A stretch of 64,000 nucleotides of DNA from Mucilaginibacter ginkgonis. GTDB lineage: Bacteria; Bacteroidota; Bacteroidia; Sphingobacteriales; Sphingobacteriaceae. A program made the translations under genes and the position numbers. Shown piece after piece: positions 1-64,000 of the stretch. Position 1 is the stretch's first letter; each line of letters begins with the position of its first letter. The notes beneath the pieces are model-generated. The model made no database searches and was not told where the DNA came from. It was given only the letters and a program-made list of their open reading frames with translations. The stretch lies in contig NZ_CP066775.1 of assembly GCF_009754905.2 (NCBI RefSeq), forward strand, positions 744,001-808,000, given 5' to 3'.

Positions 1-774
1 GGGCTGAGCAAGTTGGGTGAAGAAGGCAAGGGTGTAGTCCGCGGTATAGATAAAATATCCAAGGTGCTCTTCAATATAATGGGAGTGGTGATGCGCGTAG
101 CGCCGATAGGTGCCTTTGGGGGGATGGCTTATACAGTCGGCACTTATGGTTTGTCGACACTTGTGCCAATGCTCAAGCTTTTGGGAGCGGTGTACCTGGC
201 CATGCTCATATTCATTTTTGTAGTGCTTAATATTATCTGCTTTATCTACAAGATCAGTTTATGGCAGTATTTAAAATATATAAGGCAAGAGATCTTTATT
301 GTTTTGGGCACCTCATCGTCAGAGCCGGTATTACCTGCCATGATGCAAAAGATGGAACGATTTGGCTGTGCTAAATCGGTTGTCGGACTGGTGATCCCGA
401 CGGGTTACTCATTTAACCTGGATGGCACAACCATTTATTTATCCATGTCGGTCATCTTTCTGGCACAAGTGTTTCATATCCCGCTGTCACTTGGTCAGCA
501 GTTGACCATCATTGGTATTTTGATGATCACCTCGAAAGGCGCGGCTGGCGTGACCGGGAGCGGCTTTATTGTGCTGGCTTCTACCTTGACGGCGATAAAG
601 ATCATTCCGCTGGAAAGCGTTGCTATACTTTTAGGCGTAGACAGGTTTATGTCGCTGGCCCGGGCATTGACGAACGTGATCGGAAACGGACTCGCCAGCG
701 TGGTGATCGCTAAAAGTGAAAAGGAGTTTGATGAGGCGAAATATCAAAAGGCGATTAACCCCCTAACCCCCTGA
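1..774 (+). CDS. Dicarboxylate/cation symporter (DctA/GltP family), C-terminal part
   Basis: The reading frame is open from the first base of the window, so the start lies outside it; only about the last 257 residues are visible. They carry the family hallmarks of sodium/proton-dicarboxylate symporters: a SFNLDGTTIYL stretch and the later SKGAAGVTGSGF stretch, which form the substrate and cation site near hairpin 2 and TM8, between hydrophobic membrane segments. The protein would import C4-dicarboxylates, glutamate or aspartate across the inner membrane. The last residues (INPLTP) are encoded by a palindromic C/G-rich intergenic repeat that also supplies the stop codon. The exact substrate cannot be told. 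Confidence 0.9.
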   Translation, partial: GLSKLGEEGKGVVRGIDKISKVLFNIMGVVMRVAPIGAFGGMAYTVGTYGLSTLVPMLKLLGAVYLAMLIFIFVVLNIICFIYKISLWQYLKYIRQEIFIVLGTSSSEPVLPAMMQKMERFGCAKSVVGLVIPTGYSFNLDGTTIYLSMSVIFLAQVFHIPLSLGQQLTIIGILMITSKGAAGVTGSGFIVLASTLTAIKIIPLESVAILLGVDRFMSLARALTNVIGNGLASVVIAKSEKEFDEAKYQKAINPLTP

Positions 775-782
775 AGGGGGAA
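757..782. repeat. CCCCCTAACCCCCTGAAGGGGG repeat overlapping the symporter stop codon
   Basis: A C-rich half followed by a G-rich half forms a small hairpin. The element includes the TGA stop at 772-774, so it provides the C-terminus of the upstream protein. Similar C/G-rich hairpins are common between genes in this group of bacteria (known from general experience, not checked here). Confidence 0.55.
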
Positions 783-873
783 GAATTTCGAATGTCGAAT
801 TTTCAATTTCGAACTTTGAACGAAAGTTAATTCTGTTAATTCTCAAATTCCGTAAATTCGGATTCAGACAAAA

Positions 874-1152
874 ATGCTCATCACCTTTTACACCGCGCTT
901 TTAGGACTCTTTACCGGACTTACCTACTCGTTCGCGCTTGGTTTTGCATGGGACGATGGGGTAGAATACGGCTTGGGCATTGGGCTGATATTGGGCGTTT
1001 TGTTATTTATCGTTCAACGCTTCCTGACTGCGCGCAATGCAATTAATGCAAAAGACACGCAAATGCTTAGCAGTTATATGCTGGTGATGTTTATGGCGAT
1101 AAGTGTGTTTAGCGGAATAATTGTTTGGCTATTTAGGGTGGCGATATTTTAG
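874..1152 (+). CDS. Small membrane protein of unknown function
   Basis: The protein has 92 residues and three hydrophobic segments (about 1-22, 32-48 and 66-90), so it is probably an integral inner-membrane protein. I recognise no family motif. It starts with ATG after a 99-nt gap that contains AT-rich repeat sequence, and ends just before a perfect 12-bp palindrome. Its neighbours (a dicarboxylate symporter and sucD) give no clear hint about its job. The hydrophobic, non-repetitive sequence and lack of a competing frame make it likely to be real, but function is unknown. Confidence 0.6.
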   Translation: MLITFYTALLGLFTGLTYSFALGFAWDDGVEYGLGIGLILGVLLFIVQRFLTARNAINAKDTQMLSSYMLVMFMAISVFSGIIVWLFRVAIF

Positions 1153-1163
1153 GGCTTTCGCGC

Positions 1164-1188
1164 TACTGATATTTCGGAAATATCAGTA
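1164..1188. terminator. Perfect 12-bp hairpin after the small membrane protein gene
   Basis: TACTGATATTTC is followed after one base by its exact reverse complement. It lies 12 nt past the stop codon at 1152. There is no T-tract on either strand, so it may be a weak terminator or an mRNA 3'-end stabiliser. Confidence 0.4.
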
Positions 1189-1297
1189 TAACACCTTAGA
1201 TGCAAGGCTTGAATAATCAAAAGTGACAAATTTGTCATTGCGAGGCACGAAGCAATCCCGTAGGATGATTGTCGGCGGCTCAGGTGCCGCAAAGGCT

Positions 1298-1456
1298 TTG
1301 TTCTTTTGTCTTAGCAACAAAAGAACCAAAAATGCCAAGTCAGCGCAAGGCTTCTTTTGCCGCACAAAGCCTTTGCCCTGCAAAATTGCTGCATCGGCCC
1401 TCAACCCCGCAGGCCTAGTACCTGCAGCAATTTATCACCGAAGCTGCGCGCTGACA
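1298..1456 (+). repeat. Structured intergenic repeat, copy 1
   Basis: Two hairpins are nested in about 160 nt: GTTCTTTTGT (1300-1309) with ACAAAAGAAC (1317-1326), and AAATTGCTGCA (1383-1393) with TGCAGCAATTT (1423-1433). The block between them (CCAAGTCAGCGCAAGGCTTC and onward) is shared with the inverted copy at 7154-7310, where both stems pair as well but with different bases. Confidence 0.75.
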
Positions 1457-1598
1457 TATAAGGCCCAATTTCCGTTATTACCACTGCCTTTTAAATAACT
1501 TCATCCAACATTGCCGAAGCAGCGCGCAAAAAAAAGTTACCTTTTATTGAATAAGCCGATGGCATTCTTACATTCTGTAAATTCCAGTTCAGACATTT

Positions 1599-1687
1599 GC
1601 GTTAGGGATAGTAGTGAAAAGCCCGCATTCCGCAATATCGGGAGAGGACTTGTAACGGATAGCCCGGCCCGCGAAGCGGGCAACGCC
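1599..1687 (+). repeat. GCGTTAGGGATAG...GGCAACGCC repeat, copy 1
   Basis: It begins GCGTTAGGGATAG, has a central GGACTTG and an ATAGCCCGGCC block, and ends GGGCAACGCC. A second copy in the same orientation lies at 8593-8685. The inner part differs between copies while the two ends and the GGACTTG and ATAGCCCGGCC blocks are kept. Confidence 0.7.
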
Positions 1688-1859
1688 CAAAATATAAAGC
1701 GTTGGGAGTGCTTATTGGCAATAGTAATTTGATTTACCATCTTCATCAAATTCATAACAGCAACTCTTAACTCACACAACACACCATTCTTACCTCACAA
1801 ACTTTTCGTAAAATCTTTATTTCTCTTTCCTCGCATTAAGGCTTTTTCCTTAAAAACAT

Positions 1860-1867
1860 TAGCTTTG
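1860..1867 (+). promoter_or_regulatory. -7 box (TAGCTTTG) of the sucD promoter
   Basis: TAGCTTTG fits the Bacteroidota -7 consensus TAnnTTTG and lies 22 nt before the sucD ATG, giving a short leader. No clear -33 element was seen. Confidence 0.6.
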
Positions 1868-1889
1868 CCATCGCTAACAGAAAAACATC

Positions 1890-2768
1890 ATGAGCGTTCT
1901 CGTAAATAAAGATTCGAAAGTAATTGTACAAGGTTTTACCGGTAACGAAGGTACTTATCATGCAGAGCAGATGATCGCCTACGGTACACAGGTGGTTGGT
2001 GGTGTTACGCCGGGCAAAGGCGGGCAGCAGCACCTTGACCGCCCTGTGTTCAATACCGTGCAGGACGCGGTTGACAAAACGGGTGCAAATGTTTCGATTA
2101 TATTCGTTCCGCCGGCATTTGCAGCCGATGCCATTATGGAAGCTGCCGCGGCAGGTATCAAGGTGATCGTTTGTATTACCGAAGGTATCCCAACTAAAGA
2201 TATGATCGCGGTTAAGGAATATTTGGTTGGTAAAGACAGTCGGTTGATTGGCCCTAACTGCCCTGGTGTGATCACTGCCGATGAAGCCAAAATTGGTATT
2301 ATGCCGGGCTTTATTTTCAAAAAAGGTAATGTAGGTGTAGTTTCAAAATCGGGCACCCTAACTTACGAAGCTGTCGACCAGGTGGTGAAAGCCGGTTTGG
2401 GTATTACTACTGCCATTGGCATTGGAGGTGACCCGATCATCGGTACACCAACCAAAGAAGCTGTTGAAATGCTGATGAACGACCCTGAAACGCATGGCAT
2501 TATCATGATAGGCGAAATTGGCGGTGGCATGGAAGCCGAAGCTGCACGCTGGATAAAAGAGCATGGCACTAAACCTGTTGTAGGATTTATTGCCGGGCAA
2601 ACTGCGCCTCCGGGACGCCGTATGGGCCACGCGGGTGCTATAGTTGGAGGTGCAGATGATACGGCTGCGGCTAAAATGCGCATCATGGCCGAGTGCGGTA
2701 TCCGCGTGGTGGAATCGCCTGCCGAGATAGGTGCTGCAATGGCTGAAGAATTGGCTAAAAAAGGTTAA
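1890..2768 (+). CDS. sucD: Succinate-CoA ligase, alpha subunit
   Basis: SucD is the CoA-binding and phosphohistidine subunit of succinyl-CoA synthetase, which converts succinyl-CoA to succinate with formation of ATP or GTP in the TCA cycle. The 292-residue length is normal. The N-terminal Rossmann fold has [13 protein letters not shown] at 15-27 (CoA binding), GPNCPG at 121-126 is conserved, and the phosphorylated histidine is in [10 protein letters not shown] (His247). The beta subunit sucC is not adjacent, as is usual in this phylum. A TAnnTTTG box lies 22 nt upstream, and a strong terminator follows, so this is a single-gene transcript. Confidence 0.97.
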
Positions 2769-2805
2769 CGGCCGAACGGCGAAAGCTGAACGGTTTAAAT
2801 ATTTG

Positions 2806-2838
2806 AAAGTCCCGGTTGTATAAACCGGGACTTTTTTT
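2806..2838 (+). terminator. Rho-independent terminator of sucD
   Basis: AAAGTCCCGGTT (2806-2817) pairs perfectly with AACCGGGACTTT (2823-2834) around a 5-nt loop, followed by a run of T to 2838. It lies 38 nt after the sucD stop. Confidence 0.9.
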
Positions 2839-2844
2839 GTTTAA

Positions 2845-2924
2845 GCCTCACTCCAACCCCTCTCCGACGGAGAGGGGCTAAAAAAAGTAGAGCCCTCCCT
2901 TCTGGGGAGGGTTGGGTGGGGCGG
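2845..2924. repeat. Inverted pair of GCCTCACYC...GGAGAGGG repeats
   Basis: The left unit (2845-2880) reads GCCTCACTCCAACCCC then a short CTCTCC/GGAGAG hairpin; the right unit (2891-2924) is the same type in the opposite orientation, ending GGTTGGGTGGGGC. Single units of the same family lie at 4681-4714 and 8544-8578, and another inverted pair frames the hppD start (15059-15184). Confidence 0.75.
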
Positions 2925-3023
2925 TATTATATCGTTGAATGTCCTGTGAGATGCGAAACGAACTTGACGTGATATTGATGGCAGAATTTACACCCGCAAA
3001 ACAAATAAACAACCGTTAACCCT

Positions 3024-3031
3024 TATCTTTG
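3024..3031 (+). promoter_or_regulatory. -7 box (TATCTTTG) of the pruA promoter
   Basis: TATCTTTG matches the TAnnTTTG consensus and ends 19 nt before the pruA ATG at 3051. The same octamer occurs before the first arsR gene at 21327. Confidence 0.65.
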
Positions 3032-3050
3032 CAGCACCAAATTACCTGCC

Positions 3051-4679
3051 ATGTTAAAAGGATTTTTCAACGTACCTAACCCTGTCAATGAGCCCGTTTT
3101 AAACTACGGTCCGCATAGTATTGAACGTGCCGAATTGCAAGCCGCTTTGAGCGAAATGCGCGCTTCTGTGACCGACATACCGATGTATATCGGCAGCGAG
3201 GAAGTTCGGACAGGCAAAACTTTAGAGGTACGCCCACCGCATGATCATCAGCATCTATTGGCTACCTACCACGATGGCGACGCTTCACATGTTACTGCGG
3301 CTATTGACGCGGCTTTGGCAGCTAAGCATGATTGGGAAAATATGCCCTGGGAACAGCGCGCAGCTATTTTTCTAAAGGCCGCCGATCTGTTAGCAGGCCC
3401 TTACCGCGCCAGGCTAAATGCGGCTACCATGTTGGGCCAATCTAAAAACGCTTACCAGGCCGAGATTGATGCCGCATGCGAGTTTATAGACTTTTTGCGC
3501 TTTAATGTGCATTACATGACACAGATCTACGCGGAGCAACCGCAAAGCGGCAAAGGCGTTTGGAACAGGGTAGAGTACAGGCCGCTGGAAGGTTTCGTAT
3601 TCGCGATAACGCCTTTCAATTTTACAGCTATTGCAGGCAACCTTTGCGCGTCTGCCGCCATGATGGGTAATGTAGTGGTTTGGAAACCTGCGCCTACGCA
3701 GATCTATGCAGCAAACATCACCATGCAGTTATTCCTCGAAGCAGGTGTGCCTCCCGGCGTGATCAACTTAATTTATGGCGATGGCCCGACCGCGGGTGAG
3801 GTGATCTTTAAACACCCCGACTTTGCAGGTTTGCACTTTACCGGCTCTACGGGCGTGTTCCAAAATCTTTGGAAAACCATCGGTGAGAATATCCATCAAT
3901 ATAAATCGTACCCACGGATTGTGGGCGAAACCGGTGGTAAGGACTTTGTGCTTGCGCACCCAAGCGCCGACGTTGATGTGCTGAATGTGGCTTTACTCCG
4001 CGGCGCGTTTGAATACCAGGGGCAGAAATGTTCTGCCGCATCAAGGGCATATATTCCCGCCTCACTTTGGCCGCAGCTGAAAGACAAGTTAGTGAACGAA
4101 ATCGCGTCATTTAAAGTTGGCCCGGTTGAAGATTTTGGCAATTTCGTGAATGCGGTTATTGACGAACGCTCGTTCGATAAACTGGCTAAATATATCGATG
4201 CCGCTAACGCTGATCCTGAAGTTGAGGTGATAGCAGGTGGCACTCACGACAAAACCAAAGGCTGGTTCATCAGCCCAACGGTTATTGTCACCAAAGACCC
4301 GCATTACGTAACCATGTGCGACGAACTCTTTGGGCCTGTGCTGACTATTTATGTTTATGACGATGCCGAGTTTGACAACATTATGGGCATTATAGACACC
4401 ACCAGCAAATACGCGTTAACCGGATCTATCATCAGTCAGGATCGTTACGCGATCGCCAAAGCGTCGGACAAGTTGAAATACGCTGCAGGTAATTTCTACA
4501 TAAATGATAAACCTACCGGCGCTGTAGTTGGTCAGCAGCCTTTTGGCGGTGCACGCGGATCGGGTACCAACGATAAAGCAGGTTCAATGCTAAATTTGCT
4601 GCGTTGGGTGTCGCCCAGAACGATCAAGGAGACATTTGACCCACCAAAGGATTACAGGTATCCGTTTTTGCAGAAGTAA
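3051..4679 (+). CDS. pruA: L-glutamate gamma-semialdehyde (1-pyrroline-5-carboxylate) dehydrogenase
   Basis: The enzyme oxidises glutamate semialdehyde to glutamate with NAD+, the second step of proline catabolism. The 542-residue single-domain form is the usual one in Bacteroidota, without a fused PutA proline dehydrogenase domain. Aldehyde dehydrogenase landmarks are visible: the GETGGKDF stretch with the general base Glu, and the nucleophile Cys327 in EYQGQKCSAASR. The C-terminal GQQPFGGARGSGTNDKAG signature is typical of P5C dehydrogenases rather than other ALDHs. It appears to be transcribed alone from a TAnnTTTG promoter and is followed by repeats. Confidence 0.95.
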   Translation: MLKGFFNVPNPVNEPVLNYGPHSIERAELQAALSEMRASVTDIPMYIGSEEVRTGKTLEVRPPHDHQHLLATYHDGDASHVTAAIDAALAAKHDWENMPWEQRAAIFLKAADLLAGPYRARLNAATMLGQSKNAYQAEIDAACEFIDFLRFNVHYMTQIYAEQPQSGKGVWNRVEYRPLEGFVFAITPFNFTAIAGNLCASAAMMGNVVVWKPAPTQIYAANITMQLFLEAGVPPGVINLIYGDGPTAGEVIFKHPDFAGLHFTGSTGVFQNLWKTIGENIHQYKSYPRIVGETGGKDFVLAHPSADVDVLNVALLRGAFEYQGQKCSAASRAYIPASLWPQLKDKLVNEIASFKVGPVEDFGNFVNAVIDERSFDKLAKYIDAANADPEVEVIAGGTHDKTKGWFISPTVIVTKDPHYVTMCDELFGPVLTIYVYDDAEFDNIMGIIDTTSKYALTGSIISQDRYAIAKASDKLKYAAGNFYINDKPTGAVVGQQPFGGARGSGTNDKAGSMLNLLRWVSPRTIKETFDPPKDYRYPFLQK

Positions 4680-4680
4680 A

Positions 4681-4714
4681 GGCCTCACTCAACTCTCTTC
4701 AAAGGAGAGGGCTA
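4681..4714 (+). repeat. Single GCCTCACTC...GGAGAGGG repeat unit
   Basis: This unit starts two bases after the pruA stop and contains the CTCTTC-AAAG-GAGAG mini-hairpin. It belongs to the family found at 2845, 8544 and 15059. Confidence 0.65.
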
Positions 4715-4722
4715 TAACCAAG

Positions 4723-4803
4723 TGTCATTGCGAGGCACGAAGCAATCTTAGCATAAAAATGTCCTATAAGATTGCCGCGTCGCTACGCTCCTCGCAATGA
4801 CAT
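4723..4803. repeat. Inverted repeat with TGTCATTGCGAGG ends
   Basis: The left arm (4723-4748) begins TGTCATTGCGAGGCACGAAGC and the right arm (4769-4803) is close to its reverse complement, ending CTCGCAATGACA. The convergent position between pruA and the next minus-strand gene suggests it could act as a bidirectional transcription end. A single left arm also occurs at 1234-1257. Confidence 0.75.
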
Positions 4804-4816
4804 GGTTTGTTTTTAT

Positions 4817-6898
4817 TTATATTTCTCCTTCCCGTTTACGTAAAAACCACTCGGCCGACAAGAGGAGAAGTATTATGGCAAACACCCATTTCAGGTCAAT
4901 AGGTTCAGAATAATGCTTGTCTTCGTTAAGGATGGTTTTGATGTTATCATTCTTGCGGATAAGGTCAGCAAGTTTTCCGATCTCGTTTGGCTGCAGCAGT
5001 TGCCCGCCCGATGATTTAGCAATGTTATATAGTAAGTTATGATCCGCGCGACTTTGTTTGGCTTCCAGGCCGATGGCTTTTACGCTTAGTTGCCCGCTTG
5101 CTTTAAACGTTTCTTTACCCAATTGTGTGGCAGCGGTATAGCTATAATCGCCTGCCGGCAGGTCGCCCGCATCTAACTGGTAGCTTTGCCCGTTGCGGCT
5201 AAATTGAAAACTATAGTTTTTACCGTTTGAATTTTTTAGGTCGAGCTTAACGTCCGGTGCGTTGGTAAGTGCGAGCGCTTCATTATAGAGTTCGGCATTC
5301 AGCAATACATGCTCACCTTCGTTAAAGATATTTTTCGCCGCGTATGCCCTAAACCGCTGCCGCGACGCATTGGCAGTTAAGTACATTACAGTTTGTGATA
5401 CCAATTCTTCCAATGCTGAATGGGTGCCGAACGTTTCATACTCGGCCAAATGCCATCGCCACAAACCTTCACCCGCCAGAACTGCAGTGCGTCTGCCGCG
5501 ATCGTCACCGAAAACCATTAAGGGGTAATTAGTGCCAATGCTGCCGATCTTTTGCTTGAAAAGCACAGCCGCATTACCGATCGCGTTGTAATTCCCGAAC
5601 ATGGCGATGAGCGGCGGCATCTGCGCTATCTTTCTCAAGGTTGAATCGCTTAGCGTAAACGCGGAAAAGCCGGTTTGCGGTAAGGCAAAAACCTCCTGAT
5701 TATCCACGCGGGTAATAATCAGCTGAAGTAACCTTTGCTCGCGGTTAAATGCGCCGGGATCTGTTTGTGCGCCGCCTATTACCCATGTGGATGTACCGGC
5801 GGTAAGCGCCTGCAGTGTTTGATTAAAGTCGGTGATCTGGTAAAGGATGACCAGATTATAGTTAGCAGTTTTTGCAGCGACCAGGTCCGCTAACTTAACG
5901 GACTTTACCTCGAAGTTGCGGTTAGCTTCGATAGCGTGTGTGAGTGTGCCGATATCGGGGTGGGGGCCGTTATACACCAGCAGTACCTTTTGGCGGGCGT
6001 CAATCACTTCTACATAAATTGTTTCGGTGTTATTTTGCAGGGACGCCTCATTCTTAGCCGGGGCGATACTGAAAGTAAATTTATGCAGGCCTTTTTCGTC
6101 GGCATGCAACTTAAGCGATACGGTTTTTTGAAAGTTATTATTGTTGACAAGTATTTCTTTACTTAAAACCGGTTTACCATCCTCGGCAACAGTTAAGTGC
6201 ATGGTTTCGCCTTTGCCGAGGTACGCGCCCACAGAAACTTCCACCTCAAAGTCGTTTTCTAATAGCGCGGTTTTATTATAGTTGACATTGGTGATAAACA
6301 GGTCGCGGCGGGTTGTGGTATCGCCCAAACCAATAGTGTAAATGCCCGATTTTATATTTTTGGCTTCATAAGCAGGGTCGGTACCTTCATTGTAAAGGCC
6401 GTCAGTTGCAAGCACAATGGCGCCAATATTTTGGTTGGCGAAGCCGTCATTAAGTTGATGCAAGGCGCCTGCAATATCAGTTTGCTTAGCGGTAAAATTC
6501 GCAGGCAAGCCAGGTTGTAAGTCTTTTCCGAAATGAAACTCACGCACATCATATTTGTCGCCTAAAGCCTGTTTCAATTGGCCCATGTCGTTAACCACTT
6601 GTTTTAGATTAACTGACGGCGGATTGAATTTCTGAATAGATGCTGAATTATCAACTGCAACCAACACCAGCGGCTTTTGCGGCTGATAATTTGTCGATTT
6701 TATGATAGGCGATAAAAGCAATAATGCAATAAGCGTCACCGCGAGAAATCTAAAGGCGGTAAGCGCATAACGCAATCTATTGTTAAAGACGACCGGTAGG
6801 CGGTACATCAACCAGGCGTAAAGCGCGCCGGCCAGCAAACAAAGTAATACCCACCAGCCCGAAACGCTTCCCCAACTAATCGCGAACAGAAAATGCAT
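4817..6898 (-). CDS. vWA-like membrane protein with Ser-rich MIDAS-like start
   Basis: The 693-residue protein has two N-terminal membrane helices (about 14-33 and 49-64), a large extracytoplasmic region and one C-terminal helix (about 668-686) followed by a basic tail. Right after the second helix comes VLVAVDNSASIQKF, a DxSxS-type start (Asp83) of a von Willebrand factor A-like fold, and later ATDGLYNEGTDP. This is the layout of Bacteroidota BatA/BatB-like or glutamine-amidotransferase-like surface vWA proteins. The partner and role are unknown. It stands alone, with repeats on both sides and no bat operon or MoxR gene in view. Confidence 0.7.
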   Translation of the reverse strand: MHFLFAISWGSVSGWWVLLCLLAGALYAWLMYRLPVVFNNRLRYALTAFRFLAVTLIALLLLSPIIKSTNYQPQKPLVLVAVDNSASIQKFNPPSVNLKQVVNDMGQLKQALGDKYDVREFHFGKDLQPGLPANFTAKQTDIAGALHQLNDGFANQNIGAIVLATDGLYNEGTDPAYEAKNIKSGIYTIGLGDTTTRRDLFITNVNYNKTALLENDFEVEVSVGAYLGKGETMHLTVAEDGKPVLSKEILVNNNNFQKTVSLKLHADEKGLHKFTFSIAPAKNEASLQNNTETIYVEVIDARQKVLLVYNGPHPDIGTLTHAIEANRNFEVKSVKLADLVAAKTANYNLVILYQITDFNQTLQALTAGTSTWVIGGAQTDPGAFNREQRLLQLIITRVDNQEVFALPQTGFSAFTLSDSTLRKIAQMPPLIAMFGNYNAIGNAAVLFKQKIGSIGTNYPLMVFGDDRGRRTAVLAGEGLWRWHLAEYETFGTHSALEELVSQTVMYLTANASRQRFRAYAAKNIFNEGEHVLLNAELYNEALALTNAPDVKLDLKNSNGKNYSFQFSRNGQSYQLDAGDLPAGDYSYTAATQLGKETFKASGQLSVKAIGLEAKQSRADHNLLYNIAKSSGGQLLQPNEIGKLADLIRKNDNIKTILNEDKHYSEPIDLKWVFAIILLLLSAEWFLRKREGEI

Positions 6899-6989
6899 TG
6901 TGGTAAAGGTAAAAGGTTAGGCGAATTTGCGAAAGGTCAGGTTAAGTTAAAATCGAACCATTGCCTCATAACTGGTTTTAACTTTCAAT

Positions 6990-7020
6990 GTTACTTTCTT
7001 TGACCGTCAAAGAAAGTAAC
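6990..7020. repeat. 14-bp perfect palindrome with CCAAA tail
   Basis: GTTACTTTCTTTGA (6990-7003) and TCAAAGAAAGTAAC (7007-7020) are exact reverse complements with a 3-nt spacer. The following CCAAAGAAA resembles the tail after the hairpins at 1300-1326 and, inverted, 7279-7307. Confidence 0.75.
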
Positions 7021-7153
7021 CAAAGAAACTCGCGGCTGCACCGTGAGCTACAATATTTTTGAAACCTTCAAAGTCTGTAACTACCGCACACGCTGATGCC
7101 GCATTTTTAGGTGTTGTTGTGGTAGTGCCAACATTTCTGTATTGTGTTTTCTC

Positions 7154-7310
7154 AGCGCACAGCTTCGGTGATAAATATTTTGCGCTACTGAGGCCTGGTG
7201 TGATGAGGGCTTGCAAAATATTTTGCAGGGCAAAAGCCTGTGCGGCAAAAGAAGCCTTGCGCTGACTTGGCCTTTTTGGACACTTTTGTGGCTAAGACAA
7301 AAGTGTCGAA
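7154..7310 (-). repeat. Structured intergenic repeat, copy 2 (inverted)
   Basis: Read on the minus strand it aligns along its full length with 1298-1456. Stem 1 is GACACTTTTGT (7279-7289) with ACAAAAGTGTC (7297-7307); stem 2 is AAATATTTTGC (7173-7183) with GCAAAATATTT (7213-7223). Both stems are perfect although their bases differ from copy 1. Confidence 0.75.
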
Positions 7311-7409
7311 AACAGCGACGAATGAACGAAATGAAAGCAAGATGATTCCATTTGATAATCTTTCAGAGAATAATATGCTATTGGCATTTTCGTCAATTAT
7401 CTTTACCCC

Positions 7410-8189
7410 ATGCGTATTACCATGATCGGGTCGGGGAATGTGGCGACACATTTAAGCGCGGCGCTAAAAAATGCAGGGCATAATATTGTGCAGGTTTACA
7501 GCCGCGGTATGCAAAACGCTTCATTGCTGGCTTATCATGTCGGGGCAGAACCCGTAAATGATTTTGACGCAATTACCGCCGACACCGATCTGTTCATCAT
7601 TTCTGTAAAAGATGATGCAATCATTGATGTTGCTGCCCAACTGGCCGGGCATAGAAAGCTGATGGTGCATACGTCCGGGGCTACGGACATTGGTGAATTG
7701 ATGCTCATCACTGGTTATGCCGGCGTGCTTTACCCTTTGCAAACATTTAGCAAGCAAAAGGAGGTGAATTTTTGGGAAGTACCACTATGTATAGAGGGCG
7801 CAGATGATGATATCACCTTTACTTTAAAACAGCTCGGCCAGACCATCAGCAACAAGGTATATGAGATCGACAGCCTTCAACGTAAAACGCTGCACCTGGC
7901 CGCGGTATTTGCCTGCAACTTTCCAAATTACCTGTATCATATCGCACAGCAATTACTGGCAGACAATAATATTGATTTTAACTTGCTAAGACCACTGATC
8001 AAAGAAACTGCTGACAAGGTACAAGGGCAGCTGCCATCGGCCGTGCAAACAGGGCCCGCAGTGCGTAAGGATGGCCAAACCATGCAAGCGCATTTACAGA
8101 TGCTGGGCGACAATGCTTATTTACAAAACGTTTACCGCTTACTGAGTGAAGGCATAATGAATATGGCAAAAAACGGAAAAACCGCCTGA
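7410..8189 (+). CDS. Rossmann-like DUF2520 domain protein
   Basis: The protein has 259 residues: an N-terminal NADP-binding Rossmann fold with IGSGNVATHL at 6-15 (like F420-dependent NADP reductases and pyrroline-5-carboxylate reductases) and a C-terminal helical DUF2520 domain (about 130-255), matched here by the LHLAAVFACNFPNYLY stretch. Members of this family are conserved in Bacteroidota and their substrate is not known to me. It precedes the ferredoxin gene by 23 nt, but that gene seems to have its own promoter box, so co-transcription is optional. The ATG sits in AT-rich sequence with no SD. Confidence 0.85.
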   Translation: MRITMIGSGNVATHLSAALKNAGHNIVQVYSRGMQNASLLAYHVGAEPVNDFDAITADTDLFIISVKDDAIIDVAAQLAGHRKLMVHTSGATDIGELMLITGYAGVLYPLQTFSKQKEVNFWEVPLCIEGADDDITFTLKQLGQTISNKVYEIDSLQRKTLHLAAVFACNFPNYLYHIAQQLLADNNIDFNLLRPLIKETADKVQGQLPSAVQTGPAVRKDGQTMQAHLQMLGDNAYLQNVYRLLSEGIMNMAKNGKTA

Positions 8190-8199
8190 GTAATTTTCT

Positions 8200-8207
8200 T
8201 ACTTTTG
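8200..8207 (+). promoter_or_regulatory. -7 box (TACTTTTG) before the ferredoxin gene
   Basis: TACTTTTG fits TAnnTTTG and ends only 5 nt before the ATG at 8213, so a transcript from here would be nearly leaderless. Confidence 0.45.
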
Positions 8208-8212
8208 CGGCA

Positions 8213-8545
8213 ATGAATGTTTATAATGTTACCATAAACTTTGAGGAGAAAGACCACGATACGATAACCCTGCCAATAGCAGAAGGCGAATCGGTACTGG
8301 ATGTTTGCCTGGAGAATGGTATTGAGCTGCAGCATAATTGCGGCGGGGTTTGCGGGTGCAGTACCTGCCATATTTATGTGAACAAAGGGATGGACAACAT
8401 CCAGGAGATATCTGATAAGGAAGAAGATTTTATAGACCGGGCTGTGAACCCGCGAATTACTTCGCGCCTGGGTTGCCAGTGTGTGGTCATAGACGGTGAT
8501 ATTGAAGTGACGCTGCCAGATCAGTCGGGCTTTATGGGGCACTAG
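8213..8545 (+). CDS. 2Fe-2S ferredoxin (adrenodoxin/Isc type)
   Basis: The 110-residue protein has the cluster spacing of vertebrate-type and Isc ferredoxins: Cys43, Cys49, Cys52 and Cys88 (C-x5-C-x2-C-x35-C) in HNCGGVCGCSTCHIYV and RLGCQCVV. Cys47 and Cys90 are extra. Such ferredoxins donate electrons for Fe-S cluster assembly or to cytochrome P450-like partners. An iscX homologue lies 280 nt downstream, which fits a role in Fe-S biogenesis, although no iscS or iscU is in view. It is acidic and soluble, so cytoplasmic. Confidence 0.93.
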   Translation: MNVYNVTINFEEKDHDTITLPIAEGESVLDVCLENGIELQHNCGGVCGCSTCHIYVNKGMDNIQEISDKEEDFIDRAVNPRITSRLGCQCVVIDGDIEVTLPDQSGFMGH

Positions 8546-8685
8546 GCCTCATCCCAACACTCTCTAAAGGAGAGGAAGTTAAAGAGTTGGTTGCGTTAGG
8601 GATAGCAGCGGAAAGCCGAGAATGAAGCGAAGCGAAATAAGGACTTGCAGCGTATAGCCCGGCCATGATGAATCAGGGCAACGCC
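8544..8685. repeat. Two dispersed repeats after the ferredoxin gene
   Basis: A GGCCTCATC...CTCTCT-AAAG-GAGAGG unit (8544-8578) overlaps the ferredoxin stop region, followed by copy 2 of the GCGTTAGGGATAG...GGCAACGCC repeat (8593-8685). The remaining 140 nt to iscX are AT-rich with no feature I can name. Confidence 0.65.
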
Positions 8686-8826
8686 AAAGTTAATTGTAAT
8701 GCGGGAAAGAAGACTTGTTATACATCAAAATCTAACATCAACTCAAAAAAAATTAAGTTCCGCTCAAAATCAATAATAAACATCAAAACGTATTACTTAT
8801 AACGTACTACGTTAAACATAAAAGAT

Positions 8827-9066
8827 ATGCAAGATAAATTTGCCCTGCCGATTCACTGGAACGACCATGAAGACATAGCCATGGGACTTTATGAGAAATT
8901 TGGCGATGATTTTAATGAATCGAAGATATACCGCATAAGGTTTACAGACCTGCTGGAATGGGTTTTAACCATCCCGAATTTTGCTGGTACACGCGAAGAA
9001 AGTACTGAAGGCCACCTGGAGCAGATACAGAGCGCCTGGGTTTATGAATGGCGCGATAATCAATAA
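8827..9066 (+). CDS. iscX: IscX-like Fe-S cluster assembly protein
   Basis: The 79-residue acidic protein matches IscX (YfhJ): IHWNDHEDIAMGLYEKF near the start, then the RFTDLLEWV core and a C-terminal SAWVYEWRD. IscX binds IscS and iron and tunes Fe-S assembly. The length exceeds the usual 66 because of a short N-terminal stretch and a longer loop. It is 11 nt upstream of the kdsC-like gene, so both may share a transcript. The Fdx-IscX neighbourhood seen in enterobacterial isc operons is partly kept here. Confidence 0.88.
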   Translation: MQDKFALPIHWNDHEDIAMGLYEKFGDDFNESKIYRIRFTDLLEWVLTIPNFAGTREESTEGHLEQIQSAWVYEWRDNQ

Positions 9067-9077
9067 CAAGCCTGCGC

Positions 9078-9590
9078 ATGTTAGATAAGCTTAAAGATAT
9101 TGATACGTTTATTTTTGACGTAGATGGCGTGCTGACCGACGGCGGTGTGTTTGTTACCGAAAGTGGTGAGCAAACGCGCCAGTTTAACATAAAAGACGGT
9201 TATGCCATTCAGCTCGCGGTAAAATGTGGTTTTAACGTTGCAGCTATATCCGGCAGCAGGTCTAAAATTGCACTTTATCGATTAAATAGTCTTGGTGTGA
9301 AGGATGTGTACATAGGTGCCCATACCAAGACGCTTAACTTCAAAAACTTTATCGAAGAACGCGGTATTAATCCGCAAAAGGTAATGTATATGGGCGACGA
9401 CATTCCTGATCTGGAAGTGATGAAGCTGGTAGGCCTGCCGGTTTGCCCTGCGGATGCTGCCGAAGAGATCAAAGCAATTAGTGCTTATATTTCGCCGCTG
9501 AACGGCGGTAAAGGCTGTGTTCGCGACGTGATTGAAAAAACGCTAAAGATCCAGCAAAAATGGATGGGCGAACAGGCATACTCTTGGTAG
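9078..9590 (+). CDS. HAD phosphatase, KdsC (KDO-8-phosphate phosphatase) type
   Basis: The 170-residue single-domain HAD enzyme has the nucleophile motif FDVDGVLTDG (Asp14 and Asp16), a conserved GYAIQLAVK stretch, and the Mg-binding motif YMGDDIPDLEVM. The length and lack of a cap are typical of the tetrameric KdsC family, which removes phosphate from KDO-8-P in lipopolysaccharide core synthesis. Other nucleotide-sugar phosphatases of the same subfamily are possible. It follows iscX by 11 nt. The gene is followed by a 12-bp inverted repeat before maf. Confidence 0.88.
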   Translation: MLDKLKDIDTFIFDVDGVLTDGGVFVTESGEQTRQFNIKDGYAIQLAVKCGFNVAAISGSRSKIALYRLNSLGVKDVYIGAHTKTLNFKNFIEERGINPQKVMYMGDDIPDLEVMKLVGLPVCPADAAEEIKAISAYISPLNGGKGCVRDVIEKTLKIQQKWMGEQAYSW

Positions 9591-9596
9591 ACTGTT

Positions 9597-9668
9597 CATG
9601 GTTCATAGATGATAGTTCATGGTACTAATGGTCTTTGAATGCCTGATAACATTTTGCTATGAACCATG
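9597..9668. repeat. 12-bp inverted repeat between kdsC-like gene and maf
   Basis: CATGGTTCATAG (9597-9608) is exactly complementary to CTATGAACCATG (9657-9668), 48 nt apart. Further GTTCAT and ATGAAC copies lie inside and just outside. It fills the 101-nt gap between the genes. Confidence 0.6.
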
Positions 9669-9691
9669 ATCAATGAACCATTTACTATCCT

Positions 9692-10270
9692 ATGAAATCC
9701 ATCCACAATCTTCCGCCTTTTATCTTAGCATCGAAGTCGCCACGCAGGCATGAACTACTAAGGTTGATGGACATTGACTTCGAAGTAGTGCTGAAAGAGG
9801 TTGATGAGTCATACCCGGACAATCTAACACCGGAAAAAGTAGCGGTTTACATTGCCGAAAAAAAAGCAAAAGCTTATGATGGAACCGCCCACGGGCGCGT
9901 TGTTCTTACCGCGGATACAATAGTTTGCATTGACAACGAAATTTTAGGCAAGCCCGAGGATGAGCAGCACGCCATCGAGATGCTGCAAAAACTATCCGGC
10001 AGGGTGCACCGTGTGGTAACCGGCGTTTGCATATTGTACAAAGGCGAGCTCAATAAATTCTTCGACGTGTCTGAAGTATTTTTCCGCAAGTTGACCCATA
10101 GCGAAATTGAATTTTATGTACACCAATGCAAGCCCCTTGACAAGGCCGGGGCTTATGGCATACAGGAATGGATCGGCCTTACCGGCATAGAACGCATCAA
10201 CGGCTCTTACACCAATGTGGTAGGCTTGCCTACAGAAAAGTTGTATCAGCAGTTGGCAAGGCTGGTTTAA
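9692..10270 (+). CDS. maf: Maf-like nucleotide pyrophosphatase
   Basis: The 192-residue protein carries Maf signatures: LASKSPRRHELLRLM near residue 11, the DESYPDNLTPEKVAVYIAEK region, and LTADTIV in the middle. Maf enzymes hydrolyse non-canonical or specific nucleoside triphosphates (dTTP/UTP or m7GTP) to monophosphates and act in housecleaning or septum control. The YhdE or YceF subgroup cannot be chosen securely by eye. It is in the same orientation as the kdsC-like gene, 101 nt downstream, and converges on the following VOC gene. Confidence 0.93.
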   Translation: MKSIHNLPPFILASKSPRRHELLRLMDIDFEVVLKEVDESYPDNLTPEKVAVYIAEKKAKAYDGTAHGRVVLTADTIVCIDNEILGKPEDEQHAIEMLQKLSGRVHRVVTGVCILYKGELNKFFDVSEVFFRKLTHSEIEFYVHQCKPLDKAGAYGIQEWIGLTGIERINGSYTNVVGLPTEKLYQQLARLV

Positions 10271-10273
10271 ACT

Positions 10274-11179
10274 CTACTTACCCCGATATGCCTTTTCTAA
10301 AGTTGCTGCGTCGATCTTCTTCATCGGCATAAACGCTTTTGTTACCCGGTCTATTTGTTCTTGCGTACCGTTTTTGAAAACGTCTGTCATCATGCTCGCG
10401 GTGATCTGCCATGAAACGCCGTATTTGTCCTTCAGCCAGCCGCATTGCTCTGCTTTAGGATCATTAGAAAGGGCGTTAAAATAATAGTCTATCTCTTCCT
10501 GCGTGTCACATTCAACCAAGAAAGACAAGGCTTCGTTGAAAACAAATCCATGCGGGTGGGCGCTGTCCATAGCGGCTATCCAGGTATCGTTTATATTGAA
10601 GTCGCCATACATTAGGGTTCCCGCTTTGTCCGGGCCAACATCTTCCGGGCGGGGTGCAATGTTGCCACGATGGCCACCTTTAAATATTGAACAATAAAAA
10701 TCGATCGCTTCCAATGCCTTGCCTGCCACATCGCCGGTAAACAGCAGCGATGGAACGATCACCGGGCGCGGTTCGCCTTCCGGCCGAGACAAGATCAGTT
10801 GCCAGTTAAGGCCATACTTATCTGCAATCCAGCCATAACGTTCGCTAAAAGGGTAGCTGTCGAGCGGCATTAAAACAGAGCCGCCGTCCAGTAATTTATT
10901 CCACATCTCATCTATCTGCGCGGAGGAGCCGGCTTCGCGCGACGGATCAAAATTTACCATAAGCGATATTGCCGGGGTAAATTTGAAATGCGGTCCGGCG
11001 CTGATAGCCATCAGCGGCTGACCTGCCAGCGTAAATTCTACAATATCGCAGTCGCCATTCGGCGTGTTAGCTATCTTACTTACAAAACTGATAGCAGAGT
11101 TTGGTAATAAACTAACATAAAACTCAGCGGCTTCTTTTGCCTGGTTGTTGAACCATAAATGCGGTTTGATAGGATGCAT
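10274..11179 (-). CDS. Two-domain VOC/PhnB-like protein
   Basis: The 301-residue protein is made of two tandem copies of the PhnB-like (3-demethylubiquinone-9 methyltransferase-like) glyoxalase fold, about 1-135 and 145-290. Each begins with a KPHLWFNNQAKEAAEFY-type or LLFTGDVAGKALEAIDFY-type strand and ends with a YGWIADKYGLNWQL or CGWLKDKYGVSWQI signature. The despite-its-name family is not a methyltransferase; its function is generally unknown. The gene stands alone, ending 3 nt past maf in convergent orientation, with a 176-nt upstream gap before the next gene. Confidence 0.85.
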   Translation of the reverse strand: MHPIKPHLWFNNQAKEAAEFYVSLLPNSAISFVSKIANTPNGDCDIVEFTLAGQPLMAISAGPHFKFTPAISLMVNFDPSREAGSSAQIDEMWNKLLDGGSVLMPLDSYPFSERYGWIADKYGLNWQLILSRPEGEPRPVIVPSLLFTGDVAGKALEAIDFYCSIFKGGHRGNIAPRPEDVGPDKAGTLMYGDFNINDTWIAAMDSAHPHGFVFNEALSFLVECDTQEEIDYYFNALSNDPKAEQCGWLKDKYGVSWQITASMMTDVFKNGTQEQIDRVTKAFMPMKKIDAATLEKAYRGK

Positions 11180-11355
11180 AGGTCTTTAATTTAGTGTGGT
11201 CTATTATAACAGGTATTGTATGAATCAAATTTAATCGCGGGGTGCAAATTAAAAAGGGGCAGACGTGACAATAAGGGGGCTTATACCGACAATCGCGAAT
11301 TTTAACATTTTGCGGTTTCGGTAGTGTAGTTTATAATCAGGATATTTGCTTGTTG

Positions 11356-11781
11356 ATGAAACGCCCGAAAATATTTTGGCTTACTTTATTACTATGTATC
11401 AGCGTAAATGTGCATGCCCAATCGCCTTACGGCAGATTTACCTGTACAGATGCCATCTATTCGAAATATTCTGCCGCCAAAGGTGATTTTGTACCCGGCG
11501 TACATACCAGCAATACAGTAACTACTTTTATTATTAACAGATCAACGGTAACCATTAAAGCTTTGGCCACTTCGGTTTTTAAAGTGCTGCATGTTTCTGT
11601 TAAAAAGAATGAAGGATTGGTGCAGTATGGTTTCTTACTGCAAGATAACGCCGGCAACAGGTGCACCCTTAATATATCCCCACTTTTATTCGATGATAAA
11701 AAGCAGATTATTGCAGATCTTTTGTACGACCAAAACCGCGACGGCTTTTACAATAATCTTATTCACTACAAAAACCCTTAA
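11356..11781 (+). CDS. Small secreted protein of unknown function
   Basis: I choose ATG at 11356 rather than the upstream in-frame TTG codons because MKRPKIFWLTLLLCISVNVHAQ is then a clean signal peptide with a VHAQ cleavage site. The mature part, about 120 residues, is rich in beta-forming residues and has two cysteines, with no family I recognise. It would be periplasmic or surface-exposed. It is flanked by AT-rich gaps of about 175 and 200 nt, so it is probably a single-gene transcript. Confidence 0.6.
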   Translation: MKRPKIFWLTLLLCISVNVHAQSPYGRFTCTDAIYSKYSAAKGDFVPGVHTSNTVTTFIINRSTVTIKALATSVFKVLHVSVKKNEGLVQYGFLLQDNAGNRCTLNISPLLFDDKKQIIADLLYDQNRDGFYNNLIHYKNP

Positions 11782-11982
11782 GCGATAACATTAGTTACAG
11801 ATATTACATTGCCATTTATAAACCGCCCGCTTTGGAAAGAAAATCTGTAAGCCATGCGTAATTGAATCTTTTATAGAATTAAAATCTATTATAGAAATTT
11901 ATATGGATTTTATTTCCTTTAATTGTATTTTTTGTAGATTAAAAGTTTTTTATTCATCAATTTTATAATACCAATTTTAGCC
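11782..11982. other. AT-rich leader of the tyrosine-catabolism operon
   Basis: This 201-nt gap before the GTG start at 11983 is very AT-rich, with two TTATAGAA motifs near 11869 and 11890. It should hold the operon promoter, but I could not place a clear TAnnTTTG box. Confidence 0.35.
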
Positions 11983-12978
11983 GTGAAACTAGTATCATAC
12001 ATCAGTAATAACCTTGAACATCTGGGCATTTTTGTAAATGGGAACATCTACAATCTGCACTCTGTAGACAAACTGATTCCCAATACCATGAAAGCTTTTT
12101 TATGGGAGGGTGAGGAGTTGATGGAACACGCGCGTAAAGTTGATGCAAGTCTGCGTAACGGTAGTATTAAAGCCAAAGAAGAATTGTTTTTTGAGCTGAT
12201 TGCACCGGTGCCATACCCAACCTCTTGCCGTGATGGGTATGCGTTCAGACAGCATGTTGCCGCTGCCCGCCGCAACCGCAAGGTGGATATGATAGCCGAG
12301 TTTGACCAGTATCCAATCTTCTATTTTACAAACCACAACGCCATACAAGGCCCTGGGGAAATAGAATGCATGCCCGACCATTTTGAAAAGCTTGATTTTG
12401 AATTGGAAGTGGCTGTGGTGCTCAACAAAAAAGGCAGGAACATTAAAGCAGCTGATGCCGATAGCTACATAGCAGGCTACATGATCATGAATGATATGAG
12501 CGCGCGTACTCTGCAAATGGAAGAAATGCTGCTAAACCTTGGCCCTGCAAAGGGTAAAGATTTTTCGACGGTAATTGGTCCATGGCTGGTTACACCCGAC
12601 GAGTTAGAACAATACAAAGTGCCATGCAAGCCGGGGCATGTTGGCAACGCTTATGATTTGAAAATGATTTGCAGCGTTAACAATCAGCGGGTGTCTGCAG
12701 GTAACATGGCCGATATGGACTGGACCTTTGCAGAGATCATTGAACGCTGCTCTTATGGCTGCGATGTGCTGCCGGGCGACGTAATAGGTAGTGGTACTGT
12801 AGGCACCGGGTGCTTTTTAGAACTTAACGGTACCGGCTTATTAAATGATGCCTCTTACAAACCTCAATGGCTGCAGCCTGGAGATCTTGTCGAAATGCAG
12901 GTGACCGGCCTGGGCACGTTGACCAACGTGATCAAAAAAGCAGATACCGTATGGAGCATCTTAAAACTAAAAAAATGA
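11983..12978 (+). CDS. Fumarylacetoacetate hydrolase-family protein
   Basis: The 331-residue protein has the FAH fold: metal-ligand stretches FELEVAVVL (two Glu) and the MNDMSARTLQ segment followed by GPAKGKDF. In this operon it very likely cleaves fumarylacetoacetate to fumarate and acetoacetate, the last step of tyrosine breakdown. It is shorter than the animal enzyme but similar to bacterial FahA-like forms. The start is GTG at 11983. The stop overlaps the next start codon (ATGA at 12975-12978), showing translational coupling with the flavin reductase-like gene. Confidence 0.88.
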   Translation: MKLVSYISNNLEHLGIFVNGNIYNLHSVDKLIPNTMKAFLWEGEELMEHARKVDASLRNGSIKAKEELFFELIAPVPYPTSCRDGYAFRQHVAAARRNRKVDMIAEFDQYPIFYFTNHNAIQGPGEIECMPDHFEKLDFELEVAVVLNKKGRNIKAADADSYIAGYMIMNDMSARTLQMEEMLLNLGPAKGKDFSTVIGPWLVTPDELEQYKVPCKPGHVGNAYDLKMICSVNNQRVSAGNMADMDWTFAEIIERCSYGCDVLPGDVIGSGTVGTGCFLELNGTGLLNDASYKPQWLQPGDLVEMQVTGLGTLTNVIKKADTVWSILKLKK

Positions 12979-13895
12979 AAACCATAAACGCGAATGAGCT
13001 AAGCCCCTTGCAGCTGCAAAATTATTTGCAGTATGCCATTGCGCCGCGGCCTATCGCGCTGGTTTCTACAGTTGATAGCCATGGGAACGTAAACCTTAGT
13101 CCGTTTAGTTTCTTCAACCTGTTTAGCGTAAATCCCCCACTGTGTGTGTTTTCACCGTCTAGGCGGGTGAGGGATAATACCACCAAGCATACGCTTGACA
13201 ACCTAAGAGAGGTACCCCAGTGTGTGATCCAGGTTGTTACTCCGGATATGCTGCATCAAACCTCATTGTCGAGCTGTGAGTACGACAAAGCTCAAAATGA
13301 ATTTGTAAAAGCGGGCTTTACTGCTTTACCGTCAGAATTGGTGAAGCCGCCGCGTGTGGCAGAGTCGCCCGTGCAATTGGAATGTATGGTAACACAGATC
13401 ATTGAAACGGGGGATGGCCCCGGCGCGGGCAACCTGGTGCTGGCAGAAATAAAGAAGATCCATGTGAGCGAAGCTGTTCTAAGCTCCGAGGGCAACGGTA
13501 TCGACCAAACCAAAATACAACTGGCCGCAAGGCTTGGTGGTGACTGGTATTGCGAAATTAGGCCTGAAAACTTGTTTAAAGTACCTAAGCCGAACGTGGC
13601 GTTGGGCATCGGTGTGGATAAACTGCCTGAATTTATAATCCAATCGGATTATTTGTCAAAGAATGACTTAGCCAGATTGGCTAATATCGAGGTGATCCCG
13701 GATGCGGATATCATCGAAAAATTAAAAGTAGAATATCAAAGCTTGATCGCTGGTTTTAGTAATGCTGATTTGGACTCCGGTGTTGAGGCACGCTTTTGGG
13801 CTGAGGTGCAAAAATTAATAAGAAAAGACGAGATTAATAAAACATGGGCTTTGCTGTTGTCCTGTCAGGAATGTTTAACTGTTTCTAAAATATAG
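12975..13895 (+). CDS. Flavin reductase-family protein with C-terminal extension
   Basis: The start is the ATG at 12975, which overlaps the previous stop; the frame is open further upstream but inside the FAH gene. The 306-residue product has the FMN-binding split-barrel of the flavin reductase family over about 1-200 (ISPRPIALVST-like AIAPRPIALVSTVD, then NLSPFSFFN). A further ~100 residues, mostly helical, follow. In Bacteroidota such genes travel with hmgA and the FAH gene, so it may take part in aromatic breakdown, but its reaction is unknown to me. It lies 5 nt before hmgA. Confidence 0.8.
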   Translation: MKTINANELSPLQLQNYLQYAIAPRPIALVSTVDSHGNVNLSPFSFFNLFSVNPPLCVFSPSRRVRDNTTKHTLDNLREVPQCVIQVVTPDMLHQTSLSSCEYDKAQNEFVKAGFTALPSELVKPPRVAESPVQLECMVTQIIETGDGPGAGNLVLAEIKKIHVSEAVLSSEGNGIDQTKIQLAARLGGDWYCEIRPENLFKVPKPNVALGIGVDKLPEFIIQSDYLSKNDLARLANIEVIPDADIIEKLKVEYQSLIAGFSNADLDSGVEARFWAEVQKLIRKDEINKTWALLLSCQECLTVSKI

Positions 13896-13900
13896 TTGTT

Positions 13901-15058
13901 ATGCCATTTTACCACACGCTGGGAAAGATCCCGCACAAAAGGCACACCATATTCCGCAAACCGGATGGCAACCTGTATGCCGAAGAATTGGTATCTACAG
14001 AAGGGTTCTCTAACATGTATTCGCTTATCTACCATGCTTATCCGCCAACGATTGTTAAAGCATTAGGCGAGCCATACAGCGTGGAACCGAAGATTGCGCT
14101 TGAGAAACATCTAAAACATACCAGTCTTGTTGGCTTCAATATTCAGCCCGAAGACGACTATCTGAAAAGCCGAAAACCTGTATTGGTGAATAGCGACTTG
14201 CACATTTCTTTGGCTGCGCCGCGCCAATCAATGACTGATTACTTTTACAAGAACAGCCAGGCAGATGAGGTGGTTTTCATCCACAAAGGAACAGGGACTC
14301 TCAAGACAGGCTTCGGCAAAATCAAATTTGAATATGGCGATTACCTGGTCATTCCGCGTGGCACTATATACCAGCTGCAATTTGATACGGAAGATAACCG
14401 CCTGTTCATTGTAGAAAGCTTTAGCCCCATCCGCACACCTAAAAGGTACCGCAACCAATTTGGCCAGTTGATGGAGCATTCGCCTTATTGTGAACGTGAC
14501 ATTAAACGCCCACAGGATTTAGAAACGCATGATGAAAAGGGCGACTTTAAAGTGCTGATCAAAAAACAAGGATTAATTTATCCCTACACCTACGGAACTC
14601 ATCCTTTCGATTTTGTAGGGTGGGACGGGTACCATTACCCCTGGGCATTTTCTATTCATGATTTTGAACCGATAACAGGGCGCTTGCACCAACCACCACC
14701 GGTGCACCAAACGTTTGAAGGGCATAACTTTGTGATCTGCTCATTTGTGCCGCGCAAGTTCGACTATCACCCGCAGTCTATACCGGCACCCTATAATCAC
14801 AGCAATGTAGACAGCGACGAGGTTTTATATTACGTTGACGGCGACTTTATGAGCCGCAAAAACGTGGTGAAGGGACAGATCACCCTGCATCCGGGCGGCA
14901 TCCCGCATGGCCCGCACCCGGGATCGGTCGAAAAATCTATCGGCAAAGAAGCGACAGAAGAGCTGGCCGTAATGATAGACCCTTTTCGCCCGTTGATGCT
15001 TACTGAAAACGCTTTAGCAATTGAAGACCCTGATTACTATAAAAGCTGGGCGGAGTAA
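13901..15058 (+). CDS. hmgA: Homogentisate 1,2-dioxygenase
   Basis: The iron(II) enzyme opens the ring of homogentisate to give maleylacetoacetate. The 385-residue protein is of the shorter bacterial type and shows the cupin-like core with the Gly/His-rich C-terminal active-site region (HPGGIPHGPHPG). Upstream, the DEVVFIHKGTGTLKTGFG stretch is the N-terminal jelly-roll. It lies between the flavin reductase-like gene and hppD in the tyrosine operon. The stop codon abuts a GCCTCACCC repeat unit, which separates it from hppD. Confidence 0.95.
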   Translation: MPFYHTLGKIPHKRHTIFRKPDGNLYAEELVSTEGFSNMYSLIYHAYPPTIVKALGEPYSVEPKIALEKHLKHTSLVGFNIQPEDDYLKSRKPVLVNSDLHISLAAPRQSMTDYFYKNSQADEVVFIHKGTGTLKTGFGKIKFEYGDYLVIPRGTIYQLQFDTEDNRLFIVESFSPIRTPKRYRNQFGQLMEHSPYCERDIKRPQDLETHDEKGDFKVLIKKQGLIYPYTYGTHPFDFVGWDGYHYPWAFSIHDFEPITGRLHQPPPVHQTFEGHNFVICSFVPRKFDYHPQSIPAPYNHSNVDSDEVLYYVDGDFMSRKNVVKGQITLHPGGIPHGPHPGSVEKSIGKEATEELAVMIDPFRPLMLTENALAIEDPDYYKSWAE

Positions 15059-15184
15059 CGCCTCACCCAACCCTCCCCGAAGGAGAGGGCTTTAAAAAAC
15101 CAATTAAATATAAATTATGGAAACACTAACTAAAGATATCGAGAAAGACAACTCCCTTTCCTTTGGGGAGGGCGGGGGTGAGGC
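15059..15184. repeat. Inverted repeat pair framing the hppD start
   Basis: The left unit (15059-15095) is GCCTCACCCAACCCTCCCC plus GGAGAGGGC; the right unit (15151-15184) is the same type inverted, ending GGGGGTGAGGC. The hppD ATG (15117) lies between them, and the right unit is translated as residues 12-23 of the enzyme. Confidence 0.75.
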
Positions 15185-16277
15185 AGCCACAGACTTCCTT
15201 CCACTAAACGGTACAGACCACATTGAATTTTATGTGGGCAATGCCAAGCAAGCAGCTCATTTTTATAAAACTGCTTTCGGTTTTCAGGACCTGGCATATG
15301 CCGGACCGGAGACTGGCGTGCGCGACCGTGCTTCATATGTATTACAGCAAGAAAAAATCCGTTTGGTGCTGACCACGCCTTTACATTCAGATCACCCTAT
15401 CAGCGAACACATCAAAAAACATGGCGATGGTGTAAAGTCTATCTCACTTTGGGTTGATGACGCGTACGATGCTTTTAAGCAGACCATCAAACGCGGTGCC
15501 GAACCGTACTTAGAGCCACAGACCATAACAGATGAGCATGGCGAAGTGCGTATCAGCGGCATTAAACTGTATGGCGAAACGGTACACATGTTTATCGAAC
15601 GTAAAAACTATAGCGGCGTTTTCATGCCTGGTTACCAGGAATGGAAGTCGGAATATAATCCCGGCCCCACTGGGTTGCTTTATGTAGATCATTGCGTAGG
15701 CAACGTAGGCTGGAACAAAATGAACGACTGGGTGAATTTTTATGAAGACATTATGGGCTTCAGGAACATTCTTACGTTTGATGACAAGATGATCTCGACC
15801 GAGTATTCTGCCCTGATGAGTAAGGTGATGAGTAACGGTAACGGCTTCGTAAAATTCCCTATCAATGAACCTGCAGAAGGCAAAAAGAAAAGCCAGATAG
15901 AAGAATACCTTGAGTTTTACGAAGGTGAGGGCGTGCAACATATGGCACTGGCTACCCATGATATCGTTAAAACTGTTACCGATCTCAAAAGTCGCGGCGT
16001 TGAGTTCCTGACAGTGCCCAATACCTATTATGACGATTTGTTAGACAGGGTGGGACACATAGATGAAGACCTGGAACCGTTGAAGCAATTGGGCATACTG
16101 GTAGACCGTGATGATGAAGGCTATCTGCTGCAGATTTTCACCAAACCGGTTGAAGACAGACCGACTGTGTTCTTTGAGATCATCCAGCGTAAGGGGGCTA
16201 AATCTTTCGGCGCGGGTAATTTCAAAGCTTTATTTGAGGCAATCGAGCGGGAGCAGGAGCTAAGGGGCAACCTGTAA
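15117..16277 (+). CDS. hppD: 4-Hydroxyphenylpyruvate dioxygenase
   Basis: HppD converts 4-hydroxyphenylpyruvate to homogentisate. The 386-residue protein has two VOC domains (starting DHIEFYVGN and DHCVGNVGW). The iron ligands can be seen as His192, His275 (QHMALAT) and Glu354 (FFEIIQRKG). Residues 12-23 (NSLSFGEGGGEA) come from a dispersed DNA repeat, so the N-terminus before the first domain is atypical and disposable. The start at 15117 is 58 nt after hmgA. Product feeds HmgA encoded just upstream. Confidence 0.95.
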   Translation: METLTKDIEKDNSLSFGEGGGEAATDFLPLNGTDHIEFYVGNAKQAAHFYKTAFGFQDLAYAGPETGVRDRASYVLQQEKIRLVLTTPLHSDHPISEHIKKHGDGVKSISLWVDDAYDAFKQTIKRGAEPYLEPQTITDEHGEVRISGIKLYGETVHMFIERKNYSGVFMPGYQEWKSEYNPGPTGLLYVDHCVGNVGWNKMNDWVNFYEDIMGFRNILTFDDKMISTEYSALMSKVMSNGNGFVKFPINEPAEGKKKSQIEEYLEFYEGEGVQHMALATHDIVKTVTDLKSRGVEFLTVPNTYYDDLLDRVGHIDEDLEPLKQLGILVDRDDEGYLLQIFTKPVEDRPTVFFEIIQRKGAKSFGAGNFKALFEAIEREQELRGNL

Positions 16278-16302
16278 ACTATGCTGTCGATTTGGTCAAT
16301 AC

Positions 16303-16361
16303 GGTTAAAGTTTATTTAATTGCATCAATTGTCAAACAAGGCAATCAGATAAACTTTAACC
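16303..16361. promoter_or_regulatory. 13-bp inverted repeat before the Lrp/AsnC gene
   Basis: GGTTAAAGTTTAT (16303-16315) and ATAAACTTTAACC (16349-16361) are exact reverse complements 33 nt apart, and the second arm touches the ATG at 16362. This is a likely operator for the Lrp/AsnC protein encoded next, or for another regulator of the tyrosine genes. Confidence 0.6.
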
Positions 16362-16829
16362 ATGACTAAGCTCGACGCCCTTGACCTTAAAATTCTGGAC
16401 CTGCTGCAAAAAGATGCCCGGCTTACCAATAAAGAAATAGGGTTAAGGGTTCACAAATCTATTACCGCGGTGTATGAGCGTATAAAGCGGATGGAAGACC
16501 AGGGTGTGATCAAACGTTACGTTGCTATCCTAGACCCCAACCAGCTGAACAGACAATTAAACGCTTTTACGCATATCCAGCTTAAAGATCATAGCAAGCA
16601 GGTTTTGTTCGATTTTGAAAAGACAGTGGTTGCGTATGACGAGGTGATGGAATGTTACCACATGTCGGGCAGTTATGATTTTATTTTGAAGATATCTGTA
16701 AGCGACCTTAGTGCATATCACGATTTTTTGATCAATAAGTTGTTTACAACCGCGGTAATAGGCCATCTGGAAAGCACCTTCGTAATGCGCGAAGCTAAGA
16801 TGGATACGGCTTTTAACCTTGACATGTAA
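16362..16829 (+). CDS. Lrp/AsnC-family transcriptional regulator
   Basis: The 155-residue protein has the family layout: an N-terminal helix-turn-helix (ALDLKILDLLQKDARLTNKEI then VYERIKRMEDQGVIKRY) and a C-terminal RAM domain for ligand binding and oligomerisation. Placed between hppD and scoAB, it probably responds to an aromatic amino acid or breakdown product and controls this cluster. A perfect 13-bp inverted repeat directly before its start supports autoregulation. The ligand is an inference from position only. Confidence 0.9.
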   Translation: MTKLDALDLKILDLLQKDARLTNKEIGLRVHKSITAVYERIKRMEDQGVIKRYVAILDPNQLNRQLNAFTHIQLKDHSKQVLFDFEKTVVAYDEVMECYHMSGSYDFILKISVSDLSAYHDFLINKLFTTAVIGHLESTFVMREAKMDTAFNLDM

Positions 16830-16850
16830 TTAAACAAATGCTATTCATCC

Positions 16851-17561
16851 ATGAATAAAGTAGTTGCTGACGCCGATGAGGCTATTAAAGGCATCCAGGA
16901 TGGCATGACGCTTATGCTGGGCGGCTTTGGCTTATGCGGCCTTCCCGAAAATACTATTGCAGCATTGGTAAAAAGCGGGGTAAAGGATCTAACCTGTATA
17001 TCCAACAATGCCGGTGTCGACGATTTTGGTATCGGGCTAATGCTCAAACAACGCCAGGTAAAAAAGATGATCGCATCCTACGTGGGAGAAAATGCCGAGT
17101 TTGAACGTCAATTGTTGAGCGGCGAACTCGACGTTGAGCTGATACCACAGGGTACATTGGCTACACGATGCATGGCAGCAGGTTACGGGATGCCTGCAAT
17201 TTTTACGCCTGCCGGGGTAGGTACCGAAGTCGCGAAAGATAAGGAAACGCGGATTTTTAATGGCAAAGAATATTTAATGGAGATGGCGTTTGACGCAGAT
17301 TTTGCAATTGTCAAAGCCTGGAAGGGCGACACCATGGGCAACCTGGTTTACCGCTCAACCGCCCGCAACTTTAATCCGGTCATGGCCATGGCTGGCAAGG
17401 TCACTATTGCCGAAGTAGAAGAGTTGGTACAACCCGGTGAGTTGGACCCGGATCACATCCATACACCCGGAATTTATGTGCATCGCATTTTTCAGGGTAG
17501 GGATTATGAAAAGCGAATAGAACAGCGTACTGTGCGGAAAGGGATGACTGATGTTAAGTAA
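16851..17561 (+). CDS. scoA: 3-Oxoacid CoA-transferase, subunit A
   Basis: This subunit pairs with ScoB to move CoA from succinyl-CoA to acetoacetate, the product of tyrosine breakdown. The 236-residue length is normal. The glycine-rich GGFGLCGLPENTI near the N-terminus and the NNAGVDDFGIG loop are characteristic of family I CoA-transferases. It lies 21 nt after the Lrp-type gene and overlaps scoB by 11 nt, so the two are translationally coupled. In this setting, acetoacetate from FAH would be activated to acetoacetyl-CoA. Confidence 0.94.
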   Translation: MNKVVADADEAIKGIQDGMTLMLGGFGLCGLPENTIAALVKSGVKDLTCISNNAGVDDFGIGLMLKQRQVKKMIASYVGENAEFERQLLSGELDVELIPQGTLATRCMAAGYGMPAIFTPAGVGTEVAKDKETRIFNGKEYLMEMAFDADFAIVKAWKGDTMGNLVYRSTARNFNPVMAMAGKVTIAEVEELVQPGELDPDHIHTPGIYVHRIFQGRDYEKRIEQRTVRKGMTDVK

Positions 17562-18207
17562 AGAACAAATCGCGCAACGGATAGCACGGGAAATTAAGGA
17601 CGGTTACTATGTTAACCTTGGCATTGGCATTCCTACACTGGTAGCCAATTACATTCCCGCAGATATGGATGTGGTACTGCAATCAGAGAACGGGTTATTG
17701 GGCATGGGGCCGTTTCCACATGAAGGAGAAGAGGATGCTGATACTATAAACGCGGGTAAGCAAACCATTACCACGTTGCCTGGTTCGGCGATATTCGATT
17801 CGGCAATGAGTTTTGGGATGATACGCGCTAAAAAGGTTCACCTTACTATTTTAGGCGCAATGGAGGTTTCCGAACGTGGTGATATAGCCAATTGGAAGAT
17901 TCCCGGTAAAATGGTAAAAGGTATGGGCGGCGCCATGGACCTGGTTGCCTCTGCAGAAAACATCATTGTAGCTATGCAACACGTTAACAAGGCTGGCGAG
18001 TCTAAATTATTACCTCAATGCACGTTGCCGCTTACAGGGGTACGGTGCGTCAAAAAGATCGTAACCGAGCTTGCCGTTTTGGATGTGCTGCCAAACGGCG
18101 GATTTAAATTGTTAGAACGTGCACCTGGTGTAAATACCGAGGATATTCAAAAAGCAACAGCCGGTAAATTGATCATCGACGGGGACGTGCCCGAAATGGC
18201 TTTTTAG
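17551..18207 (+). CDS. scoB: 3-Oxoacid CoA-transferase, subunit B
   Basis: The 218-residue catalytic subunit has NLGIGIPTLVANYI at 22-35 and the active-site Glu46 in QSENGLLGMGP, which forms the glutamyl-CoA intermediate. Together with ScoA it makes acetoacetyl-CoA. It is the last gene of the tyrosine-catabolism run; the next gene, ligD, is convergent with only 19 nt between the stops, and no clear terminator is seen in that gap. Confidence 0.94.
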   Translation: MLSKEQIAQRIAREIKDGYYVNLGIGIPTLVANYIPADMDVVLQSENGLLGMGPFPHEGEEDADTINAGKQTITTLPGSAIFDSAMSFGMIRAKKVHLTILGAMEVSERGDIANWKIPGKMVKGMGGAMDLVASAENIIVAMQHVNKAGESKLLPQCTLPLTGVRCVKKIVTELAVLDVLPNGGFKLLERAPGVNTEDIQKATAGKLIIDGDVPEMAF

Positions 18208-18226
18208 TTACATTTTCAATAATGGT

Positions 18227-20950
18227 TTAGCCAAACACACTCTGCGATTTTTCGATAGTTTTCCTCAGATCGATGCCTTTTCCTAATACACCGTGAAACA
18301 GATCACCTGTTTCTTTGAGGCGGTCAATAGCGTTATTGATATTGAAGTGCTTTATTGTTAAACCTTTTTTAACCTCGTCCCAGGCCAGCGGCATGGAAAC
18401 TGTCGCGCCGGGTTTTGGTCGCAGCGAGTAGGGACCGGCAATGGTTGCTCCGGGGCGGTTTTGTAAAAAGTCGAGGTACATTTTGCCACCACGCGCCGCA
18501 ATACTTCGTTCTATGCTGGTATAGTCAGGTATTTGTTTGTGCACCAGTTTTACAATGATGTTGGCGAACAGCTGCGATTCTTTGTAGGTGTACTTTGCCT
18601 CAAGCGGGATATAAATGTGCATACCTGTAGAGCCCGAAGTTTTAGGGTATGATGGTACGTCTATAGCATCTAAAATGTCTTTTACAATACGTGCGGCTTC
18701 TACAACCTGGTCATAAGTATGCTTATCAGGGTCAAGGTCTATCACGCAATAATCTGGGTTGTCAGGCGATTGCACCCGGCTAAACCACGGATTGATCTCG
18801 ATACATCCTAAAGACGCCATCCAAAGCAGGCTGGCCTCATCAGTACCCACCAGGTATTTAGAATGTTTACCTTCGTCGGTATCGTGAGCGAATGTTTTGG
18901 CCCAGTCTGGTGCTTTATCAGACACATTTTTCTGGTAAAAGCTTTGGCCATGAATACCGCCCGGAAAACGGTTAAGCGACATCGGCCTGTCTTTTAAATA
19001 GGAGATCATGTATTCGCCAACCTTGTAGTAATAATTAAGCATCTGGCCCTTGGTGATCTTGTCTTCGGGCCAGTAGAGTTTGGTTACATGGTTAAATTTA
19101 AGCTCGTGTCCGCACACTTTTTTTACTTGGGTATCTTCGGTAGGGTTGAGCAGTGTTTTGCGGTCTGTATTTTTTATTGGCGCCAGTTTCAAGTCGGCTT
19201 TTTTATTCTTTTCAGCCGACCTCTTAACGGGTTTTTCTTCAGTTTCCGCAACGGTAGCTTCTGCATCAACAGGAGTTTCAAGAACAACATCCTTCGCTTC
19301 CTTATCGGTACGCATACCCTTGAATGATGCTTGCCTGAATACGCCGTCGCTAGTGACTTCGGCAAAGGCGACCTCGCAAACCAATTCGGGTTTTAACCAG
19401 GTAGGTTTAGCACCAAGTCGCTGCGGCCTGAATCGCGACGGCTTGTCTACGTCAATTTCTACATCGAACGGACTCTTGTCTGTAATGAGCGGCTTAAACT
19501 GTCCCATCATCTCTTTTTGTAGCTTGTCAGAGAAGCCGGTACCAACTTTGCCTGCAAATACCAACTCTTTGCCTTTATAGACCCCAAGCAGCAACGCGCT
19601 GAAAGCTTTAGCAGTGCCCTCGTTTTTGGTGAAGCCGGCTATCACCACTTCTTGCCTGCGCTGAACTTTTATCTTCAGCCATTCTTTCGAACGCAGATCG
19701 GAGGTGTAAGTGCTGTCGGCCTTTTTTGCAATGATACCTTCGAGCCCCATTTTCTCGGCAGCCGCAAAAAAGTCTTTGCCGTTTGCCTTAAATACGGTGC
19801 TTTGGCGAATGTGTTCGTTATCTGTTGGTAATATGGATTTTAAGATCGCCTGTCGATCAGACAATGATAAACCCATCAGGTTTTTACCCTCATACCATAG
19901 TATATCAAAGATGTAGTAGACCAAATTACCATCGGCTTCGCTTCGCCAGTTTTGCATGGCGCCAAAGTCTGATACGCCCTTGTCATTCAATACCAGCAAT
20001 TCGCCGTCGAGCACGGCATCCATCTTCCACTCCTGCAGACCCTCATTAATAGGATAATATTTTTCGAAAGGCAGATTGTTACGTGAAATTAGTTGCACGC
20101 CGTTCTTCTTATCCAGCAAAGCCGTTGCCCGGTAACCGTCCCATTTCACCTCAAACACCCATCCCGGCTCATCAAACGGTTCGTCCACAAGGGTGGCCTT
20201 CATGGGCTTAATGTTGGCAGGCATTTTAGATTTTGGCGCTTTTTTAAACAACGCTTTCACATCTGTTTCATCAGTTTCGTTCGGTTCCTGTGCGTCATCA
20301 TCCATTTCTTCTGCTAATGCTTCATCGGGCACCACATCTTCCTCGTGCCCGTTTTGCCAAACTTTCTCACTGGTTTTGGCCATTTCGTCTATGGTCTTTC
20401 CGCTTAAAACAGACCGGTCTGCCTTGGTGATATCTTTGCTGGTTGCGTAGTCGTCTTTATGTTTGATCATCAGCCATCCGTTCTCGCCCATGCCATGAGT
20501 TTTAACCAGGGCGAACTCACCATTCAATTTTTCGCCGTGTAATTTTATTTTTAACGATCCTGCTGCTAACTGCTTTAACAAGTGTTTTTCCTGCGCCTTT
20601 TTACCCTTGATTGGCTCGATAGGCTCATATGTGCCCTCATCCCATACAATGACCGTTCCACCGCCATACTCGCCTTTAGGAATGATGCCTTCAAAATTGA
20701 GGTAGTCAAACGGATGGTCTTCGACCATCATGGCCAGGTGTTTGATCTTTGGGTCGAGGGATGGCCCTTTCGGCACAGCCCAGCTTTTTAGAACGCCGTC
20801 CATTTCCAGCCTGAAATCGTAATGCAGGCGCGACGCATCATGCTTTTGCACAACAAAGATCAAATGATCTTTGTCCTTGCTTTTGCCGGCTTTTGGCTCT
20901 GCAGTTTTATTAAAATCCCTTTTCTTATTGTACTCTTTTAGCTTTTCCAT
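18227..20950 (-). CDS. ligD: DNA ligase D (multifunctional NHEJ enzyme)
   Basis: With the start at 20950 (MEKLKEYNKKRDF) the protein has 907 residues; an in-frame ATG at 20980 is less likely. Domain order is 3'-phosphoesterase (about 30-190, HDASRLHYDFRLEMDG), ATP-dependent ligase (about 250-560, motif I EVKWDGYRA) and polymerase/primase (about 640-900, LNRFPGGIHGQSF and VIDLDPDKH). It would repair double-strand breaks with Ku. No ku gene is in the window. An acidic/lysine-rich linker joins the domains. It is the last chromosomal gene before the tRNA scar and island. Confidence 0.95.
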   Translation of the reverse strand: MEKLKEYNKKRDFNKTAEPKAGKSKDKDHLIFVVQKHDASRLHYDFRLEMDGVLKSWAVPKGPSLDPKIKHLAMMVEDHPFDYLNFEGIIPKGEYGGGTVIVWDEGTYEPIEPIKGKKAQEKHLLKQLAAGSLKIKLHGEKLNGEFALVKTHGMGENGWLMIKHKDDYATSKDITKADRSVLSGKTIDEMAKTSEKVWQNGHEEDVVPDEALAEEMDDDAQEPNETDETDVKALFKKAPKSKMPANIKPMKATLVDEPFDEPGWVFEVKWDGYRATALLDKKNGVQLISRNNLPFEKYYPINEGLQEWKMDAVLDGELLVLNDKGVSDFGAMQNWRSEADGNLVYYIFDILWYEGKNLMGLSLSDRQAILKSILPTDNEHIRQSTVFKANGKDFFAAAEKMGLEGIIAKKADSTYTSDLRSKEWLKIKVQRRQEVVIAGFTKNEGTAKAFSALLLGVYKGKELVFAGKVGTGFSDKLQKEMMGQFKPLITDKSPFDVEIDVDKPSRFRPQRLGAKPTWLKPELVCEVAFAEVTSDGVFRQASFKGMRTDKEAKDVVLETPVDAEATVAETEEKPVKRSAEKNKKADLKLAPIKNTDRKTLLNPTEDTQVKKVCGHELKFNHVTKLYWPEDKITKGQMLNYYYKVGEYMISYLKDRPMSLNRFPGGIHGQSFYQKNVSDKAPDWAKTFAHDTDEGKHSKYLVGTDEASLLWMASLGCIEINPWFSRVQSPDNPDYCVIDLDPDKHTYDQVVEAARIVKDILDAIDVPSYPKTSGSTGMHIYIPLEAKYTYKESQLFANIIVKLVHKQIPDYTSIERSIAARGGKMYLDFLQNRPGATIAGPYSLRPKPGATVSMPLAWDEVKKGLTIKHFNINNAIDRLKETGDLFHGVLGKGIDLRKTIEKSQSVFG

Positions 20951-21126
20951 GGCATGTATAAATGGTCCGACGGTGGTCAATCTACTTAACCATAGATAAT
21001 AGCTGTAAGTTTTGTTCAGAGTGAAGTTTCCCGCTTCCGTTTAAAGTCGCTATTTAACAAACAAACTATTTCGATTTACGCATACCGGGAACTTAAGAGC
21101 AACAAACGGGGCGTTTGTGAATAAAA

Positions 21127-21156
21127 AAAGCCCCTCAGCATAAACTGAGGGGCTTT
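21127..21156 (-). terminator. Rho-independent terminator of the ancestral tRNA gene
   Basis: AAAGCCCCTCAG (21127-21138) pairs perfectly with CTGAGGGGCTTT (21145-21156). Read on the minus strand, the hairpin is followed by TTTTTTTAT, so it ends a minus-strand transcript. It lies directly after the 3' tRNA fragment at 21158-21179. Confidence 0.85.
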
Positions 21157-21157
21157 G

Positions 21158-21179
21158 TGCGCCCACCTGGGCTCGAACC
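21158..21179 (-). other. tRNA 3'-end fragment, likely att site of an integrated element
   Basis: On the minus strand this reads GGTTCGAGCCCAGGTGGGCG plus CA, which is positions 52-73 of a tRNA: T-loop TTCGAGC, T-stem 3' side CCAGG, acceptor 3' side TGGGCGC and discriminator A. The 5' T-stem half and everything before it are missing; the sequence diverges at position 51. This is the displaced 3' end expected after site-specific integration. The tRNA species cannot be named from the fragment. Confidence 0.75.
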
Positions 21180-21303
21180 TATTTCCTTAAATCACTGTAT
21201 TTCAATGATTTGCCTTTATTCTTGTTGTTTAAGGTAGTTACATAGGTAACACGCCCTATTGACTAAACAAATATACAAAAAACCATTAAATTACGTCAAA
21301 TAT
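21180..21303. other. Element end with short palindromes
   Basis: Just inside the att fragment lie an imperfect palindrome AAATCACTG-TATTT-CAATGATTT (21189-21211, with AAATCA/TGATTT arms) and GTTAC-ATAG-GTAAC (21237-21250). Such paired sites could bind a tyrosine recombinase. No integrase gene is at this end. Confidence 0.4.
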
Positions 21304-21334
21304 ATTTAAGCAGTTGCTTAAATGCTTATCTTTG
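21304..21334 (+). promoter_or_regulatory. Operator palindrome and -7 box of the first arsR operon
   Basis: ATTTAAGCA (21304-21312) and TGCTTAAAT (21315-21323) form a perfect 9-2-9 palindrome, immediately followed by TATCTTTG (21327-21334), a TAnnTTTG -7 box. A repressor on the palindrome would block the promoter. The box ends 5 nt before ATG 21340. Confidence 0.75.
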
Positions 21335-21339
21335 ACCCA

Positions 21340-21708
21340 ATGGATAATTGCACCCGGATATTTGCAGACAGCAGGCAGATCAATATCTGCCGTAATGTGG
21401 TAAAAGAACATCAGCAGGCTTTTACGGATCTTTCACAAGTGGTGGCGTTAGCAGGTAATGAAGTTCGTTTGAAGATCTTATTCCTGTTGACACAAGAGAA
21501 GGAATTATGCCCCTGCGATCTGAGCGACATACTTGACATGACGATCCCGGCAGTGTCGCAGCACCTCCGCAAATTGAAGGATGGTGGCGTTATCCGATCA
21601 CGCAAGTCGGGACAAACCGTTTTCTATTCAGTCGACCCTTCGCAGATTACCTTACTCCAACCATTCTTCCAGATTATACAAGAACCCTTAATCGAAGTCA
21701 GAGCGTGA
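21340..21708 (+). CDS. ArsR/SmtB-family metalloregulator, CadC-like
   Basis: I choose ATG 21340 because the earlier in-frame ATG (21322) lies inside the operator and upstream of the -7 box. The 122-residue protein has a winged helix-turn-helix (TIPAVSQHLRKLKDGGVI). It carries the ELCPCDL metal motif in the alpha-3 helix plus N-terminal cysteines (MDNCTRIF and NICRNVV), the combination that forms the Cd/Pb/Hg site of CadC-type repressors. It is followed, overlapping by 4 nt, by merTP, so mercury or another soft metal is the likely inducer. It probably represses its own promoter through the 9-2-9 palindrome. Confidence 0.9.
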   Translation: MDNCTRIFADSRQINICRNVVKEHQQAFTDLSQVVALAGNEVRLKILFLLTQEKELCPCDLSDILDMTIPAVSQHLRKLKDGGVIRSRKSGQTVFYSVDPSQITLLQPFFQIIQEPLIEVRA

Positions 21709-22307
21709 AAAAAACAGATCATAAAGGCTGGATAGGTGGCTTGCTTGCTGCAATTGCCGGATCGCTTTGCTGTATCGCGCCTTTGTTATCCATCTTTGGC
21801 GGCTTAAGCAGCGCCGCTACTTATTTTAATTGGATAGCACCTTACCGGCCTTATCTGATCGGTATAACGATACTGGTATTCGCTTTTGCCTGGTACGAGC
21901 AATTGGTGTTTACGCCTATAAAAGAAAAAGACTGCTGCACACCAGCCAACCGTTCCTTTTGGCAATCTAAAAAGTTCCTGTTGATCGTTACCCTGTTCGC
22001 AGCGGTACTGACGGCCTTCCCTTATTATTTCCCAATGATCTATAAAGTGACCCCGAAGACAAAATTTGTTGATTTGCAAGGTAACTTAAAGTCCATTCGT
22101 ATAGATATTAAAGGTATGGGTTGCGCGGATTGCACTAAACATATTGACGGTTCATTAATGGGCCTATACGGTGTGACGTCATCGAATACATCGTTTGAAA
22201 AAGCGCAAACTATTGTGCGATACGATCCGGCCAAAACCAATGCAGATAGTATCGATCATAAAATCAAAGCAATAGGCTATCAGCCAACGCTCATCAAAAA
22301 CAATTAA
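21705..22307 (+). CDS. Mercuric transporter fused to HMA domain (MerTP)
   Basis: The start is GTG at 21705, overlapping the regulator's stop. The 200-residue protein has a MerT-like membrane part, with the vicinal cysteines of TM1 (Cys22-Cys23 in GSLCCIAPLL) and a cytoplasmic Cys77-Cys78, then a third helix and a C-terminal heavy-metal-associated domain with GMGCADC (Cys140, Cys143). MerT brings Hg(II) into the cell for reduction by MerA; the HMA part replaces MerP. No merA or merB is in the window, so the Hg taken up must be handled elsewhere, or the real substrate is another soft metal. Confidence 0.87.
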   Translation: MKKTDHKGWIGGLLAAIAGSLCCIAPLLSIFGGLSSAATYFNWIAPYRPYLIGITILVFAFAWYEQLVFTPIKEKDCCTPANRSFWQSKKFLLIVTLFAAVLTAFPYYFPMIYKVTPKTKFVDLQGNLKSIRIDIKGMGCADCTKHIDGSLMGLYGVTSSNTSFEKAQTIVRYDPAKTNADSIDHKIKAIGYQPTLIKNN

Positions 22308-22309
22308 AT

Positions 22310-22525
22310 ATGGCTGCTACCATCCAACTCAATTCGGTAATTATGTGTCCTAACTGTGGCTTTCAAAAAGAAGAAGAAATGCCGACAGATGCCTGTCAGT
22401 ATTTTTACGAATGTGAAAGCTGTAAAGCCCGACTAAAGCCGCTGGCTGGTGATTGCTGTGTTTTTTGCAGCTATGGAACCGTAAAATGCCCGCCTATACA
22501 GCAAGGTACTTCCTGCTGCGGCTAA
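22310..22525 (+). CDS. Small GDCC-motif protein of the mer-type operon
   Basis: The 71-residue cysteine-rich protein has CPNCGFQKEEEMPTDACQYFYECESC, a zinc-ribbon-like block, followed by GDCCVFCSYGTVKCPP, a signature of small proteins found beside merT genes in many bacteria. Nine or more cysteines suggest metal binding. It lies 2 nt after merTP and must be co-transcribed. A role as cytoplasmic acceptor for the metal brought in by MerTP is a reasonable inference, not shown. Confidence 0.8.
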   Translation: MAATIQLNSVIMCPNCGFQKEEEMPTDACQYFYECESCKARLKPLAGDCCVFCSYGTVKCPPIQQGTSCCG

Positions 22526-22526
22526 G

Positions 22527-22940
22527 TTAGTTTACGATCTCAAAAAAAGTGATCAGGTTACCATGCAGGTCAAGTGTGGGAAAATCACGGTTGCCCCAGG
22601 GCTGATCTTCTACTACTGTTTCGGCGTTATAGATTACGCCACTGGCTTTCATCTCCTCGTAAAGTTCATCGATCCCGGTTACTTCTATTCGGCAACTAGC
22701 AGTGCCTGCCAAAAAACTTTCCGCACCGGTACTGACGGGCCGTAAAACGAGCCAGAACTTATATCGCCAATCGTGGTCGCAAGCCGCCCAAAGGTGTATA
22801 TCTAAACCATCACGCGTTAAAATAGCAAAGCGATCTTCTTGATGCCGCGCTTTAAAACCCATTTTACCTTCATAGAAAGCTACAGCTTCGGGAATGTTTA
22901 CCACAGGTAAAGCCGGGATGCTTCCTTTTAATTTTGTCAT
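22527..22940 (-). CDS. VOC-family protein, bleomycin-resistance type
   Basis: The 137-residue single VOC protein begins IPALPVVNIPEAVAFYEGKMGF and has the family's DGLDIHLW and NLITFFE endings. Proteins of this type bind bleomycin-like drugs, or act on unknown small molecules. It converges on the mer-type operon (stops 1 nt apart) and follows the ankyrin gene by 3 nt, so the two minus-strand genes form a pair. A link to metal resistance is not evident. Confidence 0.82.
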   Translation of the reverse strand: MTKLKGSIPALPVVNIPEAVAFYEGKMGFKARHQEDRFAILTRDGLDIHLWAACDHDWRYKFWLVLRPVSTGAESFLAGTASCRIEVTGIDELYEEMKASGVIYNAETVVEDQPWGNRDFPTLDLHGNLITFFEIVN

Positions 22941-22943
22941 CGT

Positions 22944-23567
22944 TTAAACCGCCGCTAAAGTATTAACATAAGCTATTGTATCCGCATCCAGTTTTGTTTT
23001 ATCCGCACCCGCTTTCAACAGCAGTTGAATGCAATTGATCTGATGGTACTGGTTACCATTGTCACCGGAAGTTAATGTGTGTACTGCCCAGCCTATCGGT
23101 GTGGAGTTGAAGGTGATATCGGGTTGATCAATATTTGCTCCTTTTGCAATTAATACTTCAACTAATTGATCCCTTCCGCAAAAAGCCGCCCAATGCAAGG
23201 CCGTGGCCCCGTCATGATCGGTGTAAGAAAAATCCGCACCCTGCTCAATGTAGAATATTCCTAATTTCTCCGCGTGGAGGCTTGCTGCCGCGAGCAATGG
23301 GGTGTTGTTATCGCCTTTTGATTGATAACCATTAATGTCAGCATTAAACTCAAGTAAGATTTTTGCTATTTCAATAGCTTTTTCTTCAGTAATGATCTTA
23401 GCAAAAACCAAATCACATAGCCGATGCAAAGGATGGCCTTTCATCTCCGGCTGAGCATCGCTGCACGGAATACCCCCATTAGCCAGGCTTGGGTCGCCCT
23501 CAAGTACCGTTCTCAACGACACAAGATCCACCTGGTTAACTAATTTATATAATTCGCTGGCTTGCAT
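22944..23567 (-). CDS. Ankyrin-repeat protein
   Basis: The 207-residue protein has a non-repetitive start and then about four ankyrin repeats, seen in DNTPLLAAASLHAEKLGIFY, DGATALHWAAFCGRDQLVEV and a longer repeat up to IQLLLKAGADKTK. No signal peptide is visible, so it is likely cytoplasmic and mediates protein contacts. It is divergent from the second arsR gene, with the 85-nt gap between them holding that gene's operator, so both could be affected by the same repressor. Confidence 0.85.
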   Translation of the reverse strand: MQASELYKLVNQVDLVSLRTVLEGDPSLANGGIPCSDAQPEMKGHPLHRLCDLVFAKIITEEKAIEIAKILLEFNADINGYQSKGDNNTPLLAAASLHAEKLGIFYIEQGADFSYTDHDGATALHWAAFCGRDQLVEVLIAKGANIDQPDITFNSTPIGWAVHTLTSGDNGNQYHQINCIQLLLKAGADKTKLDADTIAYVNTLAAV

Positions 23568-23629
23568 TTTATATCATTATCCCAAAGCTAATTAAATTTT
23601 GATAATTTGTTTCTTGCTATTGAATATTA

Positions 23630-23647
23630 ATCGTAATATTGCAATAT
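23630..23647. promoter_or_regulatory. ArsR operator, site 1
   Basis: ATCGTAATATTGCAATAT differs by one base from the site at 24001-24018. It lies 5 nt before the second arsR start and also between divergent genes, the position expected for autoregulation. Confidence 0.75.
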
Positions 23648-23652
23648 AAACA

Positions 23653-23982
23653 ATGGGCTTAACAAAAACAGAAATATTCACCGACGAACAAAACAGGTTA
23701 GCTGTGATGCTGAAAGCCATTGCGCATCCTGCACGTATCGCTATTTTACAGGAGATCATTAAATCGAATACCTGTATCTGCGGCGACCTGGTGGATGAAC
23801 TGGGTTTAGCGCAGCCGACCATTTCACAGCATTTAAAAGAACTGAAGAACGCCGGTTTGATACAAGGCACCATTGAAGGCGTTAGCGTTTGTTACTGTAT
23901 TAATCCACCGGTTTGGAACGAGCTAAAAGAACAGATGGGCAGTTTTTTTTCCGCCTTTGATGTGAAAGCGACCTGCTGTTAA
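23653..23982 (+). CDS. arsR: ArsR-family arsenic-responsive repressor
   Basis: The 109-residue winged-helix protein has PARIAILQEIIKSNTCICGDLV, giving a Cys-x-Cys pair in the recognition-helix region as in As(III)-sensing ArsR, then LAQPTISQHLKELKNAGLI. Two more cysteines end the protein (KATCC). It stands directly before the arsenic operon (53 nt gap). Near-identical 18-bp sites before this gene and before the operon indicate that ArsR represses both and releases them with arsenite. Confidence 0.92.
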   Translation: MGLTKTEIFTDEQNRLAVMLKAIAHPARIAILQEIIKSNTCICGDLVDELGLAQPTISQHLKELKNAGLIQGTIEGVSVCYCINPPVWNELKEQMGSFFSAFDVKATCC

Positions 23983-24000
23983 AAAAATTTGAATACATCC

Positions 24001-24018
24001 ATCGTAATATTACAATAT
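24001..24018. promoter_or_regulatory. ArsR operator, site 2
   Basis: ATCGTAATATTACAATAT matches site 1 in 17 of 18 positions and includes the palindrome GTAATATTAC. It lies 17 nt before the first gene of the arsenic operon. Confidence 0.75.
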
Positions 24019-24035
24019 TAAATAAATAGAAAGCC

Positions 24036-24608
24036 ATGAATAAAGCAGAAGCGATTAACTGGAAAACCTTTAAAGATACCTTATTACAGCATCCTGATCT
24101 TGACCTGCAATTTCAATACGCAGAAGGCAAATTAGTTGATGCGGCCTACCATATCACCGAAATTAAGCAAGCGCCGATTACATCCGTTGACTGTGGTGGT
24201 GTAATGAATGCCTGGACAGAGATCATCGTCCAGCTATGGGTTCCTGAAGGCGAGCAACAGCTACGCTCCATGAAAGTTGCTAAGGCCTTATCAATCGTTG
24301 ATATTGTTGAAAAAATGCTGCCGCTTAATCCGAACGGTACGGTGAAGATTGAATTCGGCAATTCCGAATTTGATACCCGCCAGATGTTTCCTAATGAAAT
24401 GATCATTGATGGCAACGCTTTAACAGTTGACCTGCGCCCAGATGCAGTACAATGCAAAGCAATAAGCCGTGGTGGCAGTTGTGGTACGAACGATAACGGT
24501 GAAGAATGCTGTGCACCTGCCGTTGCCGAAAAACCGAAAATACAATTAGTGAACCTCGCTGCTGCTCCTGCTGAAGCTTGCTGCACACCAGGTGGCGGCT
24601 GCTGCTAA
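24036..24608 (+). CDS. DUF6428-family protein with Cys-rich tail
   Basis: The 190-residue protein is the first gene of the arsenic operon. The folded part (about 1-140) matches the DUF6428 family, known to me from ars operons of Bacteroidota, with no assigned reaction. The C-terminal tail holds cysteine clusters: GGSCGTND, GEECCAP, EACCTPGGGCC. These could bind As(III) as tris-thiolate. No signal peptide is present, so it is cytoplasmic. A role as arsenite carrier or buffer that hands metal to Acr3 is inference from the tail and context. Confidence 0.8.
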   Translation: MNKAEAINWKTFKDTLLQHPDLDLQFQYAEGKLVDAAYHITEIKQAPITSVDCGGVMNAWTEIIVQLWVPEGEQQLRSMKVAKALSIVDIVEKMLPLNPNGTVKIEFGNSEFDTRQMFPNEMIIDGNALTVDLRPDAVQCKAISRGGSCGTNDNGEECCAPAVAEKPKIQLVNLAAAPAEACCTPGGGCC

Positions 24609-24618
24609 TAAATTAAAG

Positions 24619-25044
24619 ATGATACTCGACGAGGCCCAACCCTATAAAGATAAAGTGATCGAACTGCTGGCAGCTGAAAATCTGCCAGTAGCAGATCTGC
24701 CAAAAACACTCGACAACTTTATCGTAGCCATTCAAGATGGTTCAGTCGTAGGAGTTGGTGGCGTTGAAGTTTACGGGAAGTTCGGCTTGCTTCGGTCTTT
24801 AGCCACCCAATCAGACTATCGCGGAACAGGGATAGCAGCCAAAGTGCTGGCACGGCTGGATAAAGTGAGTAAACTTAAAGGCTTATCGGCTTTGTACCTC
24901 TTAACGGAAACCGCGCCTGATTACTTTGAACGGAAAGGCTTTGTTCGAATAACGAGGGTCGAAGTGCCCCAAGAAATACAGCAATCAACTGAATTTAGCC
25001 ATGTTTGTCCGGTGTCGGCAATAGTGATGAAAAAAACATTATGA
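24619..25044 (+). CDS. GNAT acetyltransferase, ArsN2 type
   Basis: I choose ATG 24619, 10 nt after the previous stop, over the GTG at 24592 that overlaps it. The 141-residue protein has the GNAT core: GSVVGVGGVEVYGKFGLLRSL, then the acetyl-CoA loop DYRGTGIAAKVL, and ALYLLTETAPDYFERKGF near the end. This pattern, with LRSLAT and FERKGF, is that of ArsN2, an N-acetyltransferase found in ars operons, possibly against organoarsenical toxins such as arsinothricin-like compounds. It overlaps arsC by 4 nt. Confidence 0.85.
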   Translation: MILDEAQPYKDKVIELLAAENLPVADLPKTLDNFIVAIQDGSVVGVGGVEVYGKFGLLRSLATQSDYRGTGIAAKVLARLDKVSKLKGLSALYLLTETAPDYFERKGFVRITRVEVPQEIQQSTEFSHVCPVSAIVMKKTL

Positions 25045-25463
25045 GCAAGAAAAATATATTAGTGCTTTGCACCGGTAACAGCTGCCGCAGTCAGTTAGCT
25101 GAAGGTTACCTTCGTTACTTTGCAGGCGATAAAGCCAACGTTTACAGTGCGGGTATCGAAACACATGGTGTCAATCCCAAAGCTGTGCAAGTAATGGCTG
25201 AGGATCATATCGATATTTCCGGGCATACCTCTAATCACGTGGATGAGTATCAGGCTATCTCATTCGATCAGGTGATCACCGTTTGTGATAATGCGAACGA
25301 AGCTTGTCCGTTCTTTCCCGGCAAGGTAGAACGTTTCCATGAGAATTTTCCTGATCCGGCCAAAGCAACCGGCACACCCGAACAAGTAATAAATGAGTTT
25401 CGCCGTGTGAGGGATATGATCAAAGTTTATGCTGCTGACTTTGTAAATGAACACGTTAACTAA
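25041..25463 (+). CDS. arsC: Thioredoxin-coupled arsenate reductase
   Basis: ArsC reduces arsenate to arsenite, using a low-molecular-weight phosphatase fold. The ATG at 25041 overlaps the arsN2 stop. The 140-residue protein has the P-loop CTGNSCRSQ (nucleophile Cys10) and the redox cysteines Cys82 and Cys89 in VCDNANEACPFFPG, the same three positions used by the thioredoxin-coupled Staphylococcus pI258 enzyme. Arsenite formed is exported by the Acr3 encoded downstream. Confidence 0.95.
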   Translation: MSKKNILVLCTGNSCRSQLAEGYLRYFAGDKANVYSAGIETHGVNPKAVQVMAEDHIDISGHTSNHVDEYQAISFDQVITVCDNANEACPFFPGKVERFHENFPDPAKATGTPEQVINEFRRVRDMIKVYAADFVNEHVN

Positions 25464-25526
25464 CTGTTTTTTTAACCAATTCTATCGTTAAATAGCAATA
25501 AACCAATTAATCTTAAAAACTAAATC

Positions 25527-26153
25527 ATGAAACAATTTTCCTTTGTATTTTTAGCGGCTTTACTGGTAGTAAGTTCCGCTTTCGCCCCTGTGGGTGAACC
25601 TGTTTTTCCAGAACTGGCACAGTCATTCAAACTGCTCAAAAAGAGTAACGCTGTCACTTATGATCGTCAGGATGTACTTGGTGGCATACAACAGTTGGGA
25701 ATAACGACCAGGGCCCGGAAACAGCCGGTGATCGTGGAATTTTTGGGCGATGACGGTTTTAGTGCGCCTGTAGCGATGGCGGTATTAAAAGCAGCACTGG
25801 CTTCTTACGGTATAAACGATGTTAAGATTGTCTTGGCAGGTTCGGCAACCTCTGCGAAAGTTGCACCCGCATTGGCAAAACTTGGCTTTAAAGTAAACGG
25901 CAATGAAATCAAATACAACGACCAGGGCGGTTCGGTAACATTAGAAACTACAGCATCTAATCCGCAAGTTATTCACGTACTGGCGCAGGAAAGTTCGGCA
26001 TCGCTGCTGGCCAGCAAAGATAAGTTTGCGGTGAAATTACAATATGCGCCATTGGCTGCGGATGCAACTGATGAACAATACGAGGCACAGGCTAAATTGG
26101 TGACCGCAGAAATGCTTTTTGCCGCTTCTAAATTCAAAGAAAACTGGAAATAA
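25527..26153 (+). CDS. Secreted ArsC/LMW-phosphatase-like protein without catalytic cysteines
   Basis: The 208-residue protein starts with a signal peptide (MKQFSFVFLAALLVVSSAFA). After a 50-residue spacer, the rest lines up by eye with the arsC product over its whole length: the P-loop strand is replaced by VIVEFLGDDGFSAP, the strand ending in AG is kept (VLAGSAT against VYSAGIE), and QVIHVLAQE stands where ArsC has QVITVCDNA. All three redox cysteines are missing. It may bind an oxyanion or partner in the periplasm. No function can be claimed. It sits 63 nt after arsC. Confidence 0.65.
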   Translation: MKQFSFVFLAALLVVSSAFAPVGEPVFPELAQSFKLLKKSNAVTYDRQDVLGGIQQLGITTRARKQPVIVEFLGDDGFSAPVAMAVLKAALASYGINDVKIVLAGSATSAKVAPALAKLGFKVNGNEIKYNDQGGSVTLETTASNPQVIHVLAQESSASLLASKDKFAVKLQYAPLAADATDEQYEAQAKLVTAEMLFAASKFKENWK

Positions 26154-26196
26154 TTAATATTCAATTCACATTAAAACCCGATATACGCAATCAATT

Positions 26197-27279
26197 ATGT
26201 CAGCAAACAATTGTGCCCCGGTGGCCGAACGTAAAAAACTAAGTTTCCTCGATAGCTATCTAACGCTTTGGATATTCCTGGCCATGGCCATTGGGGTAGC
26301 CGTAGGTTATTTCATTCCCTCGTCGTCCACTTTCATCAATTCGTTTTCCAGCGGAACGACCAATATTCCTTTGGCTATTGGTCTCATCCTGATGATGTAT
26401 CCGCCACTGGCAAAAGTGAAATACGAGAACATGGGCGAAGTGTTTAAAGACACCAAAGTATTGAGCGCATCACTTATCCTCAACTGGATCATTGGGCCGG
26501 TTCTTATGTTTGTTCTGGCTATCACTTTGCTGCGCGACCATCCTGCCTATATGGTTGGGTTGATCCTGATCGGCCTTGCCCGCTGTATTGCGATGGTGGT
26601 GGTTTGGAATGAACTAGCCGAAGGTAACCGTGAATATGCTGCTGGCCTTATCGCTTTAAACAGTATCTTCCAGGTGCTATTGTATAGCGTTTATGCGTAC
26701 TTGTTTATTACGGTATTACCGCCATTGTTCGGCCTGAAAGGTTTGGCTGTGAATATTACAATTGGGGAGATCGCCAAAAGCGTCGGTATCTACCTGGGCA
26801 TCCCTTTCGCTGCGGGTGTCATCAGCCGTTATACGCTGATCAAACTAAAAGGTGAAGAATGGTTCCAAACCAAATATGTGCCTTTTATCTCACCGATCAC
26901 CCTGATTGCTTTGCTGTTCACCATCGTTGTGATGTTCAGTTTGAAAGGTAACCTGATCGTGCAGATCCCTTTTGATGTGCTTCGTATAGCATTACCGCTC
27001 GTGATCTACTTTACGATTATGTTCGTGCTGAGCTTTTTTATTGGCAAGTCGTTCGGTGCGGATTACTCGCGTTCTACATCTATCGCCTTTACGGCAACCG
27101 GCAATAACTTTGAACTGGCTATTGCCGTAGCCATCGGCGTGTTCGGTATCAATTCAGGTGAAGCTTTTGCTGGCGTGATCGGCCCGCTCGTTGAAGTACC
27201 TGCCCTGATCGCTTTAGTGAACCTGGCCTTTTACTTCCGTAAGAAATATTATAACAAACCATTATCTGTAGCTAAATGA
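26197..27279 (+). CDS. acr3: Acr3-type arsenite efflux permease
   Basis: The 360-residue inner-membrane protein has about ten hydrophobic segments and the conserved cysteine of the family in [16 protein letters not shown] (Cys130). It also has a conserved [19 protein letters not shown] stretch near the C-terminus. Acr3 exports As(III) as an arsenite-proton antiporter. It follows the secreted ArsC-like gene by 43 nt and overlaps the first metallophosphatase gene by 4 nt. This is the core efflux gene of the arsenic operon. Confidence 0.95.
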
Positions 27280-28034
27280 AAATAGCCCTTTTCTCTGATA
27301 TACACGCCAACCTGCCTGCGCTGGAGGCGTTCTTTGCCGACGTAGAAAAACAACAACCTGATGCCATTTATTGCCTCGGTGATTTGGTAGGTTATAATAT
27401 CTGGCCAAACGAAGTGATCGATGAAATACGTAAGCGTAATATTCCGTGCATAACCGGTAATTACGACTTTGGTATCGGCAGACATAGCGATGATTGTGGC
27501 TGCGCCTATAAAACAGACGAGGAGAAGGCTTTAGGTAAAGTATCAATCGCTTATACCAACGAAGTTATAAAAGATGAACAGCGCGCTTATTTGCGTACAC
27601 TGCCAGCACATATCAGGTTAGAATACCAACTGAATGGCGACAAGCTTAATGTAATGTTCGTACATGGCAGTCCCCGTAAAGTGAACGAGTACTTGTTTGA
27701 AGACCGGGACGAAAAGAGCATGCTGCGCATTATGGAAACTGCGGATGCGGACGTGCTATGCTTTGGCCATACCCATCAGCCATACCACCGAATACTGACA
27801 GCGAATGACCAGTTTTATCACGCTATCAATATCGGTTCCGTAGGTAAGCCGAAAGATAAAGACCCGCGTGGCGGTTATGTGTTATTGCATATCAACGAGC
27901 ATAGTTCTAAAACAACTAAGGATAGCATCCAGGTTGAGTTTATCCGCTTTGATTATGATATTGAAAAAGCAGCGAAAGCGGTTGAGGATAGCCCCCTACC
28001 TAACGAGTACGCAGACATGTTAAAGAACGGTTAA
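27276..28034 (+). CDS. Metallophosphatase, ars-operon type, copy 1
   Basis: The 252-residue calcineurin-like phosphoesterase has the metal motifs [42 protein letters not shown] and GHTHQPYH. Compared with the following paralogue it has a Tyr instead of His in the GNxD motif and an insertion with [12 protein letters not shown]. Start ATG overlaps the acr3 stop. Metallophosphatases of this type recur in ars operons; the substrate is not known to me. Likely cytoplasmic. Confidence 0.88.
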
Positions 28035-28035
28035 G

Positions 28036-28680
28036 ATGAGGATTGCACTTTTTTCAGATATACACGCCAACCTACCGGCATTTGAAGCGTTTTTGACCGA
28101 CCTGGGTAGCCGTAAAGTTGATGCGGTTTATTGCTTAGGCGATATGATTGGTTATAACATCTGGCCGAATGAAGTCATTGCGCAAATACGTAATCGTGGT
28201 ATCGCTACTTTAGCAGGCAATCACGACCAAAAAATAAAAGGGCATGCCTATGAATTGGTGTCGTCTGATAACCGCGCTTACCTAAATACGTTACCGGCTC
28301 ATATCAGGCTCGAATATTCAAACGTGAATATTGTACTGGCACACGGTAGCATTCGTAGCATTAATGAATACGTACTCGAAGACCTGGATGAAAGCTATGT
28401 GCTGGGGATGATGAGTGAAGCAAAAGCCGATGTGCTTTGCGTAGGCCATTCGCACTTACCATACCACCGGATCATTGGCGAAAAACATGTCGTTAATATC
28501 GGCTCGGTCGGCAAACCCAAAGATGGCAACCCCGACGGTTGTTACGTGCTATTAACTATAGAAGACAGTATCAAGGTTGAATTTATCAGATTTGCGTACG
28601 ATATAGAAAGAGCCGCTAACGCTGTTGAAGCAAGCCCCTTACCGGACGAGTTGGCGGACAGGTTACGAAAAGCTTATTAG
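28036..28680 (+). CDS. Metallophosphatase, ars-operon type, copy 2
   Basis: The 214-residue protein is a tandem paralogue of the preceding gene ([36 protein letters not shown]) with a standard GNHD motif and without the cysteine-containing insertion. It starts 1 nt after the preceding stop. The two probably arose by duplication and act together or on related substrates. It ends the arsenic operon and converges on the copper efflux genes with only 8 nt between the stops. Confidence 0.88.
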   Translation: MRIALFSDIHANLPAFEAFLTDLGSRKVDAVYCLGDMIGYNIWPNEVIAQIRNRGIATLAGNHDQKIKGHAYELVSSDNRAYLNTLPAHIRLEYSNVNIVLAHGSIRSINEYVLEDLDESYVLGMMSEAKADVLCVGHSHLPYHRIIGEKHVVNIGSVGKPKDGNPDGCYVLLTIEDSIKVEFIRFAYDIERAANAVEASPLPDELADRLRKAY

Positions 28681-28688
28681 AGATCGAC

Positions 28689-29897
28689 TTACATTTTCAT
28701 GCCAGCCATGTTATCATTCCCGTTCTTGAAGGTCGCTTCGCTGTTCAATAAATAGGCTCCATTGGTAACGACAATGGCACCTGCATCTAAGCCGGATAGC
28801 ACTTGCACATAGTTTTGATTGGCTTGGCCAGGTTTAATCATCCTTGGTGAAAAGCTGCCTTCTGCATTTTTTACCCATACCTTACTGCCTTTGCCGTCAC
28901 TTAATACCGCAGATGTCGGAACAGCTAACGAACGTGCACCATTACCACCAAGTGAAATATAAGCCAGCATACCCGGCCGGATCAGCCCCTGTGGATTAGG
29001 AATGCTGACGCGGATCAGATCAACTTTGGACGCATCCGATAATTCAGGGTTAATGAACGCTACCTTGCCATTGATTACTTGTCCATTCAGATCAGGAAAG
29101 GAGACGCTTACCCGATCATTTAATTTATAGCTCCCGGCCTCACCGGCGTATAACTGGGCTTCCACCCATAAGCTGTTCAATGCCTGAGTTTTCAATACCA
29201 TCATCCCCTCAGTCACATAATCTCCCTCGTGCACCGCTATTTCGCTTACAGTTCCACTGACTTGACTTAATACGGTGGTTGTAGCAGCTACTTTGTTTGA
29301 AGCGGCCAGCTTATTGATCTGTGCGGCGGTTAAACCCCATAATTTGAGTTTATTTTCAGCGGCGCTGATCAGTTGTAGGTAGTCTACATCAGGATTATGT
29401 AAAAGCTTTTGCTGCTGTTTAGCCAACAGGTATTCCTTTTCCGCTTCCTGCAAATCCTCGCTATATAAAGCATACACGGGTTGCCCGACGTCGACTTTTT
29501 CTCCAACGGTTCTTACGAATAGCTGCTGTACCCGGCCCGCTATTCTTGCACTCAATTCGGCAGCTGTGTTTTCATTAGTGGTTACTGTGCCAGTGAGCGT
29601 TTTTTCATTACCTGTATTTTGTTCGCGCACGGTATCGGTTCGGATTCCGGCCAATTCAATCTGCGTTGCTGTCAGGGTGAGTTTATCTGATGCGGTGTTA
29701 CCTGAGCCGGTAAGTTCCACTTTGATCAGTTTCATGCCGCAAACCGGGCAATTACCAGGATGATCCTCATGTATCTGGGGGTGCATGGAACAGGTATAAT
29801 AAGCTTTGGTTTGCTGCTGAACTACTTGCTGCGGTTTTTGCTTGCACGCAGTCGCTACTAAAATTAAGAGCAGCAATAAAATTTTCAATTTAGTCAT
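28689..29897 (-). CDS. RND efflux periplasmic adaptor with metal-binding domain (CusB-like), second
   Basis: The 402-residue lipoprotein (lipobox LVATACKQ) has an N-terminal heavy-metal-binding domain, YTCSMHPQIHEDHPGNCPVC followed by GMKL, at about 33-58, then the hairpin and barrel parts of a membrane-fusion protein (SGTVSEIAVHEGDYV). It joins the inner-membrane CusA pump to the outer-membrane channel. It is the last gene of the cus-type operon, overlapping the first adaptor gene by 8 nt. Having two adaptors is unusual; they could form a heteromeric ring or serve different metals. Confidence 0.88.
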   Translation of the reverse strand: MTKLKILLLLLILVATACKQKPQQVVQQQTKAYYTCSMHPQIHEDHPGNCPVCGMKLIKVELTGSGNTASDKLTLTATQIELAGIRTDTVREQNTGNEKTLTGTVTTNENTAAELSARIAGRVQQLFVRTVGEKVDVGQPVYALYSEDLQEAEKEYLLAKQQQKLLHNPDVDYLQLISAAENKLKLWGLTAAQINKLAASNKVAATTTVLSQVSGTVSEIAVHEGDYVTEGMMVLKTQALNSLWVEAQLYAGEAGSYKLNDRVSVSFPDLNGQVINGKVAFINPELSDASKVDLIRVSIPNPQGLIRPGMLAYISLGGNGARSLAVPTSAVLSDGKGSKVWVKNAEGSFSPRMIKPGQANQNYVQVLSGLDAGAIVVTNGAYLLNSEATFKNGNDNMAGMKM

Positions 29898-31137
29898 GAC
29901 TTTCCGTTTTAATAAAGCTTTCGCTGTCGGTTAAATATTGGGCGTTTGCTGCCAAGGTATCAGTAGCAGTTAAACCTTTTGTCACTTGTATTTGATTGTT
30001 AGTTATCGCACCGGTGCTTACCTGAATTGCCTGATATGCTGCTCCTTGTTTCAGCCATACGATCTGTGTCCGGCCCAGATCAATAACAGCAGAACGCGGT
30101 ATCCACAAGCCGTTAGTCCGCCCGGTTTGGATTTCGGCTTTAAGTAGGCTGTTTACTTTTAGATTGTGATCCATGTTGTCGAGGTAAACCCTGATGCTTG
30201 TCGTCTTATCTCCATTCTGTAGAACAGGTTCAATGAAGTTCACCTTGCAGCTGATCTTTTTGCCCGGCAGATCGGGTAACGTGATCTTAACCGGCTGGTT
30301 CAATTTTAAAGCCGCCATATCCGAAGGGTCAATTTTGATGATCGCCCATAACTGATGCGGGTTAACCACATTGAACAAGGTTTGCCCCTTTTGGACATAC
30401 ATGCCCTCCTTGATGGCTAAAGGCAGGTTATTAGCAAACTCCGTTACTGGGCGCGTATCTGCCGTGCTGCCCATCTGGCCATGCGGCATATCATGTACAT
30501 GGCCTTCATAAGGACTGTAAACCGGCAGGCTGTAATACGGCTTACCGCTTTTTATGACCTGCTTCACCTGTTCATAGGTCATGCCCTGTAACAATAGCTT
30601 TTGTTTGGCTGCATTCAGCAAGGCTGTTTCCGCAGGTGAATTTTTGCTGAGGTAGAGCAGGTCTTGTTGAGCCGTTACCATTTCCGGGCTGTAAATGTCG
30701 AAAATGCGCTGACCTTGGTGGATTTCCTGAAAGGCATATTTGATGTAAAGCTTTTCAATGCGCCCTGAAAAGCGAGAGGCGATATTATTGAACGTCCGCG
30801 TATCAAAATCAAGGTAACCGTCCGCCGAAATTGTGGTTGGTACTTCTTTTTGCTCGGGTGTAATCGTCTTAACCGAAGAAACGACCGTAGAATTGACCGG
30901 TTGAAGCACGGTATTTAAACTAATGCCGGCACCTTCACTGGCCTGTCCAGATTTTTTAACCAGCGTCATGCCGCAGATCGGGCAACTACCGGGATGATCT
31001 TCGAGTACCTGCGGGTGCATCGGGCAGGTGTATTTGACTTCGCTTTTTGCCTGGTTCGCGACAGCAGTCGTTTTTGGATTCGTGCAGGCGCTCATGACGG
31101 CCACAAAAGCGATCAGGAGGATTTTAATTGCTTTCAT
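29890..31137 (-). CDS. RND efflux periplasmic adaptor with metal-binding domain (CusB-like), first
   Basis: I prefer ATG 31137 (MKAIKILLIAFVAVMSAC, a typical lipoprotein signal) over ATG 31149; both overlap the end of the TolC-type gene. The protein of about 415 residues has a heavy-metal-binding domain (YTCPMHPQVLEDHPGSCPIC) after the lipobox, then CusB-like domains including PVYSPYEGHVHDMPHGQMGS. The His/Met-rich loop fits Cu(I) or Ag(I). It acts with CusA and the outer-membrane protein encoded upstream. Confidence 0.88.
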   Translation of the reverse strand: MKAIKILLIAFVAVMSACTNPKTTAVANQAKSEVKYTCPMHPQVLEDHPGSCPICGMTLVKKSGQASEGAGISLNTVLQPVNSTVVSSVKTITPEQKEVPTTISADGYLDFDTRTFNNIASRFSGRIEKLYIKYAFQEIHQGQRIFDIYSPEMVTAQQDLLYLSKNSPAETALLNAAKQKLLLQGMTYEQVKQVIKSGKPYYSLPVYSPYEGHVHDMPHGQMGSTADTRPVTEFANNLPLAIKEGMYVQKGQTLFNVVNPHQLWAIIKIDPSDMAALKLNQPVKITLPDLPGKKISCKVNFIEPVLQNGDKTTSIRVYLDNMDHNLKVNSLLKAEIQTGRTNGLWIPRSAVIDLGRTQIVWLKQGAAYQAIQVSTGAITNNQIQVTKGLTATDTLAANAQYLTDSESFIKTESHD

Positions 31138-32347
31138 ATTCCCTTTCATAAGCTACCTGTAACGTTAACAATTCCTGTAATCGGTCTAAAGCCTCCATGC
31201 GTACGGTTTGCAGGCTTTTGATACCATCTAAAACCGACGGGAGATCGCCTGTATTTTGGTCATAGGCCAGCAGTGCCGTTTTATAGCTATTTTGCAAAGC
31301 GGGTATGATGTTCTGTTCATAGTTTTTCAACTGCCTTTTTTTGCTGCCCATATCCGTTCTTAATGCCGCGAGTTGACCTTGTGCCTGGTTGAGGATATCC
31401 AGTTTTTTCTGTTGCAGTTCCTCCACCTCATAGCGGATACCTTTAAGGTTCGCTTTGTATTCCTTAGCTGCCCAGGGCACAATTGGAATGGTTACGGTAC
31501 CCATTAAAATATATTGATTCGCAAACCCGCCGTAACTTTGCATATGTCCCGCCTGAATGCCAAAATCGGGTTTGCGTTTGGCATACTCCATTTTTGCATT
31601 TAATTGTTGCAGGTCAATATTGCGGTTGATCCCTTTAATATCGCTCCGGCCGGCAGCAAGGCGGGCGGTGTCCGTTATGATGGTTTCGTAATCTTTTAAA
31701 ATGATAGTAGTGTCCACCGAAAAAGCGGCTTGTTTATCCCGGTTCATCAAGGTATTGAGCATGATATTCTTCTGGCTGATATCGTTGGTCAACTGCTCAC
31801 GGACGTTGTCCAGTTGAAAAAGCTCTGCCTTGGCCTTATAGATGTTCGGCAGCTTCTCCTTGCTATAGGTTAGCCGGATATTGGCATCTTTGAGCATATA
31901 ATCCAGTAATTCTTTGGTGTGCTGTAACAGGGCCAGTTTCTTTTCCAAAACCACGCGTTCATAATAGTATTGTTTGGCCTGGGAAATGAGTTGATTTTTG
32001 AGAAAGCCCTTATCGGCTGCCGTTACCTGTGACTGGCCTTTCATATAATCTTCTTTGGCTTTTAGCTTGGCCGGGTTGGTAAACATTTGCTCTGCCTGTA
32101 CCATAAATGAGCCGCCGCTGGGGTTCAGCTGGTAAGGCACCTGGTACTGGCCTGCGCTGATCTTAGGGGCATCCAAACTCCTTGCCCCCGTAGCATAAGC
32201 ATTCTGTGCGCTGCCTTTGGCATCATAAGCCTGCAAGGCCGGGTTGGTGCTTACACGGGCGGTCACGCTGTCTAAAGGGAAGCGCTGTGCTTGTGCAAAG
32301 CCGGCCAGACCTAACAACGCCGTTAATATAATATAATACTTTTTCAT
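31124..32347 (-). CDS. TolC-family outer-membrane channel of the cus system
   Basis: The 407-residue protein has a signal peptide (MKKYYIILTALLGLAGFAQA) and long alpha-helical heptad-like repeats typical of TolC/CusC (YYYERVVLEKKLALLQHTKE and the mirrored C-terminal half). It provides the outer-membrane exit of the tripartite pump. The start codon overlaps the stop of the CusA C-terminal part, and its end overlaps the first adaptor gene, so the operon is tightly coupled. Confidence 0.88.
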   Translation of the reverse strand: MKKYYIILTALLGLAGFAQAQRFPLDSVTARVSTNPALQAYDAKGSAQNAYATGARSLDAPKISAGQYQVPYQLNPSGGSFMVQAEQMFTNPAKLKAKEDYMKGQSQVTAADKGFLKNQLISQAKQYYYERVVLEKKLALLQHTKELLDYMLKDANIRLTYSKEKLPNIYKAKAELFQLDNVREQLTNDISQKNIMLNTLMNRDKQAAFSVDTTIILKDYETIITDTARLAAGRSDIKGINRNIDLQQLNAKMEYAKRKPDFGIQAGHMQSYGGFANQYILMGTVTIPIVPWAAKEYKANLKGIRYEVEELQQKKLDILNQAQGQLAALRTDMGSKKRQLKNYEQNIIPALQNSYKTALLAYDQNTGDLPSVLDGIKSLQTVRMEALDRLQELLTLQVAYEREYESN

Positions 32348-34239
32348 TATTCCTTTACCTCCAATACTTCCAGTTTGCCATATTTCTTCAACTCATATTC
32401 CTTTACCATCAAAAAGATAAGCGGTGTGACGAGCAAGATATGTGTGGAAGAAGTTAATACCCCGCCGATCATCGGCAATACGATGGGTAACATGACATCG
32501 CTGCCTGTCCCGGTTGCCCACAGCACCGGTACTAAACCAAATAACGCCACGCAAACGGTCATCAATTTTGGCCGCAGGCGTTTTACTGCGCCGTTCATCA
32601 CATATTCCCTTAAATCAGATTTAGTGATCGTTTCTTTACTGTTGCCCTTCAGGGCGACCATTTGTTGCATGGCATCGTTCAGGTATATGACCATCACGAT
32701 GCCCGTTTCTACAGCGATGCCAAACAAGGCGATAAAGCCAACCGCAACTGCGACAGATAAATGCACGCCGAAGAAGTAAACCATATAAGCCCCGCCAATG
32801 AGGGCAAAAGGAATGGAGATCAGGCTAAAAAATGCTTCCCGGATAGAATGGAAAGCAAAGTACAGGCAGGCAAAAATGATAAGGAGGACAATCGGCAGTA
32901 TCAGCTTCAAGGTATGCTCTGCCCGGATCAAATTCTCATACTGGCCGCTCCATTCGATATAATAGCCCTTTGGTAAAGTTTTAACCATCGCATTCAACCT
33001 GTCCTGGGCTTCTTTGACGGTACTGCCCAGGTCACGGTCACGTACGTTAAACAATACGGTGCCCCGTAATAAAGCATTTTCCGATTGGATCATGGCCGGG
33101 CCATTGCTGATCCTGATATCCGCCACGGATGATAGTGGTATGGGGCCATAGCCGGACGTTTGTACGAGCGTGCGTTTGATAGCATCCAGGTTGTTGCGGT
33201 AATCCTGCGCAAAGCGGACATTGACGCTAAATCGCTGCCTGCCTTCAATTGTCCTGGTCAGGTTCATGCCGCCTATGGCGCTTTCCACGACTTCATTGAC
33301 ATCATCCGCGCTTAAACCGTAACGACCGATTGCTTCTTTATTGACCTGGATATCCAGGTATTTGCCGCCGGTTATCGGGTCAACATAGAGGTCTTTGACG
33401 CCGTTCAAGCCGTTCAAAGCCTGCTTCATCTGATTTGCAAGTGTGTTGATGGTGTCCAGGTTCTGGCCGTAAACTTTTAGCCCCACATCCGTGCGGATAC
33501 CCGTAGACAACATATTGATACGGTTGATGATAGGCTGTGTCCAGCCGTTCACCACACCGGGAATTTGCAGTTTGGCATTCAGCTCATTAATAATATCTTC
33601 CTTCTTAATCCCTTTTCGCCATGCTTCCCTTGGTTTCAACAGGATAATGGTTTCTGTCATGCTGATCGGTGAATTATCGGTAGCGGTATTCGCCCGCCCG
33701 GCTTTGCCCAAAACGTTAGCAACTTCAGGTACGCTTTTAATGATCTTGTCCTGTACCTGTAAAACCTGTTTGGCCTGGGCATTGGAGACGTCCGGCTGGG
33801 TAACCGGCATAAAGAGGATCGTTCCCTCATCCAGTGGCGGCATAAACTCGCTGCCTAAAGAAAGCAATAAGGGTATGCTAATTACTAAAGCAATGATATT
33901 GATACCTATGGTTGTTTTACGCCAGGTCACGCACCAATCCAGTACCGGGCGATAAACCCTTTCCAGGCCACGGTTCAGCGGGTTATGGTCGTCCGTCCTT
34001 AACTTCCCTTTCAGAAAGAAAGAGATGAGAACAGGCGCTAATGTCACTGCAAGTATGGCGTCAATGGCCAGTATAAATGTTTTTGTCCAGGCTAAAGGGC
34101 CGAACAATTTGCCTTCCTGTCCCTCCAGTAAAAAAACCGGCAGGAAGGACGCGACGATGATGAGCGTAGAGAAAAACACGCCACGGCCAACCTGCTTGCA
34201 GGAGGCTTCAATGATCTTTATTCTTTCTGCTGTGGTCAT
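32347..34239 (-). CDS. CusA-type RND pump, C-terminal part (split gene)
   Basis: The 630-residue product begins MTTAERIKIIEASCKQVGRG and continues with the CusA stretches VGRGVFFSTLIIVASFLPVF and EGQEGKLFGPLAWTKTF, then the second periplasmic domain and TM7-12. Normal CusA has about 1050 residues, and this plus the upstream gene (430 residues) make exactly that. The two frames overlap as ATGA at 34236-34239. One extra A in the AAAAA run just before would fuse them. This can be a true split, a frameshift mutation, or a sequencing error. Confidence 0.9.
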   Translation of the reverse strand: MTTAERIKIIEASCKQVGRGVFFSTLIIVASFLPVFLLEGQEGKLFGPLAWTKTFILAIDAILAVTLAPVLISFFLKGKLRTDDHNPLNRGLERVYRPVLDWCVTWRKTTIGINIIALVISIPLLLSLGSEFMPPLDEGTILFMPVTQPDVSNAQAKQVLQVQDKIIKSVPEVANVLGKAGRANTATDNSPISMTETIILLKPREAWRKGIKKEDIINELNAKLQIPGVVNGWTQPIINRINMLSTGIRTDVGLKVYGQNLDTINTLANQMKQALNGLNGVKDLYVDPITGGKYLDIQVNKEAIGRYGLSADDVNEVVESAIGGMNLTRTIEGRQRFSVNVRFAQDYRNNLDAIKRTLVQTSGYGPIPLSSVADIRISNGPAMIQSENALLRGTVLFNVRDRDLGSTVKEAQDRLNAMVKTLPKGYYIEWSGQYENLIRAEHTLKLILPIVLLIIFACLYFAFHSIREAFFSLISIPFALIGGAYMVYFFGVHLSVAVAVGFIALFGIAVETGIVMVIYLNDAMQQMVALKGNSKETITKSDLREYVMNGAVKRLRPKLMTVCVALFGLVPVLWATGTGSDVMLPIVLPMIGGVLTSSTHILLVTPLIFLMVKEYELKKYGKLEVLEVKE

Positions 34240-35528
34240 GATTTTTCTTGTTGTTGGGCGATGGATAAATTCCGGTGCGAGTTTTCGACCATGACGATGC
34301 CATTATCCACGATAACCCCGATAGCTAAAGCGATACCTGTTAAGGACATAATATTAGAACTGATACCAAAGAAGTTTAACAAAATGAAGCTGGCAGCAAT
34401 GGTAATGGGTATCTGAATAATGATACTTAAAGCGCTTCGCCAGCTAAATAGGAACAGGATGACAATAATGGATACGGTGACCATTTCTTCTATCAGCGTA
34501 TGTTTCACTGAATTAACCGCGCTTTCAATGAGTTCGCTGCGGTCATAAGCGATCTTGAACGTTACACCCGCAGGCAAGCCTTTTTGAATATCGGCCATCT
34601 TATCCTTAACGGCATGGATAACTTTGTCGGCATTTTCACCATAGCGCATCACGACGATACCACCTACGGCTTCTCCGTCGCCATTCCGGTCAAAGATACC
34701 CAGACGTTCATCGCCGCCCATTTGAACGGTGGCCACATCTTTGATCTTAACTGGTATAGCATTGATCACACCGATAGGCATGTTCTCGACATCCGCTAAG
34801 CTTTTAATATAGCCCAGGCCGCGAACGATATAGCCGGTGCCGTTCATTTCAAACTTACGCCCGCCCACATCATTGTTATTGCTTTTAACCGCTTTAAGCA
34901 CCTGCGCTAAGGATATGTTGTAATAATTCAGCTTGTGCGGATCGATGCTGACCTGGTATTGCTTTTCAAAGCCGCCAAAAGAGGCCACTTCGCTTACACC
35001 GGATACGGTTTGCAGGCCTAATTTCACATACCAGTCCTGTAGGGCGCGCTGTTCGCCCAGATCCATGCCTTTGGCGTCGAGCGTGTACCAAAGCACATGG
35101 CCGACGCCTGTGCCATCCGGCCCCAATGTGGGTGTAATGCCTTCCGGCAATAAACGCTGTGCGTAGTTTAGTCTTTCCAATACCCGGCTACGCGCCCAGT
35201 ACACATCGGCTTTATCCTCAAAAACGATGTACACAAAGCTCATCCCGAACATAGAGGTCGCACGAATGGCTTTTACTTTTGGGATACCTTGCAGGTTACT
35301 AACCAACGGATAGGTTACCTGGTCTTCCATGATCTGCGGGCTGCGCCCTTGCCATTCGGTAAAAACGATCACCTGGTTGTCCGACAGGTCGGGTATGGCG
35401 TCAATCGGATTTTGTTTGACCGCATAAGCCCCCCACGCAAACAGGGCAATGGCGATCAGCAGTACGATATACCTGTTTTTTAAGGACAGGCTGATCAATT
35501 GGTTTATCATCTTAATTGCTTTAATCAA
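34236..35528 (-). CDS. CusA-type RND pump, N-terminal part (split gene)
   Basis: The 430-residue product covers TM1, the first periplasmic domain and TM2-4 of a heavy-metal RND pump: NPIDAIPDLSDNQVIVFTEW near the start, and GIALAIGVIVDNGIVMVENS in TM4, ending in the cytoplasmic loop at AQQQEKS. The inner-membrane proton-driven pump would export Cu(I)/Ag(I). The break falls in the loop between TM4 and TM5, where many CusA proteins have a variable insert, so the two halves could still assemble. Confidence 0.9.
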   Translation of the reverse strand: MIKAIKMINQLISLSLKNRYIVLLIAIALFAWGAYAVKQNPIDAIPDLSDNQVIVFTEWQGRSPQIMEDQVTYPLVSNLQGIPKVKAIRATSMFGMSFVYIVFEDKADVYWARSRVLERLNYAQRLLPEGITPTLGPDGTGVGHVLWYTLDAKGMDLGEQRALQDWYVKLGLQTVSGVSEVASFGGFEKQYQVSIDPHKLNYYNISLAQVLKAVKSNNNDVGGRKFEMNGTGYIVRGLGYIKSLADVENMPIGVINAIPVKIKDVATVQMGGDERLGIFDRNGDGEAVGGIVVMRYGENADKVIHAVKDKMADIQKGLPAGVTFKIAYDRSELIESAVNSVKHTLIEEMVTVSIIVILFLFSWRSALSIIIQIPITIAASFILLNFFGISSNIMSLTGIALAIGVIVDNGIVMVENSHRNLSIAQQQEKS

Positions 35529-35559
35529 CCCTCCGCCAAACAGCGGAGGGTTGAATGAA

Positions 35560-35808
35560 TTACATTTTCATTTTTTCTGCCGGTTTCTTTTTATCGGTCT
35601 TTTTAACCAGGGTCATACCACATTTCGGGCATTTGCCGGGTTTATCACTCAGCACTTCCGGGTGCATGGTGCAGGTGTACTGCACTTTTGGGGCAGGCTT
35701 TACCTTTTTAGTTTTAGTCGTGTCTGAAACAGCATTGGTGCCATTGGAAGCAAAAACGGTCGTGGCAGAAAACAGGATGGCAACAGCCATCAGCATTACT
35801 TTTTTCAT
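35560..35808 (-). CDS. Secreted heavy-metal-binding-domain protein
   Basis: The 82-residue protein has a signal peptide (MKKVMLMAVAILFSATTVFA) and a single heavy-metal-binding domain YTCTMHPEVLSDKPGKCPKC followed by GMTLVKK, then a Lys/Met tail (AEKMKM). It is the first gene of the cus-type operon, 31 nt before the CusA start. Its domain is the same as those at the front of both CusB adaptors and of the first multicopper oxidase. It may act as a periplasmic copper chaperone to the pump, comparable in place to CusF. Confidence 0.85.
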   Translation of the reverse strand: MKKVMLMAVAILFSATTVFASNGTNAVSDTTKTKKVKPAPKVQYTCTMHPEVLSDKPGKCPKCGMTLVKKTDKKKPAEKMKM

Positions 35809-35929
35809 GTGTTAAAAAATTGAAAATGAATAAATAGCACAGGCAAAGCCAATGCGTTAATTATGAATTAAGATGGATTCTAATTGAATTATAGCCGGTA
35901 CAGGATTGTATGGCTATGAAAAGTACAGG

Positions 35930-36298
35930 TCAAATCCTGTAGGCGCAGTTGAGGGTATAGATGGGTATATCAGGGTCTCCCGGAGGAGCGTTCGCCTGGT
36001 AACCGGTACGAATGGCTGATTCCGAAAGGATGTTAACTGCAATCCCGTAAGCAGGCTCCGGCAATATAGCCGGTGTGATTGGGTTTAGCACCGTGGCGTT
36101 CACCGACACATGGCTATCCTTTATTTTAAAACTTTTGCTTTCATGTTTGCAGCAGTTATCCTTATCTGAATGATCGGCTGAAGCAAGGGTCAATGTTATG
36201 CCAGCAAGTTTACCGCAGCAATAAAAACGACTTATTCCGATACCCACAAGGGATAAAAGATAAATCGCCGTTAAAAATATGAGTGCGGTACGTTTCAC
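35930..36298 (-). CDS. HYC_CC_PP-family secreted protein
   Basis: The 122-residue protein has an N-terminal membrane/signal helix (LIFLTAIYLLSLVGIGI), then FYCCG, an NCCKHES block and a C-terminal APPGDPDIPIY, the three marks after which the HYC_CC_PP family is named. It has a metal-binding look and is likely periplasmic. No role has been assigned to it to my knowledge. It is separated from the cus-type operon by 121 nt. Confidence 0.82.
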   Translation of the reverse strand: MKRTALIFLTAIYLLSLVGIGISRFYCCGKLAGITLTLASADHSDKDNCCKHESKSFKIKDSHVSVNATVLNPITPAILPEPAYGIAVNILSESAIRTGYQANAPPGDPDIPIYTLNCAYRI

Positions 36299-36339
36299 AA
36301 ATCGAAATTACAATTTTTTATTTAATTAAAGGCAGGTAA

Positions 36340-36370
36340 CAAGAGCCGCCCGGCTAAGGGGCGGCTCTTG
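36340..36370 (-). terminator. 12-bp hairpin after the metallothionein-like gene
   Basis: CAAGAGCCGCCC (36340-36351) and GGGCGGCTCTTG (36359-36370) pair perfectly over a 7-nt loop, 6 nt past the stop codon of the minus-strand gene. The T-tract is weak. Confidence 0.65.
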
Positions 36371-36376
36371 GTTTAG

Positions 36377-36568
36377 TTACACTTTACATTTAGTCTTGCA
36401 TTCCCCGGAATCCTTACAGGTTTTACTGCAATAATCCTTGCAGTTTGGCCCGCAGCCTTTTGCGCATTTAGAACAGGTGAATTTGCTGTTGCAGCAAGGA
36501 GTATTGGCATAAGTAATCGATATAACAGATAATAGCATCACCATCGTGATGAAAAGAAACTTTTTCAT
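36377..36568 (-). CDS. Secreted metallothionein-like cysteine-rich peptide
   Basis: The 63-residue product has a signal peptide (to about residue 21, SITYA) and a mature part of 42 residues with ten cysteines in CC, CxxC and CxxxC spacing (CCNSKFTCSKCAKGCGPNC, then DYCSKTCKDSGECKTKC). This would bind several Cu(I) or other thiophilic ions outside the cytoplasm. It does not match a named metallothionein family that I can recall. It has its own short flanks and a hairpin after it. Confidence 0.75.
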   Translation of the reverse strand: MKKFLFITMVMLLSVISITYANTPCCNSKFTCSKCAKGCGPNCKDYCSKTCKDSGECKTKCKV

Positions 36569-36638
36569 GATTTGAATATTTAAGATTAATAATAAAACGA
36601 TTTGTCAATCTAAGATTAACAGGGTTCGGATTTAACTA

Positions 36639-36974
36639 TTAAACTTTCGGCGGGTTCCAGTCGTTGTCCTGGTAATCCGATAATTCACCTAAAGCAAAAA
36701 ACCGGGTAGTCTGATCGTGCAAATCAATGATTGCTGGTGAAAGGGAAACAGATTGAATAATCCTAAACCCGCAGGCACTGCAAGATAGCATTGCATTACA
36801 GGTACCTTTGGAACAACTGTTATCTGAAGCCTGCTTTTGATGCTTACCGCAAGCCTTGTACGCACTTTTTTTGTAGCAGGACGCATGTACCTGAGTATGC
36901 AAAGTATTTGCCATCCGCGACATTGGGGATACCAACAAGATACATACGGTGAGGAAAACAGCGATCGCTTTCAT
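36639..36974 (-). CDS. Small secreted cysteine-rich protein with WNPP tail
   Basis: The 111-residue product has a signal peptide (MKAIAVFLTVCILLVSPMSR) and a mature part with a cysteine-rich first half (YKACGKHQ, NSCSKGTCNAMLSCSACGF). It ends DNDWNPPKV. The compact C-terminal W-x-P-P resembles the end of the DUF6660-type protein at 63420. Likely periplasmic and metal-binding. Gene boundaries are clean with ATG start, 65 nt upstream of the metallothionein-like gene. Confidence 0.68.
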   Translation of the reverse strand: MKAIAVFLTVCILLVSPMSRMANTLHTQVHASCYKKSAYKACGKHQKQASDNSCSKGTCNAMLSCSACGFRIIQSVSLSPAIIDLHDQTTRFFALGELSDYQDNDWNPPKV

Positions 36975-37097
36975 TATGTGTTAAACTTTTATTTTTTAAA
37001 GATAGTGCAATAAATTTCACGTTATTACTGCGACAAGGTAAGGAAGTACGCTTTTATTATTTTATACTATTCGGACAAAAATTTATATCGTATTGTA

Positions 37098-39197
37098 CTA
37101 AGTCTTTACTTTTAACAAGCTGGCATTAATAGCCACAACAACCGTGCTGACCGTCATTAATACGGCTCCCACTGCCGGGCTCAAAACAATCCCCTGATTA
37201 TACAGCACGCCTGCCGCCAGCGGCAATGCGACCACATTATAACCCGTAGCCCAGGCCAGGTTTTGAATCATTTTACGATAAGTCGCTTTTCCGAATAATA
37301 TCAGGCTAACAATATCCTTTGGATTACTGTTAACCAAAACAATACCTGCAGTTTCCGCTGCAATGTCACTGCCGGAGCCTACGGCTATCCCAATATCTGC
37401 CTGCGCCAGCGCGGGGGCGTCATTTACGCCATCGCCCGTCATGGCAACAAACTCACCTTTTTGCTGCAATTCTTTGATTTTATCCAGCTTCTGATGTGGC
37501 AGAACTTCAGCAAAAAAACCATCCATTTTTAACTGGTTGCTCACGCTTTCCGCCACCATTTGGTTATCTCCTGTTAACAGCAATGATTTAATGCCATTGT
37601 TATGCAGCGTCTGTATGGCGTCAGCTGATTCCGGGCGAATGGTATCCGATAATGCGATATAACCATATAATATCTCATTGATGATGACAAAGACAACTGT
37701 TTCGTTACCGTTAGCGACAAAGTCTTCAGGTTCGGAAAATTCGTGTTCTTTTAAATAGCCGGGGCTGACGACTTTGAGTTGCTTGCCTTCTACCAACGCC
37801 TCAATACCCTGACCGGTGATCGCCTTAAAATCTTTTACTTCGGGAATGCTTAATGAACGTTTTTTTATTTCGGCGAGGATTCCGGTGGCAATCGGGTGTT
37901 CTGAATTTTGTTCCAGCGCTGCTACGGTTCGCAACAGTTCGTTTTCATTTTGCTTTTTGTCATTACTTTGATGATCTATAACAACCACCCGGGCTACCTC
38001 GAATTTTCCAACGGTCAGCGTACCTGTTTTATCAAAAACAATGGTGCTGATCTTGCGGGAGTTTTCAAATGCTGTACGGTTTTTGATCAACAACCCGTGC
38101 TGGGCAGAAAGCGAAGTAGACTTGGCTACCACAAGCGGCACGGCGAGACCCAGAGCATGTGGACAACAGATCACGATCACTGTTACCATTCTTTCCATAG
38201 CAAAAGCCAGATCTTTGCCATCCGCAAGCCAAAAAGCAAAGGTACTAAGCCCCGCAATAAGGGCGATGACGGTTAGCCATTTGGCGGCCTTATCAGCCAG
38301 CAGTTGGGTGTTTGATTTGGCGTCCTGTGCATTTTTGACCAGGGTTATTACTTTGGACAGATATGAATCTGCGCCGCTATGCGTGACTTTAACCTTTAAA
38401 GAGCCGTTGCCATTGACCGACCCGGCAATCACGTCCTGTCCTTTAGTTTTCTGTACGGGTGTAGCCTCACCGGTAAGCATGGATTCATTCAGATAGCTTT
38501 CGCCATCCTCGATAATCCCGTCGGCGGGAATTTTTTCACCTGGCTTGATCAGGATCAGGTCTCCTGTCTTTAAGGTTTCTGTTTTAATCTCGGTCGTGTC
38601 TTTGCCTTTAATTAAGTGCGCCTCTGCCGGCATGAGTTGCACTAAAAGCTCCAATTCCCTGGAAGCTCCCGCTACCGACCGCATCTCGATCCAGTGCCCG
38701 AGCAGCATGATCAGGATCAGCGTGGTAAGTTCCCAAAAGAAGTCCATTCCTTTCAATCCGAAAACCGTTGCCGCGCTGTAAATGTAGGCTACTGTTATGG
38801 CAAAGCCGATCAGGGTCATCATGCCGGGGTTTTTAGCCTTTAATTCATTAAACCACCCACTCAAAAATGGCCAGCCGCCGTAAAGGAAAACGATGCTTGA
38901 CAAGCCAAAAAGCAGGTAGCCTGAGCCGCCGAACCGAAAATCCAAATGCAGCCATTGCTGAATTTGCATAGACAGTAACATCACCGGAACCGTCAATACC
39001 AGTACCACATAAAAACGCTTTCTAAAATCAGCGATCATCATCGCATGATGATCATGACCAGCCATTCCCATATTTGGACCATGACCTTTAAGCATTTTAC
39101 CATGATCCATTGATCCAGCTTCAGCGTTATAATTTGCCTGTGTACGGGCAGGTTGTTGGTGCCCTGTCATGGCGTGATGATCGTGTTGATTTTCCAT
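37098..39197 (-). CDS. Copper-transporting P1B-type ATPase, CPH type (CopB-like)
   Basis: The 699-residue ATPase has the membrane motif CPH (Cys345-Pro-His347) in VICCPHALGLAVPLV, the mark of the CopB-type subgroup, and the phosphorylated Asp389 in DKTGTLT. Its N-terminus has no HMA domain but a His/Met-rich tail (MENQHDHHAMTGHQQ, GHGPNMGMAGHDHHAMM). It would export Cu(II)/Cu(I) or Ag(I) from cytoplasm to periplasm. It lies 12 nt downstream of the first multicopper oxidase gene, so the exported copper would meet the oxidase directly. Confidence 0.93.
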   Translation of the reverse strand: MENQHDHHAMTGHQQPARTQANYNAEAGSMDHGKMLKGHGPNMGMAGHDHHAMMIADFRKRFYVVLVLTVPVMLLSMQIQQWLHLDFRFGGSGYLLFGLSSIVFLYGGWPFLSGWFNELKAKNPGMMTLIGFAITVAYIYSAATVFGLKGMDFFWELTTLILIMLLGHWIEMRSVAGASRELELLVQLMPAEAHLIKGKDTTEIKTETLKTGDLILIKPGEKIPADGIIEDGESYLNESMLTGEATPVQKTKGQDVIAGSVNGNGSLKVKVTHSGADSYLSKVITLVKNAQDAKSNTQLLADKAAKWLTVIALIAGLSTFAFWLADGKDLAFAMERMVTVIVICCPHALGLAVPLVVAKSTSLSAQHGLLIKNRTAFENSRKISTIVFDKTGTLTVGKFEVARVVVIDHQSNDKKQNENELLRTVAALEQNSEHPIATGILAEIKKRSLSIPEVKDFKAITGQGIEALVEGKQLKVVSPGYLKEHEFSEPEDFVANGNETVVFVIINEILYGYIALSDTIRPESADAIQTLHNNGIKSLLLTGDNQMVAESVSNQLKMDGFFAEVLPHQKLDKIKELQQKGEFVAMTGDGVNDAPALAQADIGIAVGSGSDIAAETAGIVLVNSNPKDIVSLILFGKATYRKMIQNLAWATGYNVVALPLAAGVLYNQGIVLSPAVGAVLMTVSTVVVAINASLLKVKT

Positions 39198-39209
39198 TCC
39201 TCTAATGTT

Positions 39210-41963
39210 TTAATAAGTTAACGTCAAACCCCCGCCGAGACCCATATCACTGTCATAGTGCGTGGATAATGAAAAGTATTTAGTTAGAATATACCGAAAT
39301 CCTGCTGAATACTCTTTATCCGTGTTGATCATTAATGACATACGCAGCCGTTGCGCAACCGGAATGTCTTCACGTCCTAACTGGAAACGCAGTTTGCCGT
39401 TCCCGTCAATCCGCATGTCCGCCACAAATAACATGGGCAAGGTATAGGCAACACCCGCGACTACCGTGTGGCGGTTTTCCTTGTTGCTCACCTGACCGAA
39501 CAGGTTCTTATAATCGCTGCCAAAAATATTTTTTTCATCTGGGTTAAACTTCTTGTAGTGATAATCAAAACCAACATATGGAAAAAGCCATTGGTTCCGT
39601 CCGATATAACGGCCCACCGTCGTTTCACTTTCGTAACCCATCATGGCATCCGTGCCAAGATGCCACATGGTCATCGCTTTCCAGCGTGTACTGCCCAGCA
39701 TTACCTGTCCGTCTGTTCCGTTGCTTTCCAATCCGACTTTTCCCATTAGGTGTGGCATCTGGTCGTCCCAAAAGAGCTTGCGCTGCGCCAGCTTCGGATC
39801 AGGCACATCAGGATTCGGCGGGGAGTTCTCATAGCTGAATACGCGTCCCATGCCGCTCATCATGTGGTAAAGGATATGGCAGTGGAAGAACCAGTCACCA
39901 CCAGGCTCATTGGCCGCAAATTCTATCGTGTCCCTCTCCATCGGCATAATGTCAAGGACATTCTTCATAGGAGCATTCTCGCCCTGCCCGTTGAGCACCC
40001 TGAAGTCATGTCCGTGCAGGTGCATCGGGTGCCGCATCATGCTATTATTGTAGAGGATGATCCGCAGGTTCTCGCCTTTTTTGATCAGGATCTTATCAGA
40101 CTCGGATACCGTCTTATTATCCAGTGTCCAGACATAACGGTTCATATTTCCTGTCAGGTCAAACTTTAGCTCCCGCCACGGCCCCGCAGGCAAGCTGGTC
40201 TTTCCAGGGTCGCGAAGCATGTTATAATTCAATGTTACGATGTCCGGGTTTTCAGCGGCCATATTCATGCCTGACATGCTTTGGTCATTTGCCATTTGCA
40301 TTCCAGCCATGGTAGCTTTTGTTTTTTTAGCGGCTGGTTTTTCCTCGCCGGTAATCTCCGGGTACATGACGGTGTTCATATCCATGATCTGGTTTTGCAT
40401 GGTCATGCCATCCATCTGTACCATATTACCATTCATGTCCATCATATCATTCATCATTTTCATACCGGCAAAGTATTTCAGCTTTGGCATTTTACCGGCA
40501 TAAACTTTATCGCCTTTGCCCAGCCAAAGTGACGCGGACTTCGTACGGTCTTCGGGGGTGACCAGGAATTCATAGCTTTTATTTTCCGGTATGGTCACCA
40601 CCACATCGTAGGTTTCGGAAACTGCAACGATCAGCCGGTCGACTTCAACAGGCGCTACGTCATTGCCATCCGTTGCAACCACGGTCATTTTACCACCTGC
40701 ATACTTCAACCAAAAATAAGAGGAAGCACCACCGTTGGCGATGCGCAATCTCACTTTATCACCGGCTTTGAATTGTGGTTGTTCATTTTGATTTTTTCCA
40801 TTGATGAGAAAATTATCATAGTATACATCGCTCACATCCATGGCGGTCATACGCTTCCATTCATTGGCAACCTTCGTTTTGAAGTTGCCTGATCTTATCG
40901 CTTCGAGGTAGCTTTGCGTTGTTCCCTTTTTGATGGCGAACCAATCCGTAGCGGCATGAAGGCTCCGCTGAACCTCCTTGGGATTCATATTCGTCCAGTC
41001 ACTTAATACCAGCGGAATGGTCGGAATGTCCCATTCCTGGCGTTTATTCATGATAAATGCACCGTACATGCCGATCTGTTCCTGTAAACCGGTATGACTG
41101 TGATACCAATGGGTGCCATGTTGTTTGATGGGAAACTTATATAAATGCGTTTCACCCGGCTTGATCGGCATCTGGGTCATGTTAGGCACTCCGTCGTAAC
41201 GGTTGGGTAGAAACAGTCCGTGCCAGTGCAGCGAGGTTTCTTCTTTCAGTTTGTTGTGAACATAGATTTCCGCAGTATCGCCTTCCGTAAATGTCAATGT
41301 CGGCATGGGAATACTGCCGTTTACGGCAATGGCACGCTTTGGTTTTCCACCATAGGTAACGGTAGTGTCGGCTATAAAAAGGTCATACCGAACCGTACGG
41401 GGCGGATATTTAGTGCTAATGGTTTTGATAGACCCTAAATGGTCTTTTGCAGCTTGAATATCGGCCGGTCCGCTGCTCATTTTCATACCATCCATCTTCA
41501 TACCCTCCATTTTTCCACCTGTTTTCGCACTGTCCGTTGCGGGCATGTTCAGTCCAGACATATTTATAGCTTTTGGTTGCTCTTTGACCAGTTTCATCCC
41601 GCACTTGGGGCAGTTGCCTGGTTGGGCCGAATGAATATCAGGATGCATCGGGCATGTATAACTGACAGCACTTGCCGCAGGCGCTTTTTCCATCGGCTTG
41701 TTATCCGCCTTCAGGTTTTTTCCCTTTAGTGTCATGTTTTTAGCGGCTGTCTTTGGGGCAACTGCCTTTGGTTTTTCTTTAACCAGCTTCATGCCGCATT
41801 TGGGGCAATTACCAGGTTTTGCGTCATGGATTTCCGGATGCATAGGGCAGGTATAAGTGACCTGCTGCTGTTTCTGCATTCCCGGCATACCCTGCATATC
41901 GGTTTGAGCCTTCGCTATCTGCCCGAATAAAAGTATCAGCACCATAAGTGTTATATTTTTCAT
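39210..41963 (-). CDS. Multicopper oxidase with two metal-binding domains and C-terminal barrel-like domain
   Basis: The 917-residue protein has, in order: signal peptide (1-20), heavy-metal-binding domains at about 36-62 and 101-127, a Met-rich linker (EGMKMDGMKM), a CopA/PcoA-type multicopper oxidase (LHWHGLFLPNRYDG to the HCH motif near residue 690, with HPMHLHGHDF before it), a second Met-rich insert, and a ~190-residue C-terminal part that looks like an outer-membrane beta region ending in GGGLTLTY, akin to CopB/PcoB. It would oxidise Cu(I) in the envelope. Follows the heme-binding gene by 10 nt. Confidence 0.9.
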   Translation of the reverse strand: MKNITLMVLILLFGQIAKAQTDMQGMPGMQKQQQVTYTCPMHPEIHDAKPGNCPKCGMKLVKEKPKAVAPKTAAKNMTLKGKNLKADNKPMEKAPAASAVSYTCPMHPDIHSAQPGNCPKCGMKLVKEQPKAINMSGLNMPATDSAKTGGKMEGMKMDGMKMSSGPADIQAAKDHLGSIKTISTKYPPRTVRYDLFIADTTVTYGGKPKRAIAVNGSIPMPTLTFTEGDTAEIYVHNKLKEETSLHWHGLFLPNRYDGVPNMTQMPIKPGETHLYKFPIKQHGTHWYHSHTGLQEQIGMYGAFIMNKRQEWDIPTIPLVLSDWTNMNPKEVQRSLHAATDWFAIKKGTTQSYLEAIRSGNFKTKVANEWKRMTAMDVSDVYYDNFLINGKNQNEQPQFKAGDKVRLRIANGGASSYFWLKYAGGKMTVVATDGNDVAPVEVDRLIVAVSETYDVVVTIPENKSYEFLVTPEDRTKSASLWLGKGDKVYAGKMPKLKYFAGMKMMNDMMDMNGNMVQMDGMTMQNQIMDMNTVMYPEITGEEKPAAKKTKATMAGMQMANDQSMSGMNMAAENPDIVTLNYNMLRDPGKTSLPAGPWRELKFDLTGNMNRYVWTLDNKTVSESDKILIKKGENLRIILYNNSMMRHPMHLHGHDFRVLNGQGENAPMKNVLDIMPMERDTIEFAANEPGGDWFFHCHILYHMMSGMGRVFSYENSPPNPDVPDPKLAQRKLFWDDQMPHLMGKVGLESNGTDGQVMLGSTRWKAMTMWHLGTDAMMGYESETTVGRYIGRNQWLFPYVGFDYHYKKFNPDEKNIFGSDYKNLFGQVSNKENRHTVVAGVAYTLPMLFVADMRIDGNGKLRFQLGREDIPVAQRLRMSLMINTDKEYSAGFRYILTKYFSLSTHYDSDMGLGGGLTLTY

Positions 41964-41973
41964 CTTTTAACTT

Positions 41974-42435
41974 TTACGGCAGTGTGCTGCTGGTCTCTTT
42001 AGCCCAATTCAGCAACGTTGCCTTATCTTCTTTTGTAAGTATTGCATCACGGTGTATCATTGTATAGGAACCCAAGGGCATAGCGCCTTCCTCCAGGCTT
42101 TCGCCGATTGCCCTTATGCGGCTTCGCTGCCGCCTGGCAGCGTAATCACCGAATTCGTCAAAATTCAGTTCATCTTTGCCGCGCCTGATATGACCATCCA
42201 GTATATATCGGACTGGCTGCAGTTGCGCGTACCAGGGATAGTTGGTATGATCGCTATGACAATCATAACATGACCGTTTCAATATGACCTGAGCGTTTGA
42301 TGGAACCTGGATAACCTCTGCCATCGTTTTACCGGCAGGAGCTTTTCCTTGGTTATGGTCGCGCGGGAAAAATTGCATAGCAGCAAGCAGCAGCGCCCCT
42401 GATCCGATGATCTTAACCGTCCTGTTCATGGTCAT
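41974..42435 (-). CDS. Heme-binding domain protein (CxxCH)
   Basis: The 153-residue protein has an N-terminal membrane anchor or signal (IIGSGALLLAAMQF) and a single c-type heme site CYDCH in KRSCYDCHSDHTNYPWYAQL, the signature of the Bacteroidota haem-binding domain family. It should carry a covalently bound heme in the periplasm and may pass electrons from the neighbouring multicopper oxidase or to it (inference from place only). It overlaps no gene but is 10 nt from the oxidase and 1 nt from the DUF3347 gene upstream. Confidence 0.82.
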   Translation of the reverse strand: MTMNRTVKIIGSGALLLAAMQFFPRDHNQGKAPAGKTMAEVIQVPSNAQVILKRSCYDCHSDHTNYPWYAQLQPVRYILDGHIRRGKDELNFDEFGDYAARRQRSRIRAIGESLEEGAMPLGSYTMIHRDAILTKEDKATLLNWAKETSSTLP

Positions 42436-43017
42436 TTATTTTAATTCTTCCTTCACATTTCCGCAGGTTGACATGCCTGAACCCATATAGGGGTTTTTGA
42501 TCTCTTTACTTTCACTTAGCCAGATCGCCCCTTTTTTATCATTATACATGGGGCAATGATCGACGAATAATGACCGTCCCGCACCGAAAAGCTTGACCAG
42601 ATCATACATATCTTTGCTCAGCATATCAAAGTGTTCACGCTGATGCGGCAGTTTTCCCGCGCTTTCGCCAATGTGCTCGGCCATTTCATGCGCGTCGTCG
42701 GCAATGTCCTCGAAAGATTTTTTCTGGGTGGCTGAAAGTGCGGACTTATCAAACTTTCCAAAACCATCAGCGAGGGCTTTACCAGCCGTTGCAGCGTCCT
42801 TACTGTTGTCTTGCGCCAGCGCATTTTTCAATTCCAAATAACTGCCAACGAGGCCATTTACCGCTGTAGCAGGCTTTGAAGAAGTAGCGGATTGTCCTGG
42901 CGTATTTGCCGTTTTGGTTGAATCAGTAGCCGTGGAGGTTGATGTGGATTTATTGTTATTGCAAGCTGTGAATGAAACTGCGGTGATGGCTAAGCTAACT
43001 ATGATTAAATTTTTCAT
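42436..43017 (-). CDS. DUF3347 lipoprotein, first of two
   Basis: The 193-residue lipoprotein (lipobox AVSFTACNN) has a low-complexity Ser/Thr/Lys linker and a DUF3347 domain (about 55-190), a four-helix fold also found fused to CusB adaptors. Conserved features are HCPMYNDKKG and NPYMGSGMSTCGNV, which bring Cys and Met together as a probable Cu(I) site. It directly precedes the heme-binding gene by 0-1 nt. Likely a periplasmic copper-binding protein. Confidence 0.85.
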   Translation of the reverse strand: MKNLIIVSLAITAVSFTACNNNKSTSTSTATDSTKTANTPGQSATSSKPATAVNGLVGSYLELKNALAQDNSKDAATAGKALADGFGKFDKSALSATQKKSFEDIADDAHEMAEHIGESAGKLPHQREHFDMLSKDMYDLVKLFGAGRSLFVDHCPMYNDKKGAIWLSESKEIKNPYMGSGMSTCGNVKEELK

Positions 43018-43089
43018 GATGTCTAAATTTTGTAATGAGCAATGACCGGCAAATGATCAACATTTGCCGGTTAAGCTTTATGGATAAAC

Positions 43090-43590
43090 TTATTTATTAA
43101 GGGTTTCGGTAACCTTGCCACAGGTGAGCATTTGGTTTCCGTAGTATGGGTTCTTGATCGCAGCTTCAGCAGAAAGCCAATAGCTTTTCTTCATCGGGCA
43201 ATAAGCATAATAAACCGGCTTATCCGATAATTTTACTGCTTTTGCCAGTTTGAAGAAGTTCAACGAGAAATTGGCAAAGTGTTCCCGCTGATGGGCGATA
43301 TCCTTGCTCTCCGAAATATGCCGCGCATCAAAGGCAAGCTTTTCCTGTAAAAGCATAAAAGTGTCCATCTCCGGCTTGTCCAGCGTCTTCATATCGACCC
43401 CATTGATCGCTTTCAGGAACTCGGTAGCATGAGTGGCTGCGTCCGGGCTGTTTGAGGTGACAAGCGCGTCTTTGACGCCGTAATAAGAGGACAATAAAGA
43501 AGAAAGGGATGATGTTTTCGCATCCTGGGCAAAAAGTTGTTGTGTAAACGCAGTTGCAATGAAGGCAACCAGTAAAAATGTCTTTTTCAT
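43090..43590 (-). CDS. DUF3347 secreted protein, second of two
   Basis: The 166-residue protein has a signal peptide (MKKTFLLVAFIATAFTQQLFAQ) and a DUF3347 domain with YCPMKKSYWLS and NPYYGNQMLTCGKV near the end, like its downstream neighbour. The two differ in their N-termini (lipoprotein here not predicted) and probably arose by duplication. It heads the run of genes leading to the first multicopper oxidase. Expected role: periplasmic copper binding. Confidence 0.85.
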   Translation of the reverse strand: MKKTFLLVAFIATAFTQQLFAQDAKTSSLSSLLSSYYGVKDALVTSNSPDAATHATEFLKAINGVDMKTLDKPEMDTFMLLQEKLAFDARHISESKDIAHQREHFANFSLNFFKLAKAVKLSDKPVYYAYCPMKKSYWLSAEAAIKNPYYGNQMLTCGKVTETLNK

Positions 43591-43662
43591 GATCTGAGAA
43601 TTAAAATAAAGTATAAAATTCGGGCATGGCTACGCCATGTAACGGTTTAAACTTAATCGTAA

Positions 43663-44076
43663 TCAGATCAACAGGCTGCGATGAATGATATAAATATTTC
43701 TTGTCGGGGGACGCTGTCGCTCGTCAATAACGATACGGGGTATAATAATAACGCCAGGATCAGGCACCAACGAAAATATGAGGTTGTCGCTGGTATATAA
43801 CAGTGGCGCTTTTAAGACCAGGTGGTCGGTCGACGGGACAAGCTTGGCCAATGAAATAAAGTTATTTACCGCGCTTTGGCAGCAAGGTTCATCAGTGCCT
43901 ATCGTAGTTTGTCCGGGAAGCAGTTGACGATGCGTGTGTTTAACGGCAGCATGATGGTGTTCATGACTTTCGACAGCTTCGTGATGGTTATCGTGGGACA
44001 TATGTAAAGCGCAGCTAAACCCGGCAACGGTATTCAGCATAAATATAAAGAGTAACAAAAGCGCTTTACTTTTCAT
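43663..44076 (-). CDS. Small secreted His-rich protein with PP...RSLLI tail
   Basis: I choose ATG 44076 (MKSKALLLLFIFMLNTVAG, a signal peptide) over 44085. The mature part has a His-rich block (HMSHDNHHEAVESHEHHH and onward) and one EPCCQS. It ends RQRPPTRNIYIIHRSLLI, and the last five residues are shared with the His-rich protein at 51175. It may be membrane-anchored and bind Cu or Zn in the periplasm. No family name is known to me. Confidence 0.65.
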   Translation of the reverse strand: MKSKALLLLFIFMLNTVAGFSCALHMSHDNHHEAVESHEHHHAAVKHTHRQLLPGQTTIGTDEPCCQSAVNNFISLAKLVPSTDHLVLKAPLLYTSDNLIFSLVPDPGVIIIPRIVIDERQRPPTRNIYIIHRSLLI

Positions 44077-44148
44077 CCTATACAAAACTAAAAAACCATT
44101 AGCAATAACATTTATATAATTCCGTCAATATTTTATAGGCTACGAACA

Positions 44149-45399
44149 TTACACTGCTTCCTTTGCAATCTTCTGCATAATGGAATGATCGTCGCCAAAT
44201 TTGCACAGCGCGTCACAATGCTGCCGAAGGTCAGAAAAGCAAATGTATTTCATTTCCATATTCCCTTGCCGGATCGATGGCCTGGTAAGCTGCATAACAA
44301 CATCTTTTTCGCGTTGGTCAGGCACCACGAGATATAATACTTCCTCCTTGCTATTCAGGCTGCAACTCAGATCGGTCAGCCGCAGTATCCCGGAATAGAT
44401 ACTTGTGCTTTTCTCCACTTCAAACGCGGCGATGACTTTAGGGGTGCCTTTTTGGAACCAAAGAACGTCGATCAACTTAACGGTGTTCAGTACCTCTTTG
44501 TCCAAAACTAACGGGGGGAAGTTGGCCAGCGAAATAAAGGTGAACTTATTTCCGTTCCACTCTTTAGAGCGGTCGTTAGAGGCGGCGATCACATCGTAGC
44601 CGAGTGCATGCCCGATCTTTAGCAGATGGAACTGCATTTCATTGTGAAGATGTTCATCGGCAGTTTCCGCACGCTTTTCTTTATGACGTTTTTCAATGAG
44701 TTTTTCCAACCGGTTACGCTCGGTCTCTGAAAGGTATTCATCTTTTCCTAAAAGCAGTTTTTGGGTGCCGATCTCAAATAGCAATCCAGAGAACGCACCG
44801 GTGTCAAGCGATAATTCATTGCAATGTTGGCGGTTCATGTCCATAATGACCTCCCTGATCTTCAGGTATTCGCCCCAACTGCCTAATTTTTTTTTGTCCT
44901 TAAAAAGGTAATTGAACCCATTGATGATCGCGGTATTGAACGGCGGTATCCAGGTGGGGTGCAGGAAATACAGGATACTCGCTACCGCAGGCCCCAGGCC
45001 TTTGATCTTAAGCGCATCCAATTTTTCAATCTCTTTAACCACCTGCTCTTCATTTTTTGCATGGATGCAATTTTCCAGGAATTGCCCGAAAGCGATCTTA
45101 TTCGACTGATTTTCGTAGATATCAGGAATTCTCAATTTGGGCTTCCAGTAAAAGGGATGCGAAGCGCCCTCGAAAACCTGCTTTTGTTCCGTAATGCAGG
45201 ACAGCACAAATTCCAGGGAACTGCCTTTAAAATCGTTCCCGAAACGCTTGCTTTTGATGTCTTCGATCACTTGCAATACACCCCGCCGGATCGAGCGGAA
45301 GGCTTTTAAGCGTTCTTCATTATTGATAAACCAGGTATTGTAAACTGATTCCTGATCATTTTTATACTGATGAATTATAGATAATAAGTGATCGCTCAT
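44149..45399 (-). CDS. HhH and PD-(D/E)XK nuclease-like protein of unknown role
   Basis: The 416-residue protein has a helix-hairpin-helix-like segment at 132-160 (KIKGLGPAVASILYFLHP, as in base-excision glycosylases) and a C-terminal part with a nuclease-like layout: Glu254 in a helix, Asp311 in LIDVLWFQKG, and Glu327-Val-Glu329-Lys330 in VIAAFEVEKSTSIYSG. This resembles restriction-endonuclease-like folds. There is no signal peptide. No methylase or other defence gene is adjacent. It is the odd one out among metal genes and may be defence cargo of the element. Confidence 0.6.
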   Translation of the reverse strand: MSDHLLSIIHQYKNDQESVYNTWFINNEERLKAFRSIRRGVLQVIEDIKSKRFGNDFKGSSLEFVLSCITEQKQVFEGASHPFYWKPKLRIPDIYENQSNKIAFGQFLENCIHAKNEEQVVKEIEKLDALKIKGLGPAVASILYFLHPTWIPPFNTAIINGFNYLFKDKKKLGSWGEYLKIREVIMDMNRQHCNELSLDTGAFSGLLFEIGTQKLLLGKDEYLSETERNRLEKLIEKRHKEKRAETADEHLHNEMQFHLLKIGHALGYDVIAASNDRSKEWNGNKFTFISLANFPPLVLDKEVLNTVKLIDVLWFQKGTPKVIAAFEVEKSTSIYSGILRLTDLSCSLNSKEEVLYLVVPDQREKDVVMQLTRPSIRQGNMEMKYICFSDLRQHCDALCKFGDDHSIMQKIAKEAV

Positions 45400-45538
45400 G
45401 TATTAAAAAAAACTAATATACTATAAAAGCGAGAAGATGTTATCTACAGCATTTTTTTACGAAAAGCACTTTAAAAAGCCAGACCAATGTTTTCTTCACT
45501 CGACTCATATTCCTATTGATAATTTCCTTTGCGGATAT

Positions 45539-45991
45539 TTATTTTTCCATTCTACTTAGAATCTGCTTCATTTCAGCAATCTCCTTTTCCTGTGCATCAA
45601 TAATGTCACGGGATAGTTTTTTCACTTCCGGATCTTTGATGTTGGCATGTTTACTGGTCATAATGGCAATGGAATGGTGCGGGATCATCCCTTTCATGTA
45701 TTGTACGTCACCAATACCGGCCTGTGTACGAACGCCTGTCAGTGCTAACCCAAAAACAGCGACGCTGGAAATAACAATGATCGCATTGAGCTTTTTATTC
45801 TGGTACATCATCCGCATCATGGCAAGCATGATGAGAGCCATCGCGCTGATCATGATGAGCGTCATATAAAACCGCGTCATATTAAGATAAATATGGTCAA
45901 TTTGGTCATCGTCCAGGTACATGATGGCGTACATGACGATGTAGGATGCCAACAGCATCAAGACGAATTTTTTATAATTTCCTTTTTCCAT
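45539..45991 (-). CDS. DUF305 membrane protein
   Basis: The 150-residue protein has three membrane helices in its first 95 residues and one DUF305 (ferritin-like) domain after them (YMKGMIPHHSIAIMTSKHA, then IDAQEKEIAEMKQIL). DUF305 proteins are common in copper and silver resistance loci and are thought to bind metals through the conserved HH and Met residues. It starts at ATG 45991, 71 nt downstream of the Csp gene's stop. The AT-rich 140 nt after it has no feature I can name. Confidence 0.85.
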   Translation of the reverse strand: MEKGNYKKFVLMLLASYIVMYAIMYLDDDQIDHIYLNMTRFYMTLIMISAMALIMLAMMRMMYQNKKLNAIIVISSVAVFGLALTGVRTQAGIGDVQYMKGMIPHHSIAIMTSKHANIKDPEVKKLSRDIIDAQEKEIAEMKQILSRMEK

Positions 45992-46022
45992 TTTTTGGTA
46001 AATTTTGATTAAAGAATTAAAT

Positions 46023-46051
46023 AGCCATTGCCCCGAAACGGGGCAATGGCT
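46023..46051 (-). terminator. 13-bp hairpin after the Csp gene
   Basis: AGCCATTGCCCCG (46023-46035) and CGGGGCAATGGCT (46039-46051) pair perfectly over a 3-nt loop, 11 nt past the stop of the minus-strand Csp gene. A moderately T-rich stretch follows on the minus strand. Confidence 0.75.
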
Positions 46052-46062
46052 GAATTTGTTGA

Positions 46063-46398
46063 TTAAGCGGCAGTTGCCATCTCCTCACAAGCTTCGGCGC
46101 ATTTGCGGCAAGCTTCCGCACAAGCCTGACAATGCTCCATATCGTGCTTGGCGCATTCATCTCCGCACGCTTTACAAACATCTGCACAGACCCTGCACAA
46201 GTGTGCACTGAACCCGCTTCCCAAACTCATGACCTCTGCTGCAGCCCGGCATATTGCCGCGCATTCTAAATCCAATTGGATACAACGGGACATCATCTTA
46301 ATATCCTCTTCCTGAAGGCATGAAGTTGCACAATGGCTGCAAGCCACTGCACAGGCAACACACTCATCGATACAATCCTGAAATTTTTGATGTGACAT
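46063..46398 (-). CDS. Four-helix-bundle copper-storage protein (Csp family)
   Basis: I choose ATG 46398 (MSHQKFQDC), two codons after an upstream ATG. The ~111-residue protein has 19 cysteines spaced every three or four residues along four predicted helices (ECVACAVACSHC, LCRVCADVCKACGDEC, HCQACAEACRKCAEAC), the pattern of Csp proteins that store many Cu(I) ions inside the bundle. No signal peptide is present, so it is a cytoplasmic, Csp3-like form. It would buffer copper in the cytoplasm alongside the CPH and CPC ATPases. Confidence 0.92.
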   Translation of the reverse strand: MSHQKFQDCIDECVACAVACSHCATSCLQEEDIKMMSRCIQLDLECAAICRAAAEVMSLGSGFSAHLCRVCADVCKACGDECAKHDMEHCQACAEACRKCAEACEEMATAA

Positions 46399-46436
46399 AA
46401 TCATTTGTTTTATAGTTATAAACTTAGTGAATTACA

Positions 46437-47054
46437 TTATTTATTGCCCCTGGCCAATAGCCAGTCCTGGAACTGATCTATTTCCTTCATTTGTGCATCG
46501 ATAATATTGGTAGCCATCGTTTTCATACGCTGTTCCTGCCCATGCAGAAGTTCGAGACGAGCGTTTTCAATTGCACTTTGATGGTGGCCGATCATTAGAA
46601 TAGCAAAGTCGTGGTCGATGTCCCCGTTTATGATCTGCAAATCCGCCTGTTTTCCTGCTTTTTTCATGTTATCCATCTGCATGGTATCAAAATCAGGATC
46701 GTTGGTATGAGGTGGATGTGAGGCGAGAAAGGCGGTAAGCTGCGTTATTTCTGCTTGTTGGCTGGTCATAATAGATTGGGCCATTTGTTTCATTGTTGCA
46801 TCGCTGCCACTTTTCAGTTCGAGATTGGCCATATCAATTGCGCCCTGATGGTGCATGCGCATCATCATAGCAAAATCGTTGTCGGGATCTTTCGTCATCT
46901 TCATGGTATCCATTTTCGACATCATTTGATGCATAATGCTCATCATCTGATCCTGATCGTGATTCTGAATTTTGATTTCATTGTTGTCTTTCGTACAGGC
47001 AGCAAAAAAGCCTGCGATAACCAGTAGCCAGGTCAATTTTATTACGTTTTTCAT
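46437..47054 (-). CDS. DUF305 lipoprotein with two domains
   Basis: The 205-residue lipoprotein (lipobox AGFFAACTKD) carries two DUF305 halves, MMMRMHHQGAIDMANLELKS and later MIGHHQSAIENARLELLHG, each followed by an IxxxQxxEIxxxxxWL-like helix. It is thus an internal duplication. The Met/His content suggests periplasmic Cu or Ag binding. It lies 27 nt after the third DUF305 gene and 38 nt before the Csp gene. Confidence 0.87.
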   Translation of the reverse strand: MKNVIKLTWLLVIAGFFAACTKDNNEIKIQNHDQDQMMSIMHQMMSKMDTMKMTKDPDNDFAMMMRMHHQGAIDMANLELKSGSDATMKQMAQSIMTSQQAEITQLTAFLASHPPHTNDPDFDTMQMDNMKKAGKQADLQIINGDIDHDFAILMIGHHQSAIENARLELLHGQEQRMKTMATNIIDAQMKEIDQFQDWLLARGNK

Positions 47055-47081
47055 GGTTTCAGTTTTTAGTTATCCCCTTAT

Positions 47082-47747
47082 TTATTTATGTGATTGCATC
47101 CAATGTTCCATTTTACTGATATCACTGGTTTGTTCAGGAATGGATTTTTGAGCCATCGATCGGAGCTTGCCATTTTTTGCATTTGCTAAGATGCTTTTCG
47201 CCATTATCAACCCGTCTTTGTGGTGCTTGGTCATCATATCTGCAAATTCATGATCTATGGAAGACATGGACATGTTCCCAGTTTTCATCATCGCCATCAT
47301 ATTGTCACTCATAGCCTTACCCGCACCTGAATTTTTATTGGCCGGATCATAATTTTTATTTCCGCTTTGTAGGGTAGGGATTAATTGATCAAGCTCTGTA
47401 ACCTCCTTAGTTTGCGCGTCCACTATTTTTTGTGCCAAACTTTTCATTACGGCATCTTTACCCTGCTGCACTTCCACCTTGGCCATGTCAATTGCGCCCA
47501 TGTGGTGAATTCTGAGCATAGTTGCAAAATCAAGGTCGATATTACCCTTCATCTGCTGAGCATGCATCTCCTTCATCATTTTATTCATTGCTTCCATAAG
47601 CGGGTCGCCTTGCATTTGAGCTAACATTGATACATCCGTCGTTGGATAGTAGTGGCTGCTCATTAATCGGCCGTTCATTGCCATTTCGGCGTTCATTCCT
47701 GTTGCGCCTAGCGCAAAAAGTGGAATCATTACAATTGATGTTTTCAT
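47082..47747 (-). CDS. DUF305 secreted protein with two domains
   Basis: The 221-residue protein has a short signal-like start (MKTSIVMIPLFALGATGMNA) and two DUF305 halves (MLRIHHMGAIDMAKVEVQQG and MTKHHKDGLIMAKSILANA), separated by a Met-rich linker. It is a paralogue of the next gene downstream. It starts 36 nt after the second multicopper oxidase gene and is likely co-transcribed with it. Expected to bind copper in the periplasm. Confidence 0.86.
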   Translation of the reverse strand: MKTSIVMIPLFALGATGMNAEMAMNGRLMSSHYYPTTDVSMLAQMQGDPLMEAMNKMMKEMHAQQMKGNIDLDFATMLRIHHMGAIDMAKVEVQQGKDAVMKSLAQKIVDAQTKEVTELDQLIPTLQSGNKNYDPANKNSGAGKAMSDNMMAMMKTGNMSMSSIDHEFADMMTKHHKDGLIMAKSILANAKNGKLRSMAQKSIPEQTSDISKMEHWMQSHK

Positions 47748-47783
47748 AGATATTATTGATTATTAAAATTTAATGCGTTTGAA

Positions 47784-50531
47784 TTAGTAAATGACAGTAA
47801 GGCCCCCTCCAAAGCCGTACTGGTTATCGTAACTGAGTGATAACGCAAAATATTTGGTGAGCACATACCGCGTATCCATTTGGAATTCCTTGTCAGTATT
47901 ATAAGACGCACCAAGATAAAGCCTGCTGGAAAGCGGGATGTCTTCCCTGCTCAAAGCAAATCGGAACTTTCCTTTTGAGCTGACGCGTGCATCCGTTTGT
48001 ATAAATAGCGGCAACAAGTATCTTAAGCCTACAACTGCACTATTTTCACTATACTGTGTGAACCGGCCACCCTTCGTGTTTTTTTCAAAGCTTCCACCGA
48101 TATAAGCCGCAAGGTATTGCGGGTTATCCAGGTAACGTTCCGCGCGCGGTTCAAATTCGTATCTTCCATCGTAGCTCGCACGGTAGTTTGCATTGAACTC
48201 ATAACGGGTATTGGAGACAAAGATGCTTCCGGTGTTGGTCTGAGAATGAAAGGACAGCTGCGCCCAGGTGTAAAACTGCCGGTCATCATTAATTACCGGG
48301 TTGTTCGGCTGATATTTCGCTACATCAGGGTTACTTGGCGAATCTTCATAACGTACCACCCTTGCCATACCTGACATCATGTGATAAAGTGTGTGGCAAT
48401 GGAAAAACCAGTCGTGTGCTTCGTCGGCCAGATACTCTATCGTTTGTACCTTCATCGGTTCAATACTCACCGTATGTTTAAGTGGTGCGGAATCGCCTTT
48501 AGCATTCAGTACACGAAAAAAATGTCCGTGCAGGTGCATCGGGTGTTCCATCATCGTCGTATTATGAAACACAAAGCGGACAATTTCTCCTTTCCTGATT
48601 AGTAACCTGTCTGCTTCTGATAGCGGTTTATTATTGATAAACCAGGTGTAACGTAGCATGCTGCCAGTAAGATATAAATGATAGGTTCGAACAGTGTGTT
48701 TTCCTTCAATGGCTGTAGTAGAATTAGCCTCCAGCATATCATAGCTTAGAATTTTTCCTTTCCCGCCTAAACCCAGCAGCATGGATTGGCCGGGCCCCAT
48801 AGGCGTTCCTTTCCCATCATCTTTCATTTTCATAGCCATCCCACCCATGTTCATATCGTCCATTCCCGGCTGCATGGCCATACCCGGCGTTTTTTCCTTA
48901 TCTTGCTTTCCATTCTTTGAACTATCGGAGGCCATTCCGGACATTTGATCCATCTTCATTCCGGGCATGTTCATTTTCTGCATATTTTGACGACTGGGAT
49001 CTTGTCCATTCATCTTCATATTTCCCATCTTCATCATCCCATCACTTTTTGAAAACTCGAGACCGTCGTTTTTTACTTTGGAATTCGGAACGGAGTTCAT
49101 GGGCATATTCATCATGCCCATCATTTGATTGAAAGTATGGGTAAACCGGTAATAGGGCACTTTTGGAATGTCCGTGGTTTTAAATTCTTTGCCGCTACCA
49201 AACCATGCCGAAACTTTTCCGGTAATATCCTGCGCCGTGGCCCGGAATTCATATTTACCGGAGGCAGGTATCTTAATGAGCACGTCATAAGTCTCAGCTG
49301 TTCCAATTAAAATTTTATCGACCTGAACTGGCTTTACAGCTAAGCCATCCGCAGCTATCACGGTCATTGACCCGCCTGCATAATTAAGCCAGAAGTAACT
49401 GGACGCTGAACCATTAATGATGCGCATCTTCACGGTTTCCCCAGCCTTGAACCGTGTAAAATCCTGATTGCCTTGCCCGTTGGCCAGAAAACGGTCATAT
49501 TTTACATCCACAAGGTCCATCGCTGGCATACGCATCCAGTCCAGCTTCAATTTGTCGCTCAGGTAACCCTTTTCTATAGCTCCGCCATAGCTCAGTACGC
49601 TGCCCCGCTGGATAGAGAACCAGTCGCTGCCCCGCTTAAGCATTCTTAAAACCTCTTTTGGCCGGTAATCGGTCCAATCGGACAACATAAAGACCTGTTC
49701 CGGGTAATTATCTTTGCGAACCTGCGGCTGTATCACAATAGGGCCGTATAGGCCAGCCTGCTCGTCTAACTCGGTGTGAGTATGATACCAGTAGGTACCG
49801 GTCTGACGGATGGGTATGACGTTCGTAAACGTCGTGCCTGGTTCTATGGGCACGGTACTGATGTAAGGTACGCCATCGTATTTATTGGGTACGAGCAAGC
49901 CGTGCCAGTGGATAGATGTTGTAGTTTTTCGGTGGTTATGGATACGGATATAAGCCGTGTCACCTTCCGTAAATCTTAAAACAGGGCCTGGTATCTGGCC
50001 GTTAATAGCCAGGGCTTTGACGCGCTTACCGGTGTAGTTAACTATGGTATCGCCGATATTAAGATCATAATATACCCGTTTGCCTGCATGAATAAGGTGA
50101 TCATTTAGTGTGGATGACGTACTTTTAATGGTATCGCCTGGATTCGCCGGCTGTGCGGTCATCTTCATGCCCGGCATGCTGCCTGTTCCCATACTCATTC
50201 CATGTGCTGGCTCAGACATGTCCATATTTTGCATGCTATTTGCAGCGGACTTTTCCGGCATTTTTCTTCCGGGCATTATACCACTATCGGAATGGTTCAT
50301 TTTCATTCCAATCATGCTACCCACACCTTTCCTGTTCGCCGTTCTTTTCCTCGATCGCTTTTGCGCCGTACTCGCTTTCGTTTTCGGGTTTGTTTGCGAA
50401 ATTTTTGATTTTTCAGGCTGATTTTTCTGCGATGAATTCATGTTCATACCGGGCATTTCATGTTGTTGGGCATGGGCAACCAAAGTCACGCAGAGATAAC
50501 TTATTAGGAGTACTGTCTTCAGGTTTTTCAT
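47784..50531 (-). CDS. Multicopper oxidase with C-terminal barrel-like domain, second copy
   Basis: The 915-residue protein parallels the one at 39210: signal peptide, Met-rich basic linker (no heavy-metal-binding domain here), CopA-type oxidase (SIHWHGLLVPNKYDGVP up to the HCH motif near residue 707, with HPMHLHGHFF before it), long Met-rich insert (MGNMKMNGQ, MPGMKMDQMSGM), and a C-terminal ~180-residue beta-rich part (SREDIPLSSRLYLGASYN) ending FGGGLTVIY. Same role proposed: Cu(I) oxidation at the outer membrane side. It follows the HMA-AraC regulator by 10 nt. Confidence 0.9.
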   Translation of the reverse strand: MKNLKTVLLISYLCVTLVAHAQQHEMPGMNMNSSQKNQPEKSKISQTNPKTKASTAQKRSRKRTANRKGVGSMIGMKMNHSDSGIMPGRKMPEKSAANSMQNMDMSEPAHGMSMGTGSMPGMKMTAQPANPGDTIKSTSSTLNDHLIHAGKRVYYDLNIGDTIVNYTGKRVKALAINGQIPGPVLRFTEGDTAYIRIHNHRKTTTSIHWHGLLVPNKYDGVPYISTVPIEPGTTFTNVIPIRQTGTYWYHTHTELDEQAGLYGPIVIQPQVRKDNYPEQVFMLSDWTDYRPKEVLRMLKRGSDWFSIQRGSVLSYGGAIEKGYLSDKLKLDWMRMPAMDLVDVKYDRFLANGQGNQDFTRFKAGETVKMRIINGSASSYFWLNYAGGSMTVIAADGLAVKPVQVDKILIGTAETYDVLIKIPASGKYEFRATAQDITGKVSAWFGSGKEFKTTDIPKVPYYRFTHTFNQMMGMMNMPMNSVPNSKVKNDGLEFSKSDGMMKMGNMKMNGQDPSRQNMQKMNMPGMKMDQMSGMASDSSKNGKQDKEKTPGMAMQPGMDDMNMGGMAMKMKDDGKGTPMGPGQSMLLGLGGKGKILSYDMLEANSTTAIEGKHTVRTYHLYLTGSMLRYTWFINNKPLSEADRLLIRKGEIVRFVFHNTTMMEHPMHLHGHFFRVLNAKGDSAPLKHTVSIEPMKVQTIEYLADEAHDWFFHCHTLYHMMSGMARVVRYEDSPSNPDVAKYQPNNPVINDDRQFYTWAQLSFHSQTNTGSIFVSNTRYEFNANYRASYDGRYEFEPRAERYLDNPQYLAAYIGGSFEKNTKGGRFTQYSENSAVVGLRYLLPLFIQTDARVSSKGKFRFALSREDIPLSSRLYLGASYNTDKEFQMDTRYVLTKYFALSLSYDNQYGFGGGLTVIY

Positions 50532-50541
50532 AACAAATGCT

Positions 50542-51105
50542 TTATACCTTATCTAATGATTTTCTGGGCAGCTGATCGGAGGATTTATACTGGCTCGGCG
50601 TTAACCCGGTTATGGTTTTGAACTGTGTGGACAAATGGGCGCTGCTGCTGTAGCCCATTTTCCAGGCGATCTCATTCATGTTGAGTTCACCGTACTCCAG
50701 CAGTTCTTTCACTTTTTCGATCTTTTGCTGAATAATGAATTTTTCTATGGTGGTATCCTCGGATTCCGAGAACATCCGGCTGAGGTAGGTATAATCCTTA
50801 TGAACCTGATCGGACAGGTAATCTGAAAAACTAAGGCGATTGTCGGCAAGGTCGCTGTGATGGACCTTTTCAATGATCAGGTCTTTGATGCGCTGCACAA
50901 CGCGGTCTTTTTCATTGTCAATCAGTTCGAAGCCAAGCAGCTTCAGAGCGGAGGAAACAGCACTTAATTGAACGGCATCCGGCTCAGGCTGTACATCCGC
51001 GCTGCCTAGAGCAATTGCAGTGACGCGGAAACCTAAATTTTCCAGTTGTTGTTTAACGACCATAATGCAGCGGTCGCAAACCATATTTTTAATATATAAT
51101 GTCAT
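50542..51105 (-). CDS. AraC-family regulator with HMA-like N-terminus
   Basis: The 187-residue protein begins with a HMA-like fold (MTLYIKNMVCDRCIMVVKQQ, Cys10 and Cys13) and ends with an AraC DNA-binding pair of helix-turn-helices (MNEIAWKMGYSSSAHLSTQF and ITGLTPSQYK). The HMA-like part probably senses copper or another soft metal directly. It sits at the head of the second oxidase operon with 10 nt spacing, so it likely activates or controls it. AraC proteins of this short form are seen in Bacteroidota metal clusters. Confidence 0.85.
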   Translation of the reverse strand: MTLYIKNMVCDRCIMVVKQQLENLGFRVTAIALGSADVQPEPDAVQLSAVSSALKLLGFELIDNEKDRVVQRIKDLIIEKVHHSDLADNRLSFSDYLSDQVHKDYTYLSRMFSESEDTTIEKFIIQQKIEKVKELLEYGELNMNEIAWKMGYSSSAHLSTQFKTITGLTPSQYKSSDQLPRKSLDKV

Positions 51106-51174
51106 GTTTTAATTCAAGCTAAAGAAAGTGAAGGCAATACTACTTCAGGCCGCAGAAATGCGGCAATGCTTGAA

Positions 51175-51648
51175 TCAGATCAGAAGAGAACGGTATTTAA
51201 GAAATAAAGGCTGTACAGCCGACCGCGGCGGCCCCGTGGCGTTTAACCAGGATACTTTAGCCTCATAAATGCCCCGAACAGGCGCTGCTGAATCATAAGG
51301 TAAAAAAATCACGGCGACCTGTAATGCGCTCAGTTGAAATTCCAGCGAAGCGGAAGAGTTTTCTTTGATCACATAATTGCCGTGCTGGTTACAGCAACTG
51401 CAATCTTTACCTTCACCACAAGATTTTTTGTGTCCATGTTCTTTGTCCTCATGATGGTCGCTATCATGTCCGGCAAGAGATTCTTCATCGTGGCCATCGC
51501 CCATATGGTCATCAAGCGCAAGCGCCGTTAATTCGTGGCCCGACTTTTCCAATAAAAATTCGGCACCGCAGTGAACCAGGCATACGAACATACCCGTTGT
51601 CAGCAACAGGTAAAACGCAGCCAAGCCGAAGGCACCGAATTTTCTCAT
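51175..51648 (-). CDS. Small His/Cys-rich secreted protein with PP...RSLLI tail
   Basis: The 157-residue protein has an N-terminal hydrophobic helix (LAAFYLLLTTGMFVCLVHC), then a long His/Asp-rich segment (HMGDGHDEESLAGHDSDHHE, DKEHGHKKSCGEGKDCSCCN). It ends GPPRSAVQPLFLKYRSLLI. It resembles the His-rich protein at 43663 in layout and in its last residues. It is likely membrane-anchored and metal-binding in the periplasm. No named family is known to me. Confidence 0.65.
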   Translation of the reverse strand: MRKFGAFGLAAFYLLLTTGMFVCLVHCGAEFLLEKSGHELTALALDDHMGDGHDEESLAGHDSDHHEDKEHGHKKSCGEGKDCSCCNQHGNYVIKENSSASLEFQLSALQVAVIFLPYDSAAPVRGIYEAKVSWLNATGPPRSAVQPLFLKYRSLLI

Positions 51649-51753
51649 TATATTAGATACACAAAAAAGTTACATTTGTTTAAAAGCTACCGTTTTTTCT
51701 TAATAGTCAAAGCGCTATTCCTGCCTTTCAGTGCGGCTCTTACAAATATCGGT

Positions 51754-51969
51754 TTATTTGATGACTTCTGCCTGAAAGCCTTTGGCCTTCAATGCGCTAA
51801 TCACTTCATTAGGATTCAAACCTTTATTTGTATCTACAGTCAGTACCTTATCAGGGTTAGCCGTATCGACCTCCCATTTTTGTACGCCGTCCAAATTATT
51901 AAGTACCGGGGTTACCGTTGCTATGCAGCCACCACATTTGATGGTGGTCTTGAATTTTAGAGTTTCCAT
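51754..51969 (-). CDS. Heavy-metal-associated (HMA) copper chaperone
   Basis: The frame is open farther upstream into copA, but the ATG at 51969 (METLKFKT) is the natural start. The 71-residue product has the ferredoxin-like HMA fold with CGGC in TTIKCGGCIATVTPVL, not the usual CxxC of GMTCxxC but equivalent. It is a cytoplasmic metallochaperone that would deliver Cu(I) to the HMA domain of the CPC-type ATPase encoded 10 nt upstream. Confidence 0.88.
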   Translation of the reverse strand: METLKFKTTIKCGGCIATVTPVLNNLDGVQKWEVDTANPDKVLTVDTNKGLNPNEVISALKAKGFQAEVIK

Positions 51970-51979
51970 TGTTTTTATG

Positions 51980-54214
51980 CTATATGTTAATTTTTGAATA
52001 TTTAAGCCGAAGGCTGTTGCTGACCACCGATACAGAACTAAGGGCCATAGCTGCACCCGCGATCATGGGATTAAGCAGGAAGCCGTTGAACGGATACAAT
52101 ATGCCGGCAGCCAGCGGAATGCCGATGAGGTTATAGATAAATGCCCAGAACAGATTTTGCCGAATTGTACGAACAGTGAGCCGGGACAGTTTAAGTGCTT
52201 TGGGTATCTGTAAGAGATCGGAAGAGACGAGCGTGATCTTAGCTACATCCATGGCGATGTCCGAACCATGGCCCATTGCTATAGAAAGGTTAGCCTGTGC
52301 CAGCGCCTGGCTGTCATTGATGCCATCACCTACCATCGCGACTATTTTGCCCTGGCTTTGCAAGGTCTTCACAAACTCCGCTTTGTCGGCCGGTAAAGCA
52401 CCTGCAATAATTTCAGTGATACCGGCCTCTTTACCGATATGTGCAGCAGTAACCGCGTGGTCACCGGTGAGCATATAGACCGTGATACCACTGCCTTGTA
52501 ATTCGGCAATCGCTTGGGCAGAAGTAATTTTCACCCGGTCTTGCAGGGCAACAATCGCCAGTACAGAAAGATGTGAAGCGAAATAGATGACCGTTTTACC
52601 CCAACCAGATAGTGCTTCTGCCGCAACACGAAGTTCATCAGGCAAGTTGGTTTTACAGGAATCTACGAGTTTCAGGTTACCGGCATAGAACGGCTGTCCG
52701 TCGAACATGCCTTCAATTCCCTGACCGGTGAGACTGTGAAAATAGTTCGACGCTACAGTTCCCGTGTTTTGCTCCTTTAAGTAGGCTACAACTGCTGTCG
52801 CAAGTGGATGTTCCGATTGCTGTTCGAGTGATAACAGTATTGCAGCTAAGGGATTTTCTTTACCAGCCGCCTGATTCGCCCAGATCAGGTCTGTTACTAC
52901 TGGTTTGCCTTCCGTGATCGTCCCTGTCTTATCCAGCACGACTGCATTCACCTGATAACCGATTTCAAGTGCTTCCGCGTCTTTGATCAGGATGCCATTT
53001 TCAGCGCCCTTGCCAATACCGACCATTACAGCGGTGGGCGTAGCCAGGCCAAGCGCACAAGGACAGGCGATCACCAGCACCGTCACCATTGCCAAAAGCC
53101 CTTGCGTTAAGGCTTGCTGACCGCCGAATAGCAGCCAGGCACCTAATGTTATCAGCGCGATCAGCATTACGACCGGCACGAATATACCTGCAATTTTATC
53201 GACCAGTTTTTGAACCGGCGCTTTAGAGCCCTGCGCCTCCTGTACAAGGTTAATGATCTGTCCGAGGAGCGTTTCACTGCCGACTTTTTCAGCACGGAAC
53301 TGAAAACTGCCTTTTTGATTGATCGTGCCCGCGAAAACCGGGTCGCCGCTTTGCTTTGCTACAGCGACAGGTTCGCCACTGATCATGCTTTCATCGACAT
53401 AGGAATGACCCTCCTGTACCGTACCATCGACGGGGATCTTTTCACCAGGGCGTACCAGCAACAAGTCACCAACCCTGACTTCTTCTACCGGCATAACCTT
53501 TTCACCTGCCGGAGTGATCAGTAAAACAGTCTTTGGCTGGAGTCCGATTAGCTTTTTGATAGCGGAAGACGTGTTGGATTTTGCCCGTTCTTCGAGCAAT
53601 TTTCCCAGCATGATAAAGACAATGACAACCGAGGCCGCCTCGTAATATACATGCGGGTGCAAGGCCTGCCTGTGCCAGAAATCCGGGTAAACGGTATTGA
53701 AGACGCTGAAAAGGAAAGCAATGCCCGTACTCATAGCTACCAGCGTATCCATATTGGCGCGTCCATGCTTTGCCTGTTTCCAGGCCCCGATAAAAAAGTT
53801 ACGTCCTGCAACAAAAAGCACGGGCGCGGTCAGCAATAACATGATGTAATTGGCATAAGGCATGTCCATATAGAACATACCGATGATCACTACGGGTAAG
53901 GTAAGGGCACCAGCCCATAGGATATTTCTCTTTAATGCACGGTAGTGAGTTTCCCGGATTTGTTCCTGCTGTTCTTTACCGTTAGCTGTATCTATGAGCA
54001 GGTCGTAACCTACCGACTGTAATGAACGTTTTAACACTTCTGGTGCAACGATTTCAGGGTGAAATTCGACCTTTACGGTTTGCGTTGCAAAGTTCACAGC
54101 CGCTTGCTCAACACCGTTTTGTGCGCCGAGCATTGATTCAACGCTTGATGCGCAGCCTGCACAGGTCATGCCGGTAACGGGAAAAGTAATTGTGGTGATC
54201 GATTGCGCTGCCAT
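51980..54214 (-). CDS. copA: Copper-transporting P1B-type ATPase, CPC type
   Basis: The 744-residue protein has an N-terminal HMA domain ([12 protein letters not shown], Cys18 and Cys21), the membrane CPC motif in [16 protein letters not shown] (around residue 385), DKTGTITEG with the phosphorylated Asp (around 427), and the C-terminal [20 protein letters not shown]. This is the Cu(I) export ATPase CopA, moving Cu from cytoplasm to periplasm. It forms a pair with the HMA chaperone gene. A 174-nt gap separates it from a divergent methyltransferase gene. Confidence 0.95.
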
Positions 54215-54344
54215 TATTCTTTATTTATGGTACAAAATTACGGGGCCACCGAAAATTTGCGTTACAGGATTATGCGGAAATTTTACAGAATACCGTTTAA
54301 GTTTCAGCGTTTGCCACAATTTTACTATTATTGAATATTGGTTG

Positions 54345-54358
54345 ATAGTTTAAACTAT
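54345..54358. promoter_or_regulatory. Perfect 14-bp palindrome before the methyltransferase gene
   Basis: ATAGTTTAAACTAT is self-complementary and lies 30 nt before the ATG at 54389, in the 174-nt divergent region between copA and the methyltransferase gene. It could be an operator for one or both. Confidence 0.45.
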
Positions 54359-54388
54359 TGTCTAAACACCTTGTAAACTTATAACCTC

Positions 54389-55108
54389 ATGGACAATTAC
54401 TTCCTGGTCAAACAGCCGTATGCCGTAAATGAATTGAAACGGTCAGCGTTGGTAGATTTCGTTAACAAAGGACTGCGGTTCATGCGTACCGGTTACCAGG
54501 TTAAACAATTGGATACCAATGTAGATATGAATACGCCTGAACAGCGCATCAATTATTATCACTTATTAGATTCCGTGATCTTCAACGGAGTTGCGGGTGA
54601 TGTTGTAGAGTTAGGTTGCTTCACAGGTCAATGCGCGCTTATTTTTGAAAAAGTGATTGAATTAAACGCTTCTTCAAAACAGCTTCATTTGTACGACAGC
54701 TTTTTCGCCACCTTCACTGTTAAAGGAAGTGTTGAGGAACAACTGAAAGCCAATTTTGAAAAGGCCAAACTGAAGCAGCCCATTGTTCATAAGGGTGATT
54801 TTAAAACCACGTTACCGAACGAGTTACCTGCGGAGATCGCGTTTGTTCATATTGATTGCGGTTTTGGTGGCGACAAGTTGGAACACAAAGCGGTGATGCT
54901 CCATTGTTTCGAAAGCATTTATCCACGCATGAGCAAGAATGCTATTTGTATCCTGATGGATTATTATGATGCCGAAGCAGGTGCTGAAGGCCTTGATATC
55001 AATCCCGGTGTTAAATTGGCCTATGATGAATTTTTTGCGGACAAGCCGGAAAAGATCGTTTGCCTTTGGGGTAACCAATATAACCATGCCTATTTCCGAA
55101 AGGCTTAA
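54389..55108 (+). CDS. TylF-like class I methyltransferase
   Basis: The 239-residue protein has a SAM-binding motif I, DVVELGCFTGQCALIF, and later VHIDCGFGGDKLEHKAV, the pattern of the TylF/MycF (macrocin O-methyltransferase) family. It would methylate a hydroxyl group of a sugar or other small molecule; the substrate is unknown. It is on the plus strand between two minus-strand metal ATPase genes, and has no similar neighbours. It may be cargo unrelated to metals. Confidence 0.78.
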   Translation: MDNYFLVKQPYAVNELKRSALVDFVNKGLRFMRTGYQVKQLDTNVDMNTPEQRINYYHLLDSVIFNGVAGDVVELGCFTGQCALIFEKVIELNASSKQLHLYDSFFATFTVKGSVEEQLKANFEKAKLKQPIVHKGDFKTTLPNELPAEIAFVHIDCGFGGDKLEHKAVMLHCFESIYPRMSKNAICILMDYYDAEAGAEGLDINPGVKLAYDEFFADKPEKIVCLWGNQYNHAYFRKA

Positions 55109-55167
55109 AGAAAGAACTTTAAGCGAACGCCAATAGCGCTGTGAAACTTTGCTTTGTTCGCCTGCAT

Positions 55168-57204
55168 TCACTCATGCAACGTCATCCGCTGAATCCGCAC
55201 CGCATTTAAAATGGCCAGCAAAGCGACACCTACATCTGCGATCACTGCTTCCCACAGATTAGCGACACCACCAGCACCAAGAACCAAAACGATGACCTTT
55301 ACCACCATGGCAATGGTTATGTTTTGCCATACGATCCGTTTAGTAATCCTGCCGATCTCAATCGCGGAGGTAAGTTTAGAAGGCTGATCGTTCTGAATTA
55401 CAATATCCGCTGTCTCTATCGTCGCATCACTGCCTAAGCCGCCCATCGCAATGCCGGCATCAGCAAGCGCAACTACCGGCGCATCATTCACTCCATCACC
55501 GACAAAAGCGATACGACTGCCCGCATTTTTGAACCCTTGTACTTTTTCCACTTTTCCGTCTGGTAACAGATCACCAAAAGCTTTATCGATGCCAAGTGCC
55601 TTAGCAACTTTATCTACTACCGCCTGTTTGTCCCCTGATAACATGACGGTCTGCAATTTTAAAGCATGCATTCGCTCAATTGCCTCTTTTGCATCTTCCT
55701 TAATTTCGTCAGCAATCGTGATATAACCCGCATATTTATCATCAACGGCCAGTACCACAACGGTGTCAACCAAATTATCTACGTCAGCAGGATAACTTAT
55801 ATTAAACTTTTTGAGCAGCTTGGCATTCCCGGCAAGTACCGTTTTGCCGTTAACTGTTCCCTTCAAACCATGACCTGATATTTCTTCGACGTTTTCTGCC
55901 TTTAATTGACCTTCCTGCTGACCTGCATATTCAACGACGGCTTTGGCAATAGGGTGTGTAGAATTGGCTTCGATAGCAGCGGCGGTTCTGATCAGTTCAT
56001 TCTTATCAAAATTCTCGGTAACAACTTCCTGTACTTTAAACACGCCTTTAGTAAGTGTGCCGGTCTTGTCCATAATGACGGTGTTGATCTTGGTCATTAC
56101 GTCCAGGAAGTTCGAGCCTTTGAATAAAATACCATTTCTTGAAGCCAGCCCAATGCCTCCAAAATAGCCCAATGGGATGGAAACCACCAGCGCACAAGGG
56201 CAGCTGATCACTAAAAACACCAATGCCCGATAAAACCATTGATGAAAGTTATAAGGGTCTGTAAAAAAGTAGGGTGCAAAGCATACCAACAAGGCCAGTG
56301 CAAAGACTATCGGTGTATAAATTTTAGCAAAGCGGCTGATAAAAAGCTGCGTTTGAGATTTACGGGCGGTCGCATCCTGCACCATTTCCAGTATCTGGCT
56401 GAGCTTACTGTCTTTAAACAGCGCCTTGACCTGTACCTCGCTCACTTTGTCCAAATTGATCATACCCGCAAGTACCTTTTCGCCCTTACGTTTAGTATCC
56501 GGTTTACTCTCACCGGTCAAGGCTGCGGTGTTGAAACTGGCGGCATCTGAATAAAGTTCACCATCCAGCGCAACTTTTTCACCTGCTTTCACTTGAATGA
56601 CCTCATCCACCTTAACAGTTTTCGGGTCTGTTTCAGTTGGCTTACCGCCACGCATAACAGTTACCTTATCCGGCCTGATATCCAACAACGCCTTAATGCT
56701 TTTCTTTGCTTTATTCACGGCAGCATCCTGAAACCATTCGCCTATGGAATAGAAAACCATTACGGCAACGCCCTCACTGTAGGAACCAATGCTGAAAGCA
56801 CCGATGGTCGCTACGCTCATTAAGAAAAACTCATTGAAAAAATCAAAATGCTTTGCCTTGCGCCAGGCCATAGCCAAAACATTGTAGCCAGCCAACCCGA
56901 ATGCAATCAAAAAAATGATCAGATTGACGGGAAATGGCGGTTGGTACTTAAACCCATATTCGAGCGTCAGCATGACGATCAAAATAAGCAGCGCGGTAAG
57001 CAGCGGCCAATGGCTCAGCCAGGTTTCTTCCTCTGCCGGTGCTTTCGTAAGATCTAAAGATTCATCTTCGTCATCATGATCGTGTTCAGACGCGGCATGT
57101 TGGTCAGCCTCATGGGCCTCTTTTTCAGCGCCCGAGGTATTGGCTAAATGTTCATCCGATTTGAATTGTTCTTGCCGTACCTGGTTTTCTTGTTCTTCTT
57201 TCAT
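55168..57204 (-). CDS. Zn/Cd/Pb-type P1B ATPase (ZntA-like)
   Basis: The 678-residue ATPase has the CPC motif in VISCPCALVVSIPLGYFGG, the DKTGTLT phosphorylation site and the SIGEWFQDAAVNKAKKSI stretch typical of the Zn/Cd/Pb subgroup. Instead of an HMA domain the N-terminus is acidic and His-rich (EADQHAASEHDHDDEDESLD), as for zinc ligands. It exports divalent metals from cytoplasm to periplasm, from where the Czc-type pump can carry them out. It follows the sigma-like gene by 10 nt in the same operon. Confidence 0.92.
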   Translation of the reverse strand: MKEEQENQVRQEQFKSDEHLANTSGAEKEAHEADQHAASEHDHDDEDESLDLTKAPAEEETWLSHWPLLTALLILIVMLTLEYGFKYQPPFPVNLIIFLIAFGLAGYNVLAMAWRKAKHFDFFNEFFLMSVATIGAFSIGSYSEGVAVMVFYSIGEWFQDAAVNKAKKSIKALLDIRPDKVTVMRGGKPTETDPKTVKVDEVIQVKAGEKVALDGELYSDAASFNTAALTGESKPDTKRKGEKVLAGMINLDKVSEVQVKALFKDSKLSQILEMVQDATARKSQTQLFISRFAKIYTPIVFALALLVCFAPYFFTDPYNFHQWFYRALVFLVISCPCALVVSIPLGYFGGIGLASRNGILFKGSNFLDVMTKINTVIMDKTGTLTKGVFKVQEVVTENFDKNELIRTAAAIEANSTHPIAKAVVEYAGQQEGQLKAENVEEISGHGLKGTVNGKTVLAGNAKLLKKFNISYPADVDNLVDTVVVLAVDDKYAGYITIADEIKEDAKEAIERMHALKLQTVMLSGDKQAVVDKVAKALGIDKAFGDLLPDGKVEKVQGFKNAGSRIAFVGDGVNDAPVVALADAGIAMGGLGSDATIETADIVIQNDQPSKLTSAIEIGRITKRIVWQNITIAMVVKVIVLVLGAGGVANLWEAVIADVGVALLAILNAVRIQRMTLHE

Positions 57205-57214
57205 GATATGGTAG

Positions 57215-57649
57215 TTAAGCGTTTTGCACCGCTGTTTGTTTCGACAGGAACGTATGATAAGCGTACTTGACCTCTTTTAGCGGTAATTCGAGCCTGAATG
57301 CGATGTTCTTAAAACTGAAACCTTTTTGTTTCAGGTGAGCGGTCATTGTTGGGAGCCATTCTTCCAGGGGCTTCAATTTAAAATACTTCTTACAGGCTTC
57401 CGCTGCGAACCCGTAGATGATCCAGTCGAGTTCATCCAATAGTTTTAATGCACTAACGTTTCTATAGATCGTCAGAAATACGTCCTGTGTGACCTCGTCA
57501 GTATCCTCGTGATCCAGGCCCTGGTGACGGATAAAGAAGTAAATCTGCTGCTGATATTTAGCGAGCAACTGGCCGAAAGCCTTCCGGCGTGTTTTCTCGT
57601 TTACTAAATCCTTCAATATGACATCATCTGCAATTACAATCGTTTCCAT
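57215..57649 (-). CDS. Short sigma-70-like (ECF-type) protein
   Basis: The 144-residue protein has a region 2-like part (QIYFFIRHQGLDHEDTDEV, TQDVFLTIYRNVS) and a C-terminal region 4-like helix-turn-helix (KGFSFKNIAFRLELPLKEVK). It is shorter than normal ECF sigma factors because the linker is reduced. It lies between czcB and the zntA-like gene on the same strand. It could direct RNA polymerase to metal promoters or regulate this operon; no anti-sigma gene is seen. Confidence 0.72.
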   Translation of the reverse strand: METIVIADDVILKDLVNEKTRRKAFGQLLAKYQQQIYFFIRHQGLDHEDTDEVTQDVFLTIYRNVSALKLLDELDWIIYGFAAEACKKYFKLKPLEEWLPTMTAHLKQKGFSFKNIAFRLELPLKEVKYAYHTFLSKQTAVQNA

Positions 57650-57697
57650 GATCTTTTCCTTCGTGCAGACTAATTGCCTGCGTTTTTAAGTTCAATT

Positions 57698-58948
57698 CTA
57701 TTCTTCGTCTTCCCCTGTGGCGCTTTCTGATGAAAGGATATAAAAGGCACCCTTTGTTACGATCTTCACATCTTTTGGCAGCGACGTCACCAGCCTGACT
57801 TCGGTATAGCCCAGGTCCGTTACGCCCGTCACGACCTCTGCTTTTTCAAACACATACTTTCTTCCCGGCTTTGGCTTATCGTCTTTATCCTTTGCGGTTT
57901 CGTCTTTATCTTTCTCCATTACCTTGACTAAGTAATAGATATATTCCTTACCACCGGTTTTTATGACGGCTTCAGTTGGAACGGCAGTCGCCAATTGCTG
58001 GCCAACGTCAATTAAGGCGGAGACATACATTCCCTGGATAAGATTACTTTTGGCAGCCTGTTCGATCACTGCATGGGCGATGATCGCCTTGCTTTCATTT
58101 TCGAAAGATTGGTTCACCCCGTAGATCTTTCCTGTGATCTCCCTGTTATTCTGGTTGGTCAAGGTGAAATAAACATGCTGACCAGCCTTAACCTTAAACA
58201 GGTCTTTTTCATACACGACCAAATCGCAATGCACTTTTGAGTTATCAATGATGTTCATCAGCGGTCTTGCAGGTTCGGCATAAGAGCCGGTCTGAATAAC
58301 GATCTTCCCGATAGTACCGCTGATCGGCGCGTATACCGGAATCTGTGTGATAAAACGGCCATGTGATGCACTCTCAGGACTTACGCCTACCTGCCGAAGC
58401 TGACGGCTTAATGCAGCTACCTTAGCTTGTTCGGTCTGTAACGCGCTTTGTGATTGCTGATACACCTTTCCCGTACCGGCGTTTGCCTCATTCAGTTCTT
58501 TTTGCCGTTCATATTCTTTGGTAGCATACATCAGACTGCTTTGTGCAGCCATATAATCCTGCTGTAATTGGATCAGTTGGTTATTTTCTATAGCAGCCAA
58601 TTTTTGACCTTTGTTGACATGCTGTCCTTCCAGAACGAACACCTGATTGACAACGCCGCCCATCAGCAAGGTAACTTCTGCTTTATTCTGTGGTGGCACC
58701 TCCAACTGGCCGCTGGCCTTAACGACCGACTTTAAATTCTTTTGCTCCAAATAGCCTAATTGAATACCAACGGCATCCAACTGGCTTCGAGAAATGGTTA
58801 TACCGACAGTTTTGTTTTTAGGTTTTTCCTTCTCCGCTGCTTCTTTTTCTTCTGTCTTGGGTTGCTGTGTGCAGGACGCCAAAATGATAGTTGCGACAAG
58901 TGTCAGCGCGAACGCTGTTTTATATTTTTTTAAACGGAATAGTCTCAT
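57698..58948 (-). CDS. CzcB-like RND periplasmic adaptor
   Basis: The 416-residue lipoprotein (lipobox TIILASCTQQ) has a Glu/Lys-rich linker, then membrane-fusion-protein parts: ASGQLEVPPQNKAEVTLLMG, a coiled-coil hairpin (QLQQDYMAAQSSLMYATKEY), and YAPISGTIGKIVIQTGSY. It links the CzcA pump to the outer-membrane channel. Unlike the cus-type adaptors it has no heavy-metal-binding domain. Its start overlaps the stop of the CzcA-CzcC fusion gene (ATGA). Confidence 0.9.
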   Translation of the reverse strand: MRLFRLKKYKTAFALTLVATIILASCTQQPKTEEKEAAEKEKPKNKTVGITISRSQLDAVGIQLGYLEQKNLKSVVKASGQLEVPPQNKAEVTLLMGGVVNQVFVLEGQHVNKGQKLAAIENNQLIQLQQDYMAAQSSLMYATKEYERQKELNEANAGTGKVYQQSQSALQTEQAKVAALSRQLRQVGVSPESASHGRFITQIPVYAPISGTIGKIVIQTGSYAEPARPLMNIIDNSKVHCDLVVYEKDLFKVKAGQHVYFTLTNQNNREITGKIYGVNQSFENESKAIIAHAVIEQAAKSNLIQGMYVSALIDVGQQLATAVPTEAVIKTGGKEYIYYLVKVMEKDKDETAKDKDDKPKPGRKYVFEKAEVVTGVTDLGYTEVRLVTSLPKDVKIVTKGAFYILSSESATGEDEE

Positions 58949-61900
58949 TTTGATTTCGATGTTGTAGTGAGGTAAGTAAGTTCAATAACCGCCTGGTTGT
59001 AATCACGAAGTGCTGAAAGATAGGACAGGCGGATGTTCATGGCCTGTGTCATATTCTGAATAAATTCGACATAGCCGATCTCACCCTTGCTATAAGCAAA
59101 CTGGGCGATCCGTATTTGCTCGGCTGCCTGCTTTAAACCACCTTCGTCGTAATAGCGGACTGCCGCCTCATATTTAGCGAGTTGCTGCAGTGCCTGATTA
59201 TATTGCTTGTTGAGTAAAAGGCTGGCGTTCTGCTGTTCAGCCTGAGCGATCTGCTGTCCCACCTGGGCGGCTTTAACCCTGCTCTTTTGAGCACCGAAAA
59301 ATAATGGCACCGAAACACCGACTTCAAAACCACCAACCCTGGTGCCGGGAAAATAGTTGCGGCTGATATTGGCAGGATTAAACGCGCCGACTAAAAGTTG
59401 TTGGCGATAACCAATGGTCAGGCCAGGGAAATAACGGCTTTTTTCCGCTTTCAGTTGTGCATCAGCTAAAGCATTTCGTTGTTCATAATAAGCTACTTGT
59501 GGGTGATTGCTGGTCACAATACTATCGGCAGCAATAAAAGAAAGCTTTTCTAAAGGCCCATCAGTTATTGCAGGCAAATAGTTAATGCTCAATAACTGCT
59601 GTAATTCCTGCCTGCCGATCAGTACATCCGCTTCCGCCTGTCGCCTGGAAACGCTGATCTCTTTGTAAGCGTTCGTAGCCGAAAGCTGTTCAAGGTAGGA
59701 GGTTTCACCTGTTTTATAGCGCAAAGCCGCCCGCTCTGAAAAGCGTTTATATAAGCTATCCTGGCTGGTAAGCTGCCGCAACTTATTCTGCGCATATTGA
59801 ACCTCGTAATAGGCTGCTGTGACCTGTTTGACGACTTCGTTTTCGGTAATAGCTTTTGAGCGTTCGCTCAATGCGGTCTGTGCTTTGAGTACTTTTGCCT
59901 GAGCGCTGTAAACGGTCGGAAAAGCAAAGCTTTGGGTGATCCCCAAACTATTATCGATATTCCCACCGGATGTAGGGTCTTGTGTAAGGGTGATGTCGGT
60001 TTTGGCGGGGTCGAATGCCGTACCTTGTAAAGTTCGGTTCTGACCGATCTCCAGCGTTGCTCTGCGCAATTGCGGATTATTTCGGATTGCGGTCTCAATG
60101 CTCTCTGATAAGGTAAGCGGTTTATCACTCTGCGCGTTGACCGACGAAGCAATTAAGCTGCCTGTAAGAAACAATAAGATAGCTCCGATCTTGGGTGATA
60201 ATGGCATTGTCTTGTCTGTTTTTGGCGGATGATTTTTGGTAAAAAGAATATAAAGCACCGGAAGAACCAGTAAGGTAAGCAAGGTCGCTGATATTAGCCC
60301 GCCGATCACAACCGTTGCCAAGGGCCTTTGCACTTCGGCACCAGCGGTAGACGATATAGCCATCGGCAGGAAACCTAACGAAGCTACAGAGGCCGTCATC
60401 AACACGGGCCTTAACCTGACCTGCGTTCCTTTCTTTACACGCTCGATGATATCGGTAATGCCTTCAGCTTGAAGCTGGTTGAAATAACCGATCAGAACGA
60501 TCCCGTTCAAAACGGCAACACCAAAAAGGGCGATAAAACCGACGCCTGCGCTGATACTAAAAGGCATTCCTCGTAAGTACAAGGCAGCAACACCACCAAT
60601 TGCTGATAGCGGTACGGCAGAAAAGATCAGGAGGGTCTCTCTAACGGAACGGAAGGTAAAATACAGCAACACGAGGATCAGCAGCAGTGCTACCGGCACA
60701 GCTATAACTAAACGGCCTTTGGCTTCCTGCAAATTTTGGAACTGTCCGCCATAGGTCGTGTAATAACCGGCAGGCATTTTTAATTTTTGATTTAAGAGCT
60801 CCTGTATCTCCTTAACCGTACTTTCCACATCACGGCCGCGGACGTTAAAGCCAACGTAGATCCGGCGTTTACCATCCTCACGGCTGATCTGTGAGGGTGC
60901 ATCCTCGGTTCTGATCGATGCCACCTGGCTTAACGGAACCTTGCTGCCGCTTGGAAGCGGGATATAAAGGTTTTCGATGTTCACTATATCGGAACGCAGT
61001 TCACGGCTTAGGCGCAAAACGATCTCAAAACGTTTCTCACCCTCGAACACCGCACCAGCCACCCGACCGGCAAAAGCGGTACTTAACGCCGTGTTGACAT
61101 CTTCAATGTTCAAACCATATTGGGCGATCTTATGGCGGTCATAAACAACCGCTACCTGGGGCAAGCCGCTTACCTTTTCTACCATTGGTTCACTTACCCC
61201 CTTAACGCCGCTGATCAGTTTTGCAGTTTGATACGCCTGGGAAGCCAATACGTCCAGATCATCGCCAAAAATTTTAATGGCAACATCCTGCCGTATACCT
61301 GTCATCAGCTCATTGAATCGCATCTGCATAGGTTGGGTAACTTCTACATTAATGCCGGGAATATCTTTTAGTGTTTCTTCGATCTTCTCCATTATTTCAG
61401 CGCGATCACCGGCAGAAGTCCATTCATCTTTCGGTTTCATAGATAGCATCATATCACCACGCTCGAACGGCATCGGGTCTGTAGGCACTTCCGCGCTTCC
61501 TATACGGGTTACTGCCTGCTTGATCTCCGGGAACTTCTGCTTTAAGAGCTTCTCTGCTTTTCCAAAGGTCTGCACTACCTGCGATAGTGAGGTGCCTTGC
61601 ATCATGGCAATTTCAACCGTCAGATCACCTTCTTCTAAAGTCGGGATGAACTCACCGCCCATTTTAGCAAAAGCCCACAGGGCGATGGCTAATAAAACGA
61701 CAGACAAAAAAACGGTAAACTTTTTAGCCTTCAGCACGGCGTTTAACGCCGGCGTATAAATGCGGTGCATGGCATCAACCAGCCGGTCAGAAATATTCCG
61801 CTTATGGTGGGTTTTCTTACTTAAAAATAAGGCACTTGCCATAGGCACATAGGTCAGCGAAAGGATAAAAGCACCCAGGATGGCGAAAGCTACCGTTTCT

Positions 61901-63339
61901 GCCATTGGCCGGAACATCTTTCCTTCGATACCTACCAGTGCGAAAAGCGGCAGATAAACGATAAGGATGATGATCTCGCCAAAAGCGGCGCTGTCCCTGA
62001 TCTTGGATGCTGCTTCGTAAACTTCGCCATCCATTTCAGATTGATCAAGTGTTTCTTTGCCTGCGAAGCGGTTGCTTTCTGTGATCCGGTGAACGATGGC
62101 TTCGACAATAATAACCGCCCCATCCACGATCAGTCCAAAGTCAATTGCACCCAGGCTCATCAAATTTCCGGATACCCCAAAGAGATACATCAGCGTTACG
62201 GCGAACAGCATGGCCAGGGGAATAACGGAAGCAACTACTAAACCTGCACGCCAGTTACCCAACAGCAGGACCAATACAAAAACGACGATAAGGCCGCCTT
62301 CTATAAGGTTCCGTTCTACCGTACCCATAGCCCTGCCAACAAGTTCCGTACGGTCAATGAACGGCTCAATGACCACACCCTCGGGCAATGACTTTTGTAC
62401 CTGGGCCATGCGTTCCTTAACGCGCTCGATAACATCACTGAAATTCTCACCTTTTAGCATCAGGGCGACACCGGCAACGACTTCGCCTTGTCCGTTACGG
62501 GTAACTGCGCCATAGCGGTTAGCACTGCCATATTGCACCTTGGCAATATCACCGATAACCACAGGTGCATCTTCACGGTTCTTAACCACGATATGTTCAA
62601 TATCATCCAGTGTTTTAACCTGACCCAGCCCCCTGATAAAATAGGCGTTACTTCGCTGTTCAATGTACGATCCACCTGTGTTTTGGTTATTCTTTTCAAG
62701 TGCAGTATAAATATCGCTGATCGTAATATTAAGGCTGTTCAGCCTTTCGTTGTCAATAGCGATCTCGTATTGCTTCACATAGCCGCCCCAACCGCTGATT
62801 TCGGCAATTCCAGGGGTTCCGGCCAGTTGTCTGCGGACGATCCAATCCTGCATGGTACGCAGGTCTGTAGCGGAATATTTGTTTTCATAGCCGGGTTTTG
62901 TATGTATGACATACTGGTAGATCTCCCCGAGGCCGGTCGTGATAGGTGCCAACATAGGTTCGCCGGTGTCTTTGGGAATCTGACTTTCAGCTTCCTTTAA
63001 ACCTTCGCTGATCTGCTGCCTCGCCCAATAGATATCTGCATTGTCCTCAAATACTACCGTTATCACCGACAGTCCGGAACGGGAAATTGACCGTTTTTCA
63101 ATTACTTTAGGCACGTTGGCAATCGCCAGTTCTATCGGCGCGGTAATATATTGCTCCACTTCCTGAGCGCCCAAAGTAGGTGCCTGGGTAATAATTTGAA
63201 CCTGGTTATTGGTAATGTCAGGCTGTGCATCAATTGGCAGGCGTGTAAGCGAAAAAATACCGGCCGCTACTAATAATATTATAAATGCCCCTACGACCAG
63301 CTTATTGCTGATCGAGAACGCAATGATCTTATCAAACAT
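58945..63339 (-). CDS. CzcA-type RND pump fused to CzcC/TolC-type channel
   Basis: With ATG 63339 (MFDKIIAFSISN) the protein has 1464 residues. Residues 1-1040 are a complete CzcA pump (LPIDAQPDITNNQVQIITQA near the start, periplasmic domains, twelve helices). From Met1045 comes a typical signal peptide (MPLSPKIGAILLFLTGSLIA, SSVNAQ) followed by a complete TolC-family protein (TLSESIETAIRNNPQLRRAT). The C-terminal 420 residues are the length of a free CzcC. It would export Zn/Co/Cd across both membranes together with CzcB. The ATG at 63375 is less likely. Confidence 0.93.
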   Translation of the reverse strand: MFDKIIAFSISNKLVVGAFIILLVAAGIFSLTRLPIDAQPDITNNQVQIITQAPTLGAQEVEQYITAPIELAIANVPKVIEKRSISRSGLSVITVVFEDNADIYWARQQISEGLKEAESQIPKDTGEPMLAPITTGLGEIYQYVIHTKPGYENKYSATDLRTMQDWIVRRQLAGTPGIAEISGWGGYVKQYEIAIDNERLNSLNITISDIYTALEKNNQNTGGSYIEQRSNAYFIRGLGQVKTLDDIEHIVVKNREDAPVVIGDIAKVQYGSANRYGAVTRNGQGEVVAGVALMLKGENFSDVIERVKERMAQVQKSLPEGVVIEPFIDRTELVGRAMGTVERNLIEGGLIVVFVLVLLLGNWRAGLVVASVIPLAMLFAVTLMYLFGVSGNLMSLGAIDFGLIVDGAVIIVEAIVHRITESNRFAGKETLDQSEMDGEVYEAASKIRDSAAFGEIIILIVYLPLFALVGIEGKMFRPMAETVAFAILGAFILSLTYVPMASALFLSKKTHHKRNISDRLVDAMHRIYTPALNAVLKAKKFTVFLSVVLLAIALWAFAKMGGEFIPTLEEGDLTVEIAMMQGTSLSQVVQTFGKAEKLLKQKFPEIKQAVTRIGSAEVPTDPMPFERGDMMLSMKPKDEWTSAGDRAEIMEKIEETLKDIPGINVEVTQPMQMRFNELMTGIRQDVAIKIFGDDLDVLASQAYQTAKLISGVKGVSEPMVEKVSGLPQVAVVYDRHKIAQYGLNIEDVNTALSTAFAGRVAGAVFEGEKRFEIVLRLSRELRSDIVNIENLYIPLPSGSKVPLSQVASIRTEDAPSQISREDGKRRIYVGFNVRGRDVESTVKEIQELLNQKLKMPAGYYTTYGGQFQNLQEAKGRLVIAVPVALLLILVLLYFTFRSVRETLLIFSAVPLSAIGGVAALYLRGMPFSISAGVGFIALFGVAVLNGIVLIGYFNQLQAEGITDIIERVKKGTQVRLRPVLMTASVASLGFLPMAISSTAGAEVQRPLATVVIGGLISATLLTLLVLPVLYILFTKNHPPKTDKTMPLSPKIGAILLFLTGSLIASSVNAQSDKPLTLSESIETAIRNNPQLRRATLEIGQNRTLQGTAFDPAKTDITLTQDPTSGGNIDNSLGITQSFAFPTVYSAQAKVLKAQTALSERSKAITENEVVKQVTAAYYEVQYAQNKLRQLTSQDSLYKRFSERAALRYKTGETSYLEQLSATNAYKEISVSRRQAEADVLIGRQELQQLLSINYLPAITDGPLEKLSFIAADSIVTSNHPQVAYYEQRNALADAQLKAEKSRYFPGLTIGYRQQLLVGAFNPANISRNYFPGTRVGGFEVGVSVPLFFGAQKSRVKAAQVGQQIAQAEQQNASLLLNKQYNQALQQLAKYEAAVRYYDEGGLKQAAEQIRIAQFAYSKGEIGYVEFIQNMTQAMNIRLSYLSALRDYNQAVIELTYLTTTSKSK

Positions 63340-63419
63340 GGATTTATGGTTAATACGTAAACGTGCTTGTGGCATAGCGCAGACGCTATCCCATCACGAA
63401 CAAAATTGAAGCGAATGTA

Positions 63420-63740
63420 TTAACCGATCTGAGGCGGCTGCCAGATAGAAATGGATTGTTCAAGAAGCGCCGGAACTGTCGGCTCACCGAAAGTTTTTTT
63501 AACTTCTTGTATGAAAACGCTCCCCACGTGATGGTAGGGTGTTAGCGTCCGAACAGTAGAACAGCAGGAACAGGTGCAGAACGGCGTGCAGGTTTCTTTG
63601 CCTGCTTTTTCGTCACCTGAATGGCTTTTAGTAAAAGTAGTATAAGATTTCACCATATCCCCAAAGTCGTCACTGTCCCTGCATGGCAACACTGCCAGTA
63701 AGGTCATGTAAACGCTGAATATGATTCCTACATACTTCAT
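63420..63740 (-). CDS. DUF6660-like small secreted protein with WQPP tail
   Basis: I choose ATG 63740 (MKYVGIIFSVYMTLLAVLPC) over 63749. The ~106-residue product has a signal-type start with a cysteine (PCRDSD), a cysteine-rich middle (ETCTPFCTCSCCSTV) and ends SISIWQPPQIG. Small proteins of this kind (DUF6660) commonly precede czc or cus efflux genes in Bacteroidota. It is the first gene of the czc-type operon, 80 nt before the pump gene. Likely a periplasmic metal-binding protein; function not proven. Confidence 0.75.
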   Translation of the reverse strand: MKYVGIIFSVYMTLLAVLPCRDSDDFGDMVKSYTTFTKSHSGDEKAGKETCTPFCTCSCCSTVRTLTPYHHVGSVFIQEVKKTFGEPTVPALLEQSISIWQPPQIG

Positions 63741-63749
63741 TTGATACAA

Positions 63750-64000
63750 ACATATGATTTACAGGTCAATTATTACAAAATTAAACTTCATAGAAATGTT
63801 AATTTATGTTAAACCTGTTAAGGGGCATAGAACACCAAGAGAAGTGTGGTCAGGTTAAAACAAAAAAAGTACAGCAAAGCTTTACCCGCAATTCGTAGAA
63901 TTCATATATCCGCAAAAGACTACGGCATAACGAGCCGCCTTCTTAGCGCGGCGCGCTCGCCCTACGGGACTTATTCCGTTTCCATTTGCCTTATTGCGGG
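63750..64000. other. Gene-free end of the window with a short GC-rich palindrome
   Basis: The first 150 nt are AT-rich and should hold the promoter of the czc-type operon. The last 70 nt are suddenly GC-rich, with AGCGCG-G-CGCGCT (63945-63957), a perfect 6-bp palindrome. No open frame is evident. This may be the beginning of the mobility part of the element. Confidence 0.35.

Follow-up and report, generated by a model that had tools for sequence, protein, structure and literature searches.

A REP-type palindrome in frame in the N-terminal tail of HppD of Mucilaginibacter ginkgonis and the association of such palindromes with inserted DUF559 domains

We found that the hppD gene of Mucilaginibacter ginkgonis very probably carries a copy of a dispersed, mobile-looking palindrome, denoted REP-A, standing in frame after codon 12. 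The gene lies at 15117-16277 on the forward strand of the window, the whole 64,000-nucleotide stretch of DNA that was analyzed and whose positions are used here; it covers 744001-808000 of the genome. It encodes a 4-hydroxyphenylpyruvate dioxygenase of 386 aa, as indicated by its match to TIGR01263 (465 bits) and by the N-termini of relatives. The open reading frame upstream (13901-15058, forward strand) encodes an HmgA-like homogentisate 1,2-dioxygenase that matches NCBIfam TIGR01015 with an E value of 1.2e-17, under the curated cut-off. Two REP-A units were found at this locus. The left unit (15060-15089, forward strand; G000:C1:759061-759089 in the genome, G000 being the genome of the window) was detected by pattern match and starts 1 base past the hmgA stop codon (15056-15058). 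The right unit (15151-15184, reverse strand) was detected by pattern match and consensus score and is located within the hppD coding sequence. The two units are inverted relative to each other, their CCTCACC heads facing outward. The right unit spans the third base of codon 12 to codon 23, and residues 13-23 of the N-terminal tail (SLSFGEGGGEA; 15153-15185, forward strand) are entirely repeat-coded. These positions agree with an earlier note on this DNA, which had described an inverted repeat pair across the hmgA-hppD gap and the hppD start, with the right unit encoding residues 12-23. A second inverted REP-A pair with the same layout is located at 2845-2922 (2845-2876 on the forward and 2893-2922 on the reverse strand), outside any frame of at least 70 aa. 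Two more degenerate REP-A-like units were observed in the window, at 4683 and 8547, both on the forward strand.

REP-A is a palindrome of about 30-34 bp, with the head GCCTCACCC followed by a CCCTCTCC-n3/4-GGAGAGGG hairpin. It is short and imperfect, has an asymmetric head and occurs in many dispersed copies, as REP sequences do. The GTAG or CGTC end tag is missing from the unit, which begins GCCTCACC. The exact pattern was found in 47 copies in the 3.70 Mb single-contig genome, 22 on the forward and 25 on the reverse strand, while the reversed pattern, used as a control, had 0 matches in the same genome. Among the 60 genomes searched, REP-A was present in 41 (own genome counted), spanning 13 of 24 genera, which bears out the previous description of the repeat as a dispersed family. 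The stop-free fraction of REP units was 0.775, compared with a mean of 0.717 and a maximum of 0.765 in shuffles. Base composition accounts for most of the stop-freeness of the units, and the excess over shuffles is small.

We compared the HppD proteins of the genus (n = 27: the window and loci L010-L035, leaving out two further matches, one of 33% identity in G007 and a short one in G003). Exactly 374 aa and no insert were found in 24 of the 27, and an insert was found in the proteins of the window (386 aa), G026 (382 aa) and G033 (379 aa). The residues are thus not common to all relatives, which was the comparison that the earlier note had put forward as able to overturn its reading. Because the unit is absent in 24 of the 27 HppDs, we infer that it was inserted at hppD rather than lost elsewhere. 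The insert of G026, ISPTGVNLEGA, is a unit of another palindrome family, denoted REP-C (score 54, reached by 0 of 1000 Markov shuffles). REP-C is dispersed too, with 36 exact copies in the G026 genome, the hppD copy included. The N-terminus of the G026 protein is identical to that of M. oryzae, and among 80 further HppD loci, whose N-termini were judged by eye, such an insert was seen in M. oryzae only. Both the HppD N-terminus and the DNA upstream of it agree fully between L012 and L041 (M. oryzae) and between L028 and L044 (M. phyllosphaerae), from which the genus was taken to be Mucilaginibacter. The G033 insert is a degenerate and probable REP unit: it scores 21 against REP-A (reached by 11 of 1000 shuffles) and 19 against REP-C (30 of 1000), and a relaxed REP-A pattern also detects it. 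The units are located at +37..68 (window), +28..59 (G026) and +22..53 (G033) from the start, all with their heads toward the 3' side. This suggested that the same stretch of the HppD tail has received a repeat on two well-supported occasions and probably on a third. In the closest HppD (G015), a unit is found before the start only. The congener hppD sequences have already diverged, so that a target-site duplication is unreadable.

The inserts lie in a tail that precedes the enzyme fold. The TIGR01263 match begins at residue 32, the best-matching solved HPPD aligns from residue 25, and residues 1-29 have pLDDT values <50 in AlphaFold (mean pLDDT of the best model, 69); the tail is accordingly predicted to be disordered. 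These results are in line with the previous suggestion that the repeat is tolerated since it precedes the catalytic domain. The unit may persist because it contains few stops and because its peptide lies outside the enzyme fold.

The right unit is G+C-rich, which would be enough by itself to keep frames open, and it could be taken for a chance stretch unrelated to the repeat. The likelihood of this is negligible: none of 1000 Markov shuffles reached the score of the unit against the REP-A consensus (42), which refutes a chance match, and the contrast between 47 matches and 0 for the reversed pattern points the same way. The starts of five insert-free HppDs scored only 10-14 against the consensus, which is background. 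Another reading is that the hppD start is misassigned, with translation beginning downstream and the right unit being intergenic. Many N-terminal REPs may be extragenic for such a reason, according to the accessible part of a 2013 survey (PMC3733652), but the ATG and the METLT of this gene match the start of many congeners, and past the unit no in-frame ATG, GTG or TTG is found until V40, a residue within the first strand (36-41) of the model. We judged a misassigned start very unlikely. At L122 (2789-4186), a dihydroorotase-like frame (named by eye) starts with a REP-A unit (SLSFGEDWGEA), and the probable ATG lies downstream of it; this unit is likely extragenic and the frame over-extended at its N-terminus.

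The earlier note had also proposed that the two units, being complementary, could fold together, hide the start codon and act as a translational control. The folding itself was borne out computationally: the RNA of 15059-15200 has a computed energy of -57.7 kcal/mol, compared with -33.0 in shuffles (z -6.6; 0 of 200 shuffles equally stable), and the two units pair over their whole length. Such complementarity is expected, since any two inverted copies of one family are complementary. The hiding of the start codon was not supported. The start codon sits in an A/T-rich loop of about 60 nt between the paired units, and this stretch showed no structure when folded alone. The mean unpaired probability of positions -18..+13 was 0.73, a value inside the 0.47-0.85 span observed for 29 other HppD starts, and it was nearly unchanged with the right unit only (0.74); that of the ATG was 0.39 with both units and 0.45 with the right unit only. 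In addition, the REP pairs of L018 and L027 lie entirely upstream of the hppD start. Folding and accessibility thus gave no sign of translational control by the hppD REP units, and we consider a start-hiding hairpin improbable. The preferred reading is that of a mobile-looking repeat copy standing in frame, with the left unit as a further copy in the gap.

The hmgA-hppD gap was found by pattern search to be occupied by repeats in several of the 27 loci. REP-A was found there in the window and in L010, L014, L018, L027 and L031, and REP-C in L028. Another repeat, GTCATTGCGAGG, occupies the gap in L016, L022, L024, L026 and L032. The GTCATTGCGAGG repeat was also observed upstream of hppD in L043. 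The gap is therefore a repeat-rich spot into which the left unit of the window fits, and this unit would be a second copy in a gap where some congeners also hold REP units or pairs. Inverted pairs with heads facing outward were found at 2845-2922 of the window and, for L018 and L027, between hmgA and hppD; heads-outward pairs of one REP-A and one REP-C unit were found in the IcmF genes of G033 and G001.

We then considered the other REP-A units of this genome, using 57 units from the window, two stretches with genes for REP-associated tyrosine transposases (RAYTs) and 33 other fetched stretches. Seven of the 57 are in frame in long frames matching conserved enzymes: one in hppD, one in alaS, two in ispG and three in icmF. 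The families of the hosts (alanyl-tRNA synthetase, IspG/GcpE and the fused isobutyryl-CoA mutase IcmF) were assigned by Pfam and NCBIfam searches, and units in frames of 71-163 aa were not counted as coding. The AlaRS unit falls in a gap of the alignment to a solved cytoplasmic AlaRS.

In IcmF of this genome, a DUF559 domain (PF04480, E 3.4e-30), a Vsr-like nuclease domain, is located between the REP-A units. DUF559 was found in 35 of 37 genomes of the genus, in many cases in frames of about 380-450, 1100 or 1300 residues. From the flanking sequence, the hosts in the genus loci are IcmF, TruB, a DEXH helicase, LeuS and HisF. IcmF alone was confirmed by family search; TruB, LeuS, DEXH and HisF, as well as MetH and HsdR below, are what we take the hosts to be from conserved stretches read by eye. 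In families of the class Bacteroidia, we observed MetH-like hosts in L218, L220, L221 and L226, LeuS-like hosts in L225, L228, L230, L231, L236 and L237, and HsdR-like hosts in L219 and L246, all named in this way. A HisF-like protein with an N-terminal DUF559 was seen in six genus genomes (L166, L169, L170, L175, L178 and L181), and its DUF559-HisF linker, SPFRGxGGL, resembles another translated repeat. A third DUF559 gene of this genome (L158; G000:C1:2112368-2112640) has an internal stop codon and no REP-A nearby.

We counted the REP units flanking DUF559 in the 32 genus and 29 class loci returned by the searches; DUF559 was located by a fuzzy motif, and a few loci cut by contig ends may be misplaced. 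Among the 12 host-inserted genus loci (HisF excluded), strict outward REP-A units were found on both sides in 9 and on one side in 3. When REP-C and a relaxed REP-A pattern were included, the opposite side of the three one-sided loci was also seen to hold a unit. Further inward-facing units were found in L160, L164 and L165. In the near flanks of these 12 loci, 28 units were counted in 6.0 kb, compared with 5 in 29.9 kb farther out. The other 20 genus loci, free-standing or, in six cases, HisF-fused, contain 1 near unit in 10.0 kb, and 19 of them have no strict REP-A unit nearby. In the class, the inserted loci (n = 10) have units on both sides in 5 cases, on one side in 3 and on neither in 2, with 13 units in 5.0 kb of near flank versus 2 in 24.9 kb of far flank. 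With the relaxed REP-A pattern and REP-C, units were found on both sides in L218 and L225, on one side in L220 and L221, and on neither in L226. The other class loci (n = 19) have units on both sides in 6 cases, on one side in 4 and on neither in 9, with 23 units in 9.5 kb near versus 2 in 42.5 kb far. The background was 5 REP-A units in 319 kb across the 80 HppD loci, and 3 in 26.9 kb across eight glyoxalase loci of this genome. Judged from these sequences, the association of REP units with host-inserted DUF559 is strong.

We compared the allele states at two sites. At a single position in IcmF, bounded by two conserved blocks, 13 of 25 genus orthologues have an empty site of 8-11 residues with no unit, one (G021) has a solo unit, two (G033 and G001) have a REP pair without the nuclease, and nine have DUF559 with units, G020 having strict units on the left only. 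With empty, solo, paired and nuclease alleles present in a single genus, the succession of events becomes open to testing. The IcmF of this genome (L199) has 232 residues between the conserved blocks, and its left linker was observed to be enlarged by tandem degenerate units (ASPQSSPE.., ASSQTSPE.. and ASPQPSPKE..). At the C-terminus of TruB, the nuclease is present in G000, G035 and G034, and 28 of the 30 tails compared are without it; the G000 tail was read from its own locus, outside the 30. The TruB tail of G031, which is REP-like by eye, matched neither the REP-A nor the REP-C pattern. The AlphaFold model of IcmF was poor (mean pLDDT 47, pTM 0.29). The DUF559 stretch (about 530-650) was among its better parts, and the linkers (468-531 and 650-704) were <50, like many stretches of the host. 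The pN/pS ratio of the IcmF DUF559 was 0.226 (21 pairs) and that of the host flank 0.075, both rough values given a near-saturated pS of 0.78.

We constructed a phylogenetic tree of DUF559 with 56 rows and 111 columns, which is midpoint-rooted and has many unresolved forks. The 22 inserted domains, from IcmF, TruB, DEXH, LeuS and MetH in the genus and the class, fall on one side of a branch with support 98/95. The HisF-fused domains form a separate group, and the remaining domains are located elsewhere in the tree. The Mucilaginibacter TruB and LeuS copies cluster together (95/95) among IcmF copies with moderate support (92/88), and this nesting suggests movement between unrelated genes. Residues E18, D46, E57, D59 and H63 (L163 numbering) are invariant in all 22 inserted domains. 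Against the PDB, the IcmF DUF559 matched 3hrl, an 'endonuclease-like protein' (E 3e-18), and weakly 3r3p, a 'mobile intron protein' (E 0.026). Between the mutase matches of the G000 IcmF, DUF559 and a sub-threshold MTES_1575 match were found, and no splicing domain was found in the insert by Pfam and NCBIfam at E values up to 0.001. In the accessible part of one report, a Caulobacter DUF559 protein is connected with DNA damage in vivo (PMC12907096).

The hppD unit would be the solo form of a larger system of the genus, which comprises solo units, inverted pairs and the ends of in-frame DUF559 insertions. As the preferred working model, we tentatively propose that DUF559 nuclease activity and copy-in repair spread the REP-ended insert, with the solo units and pairs being nuclease-less derivatives. 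REP-A and REP-C could then form the ends of a novel class of mobile element, a REP-DUF559-REP insert that stands in frame in core enzymes across the class Bacteroidia, does not splice and leaves its palindromic ends as translated linkers; solo units and pairs, that of HppD included, would be its nuclease-less derivatives or footprints. This broader reading is likewise a possibility that we hold with more doubt than confidence. Such an insert would enter loops, linkers and tails of core enzymes, and a palindrome translated into an innocuous linker would allow mobile DNA to reside in core genes without splicing. Length differences in conserved enzymes, as in HppD and IcmF, can be mobile DNA.

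REPs and REPINs are classically dispersed by a RAYT (TnpA-REP) transposase, and such an enzyme may instead move the REPs here, with DUF559 being a passenger or using the REPs as landing sites. We consider this plausible, though somewhat short of evenly balanced. The heads-outward inverted pairs are as in REPINs, and two genes of the genome match the NCBIfam model for REP-associated tyrosine transposases, one above and one below the cut-off; a REP-A-like unit was seen about 160 bp away from the second gene. However, the inverted repeats flanking both genes belong to families other than REP-A, REP-A begins GCCTCACC rather than GTAG or CGTC, and REP-A crowds at host-inserted DUF559 instead. Given the flanking repeats, a RAYT as the proven source of REP-A was dropped. 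One RAYT gene (L121, 1991-3714) was observed amid repeated copies of its own end stretches and is also surrounded by copies of an inverted CCCGCAAGCG...CGCTTGTGGG repeat.

REPs in frame are known elsewhere. Those with GTAG/CGTC tags occur in frame in Proteobacteria and other phyla, including in tRNA synthetases and truB, as described in the accessible part of the 2013 survey (PMC3733652). The units here resemble these intragenic REPs, which the same part describes as palindromes of 20-40 bp in the ORFs of conserved proteins, single, paired or clustered, and the two share tRNA synthetases and truB as hosts (PMC3733652). Unlike them, REP-A has the head GCCTCACC, its hosts belong to Bacteroidota, and its units additionally flank a DUF559 nuclease domain, a difference from the GTAG/CGTC REPs as far as the accessible part of the survey describes them (PMC3733652). 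The insert in hppD adds a new example to this already known kind of event. The units can also be likened, by mode, to the Rickettsia palindromic elements (RPEs), which the accessible text presents as palindromes in frame in proteins, N-termini included (PMC3733652). HppD and IcmF both fit this mode, being conserved proteins with an in-frame palindrome that relatives lack. RPEs are not known to carry a nuclease.

REPs are also found within tnpA-REP genes of subclass 2.4, which are abundant in Cyanobacteria and Bacteroidetes according to the available part of PMC6006769. The inverted unit pair and the genome-wide dispersal are shared with REPIN/RAYT systems, as the available parts of two reports describe them (PMC3116915, PMC8049555). 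In contrast to such systems, the two RAYT genes found here are flanked by repeats of other families, and no cognate REP-A RAYT was found in the genome. As with inteins and group I introns that have Vsr-like (EDxHD) homing endonucleases, a nuclease domain stands in frame inside conserved genes. EDxHD homing endonucleases are related to Vsr. Unlike inteins, the IcmF insert contains no detected splicing domain, and its ends are REP palindromes kept in frame as linkers. We found no published report of a REP-framed DUF559 insert in a search that covered mainly openly available literature. More surprising than the hppD insert is the in-frame nuclease framed by REPs, with a strong REP association and a putative role for the nuclease. 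If the REP-framed DUF559 inserts are mobile, they would represent an in-frame equivalent of inteins as well as a candidate mobilizer for a repeat type widespread in Bacteroidota.
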